From: Meira nashicola
Lineage: Eukaryota; Basidiomycota; Exobasidiomycetes; Exobasidiales; Brachybasidiaceae
Assembly: GCA_001600355.1 (NCBI GenBank)
Contig: BCJU01000016.1
Location: forward strand, 1-23,253
DNA length: 23,253 bases
Direction of reading: 5' to 3'
Shown: positions 1 through 23,253 of the stretch, one piece after another
How the letters are laid out: the number at the start of each line of letters is the position of its first letter
Numbering within the stretch: position 1 is the stretch's first letter
Translations under genes and position numbers: made by a program
Notes under the pieces: model-generated
Told to the model about the DNA's origin: nothing
The model's input: only the letters and a program-made list of their open reading frames with translations
Databases searched by the model: none

Positions 1-839
1 TTTTACATTTAATGTATCTTTGTGCTTTTCTTCCTAAATTAGGACAGTCTCTAGTCGATCTTATAAGCAAACATAAATCTTTATTAAATTGAAATGTGGA
101 TGCGGATGGATATGGAGAAGAAACGAATGCAATTGAGACTTTTTACAATGATATTGATCTACTTAGCGCAACTTGCCTTGAAGCTTCCCCTGTAAAGCAC
201 CCAATCAAAGCTTCTACAGATCCTGCTTTGAATACCTCCTGGCTTCACTTTCCAATCACGTATGTTTTTGTAGTTTGGACAACTGCATACCGAACGATTG
301 CTAATACGAAATGGTTAATCAACTCATTTCTACAAGAAAAAAGATATTTCTGTCATTTCTTTGGAATCTGGTCATAGTCCCTTCCTCAGCAGAACGACAC
401 AAAAGTCTGATTTGATTCAGAAAGTTTGGGTTACCTTTGTGAAAAAAAGCCCGATTGTGAAGAGGATTTACATCCTTGTAATAAAATTCTTCAAGAATGC
501 AACGCGTGATCCTGTCGACTGGCTGATAATATCAGAATTTAACAAAATGATACGTACAAATATCAGTACAATACACAGCAACTTGTAAATAATATTTGAT
601 TTCCCGTTTGTTCGCTTAGGCTGCAGGTATGCTGTGTCATTGTCGCTGGACACCTACGTTTGCAGACGTGAATATCTCCTCCTTTCTCCATTTAGCACAT
701 ATGTCGATGAAAAGAATGTCGTACGCATTCAAGCAGGTGTGTCTCATGACACTGTCGGGGTCAACGCTTGTAGCCCCTTTTTCGTAAAGCGGAAGAACAA
801 ATCCGCTCTGATACTTTTCCCCCTACAACATTCTTGCTA
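1..839. other. Stretch with no recognisable gene
   Basis: Only short open frames occur here, several without a real ATG (the frame starting near position 96 opens with GTG). None shows a family motif, and composition is AT-rich and uneven. I see no gene, tRNA or element that I can support. Confidence 0.5.
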
Positions 840-1392
840 AAAGCCAAATGCAGCAGTACCCGCTTTTGTTCATAGAGAGCACAGCCTAAGCAGATCCACT
901 GTCTTGATCGATTTCAATGATACGTTCAAGAAGCTGACTTTGCAAATTCGGCGTGCTTTGCATTCACTTCTTTCACATTTTTCGAACTTTTCCCTGATCC
1001 CGACTTAAATCCTATTCTGTGGATGTCACTTCATTTCAGTTGAGCCGAAACAAAGGGACAATTCTCGCAAGAATATTTTGCCTTCCTTCAACTCCGGAGA
1101 ATCGTGTCAGAGATTTGTGTCAGTGCTCTCCCGACAGATGCAAGTGCGGGCTTTTTGTCCGTCGGAGTCTTGGATGTGAACGTCTATGCACGAGCGGGAA
1201 ACAAAGTCTGTCTTTTACTATTGAGCCAGTTATTTTGCGTAAAGCGTTATAGCTAACTCCGCTTTCAGCCTCTTGACGCAAGCCGTGGAATACGCTAACG
1301 GTGATATGTCATTCCAAGACGAATGTATTCCAGATATAAAGCTTGCTGTAGAATGGATGTCGACGGGAATGAAAAATTTGAGAAGTGTATAA
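840..1392 (+). pseudogene. Unidentified decayed coding relic
   Basis: Several consecutive stretches read like protein but sit in different frames. The clearest is in frame from about 1243 to the TAA at 1390-1392; it includes LLTQAVEYANGDMSF and then DIKLAVEWMSTGMKNL. An earlier stretch around 1095-1210 reads VSALPTDASAGFLSVGVLDV. Stop codons and frame changes separate them and no intact start is visible. I do not recognise the family. It ends about 100 bp upstream of the broken MDR gene on the same strand. The call rests only on protein-like composition, so it may be chance. Confidence 0.25.
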
Positions 1393-1490
1393 AAGAGCCA
1401 AAAATACTTGCTTCGTCACCTCAAACTAAAACAATTTCATCTTCCCTTCTAATCCATATTAGCTCAAAATTTCAGGAAGTTCAACGGCAG

Positions 1491-2525
1491 ATGCCTGAGT
1501 CTATATAGGCCCATATCCGGAGAACCTCCGTTTAAAAAAGATCGCTTTGCCAAGATCACATCAAGAAGCGGATAATAAGATTATCGTGAGCATAAAAGCG
1601 TGTGCTTTAAATCCTGTCGATATTCAGCTTATAAATTTGCCACGTAAACGTCGACAAGATACTGGAAAGGAGTGGGGTATAGCAAATGACTTTAGCGGAC
1701 ACATCATCAAGGCTGAGGGCTTTGACGAGGGCGAGGAAGTCTATGGAATGAGTATGTCTGCATTAAGTCCAATTCACACTGGAACGTTGGCAACTGTTGC
1801 AATTCTAGATGCGAAAAGCACAATCTTGACACGAAAACCTAAAAGGTGGACTCACGAGGAAGCTGCTTCAATACCTCTGGTATGGCTGACTGCGAAAAAG
1901 TGTACTGAAAGTGTGAGACCTTCAATAGAAAGATCAGTCGGTGATAAAGCGGGAAAACTAGTTGTTTTAGGAGGTAGCTCCTCCGTTGGCATGTATACGA
2001 TCATGCTTGCCAAAGAGGCTGGCTGGCAAGTGCTGACAACAAGCTTCAAGCGTAATAAAGCTTCACTACAAGAAAAACGTAAAGTCGACAATCATGTTGA
2101 CTACACGGCCGGCAATACTCGTCAGAAAGTAACAGCGTTCGAACCAATTGCGATTATTGATTGCGTAGGTGGTACCGAATGCATTGGCATTCCAGGTAAT
2201 TCTCGCTATATTACTATTGTTGGGGACAAGACTGGTCCAGACATTATGGGGGGTCCATTTACTTACTATGATATGCGTTCTCCCATTTTCCATTTTCGCA
2301 ATAAAACAGTGGGTTCGATGGGCAAAAGGTTGTTTGCAGCTGGGAGAGTCTTACGATATTGTGCATCTTGATCTGAGTCCTGAATGGCTCGAAGAAGCCG
2401 CTTACAAACTAGGTGTAGGCTCGTTTCACATCGACAGTATCTATCCATTCAAAGAAGCTGAAGAAGCTTTCAAGCACATGCAACGGGGAAGGACACAAGG
2501 GAAAGTTGTTGTGCGAGTACAGTAA
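1491..2525 (+). pseudogene. Broken MDR-family quinone oxidoreductase-like gene
   Basis: The product belongs to the medium-chain dehydrogenase/reductase superfamily (quinone oxidoreductase / reticulon-4-interacting-protein-like, no zinc ligands seen), which reduces quinones or enones with NAD(P)H. Visible family features are the KACALNPVDIQLI stretch, NDFSGHI, the EEAASIPLVWLTA segment, the nucleotide-binding VVLGGSSSVGMY, and the terminal RTQGKVVVRV. Two breaks occur. At the start, an in-frame TGA (1496-1498) precedes VYIGPYPENL; the ATG at 1491 is in another frame and would connect only if one base were restored near 1497. Near 2325-2340 the frame must move by one base to continue into GESYDIVHLDL and the normal C-terminus. 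Translating only the main frame gives about 274 residues from a TTG codon, not a plausible eukaryotic start. Sequencing error at two sites is the alternative to decay. Function is unlikely as written. Confidence 0.7.
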
Positions 2526-3120
2526 CTCATGCTGCTTGCTAGATTGGTAATTGGTTCGCTAACTATCATTCTCATTCCTCTTCTATGCAACAGTTGAACG
2601 AGTTTACTGATACAACATGATGAAGGTAGCTTTATGAAAAAAATGATCGCTATCTCTTCATCATATCGCTATAAATGGCAGATCGCGCAAAGTTACGATT
2701 CATTTTATTTGTGCCAAGAATTGGATGGCAAATACCTCTTCTGAATTAAATGATATTTGGAAAGCCTACAAGTCGATTTGACCAAGTATCTCCGCTGTTT
2801 AAACATGATGTCCGAATTGCACACCAGCAATGCGGTCGACAATCGGCAATGAAGGTAGGATGGTAGCACAATGGCAATTCCCACTCTTGCATTGAGATTT
2901 ACGATACGTATACAACTGTCAAAATGGTCTCACGATTCGCAGAGCCAGAAGTACGGTCTATTATGTTTGCTTTTGTCTCTAAGACGCTGAAGGATAGAGC
3001 ACTATCTTCTCCGTCTAAGACAAGTGCAGAGGATAAGCGCGCAACACACACTAATATATTTGAACGTTGACGACATGCTACGGCGTATATAAAATTTTGA
3101 GCTTCAGATTTTCAGTAAGC

Positions 3121-3189
3121 CTTACATCTATTTAATCGACTCAGGCGAACAATCACCCCAACAACAGAGTGGGGAAGCATAGATGTAAG
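3121..3189. repeat. Inverted repeat, 11-bp perfect arms
   Basis: The arm CTTACATCTAT (3121-3131) is the exact reverse complement of 3179-3189, with a 47-nt loop. Inside the loop CCCC and GGGG runs could pair as a nested short stem. It lies about 30 bp after a TATA-like sequence. It could be a small fold-back element or chance; no target-site duplication is evident. Confidence 0.4.
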
Positions 3190-3770
3190 CGGTTCTGTTT
3201 GTTATATCCCGAATCTTTGAGTTTTAGGTTTAACAAATATTCATACTACATATAAGACACACCATCAATCAGTAAAGGCGCTTTGAAGGAACCAATTAGC
3301 GATTAGCAATCGCTATGAGTACAAGGAAGATGAATCAAGTCCTATAATGAAGGCTGGAAAGCAATCAAAGTACAAATTTTGCACCGTGCGCTCGCCAAAT
3401 CATCGAGCTCATGGGTAGCAACTTTAGGGTCAGCCATTTTAAGCAGTAGTGTATTGAATCTAGAGGGAAAAGAATTGCAGATACTTTCTTTTATTGCAGT
3501 AATATATAACCTGATCAGACAAAATGTTGAAAATTTTGACTAGCGAATGAAATCTATTCATTCTTACGATTTGATTTTTTGTTCTGCCCGAAAGCCATTT
3601 GTGGTTGTCAACGGCATCGAATAATTCTTTCCCACATATCTCAAATATACGTCGGACATTTCCGTGAGGCTTTGTTAAGCTTTTGTTCTCTAGATTCAAT
3701 CTTGCACCTGCAGATGATTACAGAATATAAGCCTTATCAAATTAATATCCTGACGGTATGCGCATGCACT

Positions 3771-3784
3771 GCGCTGCGCAGCGC
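3771..3784. repeat. GC-rich perfect palindrome GCGCTGCGCAGCGC
   Basis: This 14-bp sequence equals its own reverse complement and stands out in AT-rich surroundings. It shares GCGCTGCGC with the GC-rich palindrome upstream of the regulator gene (13430-13445). Its role is unknown. Confidence 0.55.
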
Positions 3785-5017
3785 CACTTCATTTAAATCA
3801 GATGAATCTCAAGCCACACAGATAGCCATTCTCGTACGATACATGTACTTTATCGGCAAGGTCATTTTTCGAAAATTAATATTGTATAATATATTGCTCA
3901 AAATATAAAGTTACATCAAAATCAAGTACGAAAGCGGTTGCAAAATTGTCAATGTAAGCCAATCATGTAGGATGAATCAATTAGAACTTTCGTATACTTC
4001 ACGAAGCTTTTGTATATCTTCCATCAAATTTGTCATCCTCACCTGAAGAGGACTATTTTTTCATTTCGGGTGATTCGAATAAAAGAGCGAGATGGGTCGA
4101 GATGACGTTACTTGAATCAAAAAACTAAGTGTTGAAATTCTCAAGCCCAAGAGGCCTTTGGATTTCTTTCACTTCGCGACTCAAAGAATAAATCCGATTC
4201 AGTAATTCATTAGGATTTGCTACCTTTTCATACTTTCGTTTTATTTGAAAGAACGATTCTCAATGGAATCTCATTATCTTTTCCTTTTGTTGAGGGTTCG
4301 CTTGCCGGCCAAGAAGTAAGCTCTGCATCAATAACCCCATCCGACTTTTTGCCCAAAAGATGCTGTAAAGTTGATAATAATTTTGACTTTTTGCAACCGA
4401 CAAATACGGCTAAAAAATCCGTTATGGCTGTACATTGGCTAGCATTACTTCCTCGATGAAATTTCAACTGAATACTTTATTTTTACTCGAATACGATGTC
4501 AAATAATGCAATTTTCATGGCAATGCCAACCCCAGTTTCTGAATCAGCCACAATATGTCCTCCCATTTGTTTGATTGTCATTCAACAAAATGCGAGCGAT
4601 AATTCTATATTAAGGCTATTTACATCTTCTTTTTGGTAGGCCTAAAATATTTGATTGCTTAAACTCCTTTAATATCCCATGCCTTGACTCACGAACAGCC
4701 ATGGTGAGAATATGCTTAAAGTTTTTCCCACACTTTTTCGCAAATTCAACTTCTGTTCGATCTGAAGGCATCGCGTGTGTAACAGGATCGATTTGTATAC
4801 CCTCTAAAGTTACATCTACATGTATAATGCCTGCTGTTGTAGCCTCTCATGCATTTGCCATTAATTTGACCAAAAATCGATGTGAAGCATTTAATCGATC
4901 TTTACAAATGTGTTGCGATTTGAAAAAGTGGATCGACCTAAAAGAAAAGTTTGGGCAATGATACAGTTGGGCTCAGTCAATTACTTGTCTGAACTTGCCA
5001 TCTTTTCTCACATGCAG

Positions 5018-5057
5018 ATATAAAACAGAGAAAAGTAGAATATAAAGCAGAGAAAAG
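5018..5057. repeat. Two-copy direct repeat, 18 bp, period 22
   Basis: ATATAAAACAGAGAAAAG (5018-5035) recurs as ATATAAAGCAGAGAAAAG (5040-5057), 17 of 18 identical. It falls between the H-box and N-box remains of the kinase relic, consistent with local duplication during decay. Confidence 0.6.
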
Positions 5058-5308
5058 AACTTTCGAAGAAATCAGCCGTCTATCCCTAGCACGTTGGAAC
5101 CTTTTATTTTCATCATCGGCAGCATTATCAGTTTTATAAAGGCAAATTGAAATCCACCAAATTGTCTACCAAAGCTGAGAGTATATCAGCAGAATCGGTG
5201 ATGCTCTGCAAATAAGAAACCAATTCTGTCAGCAAAGTATTAGACTTTTCTAGGGCATAACGTAGGGTATCCGTAATAGCCTCGTCCACGTGTAGAATAC
5301 CAAGTGAC

Positions 5309-5322
5309 GGTGTCCGGTGTCC
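5309..5322. repeat. 7-bp tandem duplication inside kinase relic
   Basis: GGTGTCC occurs twice head to tail. On the minus strand it lies directly after the H-box codons. Reading past only one copy brings RTPSLGILHV into frame with the following dimerisation helix, so the second copy is a frameshift of seven bases. Confidence 0.75.
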
Positions 5323-5744
5323 GCAATCTGTGTTGCACCTTTTTGCCTAAAATGTTCAGCGCTTGTGCCGATTCTTCAACACGAACATGTAACAAAGCAT
5401 TGCTCAATGAGATTCCTATTAGCTCAATCATCTGACGCCTGAAAACATTCAGTACCAAACTTTTTCTCATCAGATAATCATGTAATGTAACTCAATCGGA
5501 AATGATTCAAGCTCTGTTCCTTATTGTGCCTTACGTGGATGGCAAGATCGTCAGATGACAGAGAGAATGGGTACATAATGAAGATATGCGGACAGGAATC
5601 TGATACGTTGAAAGTGGCCAAGGTGAGTGATAGAAAAATACGCTGAAGTGTAAGAAGAAAAAGCAGGAGCATAAACCTTGCAGATCATGCGAAACGCCTG
5701 AGTGCACGGTTTAAGTAGCCGATAGGAAACTTTTTGCCACATTG

Positions 5745-6145
5745 AGATTGTTAATAGATCATTCTAGATAATGCTAAAATTGCCAAGTTAAATAGTCATG
5801 CATAATTTTTGATCTTTGGCCGATAGATTCTAATGTATTAGCACGTAGGGAGATAGAAGTTAGTAATAAGAGATCTTTAATATTATAAGCATAGGTATAA
5901 CATAAAGGGATGACCAGATTAACGAGTAGAAAAGCATGTAGTATACATACTTATATACATCTAGAAGTCTGACTTCGTGTTATAAATTTAATTTAAGACA
6001 GGATATTACAAGACATATATTGAATAGGTATTCTAGATGATATATTTGAATAATAGCTTATTTTCGTACGTACAGCTGGATTGTATAACTATATTCTAAC
6101 TTCACATCAAACAAATGCATTCGGTTTATATAAAGATGAATTACA
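5745..6145. other. AT-rich gene-free stretch
   Basis: Very AT- and TpA-rich sequence between the kinase relic and the 3' end of the transporter gene. It has the same texture as the island at 19905-20560 (runs such as ATAGGTAT, TATATA). No frame is supported. The proximal part presumably contains the transporter 3' UTR. Confidence 0.45.
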
Positions 6146-7681
6146 TCATTTTTTTTCAAAACTTTCTTCGCCATTCTTGTTCCTGTTCAAGTCTGTTGCT
6201 GTTCCAACTTCAAGAATGTGGGGACGAAATTGATTGATAGCTTGAGAATTATCAAGTTTTCCGTCTCCAAAAATTGATTCGATTTCTTCTGGGGTAAAAC
6301 CTTTTGTTTCCGGGTAGTAAAGTACGACGTTGATGATGAAAAATACTTCAACCGCAATATAGACCAGGAAAAGTTTCCAACCAATAGCTTCCAAGGCGAT
6401 AGGATTGATCCAAATATTGAAAGTCAAAGCAGCAGCCAAAGTAGAAACGCTGAGAGCCATTCCTTTTGCTCGTATGCGATAGGGTAAAATTTCGGCAGGA
6501 TACGAAACTGCTAGAGGTGAAAGGGCAAAGTTGTAGGACATGTTGAACAAGAACAAAAAAGCGATAAAGCCGCGACTGGCAGCAGGAGAGTTTGTACGAA
6601 TATAAGTAGCATTCAAAGCGGTTGCAACACTATAAGAAATCAACATTCCGATTGATGATGCCAAAAAGAGCTTTCTTCGACCGAATCGTTCGGTTTGACT
6701 TGCTGTAGAGACTGCAATGAGTAAATTAAAGATTTGCAAACATGCATTAAAGATTGCTTGATGCCGAGGATTTGTGATTCCAACGGTTTGCAAAAGGGTG
6801 GGTAAGTAATAAGTGATGATGGAATTTCCAGTCCATTGTGTTGCAACGGCAAGAGAAAGAATGATCCACGCTCTACGCCTATTGGCAGGTGTTCTGAATA
6901 AGTCAAGTAATGAACTTTCACCGTCTTTTTGATCTTGTTCGATTGCTAAACGAATTTCTTTTACTTCATTCACGACAAGGACATCATTTGAATCTCCGTT
7001 TGCGTGATATTTTGCTAGGATTTCATGGGCTTCTTCAATTTTACCCTTTGCAACCAACCAACGAGGAGATTCTGGACAAAGAGGTAAAAAGAAGACTTGA
7101 ATAATGCTAGGTGCTGCTTGAAAGAGACAAGCTAAACGCCATGACCAAGAACCGTTGATAGAGAAAACAGCATAATCGATCCAAGCCGCTGCCACTGCAC
7201 CAACATAGAAGCAACACCATGAAAAGCTCACAACAATAGCACGTTGACGTGGATGAGCAATTTCTGTCAGGAAAGAAGGTGTGGCGACCAAGGTGATACC
7301 ACTTCCTAACGAAACGATGACACGACCGATTATCCAAAGTGCTCGTTGATGAAAGCCGTCATTGGGAATATGAATGGCAGTCAAAGCTGCACCGACTATC
7401 ATAATTATTGCACCAATGAGCATTGTACTTGGACGACCAATACGATCGCTGAACCATTGTCCAAACCAAGGCCCAACAATTAAACCAATCACACCAGCCA
7501 TGCCTAAAATACCGACTGCGTTACTGTCTGGTGGTTGCACTGCTTGAAAGAATGATCTGAGTGTGAGTAGACCGGAGAATAAAGCGCCATCATAACCGGC
7601 AGTAAAAGAAGAAATGAAGGAAAGGGCTATCCAAGTATTGAGCTTGGCGCGACCGGAATCTTTGATCCAACTTGAGACCAT
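6146..7681 (-). CDS. MFS sugar/H+ symporter-family transporter
   Basis: A 511-residue plasma-membrane transporter of the MFS sugar porter family (lactose permease / hexose transporter type), unbroken by introns. Family signatures are in order: GYDGALF near residue 29 (TM1), DRIGRP at 79-84 (loop 2-3), PESPRWLV at 203-210 before the large central loop, ERFGRR in the matching C-half loop, YPAEILPYRIRAKG in the TM10-11 area and YPETKG after the last TM. Length and about 12 hydrophobic segments fit the family. It is transcribed divergently from the GH3 gene with a shared upstream region of about 430 bp. A TATAAAAA lies about 60 bp upstream of the ATG on this strand. Context suggests uptake of a glycoside or disaccharide to be hydrolysed by the leaderless GH3 enzyme; the substrate itself cannot be read from sequence. 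Confidence 0.93.
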   Translation of the reverse strand: MVSSWIKDSGRAKLNTWIALSFISSFTAGYDGALFSGLLTLRSFFQAVQPPDSNAVGILGMAGVIGLIVGPWFGQWFSDRIGRPSTMLIGAIIMIVGAALTAIHIPNDGFHQRALWIIGRVIVSLGSGITLVATPSFLTEIAHPRQRAIVVSFSWCCFYVGAVAAAWIDYAVFSINGSWSWRLACLFQAAPSIIQVFFLPLCPESPRWLVAKGKIEEAHEILAKYHANGDSNDVLVVNEVKEIRLAIEQDQKDGESSLLDLFRTPANRRRAWIILSLAVATQWTGNSIITYYLPTLLQTVGITNPRHQAIFNACLQIFNLLIAVSTASQTERFGRRKLFLASSIGMLISYSVATALNATYIRTNSPAASRGFIAFLFLFNMSYNFALSPLAVSYPAEILPYRIRAKGMALSVSTLAAALTFNIWINPIALEAIGWKLFLVYIAVEVFFIINVVLYYPETKGFTPEEIESIFGDGKLDNSQAINQFRPHILEVGTATDLNRNKNGEESFEKK

Positions 7682-7740
7682 GATGAATTGTTTGATGATG
7701 ATAATTTGAAGGGCTGCATGAATGAAAAATAAAATGATGC

Positions 7741-7748
7741 TTTTTATA
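7741..7748 (-). promoter_or_regulatory. TATA box of transporter gene
   Basis: TATAAAAA on the minus strand, about 60 bp upstream of the transporter ATG at 7681. Confidence 0.55.
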
Positions 7749-7865
7749 CTTTTTCAACAAATTGCAAGAGTGCGGGGTATGGGGAAGATCACATTTGATT
7801 CCCCAGATCATGGTGGGGTAGTTGCAATGAAGGAGGAAGTTTTCAATTATATCAAGATTATTTTA

Positions 7866-7877
7866 TGCGATCCCCAC
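7866..7877 (-). promoter_or_regulatory. Candidate cluster operator GTGGGGATCGCA
   Basis: Minus-strand copy of the recurring element, one base shorter in the centre than the best copy at 16613. It lies in the transporter/beta-glucosidase promoter. The role is inferred from recurrence only. Confidence 0.35.
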
Positions 7878-8033
7878 CAGAGCAGTGTAAAAATTTCACC
7901 ACTCTTCTACAAGTTTAGCGAAAAGCCACAACCGGCCAAGTGGGGAGGTGGCTACATCTTTGCGCTGGGCCGACGCATGCCACGCAACAATAAGTATTGC
8001 TACTTGCATATAATCGGGCAAGGGTGGGGGTAA

Positions 8034-8046
8034 GTGGGGAACTCCG
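8034..8046 (+). promoter_or_regulatory. Candidate cluster operator GTGGGGAACTCCG
   Basis: Located about 10 bp before the GH3 TATA box. The 13-mer GGTAAGTGGGGAA ending here (8029-8041) recurs exactly at 16608-16620. Its position next to the core promoter makes it the most suggestive copy; binding is inferred. Confidence 0.4.
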
Positions 8047-8055
8047 AAAATTGGA

Positions 8056-8063
8056 TATAAATA
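8056..8063 (+). promoter_or_regulatory. TATA box of GH3 gene
   Basis: TATAAATA starts 28 bp before the first ATG (8084) and 55 bp before the second (8111). A transcription start 25-35 bp downstream would fall at or after 8084, so the ATG at 8111 is the better start. Confidence 0.6.
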
Positions 8064-8110
8064 GGAGCCATTTTTTATTGTAAATGTGTCTTCTATCTCA
8101 TCATTACAAA

Positions 8111-10837
8111 ATGTCAAAAATAAGCACGCTGGCTGAAGTTGCAAGAGAGCAGGCCAAAGAAATATGCGATCAATTGTCATTGGATGAAAAGATTGGATTG
8201 ATCGGAGGACGTGATATTGCTCGTATGAATGGGATTGAAAGATTCAATGTTCCTTCCTTGAAAACATCTGATGGTCCAAGTGGAATTCGTGGTGCACAAA
8301 CAGGTCTAGAATTTGTTGTTGGATTTCCCTTTTTTCAACATCAGCCAAGTAAACCTCTTGGGTCGACTGTATTCCCATGTGCAACAGCTTTAGCCGCAAC
8401 ATGGAATAAAGACTGCGTCAAAGATGTGGCAGAGGCCATCGCCAAGGATGGAGCGAGTAAAAACGTAAATATTGCACTTGCCCCAACAATCAACATCATT
8501 CGTGATCCTAGAGGAGGAAGGAGTTTTGAGTGTTTCTCAGAAGATCCGCTACTTACGGCTCAGATTGGTGCAGCTTGGACTTACGGTTGTCAAGACTTGG
8601 GAAAGGTGCTCGTTTGCTTAAAACACTTTTGCGGAAACGAATGTGAAACAGAAAGACACCGTAGTAACACAATCGTTGACCAGATCACTTTACGAGAAGT
8701 GTATATGCGACCTTTTGAAATGATTATTAAAACTCTCAAAAGAGATGATCATCTTGAACCGGCTTCAATCATGATGGGTTACAATCAACTAAATGGAGTA
8801 CCATGTTCAACAAATTCATTCTTGATCAAAGATGTCTTACGTAAAGAATGGCAGTATAAAGGTCTAACAATGAGTGATTGGTTCGGGACAGCAAATGGAG
8901 AAGAGAGTGTGAAAGCAGGGTTGGATATTGAAATGCCGGGTCCACCTGTCAAAAGAAGAAAAGAAGGTATGCTGCAATCTGTTCAAGACGGAACATTAAA
9001 CAAAGATAAGCTCAGCGAGCTTGCTTGTAACGTTATCAGCATGTCTCTTTTAGGCAAATCTCTTGCCACTTACGATTCTACACGACCCGGTCCCCAATCA
9101 TTCACCAATGATCAAATCAACGACGGAAAAGATCAAGAAGAAGCAGCATCCGCAAAAGAACAAGCACAGCTTGAGAACATCTTAACATCATCAGCCGCTT
9201 CGTCCTGTGTCCTTCTCAAAAATTCAAATCATTGCCTACCAATGCAGCCAAGTCAGGTGAAGAATGTTGTCATAATTGGTGAACCGGCAATCTCACCCAT
9301 CTTGACGGGAGGAGGTTCTGCCAAGATGCCAGCATACGACCACATTTCGGCTTTTGATGCCATTCAAGATGTTTTAGGACAATCTGCAAACGTTCATTAC
9401 TATTCAGGTGGATTCAAATTGAGCAATTTGATCAATCCACCAAACAAACAGCAACTTCAAAATCAAGAAATCACTCTTACTTGGCATAAAATGAAAGTAG
9501 TCACATCCGATGGAGCGTGTGAAATTGATAGTGAGCCATACCATACCGAAAATCGGCAAACTACTGAATTGAGAAACTGGTTTGGAGGCATGCAAAGTCC
9601 AGATTCGCATTTTGCCGTTCGGACTTCATTCAAGCTCCAACCAATACATCAAGGCAATCATACGATCTCTTTACAAGCATTTGGACAATTAGATGTAAAA
9701 GTGTTTGAAGATGATGAAGAAAGGAAGCAAATTGCTCAATGGTCCCATAATGGAGAGTCTAGTGGACCGGAATTCATGTTCCATCCGCATAAGCTTTTAG
9801 AGAAGTACTCTTTACAAACAAAAGAAGGGCAAACTTTCAAAATAAGATTGGAGTATCGTATGCCAGTCAAACAATATGGGCCTGTACTTGAGAAAGGCGG
9901 GGCTTTTAGATTTGGAATCGAAGAGCAACCTATTCTATCAAGGCAAGAGGAATTGCAGCAAGCTATACAAGCTTCAAAGAATGCTGATGTTGTACTTCTG
10001 TTCACAGGTACTGGACCAGAATATGAAAGTGAAGGAATTGATAGGCAAGATATCGTTCTACCTGACGAACAAGATGAGATGGTGAAAAAGGTTACATCAG
10101 CCGTCTCATCAGAAAAGACGAAAACAATCGTTATCAACGCAAGTGGCTCGGCTGTCTCTATGCCTTGGTCTGATCATGGCAATGTTCATGCAATTTTGCA
10201 ATCTTGGTTCGGCGGACAACGTTGTGGAAAAGCAATTGCCGAAATTCTTTTTGGCAAAAGTCAACCTTTAGGTAGACTCCCAATGACTTGGCCAAAATCT
10301 ATAAAAGATCATAGCTCGTTTGATCATTTCCCTGGCAAGAAAGATGGCACAGGTTTCTCTATTTCGTACGATGAGCAGACCTTGGTCGGTCACAGATGGT
10401 ATGAAGCGAAATCAATTACACCTCTTTTTTGGTTCGGTTTTGGATTGTCATTTAGCAACGTCGAAATTTCTGCTACCAAAACACAATTCCAGATGGATAA
10501 AGACGGAATCGCTCAAATTTGTATGAACGTAAAAAACTTGTCAGAAGAATACTCTGCAAAGCATACGATTCAATTGTATCATTTAGACGGAGCAGGATTC
10601 TCAAGTCATCGGGCAAGAAAACTTGTCGGTTTCGCAAACACTGATATCACACCAAAAGGCAGTGAGCTTCTCACAATTGAGGTAAACAAGGAAGCGCTTG
10701 CAAGGTGGAACGTGGACTTAAACAAGTGGACGTTAGAAGAAGGCGCATATAAAATCTGCATTGCAAGTTCTAGTAATCCAAACGACGAGTATTGTCGTGT
10801 TTCTATTGGTGTCACTGAAATTAGCCATTGGATGTGA
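8111..10837 (+). CDS. GH3 beta-glucosidase with PA14 insert, intracellular
   Basis: Retaining beta-glucosidase that removes terminal glucose from beta-glucosides. From the ATG at 8111 it has 908 residues. An in-frame ATG at 8084 adds nine residues, but the TATA box at 8056 argues against it and the context ACAAAATG favours 8111. Order: GH3 N domain with KTSDGPSG (51-58), RDPRGGRSFE (131-140), KHF (171-173) and TMSDW with nucleophile Asp256; then the second GH3 domain interrupted by a PA14-like insert (about 440-600); GPEYESEGIDR containing the likely acid/base Glu (639 or 641); and a C-terminal Fn3-like domain. No signal peptide is seen, so it should act in the cytosol on imported glycosides, matching the divergent transporter. 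It is uninterrupted by introns and converges on the hydrolase gene with 34 nt between stop codons. The aglycone is unknown. Confidence 0.93.
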   Translation: MSKISTLAEVAREQAKEICDQLSLDEKIGLIGGRDIARMNGIERFNVPSLKTSDGPSGIRGAQTGLEFVVGFPFFQHQPSKPLGSTVFPCATALAATWNKDCVKDVAEAIAKDGASKNVNIALAPTINIIRDPRGGRSFECFSEDPLLTAQIGAAWTYGCQDLGKVLVCLKHFCGNECETERHRSNTIVDQITLREVYMRPFEMIIKTLKRDDHLEPASIMMGYNQLNGVPCSTNSFLIKDVLRKEWQYKGLTMSDWFGTANGEESVKAGLDIEMPGPPVKRRKEGMLQSVQDGTLNKDKLSELACNVISMSLLGKSLATYDSTRPGPQSFTNDQINDGKDQEEAASAKEQAQLENILTSSAASSCVLLKNSNHCLPMQPSQVKNVVIIGEPAISPILTGGGSAKMPAYDHISAFDAIQDVLGQSANVHYYSGGFKLSNLINPPNKQQLQNQEITLTWHKMKVVTSDGACEIDSEPYHTENRQTTELRNWFGGMQSPDSHFAVRTSFKLQPIHQGNHTISLQAFGQLDVKVFEDDEERKQIAQWSHNGESSGPEFMFHPHKLLEKYSLQTKEGQTFKIRLEYRMPVKQYGPVLEKGGAFRFGIEEQPILSRQEELQQAIQASKNADVVLLFTGTGPEYESEGIDRQDIVLPDEQDEMVKKVTSAVSSEKTKTIVINASGSAVSMPWSDHGNVHAILQSWFGGQRCGKAIAEILFGKSQPLGRLPMTWPKSIKDHSSFDHFPGKKDGTGFSISYDEQTLVGHRWYEAKSITPLFWFGFGLSFSNVEISATKTQFQMDKDGIAQICMNVKNLSEEYSAKHTIQLYHLDGAGFSSHRARKLVGFANTDITPKGSELLTIEVNKEALARWNVDLNKWTLEEGAYKICIASSSNPNDEYCRVSIGVTEISHWM

Positions 10838-10871
10838 AAATATGTTATTATGAATGAAGAGTATTTATTAA

Positions 10872-11917
10872 TTATTGATGATTTGAAATCCATTGTAGTA
10901 GATTTTTATTCCAATGATTTAGATGGCCACCTAATCCGAGAGTCTGAATAAAAGGTATTAGTAAGAGCAACCCGTTTTCTATCCTTTAAAAATGAACATA
11001 CCATTGCGGGACTGAAATGATTATGGCCTTGCAGCTGTAAAAGTGTCGGTCGTGGTATAGTAGGTGAAAGTTTGTTCCAACTATTTACAAGCTGCTCGTA
11101 CTGAGGTGAAGGCATGTCAATTTTTGCTTTCTCCCATAATGTCTATAAATTTACGTACCGGTTCTAAAACTTCTTCGATAAGATCATACTGTGATGTTAA
11201 TAGAAGCGTAGGCGTAGTATCGTCAGATTTCGTTCTGAGAGAGATCAAGTTTCGTTTTCTTAAATCATCTCCAAAGTATGTTTTCAGTACGTTTATACGT
11301 TCTGCTGGAGATTTTTCAAACGATGCAGGTGGATTTGCACATACAAAACCAGCTACTCCTACGGCTTGATTCTCTTGCCATGTCTTTTCTTCTTCCGAGC
11401 ACCAAAGGTAGGTAGCACAATGAATAGCACCAGCTGAAGTGCCGAAAAGGTATGTCCGTTGAAAATCAATTTTGTCTCGGAGTGCATCTTGGATTGTAAG
11501 AAACTCTAAAGCTAAAGAAATATCCTTGCCACCCGAAGGATAGACTGCCCCATGTTGAGGACATAAACGATAGTCGATTGTTGCACAAGCGAAACCGTTC
11601 ATGGCAAAGAATATTCCTACATTTTGGTAAACGGCCCCTTGCGTAGCTTCTAGCCTTCTATCGCCTTGCGTTAAGCCACCGCCGTAAACGAAAACGACGA
11701 GAGGTAATTGATCCTGCACTTTCGTATTTTTTGAGACAAAAAAGTCGAGCATATGACGTGGATGAGGACCGTAAGAATGGGATTCGATATCGACATATTT
11801 CTTCTTTACTCCAAATGAATTCAGTTGTAGAGGTGTTACTTTTGACACCGTTTTTTGTACAACGACAGGTGTAGGTAAGCCATGATCGAATTCTAACAAT
11901 TCATAATGTAGATCCAT
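10872..11917 (-). CDS. Alpha/beta hydrolase, candidate depside esterase, three exons
   Basis: Alpha/beta-hydrolase-fold esterase/amidase resembling the BD-FAE / kynurenine-formamidase group. I place three exons: 11917-11159, 11100-11002 and 10943-10872, joined by two 58-nt GT..AG introns, giving 309 residues. Exon 1 carries the oxyanion loop YGGGL (78-82), nucleophile GTSAG (Ser161) and a likely acid Asp245 in TSQYD. Exon 2 supplies the catalytic histidine in LQGHNHFSPAM (His279 or 281). Exon 3 ends in a helix-like tail. Without splicing, the frame stops at 11117 and lacks the histidine. A TATATAAA lies about 60 bp upstream of the ATG. It is divergent from the cupin gene. That pairing suggests hydrolysis of the ester product of flavonol ring opening; a formamidase or other ester substrate remains possible. 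Confidence 0.8.
10944..11001 (-). other. Intron 2 of hydrolase gene
   Basis: 58 nt, GTATGT donor, CTTACTAATAC branch region and TTATTCAG acceptor. Removal leads to a continuous C-terminus TLGLGGHLNHW. Confidence 0.8.
11101..11158 (-). other. Intron 1 of hydrolase gene
   Basis: 58 nt, GTACGT donor, TTGAC branch-like site and CCTCAG acceptor. Both exons are in phase 0 at the junction, and removal joins Asp245-bearing exon 1 to the histidine-bearing exon. Confidence 0.75.
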
Positions 11918-11973
11918 CTCTCAAATTGCGTTTATATGAAGAGTCGTTGTGGTGATTAGTTGAAGAATTATGT

Positions 11974-11981
11974 TTTATATA
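11974..11981 (-). promoter_or_regulatory. TATA box of hydrolase gene
   Basis: TATATAAA on the minus strand, about 60 bp upstream of the hydrolase ATG at 11917. Confidence 0.55.
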
Positions 11982-12022
11982 GCGATATTTAGCGTACACA
12001 TACCCACGGGATATTAACACCG

Positions 12023-12036
12023 GCGGGGGATTCGCG
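12023..12036 (+). promoter_or_regulatory. Candidate cluster operator GCGGGGGATTCGCG
   Basis: Copy of the recurring element in the middle of the hydrolase/cupin promoter. It matches the best copy at 16613 in the G-run followed by GA(A/T)TCGCG. Confidence 0.4.
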
Positions 12037-12205
12037 CGAAGCAAATGCTCGGGTGGGTGGGGTAGGACCCGGTCGTTGGGTATGGAAATGATGCATGCTG
12101 CAATAGAATGCGGTGTATCATTTTTACTACATATAGATGTGCAATTGACATTAAAATCAAATTAGGATACCCACTTATTTTTGTTCTACAACGACAATTA
12201 CAGTC

Positions 12206-13351
12206 ATGACGCAATCAACTTCCATTCGCTTAGCTCCTCACGAGCACAATCTTACAAGCAAATTGCCTATTAAGCAAGGCAGTCAATCATATATATTACC
12301 ACAACTATCCGGTGAATCACTTTACGTTAAATCCACCAATTCAGTCGTTCGTTTACCTGCTGGTGAAACGTACACTGATGGTTCGTTTTCCGTTGTGAGC
12401 TCAGAAGGAGCAGAAACAGACCCAATCATGCCTCATAAACATGCTACTGCTCATGACACTTTTCTTTGTTTGCGTGGATCTTTACAAGTGTGGGCAAATG
12501 ATCAAAGTAGAATTCTGCAACCTGGTGATTTTGCATCAGTACCTCCTGGTGTGATTCATAGTTATGCCCAAAGAAATGCAAGCTTTAATGATTTCATTGG
12601 TGTAATTGTCCCAGCAAAATGGGAAGACTTTTTCCGAACATTAGGAGATCCAATTGACGAAGCGTGTGTAATCTTTCCAACAGGTGATCAAGCTCCTTTT
12701 CCAGTTAAAAAATTTGCGCAAGTGATGCAAGAAGGACATGATGTTATTCCACAGCCGCAACATCAACTTGTTGAACCAATTCCCTTCCAAGAGAGTGATC
12801 AATTACCAACCGAAGCTGGCAAACCTTACTTTCTCAAAGCAGACCATGGACCTAAATTTCTCCTAGCTGGACAACAACTAGAAATTCTATGCAAGCCTAT
12901 CAACACCAATAATCGATTCACTATGGCTTGGCTTGATGGATCTTCTCGTTTGAATGACTCTTATTTGGGAGACAATGATGCTCTTTTACGCTTTGAACAT
13001 ACTTACACCTACCTCAGAGTGATCCAAGGTACTGCTTCCCTTCGAATCAAGAGGTCGCAACATGAACGTATTGATCAAGAGATTCTATTTCATGGCGAAA
13101 TGGCGCTCATTACTCCTAATGATTCTTTCCAAATCGGATTTTCCACTCCTTACGTTCGCCTATTAATCATCACAGGAGCAAAAGAAGGTTTATACAAAGG
13201 TGGTCTTGAAACCATTTTTGAGATTTTAGGAACTCCAGTCGCGAAGAATATTGTTTTTGGAGGTGGAAATGGTTTTGCTGCAGGAGCCAAAGTATCTGTC
13301 GCTCAAGTTCAAGAACAAGCTCGAGGTATTGAAGCAGAAATCATTTTATAA
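12206..13351 (+). CDS. Quercetin 2,3-dioxygenase-like bicupin
   Basis: A 381-residue double-cupin protein of the quercetinase (flavonol 2,4-dioxygenase) type. This family cleaves the heterocyclic ring of flavonols with O2, releasing CO and a depside. The N-terminal cupin has PHKHATAHDTF (76-86) and PGDFASVPPGVIHSY (106-120). His77, His79 and His118 match the family's three metal-binding histidines. The position of the usual Glu ligand (His77 + 7) is Asp84. The C-terminal cupin (about 260-340, GTASLRIKR then GEMALITPNDSFQIGF) lacks the metal histidines, as in fungal quercetinases. No signal peptide is seen, unlike the secreted Aspergillus enzyme, so it is probably cytosolic. Single exon. It is divergent from the hydrolase and 157 bp upstream of the regulator on the same strand. 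Another cupin dioxygenase or isomerase activity cannot be excluded. Confidence 0.8.
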   Translation: MTQSTSIRLAPHEHNLTSKLPIKQGSQSYILPQLSGESLYVKSTNSVVRLPAGETYTDGSFSVVSSEGAETDPIMPHKHATAHDTFLCLRGSLQVWANDQSRILQPGDFASVPPGVIHSYAQRNASFNDFIGVIVPAKWEDFFRTLGDPIDEACVIFPTGDQAPFPVKKFAQVMQEGHDVIPQPQHQLVEPIPFQESDQLPTEAGKPYFLKADHGPKFLLAGQQLEILCKPINTNNRFTMAWLDGSSRLNDSYLGDNDALLRFEHTYTYLRVIQGTASLRIKRSQHERIDQEILFHGEMALITPNDSFQIGFSTPYVRLLIITGAKEGLYKGGLETIFEILGTPVAKNIVFGGGNGFAAGAKVSVAQVQEQARGIEAEIIL

Positions 13352-13508
13352 ATTTTCTAAAAATTTTCTAAAGAGAATGTTGTATCAAGTTATCTAATTA
13401 AATGTGTTTACGCGCAATTTCACTGTGCTGGGCGGCGCTGCGCCCCCGCAGGCCCGAGTTAAATAAATTAAATTCTGAAATAACCCACTTTCTCTTCTCC
13501 CTCACTCA
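13352..13508 (+). promoter_or_regulatory. Cupin 3' end and regulator promoter
   Basis: Short spacer between two co-oriented genes. It contains a GC-rich stem (13430-13445) followed by CCCCCGCAGGCCC, then AT-rich TTAAATAAATTAAATTC as the only TATA-like sequence. The minus strand of the GC block reads GCGGGGGCGC, a Mig1/CreA-like core. Confidence 0.45.
13430..13445. repeat. GC-rich hairpin upstream of regulator
   Basis: GGGCG and CGCCC arms enclose GCGCTG. It stands out in AT-rich DNA and shares GCGCTGCGC with the palindrome at 3771-3784. It could be a cis element or a short inserted GC cluster. Confidence 0.45.
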
Positions 13509-16438
13509 ATGACAATGTCTAATCGAGTTATAAAGAGATGGCAATGTCCATCGTGCAATAGAAGTTTTGGACGGTAAGTGAGCAAGCCAATGCGTTGAGA
13601 CATTTCCAGCAATCGTCAAGTATTAACCTCCTTCTTGCTGATCCGGATTAGAAAAGAACATATGCAAAGGTAAGAGGCTTTTTTTAGATGTTTTGTTTTC
13701 AGCTACTTATTCTCTTTATTTTGATAAATGGCAGACATGTAGACACACTACATGGAGCATTGACACGCTTCAAATGCGAGCAATGTACAAAATCATTTGG
13801 AAGGAGGGATATCTTTTTACGACACATGAAGAAGATTCACGATCAACGACTTTCATCCGCTTCTCCTTCCTTTGTAAGTAGAGGTAATCTAGACGACCAA
13901 GTAAATATTCCTGATTTACCTCTTTCACAAGGCAATCGGAGCCAAGCTGCGATATACAGAACGAGAAAAGCATGTAAAAGGTGTGCAAGGCTAAAGATGA
14001 AATGTAATGGTCAACAGCCTTGTCAAAGGTGTACTAAAGACATTCGTTTAAGTAGTTCATGTTCTTATCATCAAAATCCAAGAGATCGTTCACAACCGGA
14101 CTCGGAATTCGCATCAACAAGCCGTCAAGTTCTGGATAAGACGCCGTCAATACCTCTACAACAGAATGCTGAAGACTTTATTGCTAGAGAAAGAGAACCA
14201 GATGGAATCATGGCGCTTGCATCAGCCGCTCTCGCAGAAGATATGTATGAAAACAATACTTCAACCATTATGGCGCCAATTCCTGACGCAAGAACACATG
14301 ACCTTCCATCCAGTGCTCTTGATAGCATGATGGTATTTGATGAGGGTGATATGCACTCTTCCCTCTTTGCTGATTTGCTTGACGAAAGTAAAGATACATT
14401 TAGTTGGCTCTTTTCAGGAGCGTCTTCTGGCTTTGGTGTGGATGGGATGACATGGCCCAATTCAAGCGTGGCAAATACAGGTGCTATAAACGAAGGCGTT
14501 CATGTGTCTAAAAACGATGGCGAATTTTCAAGATTTGAACGTAGATTGGAAGACACAAATCATGAAAACACTGTCGTCAATTCAGATCAACATCGTCATG
14601 AAGCACTAAACAGTCATATAGAAGATGAAACTTTACACGACGAGCATTTGAAGCGGAACGATAATGTTAATCTAGTTTGGCCCAACGGTCGATCGTCTGA
14701 AAGTGCGGCACAAGAGCTAACGATTGTTCCACTATCTATCGAAGAAGTAGATGCAGACATTCTAGCATTCGAGAATACATACCAAGTTGTTCAAGCTCAA
14801 AATGGCATCCAAGACCGACTGGCGAGCTTGACCGGAATTTCTGATTTATCTCCTATGGAAAAAGACCGAGCAAGAGAAATGTTGGAAAATTCATCAACGT
14901 TAGCAATCAATGCATTCGTGCAACTTTACTTCGAACATTACGATCAGCTTTGTCCGATCATTCATCGACCAAAATTTGATCCTAATACCTGTCACCCATT
15001 TCTGCTGAGCGCTATATGTGCGATCGGAGCAATGTATTCTGCTTTGCATAAAGCAAACATTTTTGCCAATAACCTTATGGTATTGGTCAATCGCACTTGG
15101 TTTGCCAATTTTGCAAAACAGAGTCGCAATATGGACAATATTCAACTGATGCAATCATTGCTGTTGAACATTAGCTTTTTCAGAAGTAGCGGTAATCGGA
15201 GAATGCTTGAACTGGCAGAATCAGCCCGATCTCCATTGACGACTATGATACGCAGGAGTAAACTATTGGAAATGTCTAAAGATGATCTCTCTCAAACTGA
15301 ATCACGCACGACTAGTTCGCAATCGCCAAGACATTCTATGACTACAGAAGAGAAGATTTCACCGCCTCTACAAGATGACGATAAAGATTGGCTCAGATGG
15401 ATTGAAATCGAGACCGGAAGGCGGTTAGGGTGGATGTTCTTCATTTGTGATGTTGAACTTAGTGCCGTTTGGAATTTACCACCGAGCTTTGGATTGCACG
15501 AATTGAAAGCGCAACTTCCGAGCGACGAACGTAGTTGGCGAGCTAGCGGACGATTGACTTGGGCTAGACTACGTACAACAAGAATGCCTATATATCTTGG
15601 AAATTTGATAGAAGAATTACAGAATCCAAGTCTGCAAGTTGATGAGGCAGAAATTTCCTCGAACCTCAATCCAGCATCTGCTGCGCTGCAAAAAGTTCTT
15701 TTCGCTTGTGCACTTTGCTCTTTAGGATTAGCTTTAGGGAATATACGTGCAAGTCCGATGTCATTCATCACAAATGAGGCGAATCAGCGTCACGTTTCCA
15801 TTTGCTCTACTTTCGTCATTCGGGAAAAGACTCGTAGGAGATTGGGCAATGATTTTGCAGAACTGTTGGTACGATTTTCACTTTTGCGACATAAAGTTGA
15901 CATTATCGATTTACAGTTACTTACCGGAAGAGCTGCAAGGAATGCTGATATCTCTGTTGCCCTTAATCGAATTAAATCCGCTCTTTTTAGCAATGGCGAT
16001 CAAAAGGGTTTGATGGCGCATATAATACATTGCGGCAGAATCATACACCTGTATCGATCGAGGCCAATTGATTCGACATATGCCGACTGCATACTCTTTT
16101 ATGCAATTTCAGCTCTGTATGCATTTTCTTGTCTTTGGACAGATCTTGAAATTAATTTCAAGAAGTTGACTGGCGAAAAAAGGACAATTAATGTACAGAA
16201 TGAATTGTGCATCGATGAAGAAAACTTTTTGGACGTAAATTCTGATCTCGATATCCTTACTTGCCGTTTAACAATGAAAGGTGTAGGTTGTATCACCTCT
16301 CGAGATGCGCCTAGTAAGATTATGACAATTTGTGCAGAAGAGCTCCTAGTTCGGCCAAGTGGTACTTCGTGGCCAATTGGGAAATTATTGGGCAATATCG
16401 CCAAGGAGATTGGTTCCGGAAACAAATACACATCTTAA
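13509..16438 (+). CDS. Dual C2H2 / Zn2Cys6 transcription factor, three exons
   Basis: Nuclear DNA-binding regulator, 928 residues after splicing exons 13509-13573, 13652-13669 and 13735-16438. Finger 1 is C13-x2-C16-x12-H29-x4-H34 and exists only after splicing; both introns split Arg codons (22 and 28), and the middle exon is 18 nt. Finger 2 is C42-x2-C45-x12-H58-x4-H63. A Zn2Cys6 cluster follows: C108-x2-C111-x6-C118-x5-C124-x2-C127-x9-C137. An Asp/Glu-rich region (about 190-360) may activate. The fungal-specific TF domain spans roughly 418-640 (QLYFEHYDQLCPIIHRPKF; later GRRLGWMFFICDVEL), split by a polar Ser/Asp-rich insert. A frame from 13688 is open but would start inside intron 2 and lose finger 1. 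Its place beside the cupin suggests a pathway-specific activator. A second in-frame ATG at 13515 is possible. Confidence 0.87.
13574..13651 (+). other. Intron 1 of regulator gene
   Basis: 78 nt, GTAAGT donor, GGATTAG acceptor. It splits the Arg22 codon inside zinc finger 1. Confidence 0.75.
13670..13734 (+). other. Intron 2 of regulator gene
   Basis: 65 nt, GTAAGA donor, TGGCAG acceptor. It splits the Arg28 codon just before the first finger histidine. An upstream acceptor at about 13702 would run into a TGA within eight codons. Confidence 0.75.
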
Positions 16439-16901
16439 TCTTCGCTTTCTATTAGATGAATTGGATGTTGGAATATTGATTCAATGACAATTATATTCTA
16501 TAAAACAGAGAGCCTTTTATCCCTGCATCCCCGTGCATATAGTCTTCTGCCACCCTGTCAAGATCTATTTGTTTGCTTGCCATGTCATGGTTGTGGAGAA
16601 AAGGACAGGTAAGTGGGGAATCGCGATAGAGGCTAGAACGCTCGCTTCCGAACCATCAGGTGAGAGGGGGCGACGGATGCATTTAAGATTAAAGACTATA
16701 CCGTAGGAGTGATGGCTTATTTGGCTGCGTGTGGGGTAGGTACAATATTCGCACGAAACTATTATGCAAGGATTCAGGCATGATAGCAAGTTCACTATTA
16801 CTTGCAGTGATAGAGCAGTGTGTCTTGTAAGATAGGCTGCATTCACGATGTAAGCACATTATTGATCATACACTGACAGCTATGTTTATAAAGGGGGATT
16901 C
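16439..16901. other. Convergent intergenic region with orphan operator-like sites
   Basis: Lies between the 3' ends of the regulator and VOC genes. It nevertheless holds the best copy of the G-rich element (16613-16626), a GTGTGGGGTAGG near 16732 and a TTTATAAAG near 16885. A 39-codon frame from about 16588 is not convincing. I see no gene here. Confidence 0.4.
16613..16626 (+). promoter_or_regulatory. Candidate cluster operator GTGGGGAATCGCGA
   Basis: Best-formed copy of the recurring element. It is preceded by GGTAA exactly as at 8029-8041. It has no obvious promoter to serve, since both neighbours end here. Confidence 0.35.
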
Positions 16902-16945
16902 TTAGAGGTAGTCTTTTCGCAGATATAATCCCTCACTTTTTCGTC

Positions 16946-17305
16946 TCACCTCGACAAGATTTCCATCTCGATCTCGAACATATCGCTGTTGATTCGTCCT
17001 TTCGCTCCTGTACGCTGACCTGGTCCTTCAATGATTTCTATCCCATGCTTGTTTAGCTCATCTTGAGCTTGTTGGATAGATATACTGATTACTAAGCATA
17101 CATCTTGTGATCCTGGTACGGGATGCTGTGCTTTCGGTTCAAATTCATGTCCGGCAATGTGTGAATTGATCTTTTGATTCCCAAATCCGAGCGCGTTACT
17201 ACCTTTACTGAATTGTGTATGTTTCATGCCAAGTTTTATATAAAAGTCGATTGTTTTACTAATATCTTTGCAGGTGATCAATATGTGATCAATTGATTCA
17301 ATCAT
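16946..17305 (-). CDS. VOC-superfamily (glyoxalase-like) protein, C-terminus frameshifted
   Basis: Small single-domain vicinal-oxygen-chelate protein, 119 residues as read, related to GLOD5-type proteins. VOC proteins bind a divalent metal and act as lyases, dioxygenases or thiol transferases; the substrate is unknown. Visible features are DHILITCKD (His7, first metal ligand), FGNQKINSHIAGHEFEPKA (His49, second) and GPGQRTGAKGRINS. After INS the family normally continues (I/V)Y(F/V)RDPDGNL(I/V)EV, with a metal-binding Glu. Here the open frame ends in an atypical tail, while the next frame reads RDRDGNLVEV and runs to a TAA at 16902. One base is missing near 16975-16980. So either the gene is freshly broken or there is a sequence error. 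The ATG context is ACAAAATG. Two G-rich elements lie 160-210 bp upstream. A structural role in the cluster is inferred only from position. Confidence 0.65.
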   Translation of the reverse strand: MIESIDHILITCKDISKTIDFYIKLGMKHTQFSKGSNALGFGNQKINSHIAGHEFEPKAQHPVPGSQDVCLVISISIQQAQDELNKHGIEIIEGPGQRTGAKGRINSDMFEIEMEILSR

Positions 17306-17467
17306 TTTGTATTAGATGATAGATGTGGGTAAAATGTGGCATGAACATGCAAAGTGGAGAGCAGCTCCTCGTAACGTATTAGCGTCACTCTATCAGCATA
17401 TGCAAAAGCAGTTGGCACACCGCGACAATTTAAACCACGCTTTCATTCTGCTCGATTAGAGTTTTGT

Positions 17468-17480
17468 GTGGGGATAACAC
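17468..17480 (+). promoter_or_regulatory. Candidate cluster operator GTGGGGATAACAC
   Basis: G-rich core matches the recurring element but lacks the CG half. It is about 165 bp upstream of the VOC start. Confidence 0.25.
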
Positions 17481-17496
17481 CTTTAATTTACTCTAT

Positions 17497-17511
17497 AATG
17501 GGGATTGCCGG
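17497..17511 (+). promoter_or_regulatory. Candidate cluster operator AATGGGGATTGCCGG
   Basis: Variant of the recurring element with a CCGG half after GGGGATT, about 195 bp upstream of the VOC start and 17 bp beyond the previous copy. Confidence 0.25.
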
Positions 17512-17672
17512 ACTGGAATGGCTTGGAAATCACCTTCAATATCAGTATGGGTAACAGTTGCTCCCATCAAATGGCATTTATATAAGTACTTTAACTACCA
17601 AAAAGCGTTTAATGCTTTTATGGATTTTTGACCCTTTCTGTGCTTGCAAGATGAAACAAGGAAATACAGTAT

Positions 17673-19242
17673 TTATAGAATAAAGTGAATCATCGGATCG
17701 TGGAAAAGGGTACTCATTGGGCCATATATGCTGATAAGGTAGGGTAGCTTCCTTCTACTCAATGCAGAATCAAAGCAATCAACGATTTCTCGAATTTGAC
17801 TCAATTCTGATGTTCGTACAGGAGTTGATGTTGCAAAAGTCAGTGCTTTGCGTACCAAGATGGTATTGATCAGCCGTCTTTCAGCGTATGACTTGGGTTC
17901 AGGTGGAGGCGCATTTGCAGACTTGGTATTACACCTCCGTTTGATGGGAATATATGTCATCATCGCATTCCGTGAAAGAATTTTATTATACTCTTTTTTC
18001 TTCTTGGTGGCGTACGTTAACGAGTTGCAGAAGTACAGGATTCGTGTCGTAAATCTGCATATATTTTCACCGCACTGAGCTGTGGTTGGCCAAACTTCTG
18101 TAAACTCAGAAAATTTTAGCGTTGGAAATATTAAGTCTGGACGAGTTTGCAATACCGGATGCGGAAAGGACCAAAAAGTACCAACGATTGGGATCATCCT
18201 AATCATCGTCAACGAAAGAAAAAAGTATTCAGCTTTCCAATCATCACAGAAGTTCCTGTCTTCACCTACATTTGTAAGCATAAAGGTGCTTTACGCCCTC
18301 CAAAATGATCTTTCATGTGTCGTATAAGGTTGACCGCTTCTTCAGCAGCAAGAATGCAAACCTCAAGAGCATCAACGTGTATTTCACCGCCTTATCCTAT
18401 TGTTAGGTAAGGTCGTAATAGTTGGATAATATAGGCATCATATTCTGCCAGTAGTGTGGTTATGCTTGGATGAAGACACGCCACACCCTCTCCTTCTTGA
18501 GGCCACTAGAATTTGGTAGGTAAAGAGGCTCTCCTGCGATATAGGAAAGGCAATAGGTGGGTAAATGACGATATCAGAGGAAGAAGAGTTGAACTTACTA
18601 TTGTTTTCATTTTTGTTCATAGTGTTGTACCACGTTCATTCTCTCTTCTACAGTCATTTGCCAGACATGATTACAGTAAAAAGTCTCCGTGCCAATTTGA
18701 GAAAGTTTGACGTGATAAAAGAAAGGCCTCACTTGTGCAGTCTCGATTATTATCATAACCTCCACGTATGAACTTCTTTTGCATAGGTGCTCGTACGATC
18801 TAAAGTTGCTTTATGCATTGCCTTATCATCTTCCAAAGGCATGCTCCAGGGATATTCAGTTTCTACAATATCCTTAGAACCTTCGACTTTTGTTAAAAAA
18901 CTATATTTGAATCGAACGCCTTCTCTCATTCAGATGATGTCCATAATGTTGGTAAAAAGAGGATCATCGGATCTCAGTGTAGCTTCACCGCCGTCCAAGC
19001 AAGGTAGTAGACGTACTAAATCCGCAGCAACCGAAATATGTTCTCCTCTTGGAATCGGTTTGAATAATGCCATTGGAAAAAGCAGATCCAAACAAACTGA
19101 GAAAATCAAGTTCGAAATGAGTTTGACTTTCTGGACAAAATGGATTCTTACCACCATTTTCTGCTCTTGCTTTACGATATGTTTCGTCCTGTTCCAAGTA
19201 TTTATCCTTGATTATGCTTTTTTTCGAAGGCACGTTCCGCAT
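17673..19242 (-). pseudogene. Relic of a Zn-cluster-type transcription factor (C-terminal part)
   Basis: Protein-like stretches follow each other on the minus strand in changing frames. From the 5' side: MRNVPSKKSIIKDKYLEQDE (from 19242); then PMALFKPIPRGEHISVAADL, with a TGA near 18930; YPWSMPLEDD (about 18850); FFYHVKLSQIGTETF (about 18690); LLAEYDAYIIQLLRPYL (about 18410-18460); LEVCILAAEEAVNLIRHM (about 18310-18365). A final open frame of 202 codons runs from 18281 to 17673. The (L/I)xLxRPxL followed by an AA-rich helix is typical of the fungal-specific TF domain, so I read this as a dead regulator lacking its DNA-binding domain. The identification is by pattern only; the number of frame changes excludes a working gene. 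Confidence 0.45.
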
Positions 19243-19260
19243 TCTTGCTTTGCTCCCTGA

Positions 19261-19904
19261 TAATTTATCTTACTCCGTTCATGTATGTTTCCTTGGCGAA
19301 ATGCCACTCGGTTCTCAATATAAAAAGGTGTTTGATGTAATAATGTAATAGCTTCAAGTCATGGTGTAACACAACCATAAGGTTTGACGTTGCCATCTTA
19401 AAACCGCAATCACTTATTTAACTGTTCCACAAACGCCAATCACAGTCATTGAGAGTGAAGATACTGATCACATTTTTGGCAAATAAGCCTCTACGTCAAC
19501 GACACCATTGTAATCGAGAATCAGCTCCGATGCAAACGAAGGTGTTGGGTAGGAGAGTTACGTGATTAAATCTATTCATATTATACGCTGCCTTCTCTAC
19601 CCACACAGGGGCTCAGCAGTATCGGGTAGGGAAGTAATGCCAGTGCTCAACCCACTTGAGGTGAAATATTAATAAGAGAGTGAAAAGTATGTTCGCGGAC
19701 GGGGACGCTGTTGAATCTTTTGCAGAGCTGACGAGGATCACTTCTACAATGCAATTGGCTGAATAGCCAGCCTCGTTTCCTCCTACCCATACGTAGAAAA
19801 GTCTTCGCCGTCAATCGCGTTTTAGGCCTACAGGGTCATGGACTGGGTGCCTGAAAATACACTGAAGACGTAAAAAGGCGTTATCCAAATGAGGTGAGTG
19901 TAGA
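19261..19904. other. Gene-free stretch with GGGTAGG elements
   Basis: No gene is supported. GGGTAGG-type sequences recur on both strands (near 19545, 19595, 19625 and 19785), two of them forming the inverted repeat at 19592-19634. Confidence 0.4.
19592..19634. repeat. Inverted repeat with GGGTAGGGAAG arms
   Basis: CTTCTCTACCC (19592-19602) and GGGTAGGGAAG (19624-19634) are reverse complements at 10 of 11 positions, with 21 nt between. Operator-like or a remnant of a fold-back element. Confidence 0.4.
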
Positions 19905-20560
19905 ATTAAACCTAGGATATAAGATTTAATTAATTTATATACCAGTCCTTGAATAATCATGCCTATCAACAAGTATAATCAATACTTTTCTAGAAATATA
20001 CTTATACATATATAGGTATAGTAGTAATAGTCCTTTAAATACTTTCCTTAGGACTTATAGCTTATACATTTTAGATAATAAATCTTGTTTTAAATTTTTT
20101 CGATATGATTTAAATTAAATAAGTAAGATTGTTAATCTAATATCGATACAAATATGAAATGTTGTTTGATGTATTGTAAATTTTTTCCATATAATAAAGA
20201 AATAGTGTTTTATAAAAGAATATTATACCTATTATCTAAAGTAACTTAGTAAATCTGTAAATAAAATAAAACTTTGTATATAATTCTTTGATAATATTGT
20301 TAAATCTGCTATTAATTAAAAGACCATCCGATTTATCTAAAAAGAAATAAACTTTTGTTATTTACTTCCTTGTCGTATTATATTAAATTTTCAAAGTAAT
20401 TTTAAGAAGTATCTTTAATTAATTTTCTGTTCTATTTATAATTTTCTATTTAATAAGATTTATTAGAATGAATTACTTTTTTTTTATCTTTTTAGTCTAA
20501 TACTTATATTTTAGTTCTACTATTAAGGATTTATTTTTCTCAGGAACAAAGTGGCTTCCT
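19905..20560. other. Very AT-rich, TpA-rich island
   Basis: About 650 bp dominated by A and T with few CpG, no open frame of note and abrupt edges. Candidates are a RIP-like mutated transposon relic, an inserted organellar fragment or a simple AT-rich spacer. No mitochondrial gene motif was recognised. Confidence 0.5.
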
Positions 20561-20639
20561 TAATATTTACGCTATCTTCATTCACCGCTAGTTATCGATA
20601 CAACTAAACAAATAGATGAGCTGGTTTTTTCCTTTATTT

Positions 20640-21223
20640 CGGACGAGCTAAATGACAATTCTGCATGCATTGCATTGAAACTCGATGTGAACTGAATTGA
20701 TAAGTTTAGCCTGCTTTCATCAAGTTTGTCTTTCCGAATAGTCTGTAGCAAACGAAGTTGCTCATAGATTGTCTGCTACTACTTGGGGCCTCGTTTGGCA
20801 ATCTTGGCAATTTTCTCGAAGAGGAACGAAAGACGGTTCATTCAAGCGTCATGCTTTCAATAATTTTCCTCTTTTCCAGCATCTGAGCCAATGCATCAAG
20901 GTTTCGAGAAAGACCAGCGTGTTCAGCTCCATCTCCATATTGTACCTGACGAAATGCTGGATGCAATATTTTGTCAATGTGTTGTACAAAAATGAATAAT
21001 GCAGGACGTTGAAGATTAAATTTCAGCGGCAGATTCATTCAGTCAGAAAATATGGTAATAGCGTTTGCAAGAGGGAAAGAAAAAAACGTACCCAGAAAAT
21101 GGAGAGAGTTTGGTTTTGCGTCGCGTTTGCAGTGATCCTAAAAGAGTGATATGCAGCTGGATCTACATGGCTGATAAGTGCAATCTGGGTGCTACTTTCG
21201 GAAAGCAGCCAATGGCGTCGCAT
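20640..21223 (-). pseudogene. Weak unidentified coding relic
   Basis: Protein-like runs on the minus strand: ISHVDPAAYHSFRITANATQ (about 21115-21175) followed by a GTACGT donor-like site near 21088; FRQVQYGDGAEHAGLSRNLD (about 20895-20955); and IYEQLRLLQTIRKDKLDESR (about 20710-20770). They are in different frames with stops between. I do not recognise the family; partial splicing could explain one break. Confidence 0.25.
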
Positions 21224-21239
21224 TGAACAGCATTATTTA

Positions 21240-23253
21240 TCGTCCTACGAAGACTCAACGATCGTTTTAGCTTGATCAGGCCAGGGCTGCGTGGGTAAAG
21301 AGAGTTGGCGTATGTCCCCATATGGGCCCCCTGTACCTTTCACAAGCGTGCTCACACCTATAAGTTTCGCAATTTTTGGGAAGTGCATATTCGCAAGATG
21401 CGCATTACAGAATCACACACTTTACCTGATGACCTCCCGGAGAAATTTGCAAGCTGTACAACCGATACGAAAGAACCAATGAACCCTTTGCGCTACGGTT
21501 GCGCCCAGGCGTTTCTACTGTATTATCTCTCCGCAAATTTCTACAGATCTAGTTGACCCAGAATGTCAAAGCCAACACTGATATCGTGGTGGGTGGTCGG
21601 TCAACAGGTTATTGAAAATGAAATGGGCAGGGCCACGATTCATTTTGTTATTCACCACTTTCTTATATAAGGGGAAAATTCGAGCTCGATATGACATAAT
21701 TATGAAAAAAGGAGAAAAGCGTAGGTATACGAAAGTGCACTCAATTAGACGTATGAAAGCAAGTAGATCGAGTATACATCAGAGCTTACGAAGCTTTTGA
21801 AAGCAGGGTAAGGAATCCGTTCAGGTAGGCAGAAACATAGCACGAATTCTTGACCTTTATCAGGCATAAATCTAATCTGTTTTCTTTTCTCATAAAAACG
21901 GTCCTGTAGCTAAGCAACAAACTTAAATGTTTTCTGGAAATAAAACGTACGCGAAGAGACTCGAGCTCTTTTTCCTTATAATGAGACTCCTACACTTAAG
22001 GCAAGCATGCTGAACCAGGCTTTGTCACAAATCTCTCATAGAGCTGGTCAATAAGGGAGAAATTTGTTTCACAACAGAATTTTGTTTAGAAAGGTATTTG
22101 AGTTGGTATTCAAGATGGTATCCAAGATGATGATTTGAAAAGTTTAAAAATATTACTGCTTACTCAAATTGCGAGATTTTAATTAGTATAACTATATCTA
22201 CAATCATACGTGTAACGAACACAGTTCCAAGCCCAACCATTTCACCTCGGCTAATCGAGCTCTTGTTCGCTAAGCTTATCCTACACAATTCTTATTTTTG
22301 CGCCCTGCACTCCTCTCTCATTGGAAGTACACGCAAATCATGTAGGAGATTTAAGAGTAGTTCTAGTAGCAATTGATTTATCAATATAGCTTGAGCTTTG
22401 GCACTAGGATTCCGATACATCCTTGATTGAAGACACATAGTTTGTTTCACAAAGGGATTCGCCTTTTTTTTTTAGAAGGGATTTTTCGTTTTTATTTTCG
22501 GGCAAATCTAAACAATAATCTGGCACCTGCTATTAAAATTGTTTCTCATTGCTTTCCTCAAGAAATTCTTGTGAGCGACACTTCTGCGCTTCCCTCACTG
22601 AACACTGCTCTCGGAAGAATCCACTACAATTCGATGTAGCCATAAGAGAGTCAATGATTTAAATCTTAGAGTCGCAAATAGGAATGAATTGTTATCAATG
22701 TTCTCTGTACAACGCTTTTGAACTCTAGTTATATCACTGCCTTTTTTCTTTTTCACATGAATTCGTTCTCATCCGAAATATATCTTAAACCCCATATACT
22801 GGGTGACTGGTATATAATCTGTTATGCGTAGAAATGTGTCGAAATGGTCAGTTAGTTTCTCAGTGTATTAACCAGATTAAGATTCAACGTAACGGAAAGA
22901 TTAAATTGAGCAAATAGAACCGTCGCCTTCCATAGTTGTAGTGAGCGCCGACCCTTTCATCTTCATCATCCATTGCTTAGATATTTTTTAGCGAAACAAA
23001 TGTTATGATGTTTTGAGTGACAATTTCACTAATCTCTGTCGAGGTACATTTCAATGCAATTCCACCTTTCCAACAAAATTTTCTTGGATGCCTATTTCAG
23101 ACTCTGCTCTGTTCTAGGAGAGGAGAAAGGAGACTGATTTTGGACAAGCAAGAGGAAAGCACGATTTTTAGAATACCCAAAGACCTTTCTTATAAATTGC
23201 TACGGACACGTATTTTTTGATCAAACAACGGAACTGTACAGTAAAGTCTTACT
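21240..23253. other. Gene-free right end
   Basis: About 2 kb with only short open frames and no family motif. A TATATAAG at about 21664 has no supported gene downstream. Confidence 0.45.
22105..22128. repeat. 12-bp tandem repeat, two copies
   Basis: GGTATTCAAGAT is followed directly by GGTATCCAAGAT (11 of 12 identical). No associated gene. Confidence 0.55.

Follow-up and report, generated by a model that had tools for sequence, protein, structure and literature searches.

The window analysed here is the whole of one Meira nashicola contig (C16, 23,253 bp), in a genome of 17.88 Mb in 20 contigs. Between positions 6146 and 16438 it carries five open-frame genes in the order MFS sugar porter (-), GH3 (+), esterase (-), bicupin (+) and C2H2+Zn2Cys6 regulator (+). 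The Pfam families found at the locus were Sugar_tr, the GH3 N- and C-domains with an Fn3-like domain, BD-FAE/Abhydrolase_3, Cupin_2, and Fungal_trans with Zn_clus. The GH3 and esterase genes are convergent, with 68 bp between them, and 157 bp separate the cupin stop from the regulator start. Introns were placed by splice signals and continuity of motifs, not by transcripts. The features of the locus are the following:

6146..7681, minus strand: MFS sugar porter of 511 aa, a candidate for glycoside/sugar import (Pfam, TIGR00879, PDB match)
7682..8110: divergent MFS/GH3 promoter region, 429 bp (five GTGGGG words)
8111..10837, plus strand: GH3 beta-glucosidase, 908 aa, without visible secretion leader (Pfam; best PDB match 3abz)
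10906..11917, minus strand: alpha/beta hydrolase (esterase), 317 aa spliced (GTSAG and GHNHFS motifs; best PDB match 4zrs)
11101..11158, minus strand: inferred esterase intron, 58 bp (GTACGT..CAG splice signals; splicing adds GHNHFS)
11918..12205: divergent esterase/cupin promoter region, 288 bp (GTGGGGTA at 12057)
12206..13351, plus strand: quercetinase-fold bicupin, 381 aa (putative ligands H77, H79, D84 and H118 in the N-terminal domain)
13509..16438, plus strand: regulator with two C2H2 fingers, Zn2Cys6 and Fungal_trans, 928 aa spliced (Pfam; inferred introns 13574-13651 and 13670-13734)
16946..17305, minus strand: VOC/glyoxalase-like frame, outside the pathway gene count (probably a degenerate duplicate, as its C-terminal end lies in another frame)

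The preliminary description had counted six adjacent genes. Five of them stand as open frames in the places given, but the sixth, the VOC gene, seems to be a damaged duplicate: the expected C-terminal ending RDRDGNLVEV lies in another frame, whereas a paralogue of 71% identity at C2:3662891-3663217 carries RDPDGNLIEV in frame. A broken copy is the probable reading, but an assembly indel could also account for the misplaced ending. Because of the broken end and the 71% paralogue, the VOC protein was rejected as a pathway enzyme.

Porter, glucosidase and esterase

The porter matched Pfam Sugar_tr at 4e-85 and the sugar porter subfamily TIGR00879 at 249.6 bits (cut-off 237.8), and its best PDB match was the D-xylose-proton symporter 4gby. 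The best-scoring other porter in the genome, among dozens of sugar-porter matches, is 32% identical to it; the corresponding figure for the GH3 protein is 34%. The latter aligned over residues 15-889, nearly its whole length, with 3abz (3.4e-118), the BglI-type GH3 of K. marxianus, from which it differs in an insert region that gave no PA14 score in Pfam. Both the N and C domains of a GH3 beta-glucosidase are present, together with S255-D256-W257 and E639/E641-G642, which we take to be the nucleophile Asp and acid/base Glu regions and which were invariant in 8/8 rows (the query and seven of the 71 hits). Inspection of the sequence revealed no hydrophobic N-terminal stretch, in agreement with its earlier designation as leaderless.

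Assignment of the third gene to the alpha/beta hydrolases was borne out (BD-FAE, 54.7 bits; 4zrs, 6.2e-28), but the 267-aa open frame first proposed is too short, removal of the 58-bp GT..AG intron, located towards the 3' end of the gene, giving 317 aa. The protein has the features of a phenolic-ester (feruloyl-type) hydrolase, namely GxSxG (GTSAG) and, carried by the second exon, the C-terminal His motif GHNHFS, whose GHNH segment aligns with 4zrs. Six-frame searches of the genome returned one match each for the cupin and the esterase.

The bicupin and its metal site

Structural comparison gave the cupin the bicupin quercetinase fold, which it has in common with B. subtilis YxaG and A. japonicus 1juh/1h1i. 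Bicupin quercetinases outscored the next listed structure by about 17-19 Z units, at 18-20% identity in the structural alignment. The three putative His metal ligands (H77, H79 and H118) are kept in 21/21 aligned cupin rows and occupy the same places as in the quercetin 2,3-dioxygenases YxaG, 1juh/1h1i and Streptomyces QueD. The fourth position of the metal site, however, is Asp84 in all 21 rows, whereas the known cupin quercetin 2,3-dioxygenases have Glu, as seen in the alignments at YxaG sites 1 and 2, 1gqg and QueD. In quercetinases this Glu is the fourth ligand and catalytic carboxylate. The preliminary term quercetinase-like thus holds for the fold and the three His, but not for the metal-site Glu. 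His83, directly before Asp84, is likewise fixed, and one homologue (P0017) has Asp in its first site though its second domain carries Glu. The second domain of the window cupin is devoid of the H-x-H-x4-D/E motif; that of the A. japonicus quercetinase also lacks a metal motif. A contig scan for bacterial relatives of the cupin produced three loci from 12 matched stretches. In one of them (L032) a 182-aa frame contains an H-x-H-x4-D site; in the other two (L033 and L034) the inspection covered frames other than the matched cupin frame, and the neighbouring frames held no functional hint.

Regulation and genomic setting

The description of the regulator as a dual zinc-finger protein agrees with Pfam (Fungal_trans and Zn_clus) and with the Cys/His spacing from which the C2H2 fingers were read. 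The first finger is formed only by splicing (start at 13509, two introns); the second scored 17 bits against a Pfam cut-off of 27. In the MFS/GH3 promoter, GTGGGG words occur at 7813, 7940, 8024 and 8034 (+) and at 7872 (-). The longer word GTGGGGWA, which we take to resemble the CreA/Mig1 core SYGGGG, lies at 7813, 8034, 12057, 16613 and 16731: five occurrences in 6001-17500 against 0.39 expected from 611 genome-wide (Poisson P 5.6e-5, for a motif picked post hoc). Read backwards, it occurs 430 times in the genome. With frames of at least 100 aa masked, three copies remained in 1,652 bases; other loci had four in 24,208 bases. The enrichment is a lead only, since the motif was chosen after looking. 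CGG words, which are Zn2Cys6-like half sites, showed no enrichment under the same masking (24 in 1,652 bases, and 377 in the 24,208 bases from other loci). A comparison of the window with the upstream extension of the GH3 orthologue P0026, taken as a sister promoter, was dropped as not significant (43.7, against a mean of 25.4 and a maximum of 48.1 in 40 shuffles).

Contig C6 holds, at L028:3103-3498, a short remnant of the C-terminal part of a regulator, with 65-68% identity to that of the cluster. Next to it is a frame judged by eye to be aldo-keto-reductase-like; no further cluster protein was matched in this 7-kb stretch.

Parts of the left flank (1-2601) matched at 80-90% a stretch near the end of contig C2 (3815558-3817671 of 3834998) and C6:73053-75291, which suggests a duplicated subtelomeric block, and 4072-5448 matched C9 and C14 at 71%. 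The last 212 bp (23042-23253) are 98% identical to C8:109756-109967, and the contig may break at this repeat. Among flank frames of at least 100 aa, in a survey that could miss intron-rich genes, four had no Pfam match and two form a split dehydrogenase. This zinc-type dehydrogenase spans two overlapping frames at 1499-2525 and is apparently a pseudogene. By eye, 19900-20520 is AT-rich, and it is devoid of open frames of 100 aa. The window contains no TTAGGG telomere array. The cluster is an island of open genes within a repeat-bearing and probably subtelomeric contig. A foreign origin was also considered; no sign of it was seen in GC content, a weak test (0.395-0.42 in the cluster genes versus 0.383 for other loci of the genome, 81.9 kb with coding and non-coding mixed).

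The closest named relatives of the cupin and GH3 proteins belong to Acaromyces, Pseudomicrostroma (now Microstroma) and Jaminaea, all Exobasidiomycetes. Linkage in relatives was judged from the contig size in bp reported with each protein hit; as a control, the cupin and GH3 of the window itself gave one and the same value, 15,444 bp, as expected. The orthologues of GH3 (P0026, 79%) and of the regulator (P0022, 78%) are probably linked in one relative, because 28,047 bp and 4 contigs are given for each of them. No cupin hit reports 28,047 bp, and the 82% identical cupin P0002 reports 5,595 bp. For the Acaromyces (883,226) and Microstroma (1,048,928) cupins, no GH3 partner of equal size was found among 71 hits at E<=1e-100, the best 7,993 candidates being scored. 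The regulator search, among the best 7,993 candidates, gave P0022 and two distant proteins. As to the expectation that the genes would be neighbours in relatives, the indirect evidence of contig size points to linkage of GH3 and the regulator in one of them, but cupin and GH3 were not seen together in these two named cupin carriers.

A candidate route and its rivals

We consider it about an even chance that the locus is a catabolic cluster for an aromatic beta-glucoside processed inside the cell, with a flavonol glucoside such as isoquercitrin as the leading candidate substrate. The observations behind this explanation are the gene families with their open frames, the cupin's structural match, the packing of the genes and the divergent promoters. 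In the order of steps that we infer, the sugar porter would import the glycoside whole and the leaderless GH3 enzyme would clip off glucose inside the cell. Using O2, the cupin would then cleave a ring, aromatic or O-heterocyclic (a flavonol would yield CO and a depside), and the esterase would hydrolyse the phenolic ester so formed. The likely activator of the pathway would be the C2H2+Zn2Cys6 protein encoded next to the cupin. The earlier proposal that the gene set covers the flavonol route agrees with the families as regards import, deglucosylation, ring cleavage and ester hydrolysis, but with Asp in the metal site the flavonol itself stays a guess. A sugar porter beside a GH3 enzyme with no visible leader also fits the proposed intracellular route, in which glycoside import is presumed. 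The genome also has seven intradiol-dioxygenase-family matches and one GH78-like match, which are candidates for steps downstream or upstream of the route.

The clustering of genes around plant phenolics is the subject of a 2018 paper by Gluck-Thaler and Slot. A search of the literature at the level of titles and abstract starts gave no fungal cluster of the present layout, in line with the preliminary description, which knew of none. In the part of the A. flavus study drawn on here, the quercetin dioxygenase gene AFLA_096260 of cluster 32 is, as at our locus, clustered with a zinc-cluster (Zn2Cys6) transcription factor with which it was studied; the other genes studied there are salicylate hydroxylase and npp1, and the transporter/GH3/esterase layout was not seen in that part (PMC7663156). 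Verticillium dahliae VdQase is a cupin with reported quercetinase activity and no predicted signal peptide, and its gene model likewise has C2H2 and fungal transcription-factor domains; it differs in being a 1047-residue model with a homeodomain, and sugar-handling neighbours are not described in the portion of the paper used (PMC4462102). According to the part of a further source used here, two fungal quercetinases are extracellular and one, VdQase, is putatively cytoplasmic (PMC8120277).

In a rival reading, the compound degraded is another aromatic glucoside, and the Asp-type cupins would be a dioxygenase family of their own that retains the quercetinase fold but not the flavonol reaction. 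The constancy of Asp in every aligned row, that of P0017 with its second-domain Glu included, and the fixed His83 speak for such a family; set against them are the wide Z margin of the bicupin quercetinases and the conservative nature of a replacement by Asp, and we regard this alternative as unlikely, though deserving real weight. We find it distinctly improbable that two unrelated modules, transporter/GH3 for cellobiose-like sugars and cupin/esterase for an aromatic compound, became adjacent by chance in a subtelomere-like, gene-collecting region. In its favour, each pair has a divergent promoter to itself, none of the GH3 hits among those scored shares a contig size with the named relatives' cupins, and copies of the left flank lie near the C2 end and at C6. 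Yet GH3 and the regulator, between which the cupin and esterase genes lie, seem to be linked in one relative (identity about 79%), and no other Pfam-matched intact frame of at least 100 aa occurs in the flanks, where intron-rich genes could be missed. A decaying remnant, at a locus that may be losing function, would account for the broken VOC gene and for the 65% relic of a similar regulator at C6; with the five main genes open (two of them once spliced) and their catalytic motifs conserved, we hold this to be very improbable.

Beyond the intracellular aromatic-glucoside cluster that we favour, a broader reading can be put forward only tentatively, as we think it rather doubtful: the Asp-type quercetinase-fold bicupins would form a separate, widely spread fungal dioxygenase family, and in this lineage one member, together with a dedicated regulator, would have become part of a route that runs entirely inside the cell. 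The plant aryl glucoside would be taken up intact and its ring opened once the glucose has been removed, in contrast to the rutin route of fungi, which is secreted. If this is true, fungal "quercetin dioxygenase" genes would include an Asp-type group, a reason for caution with such names. The locus would then represent a compact gene set with which a fungus uses phenolic glucosides of plants inside the cell.
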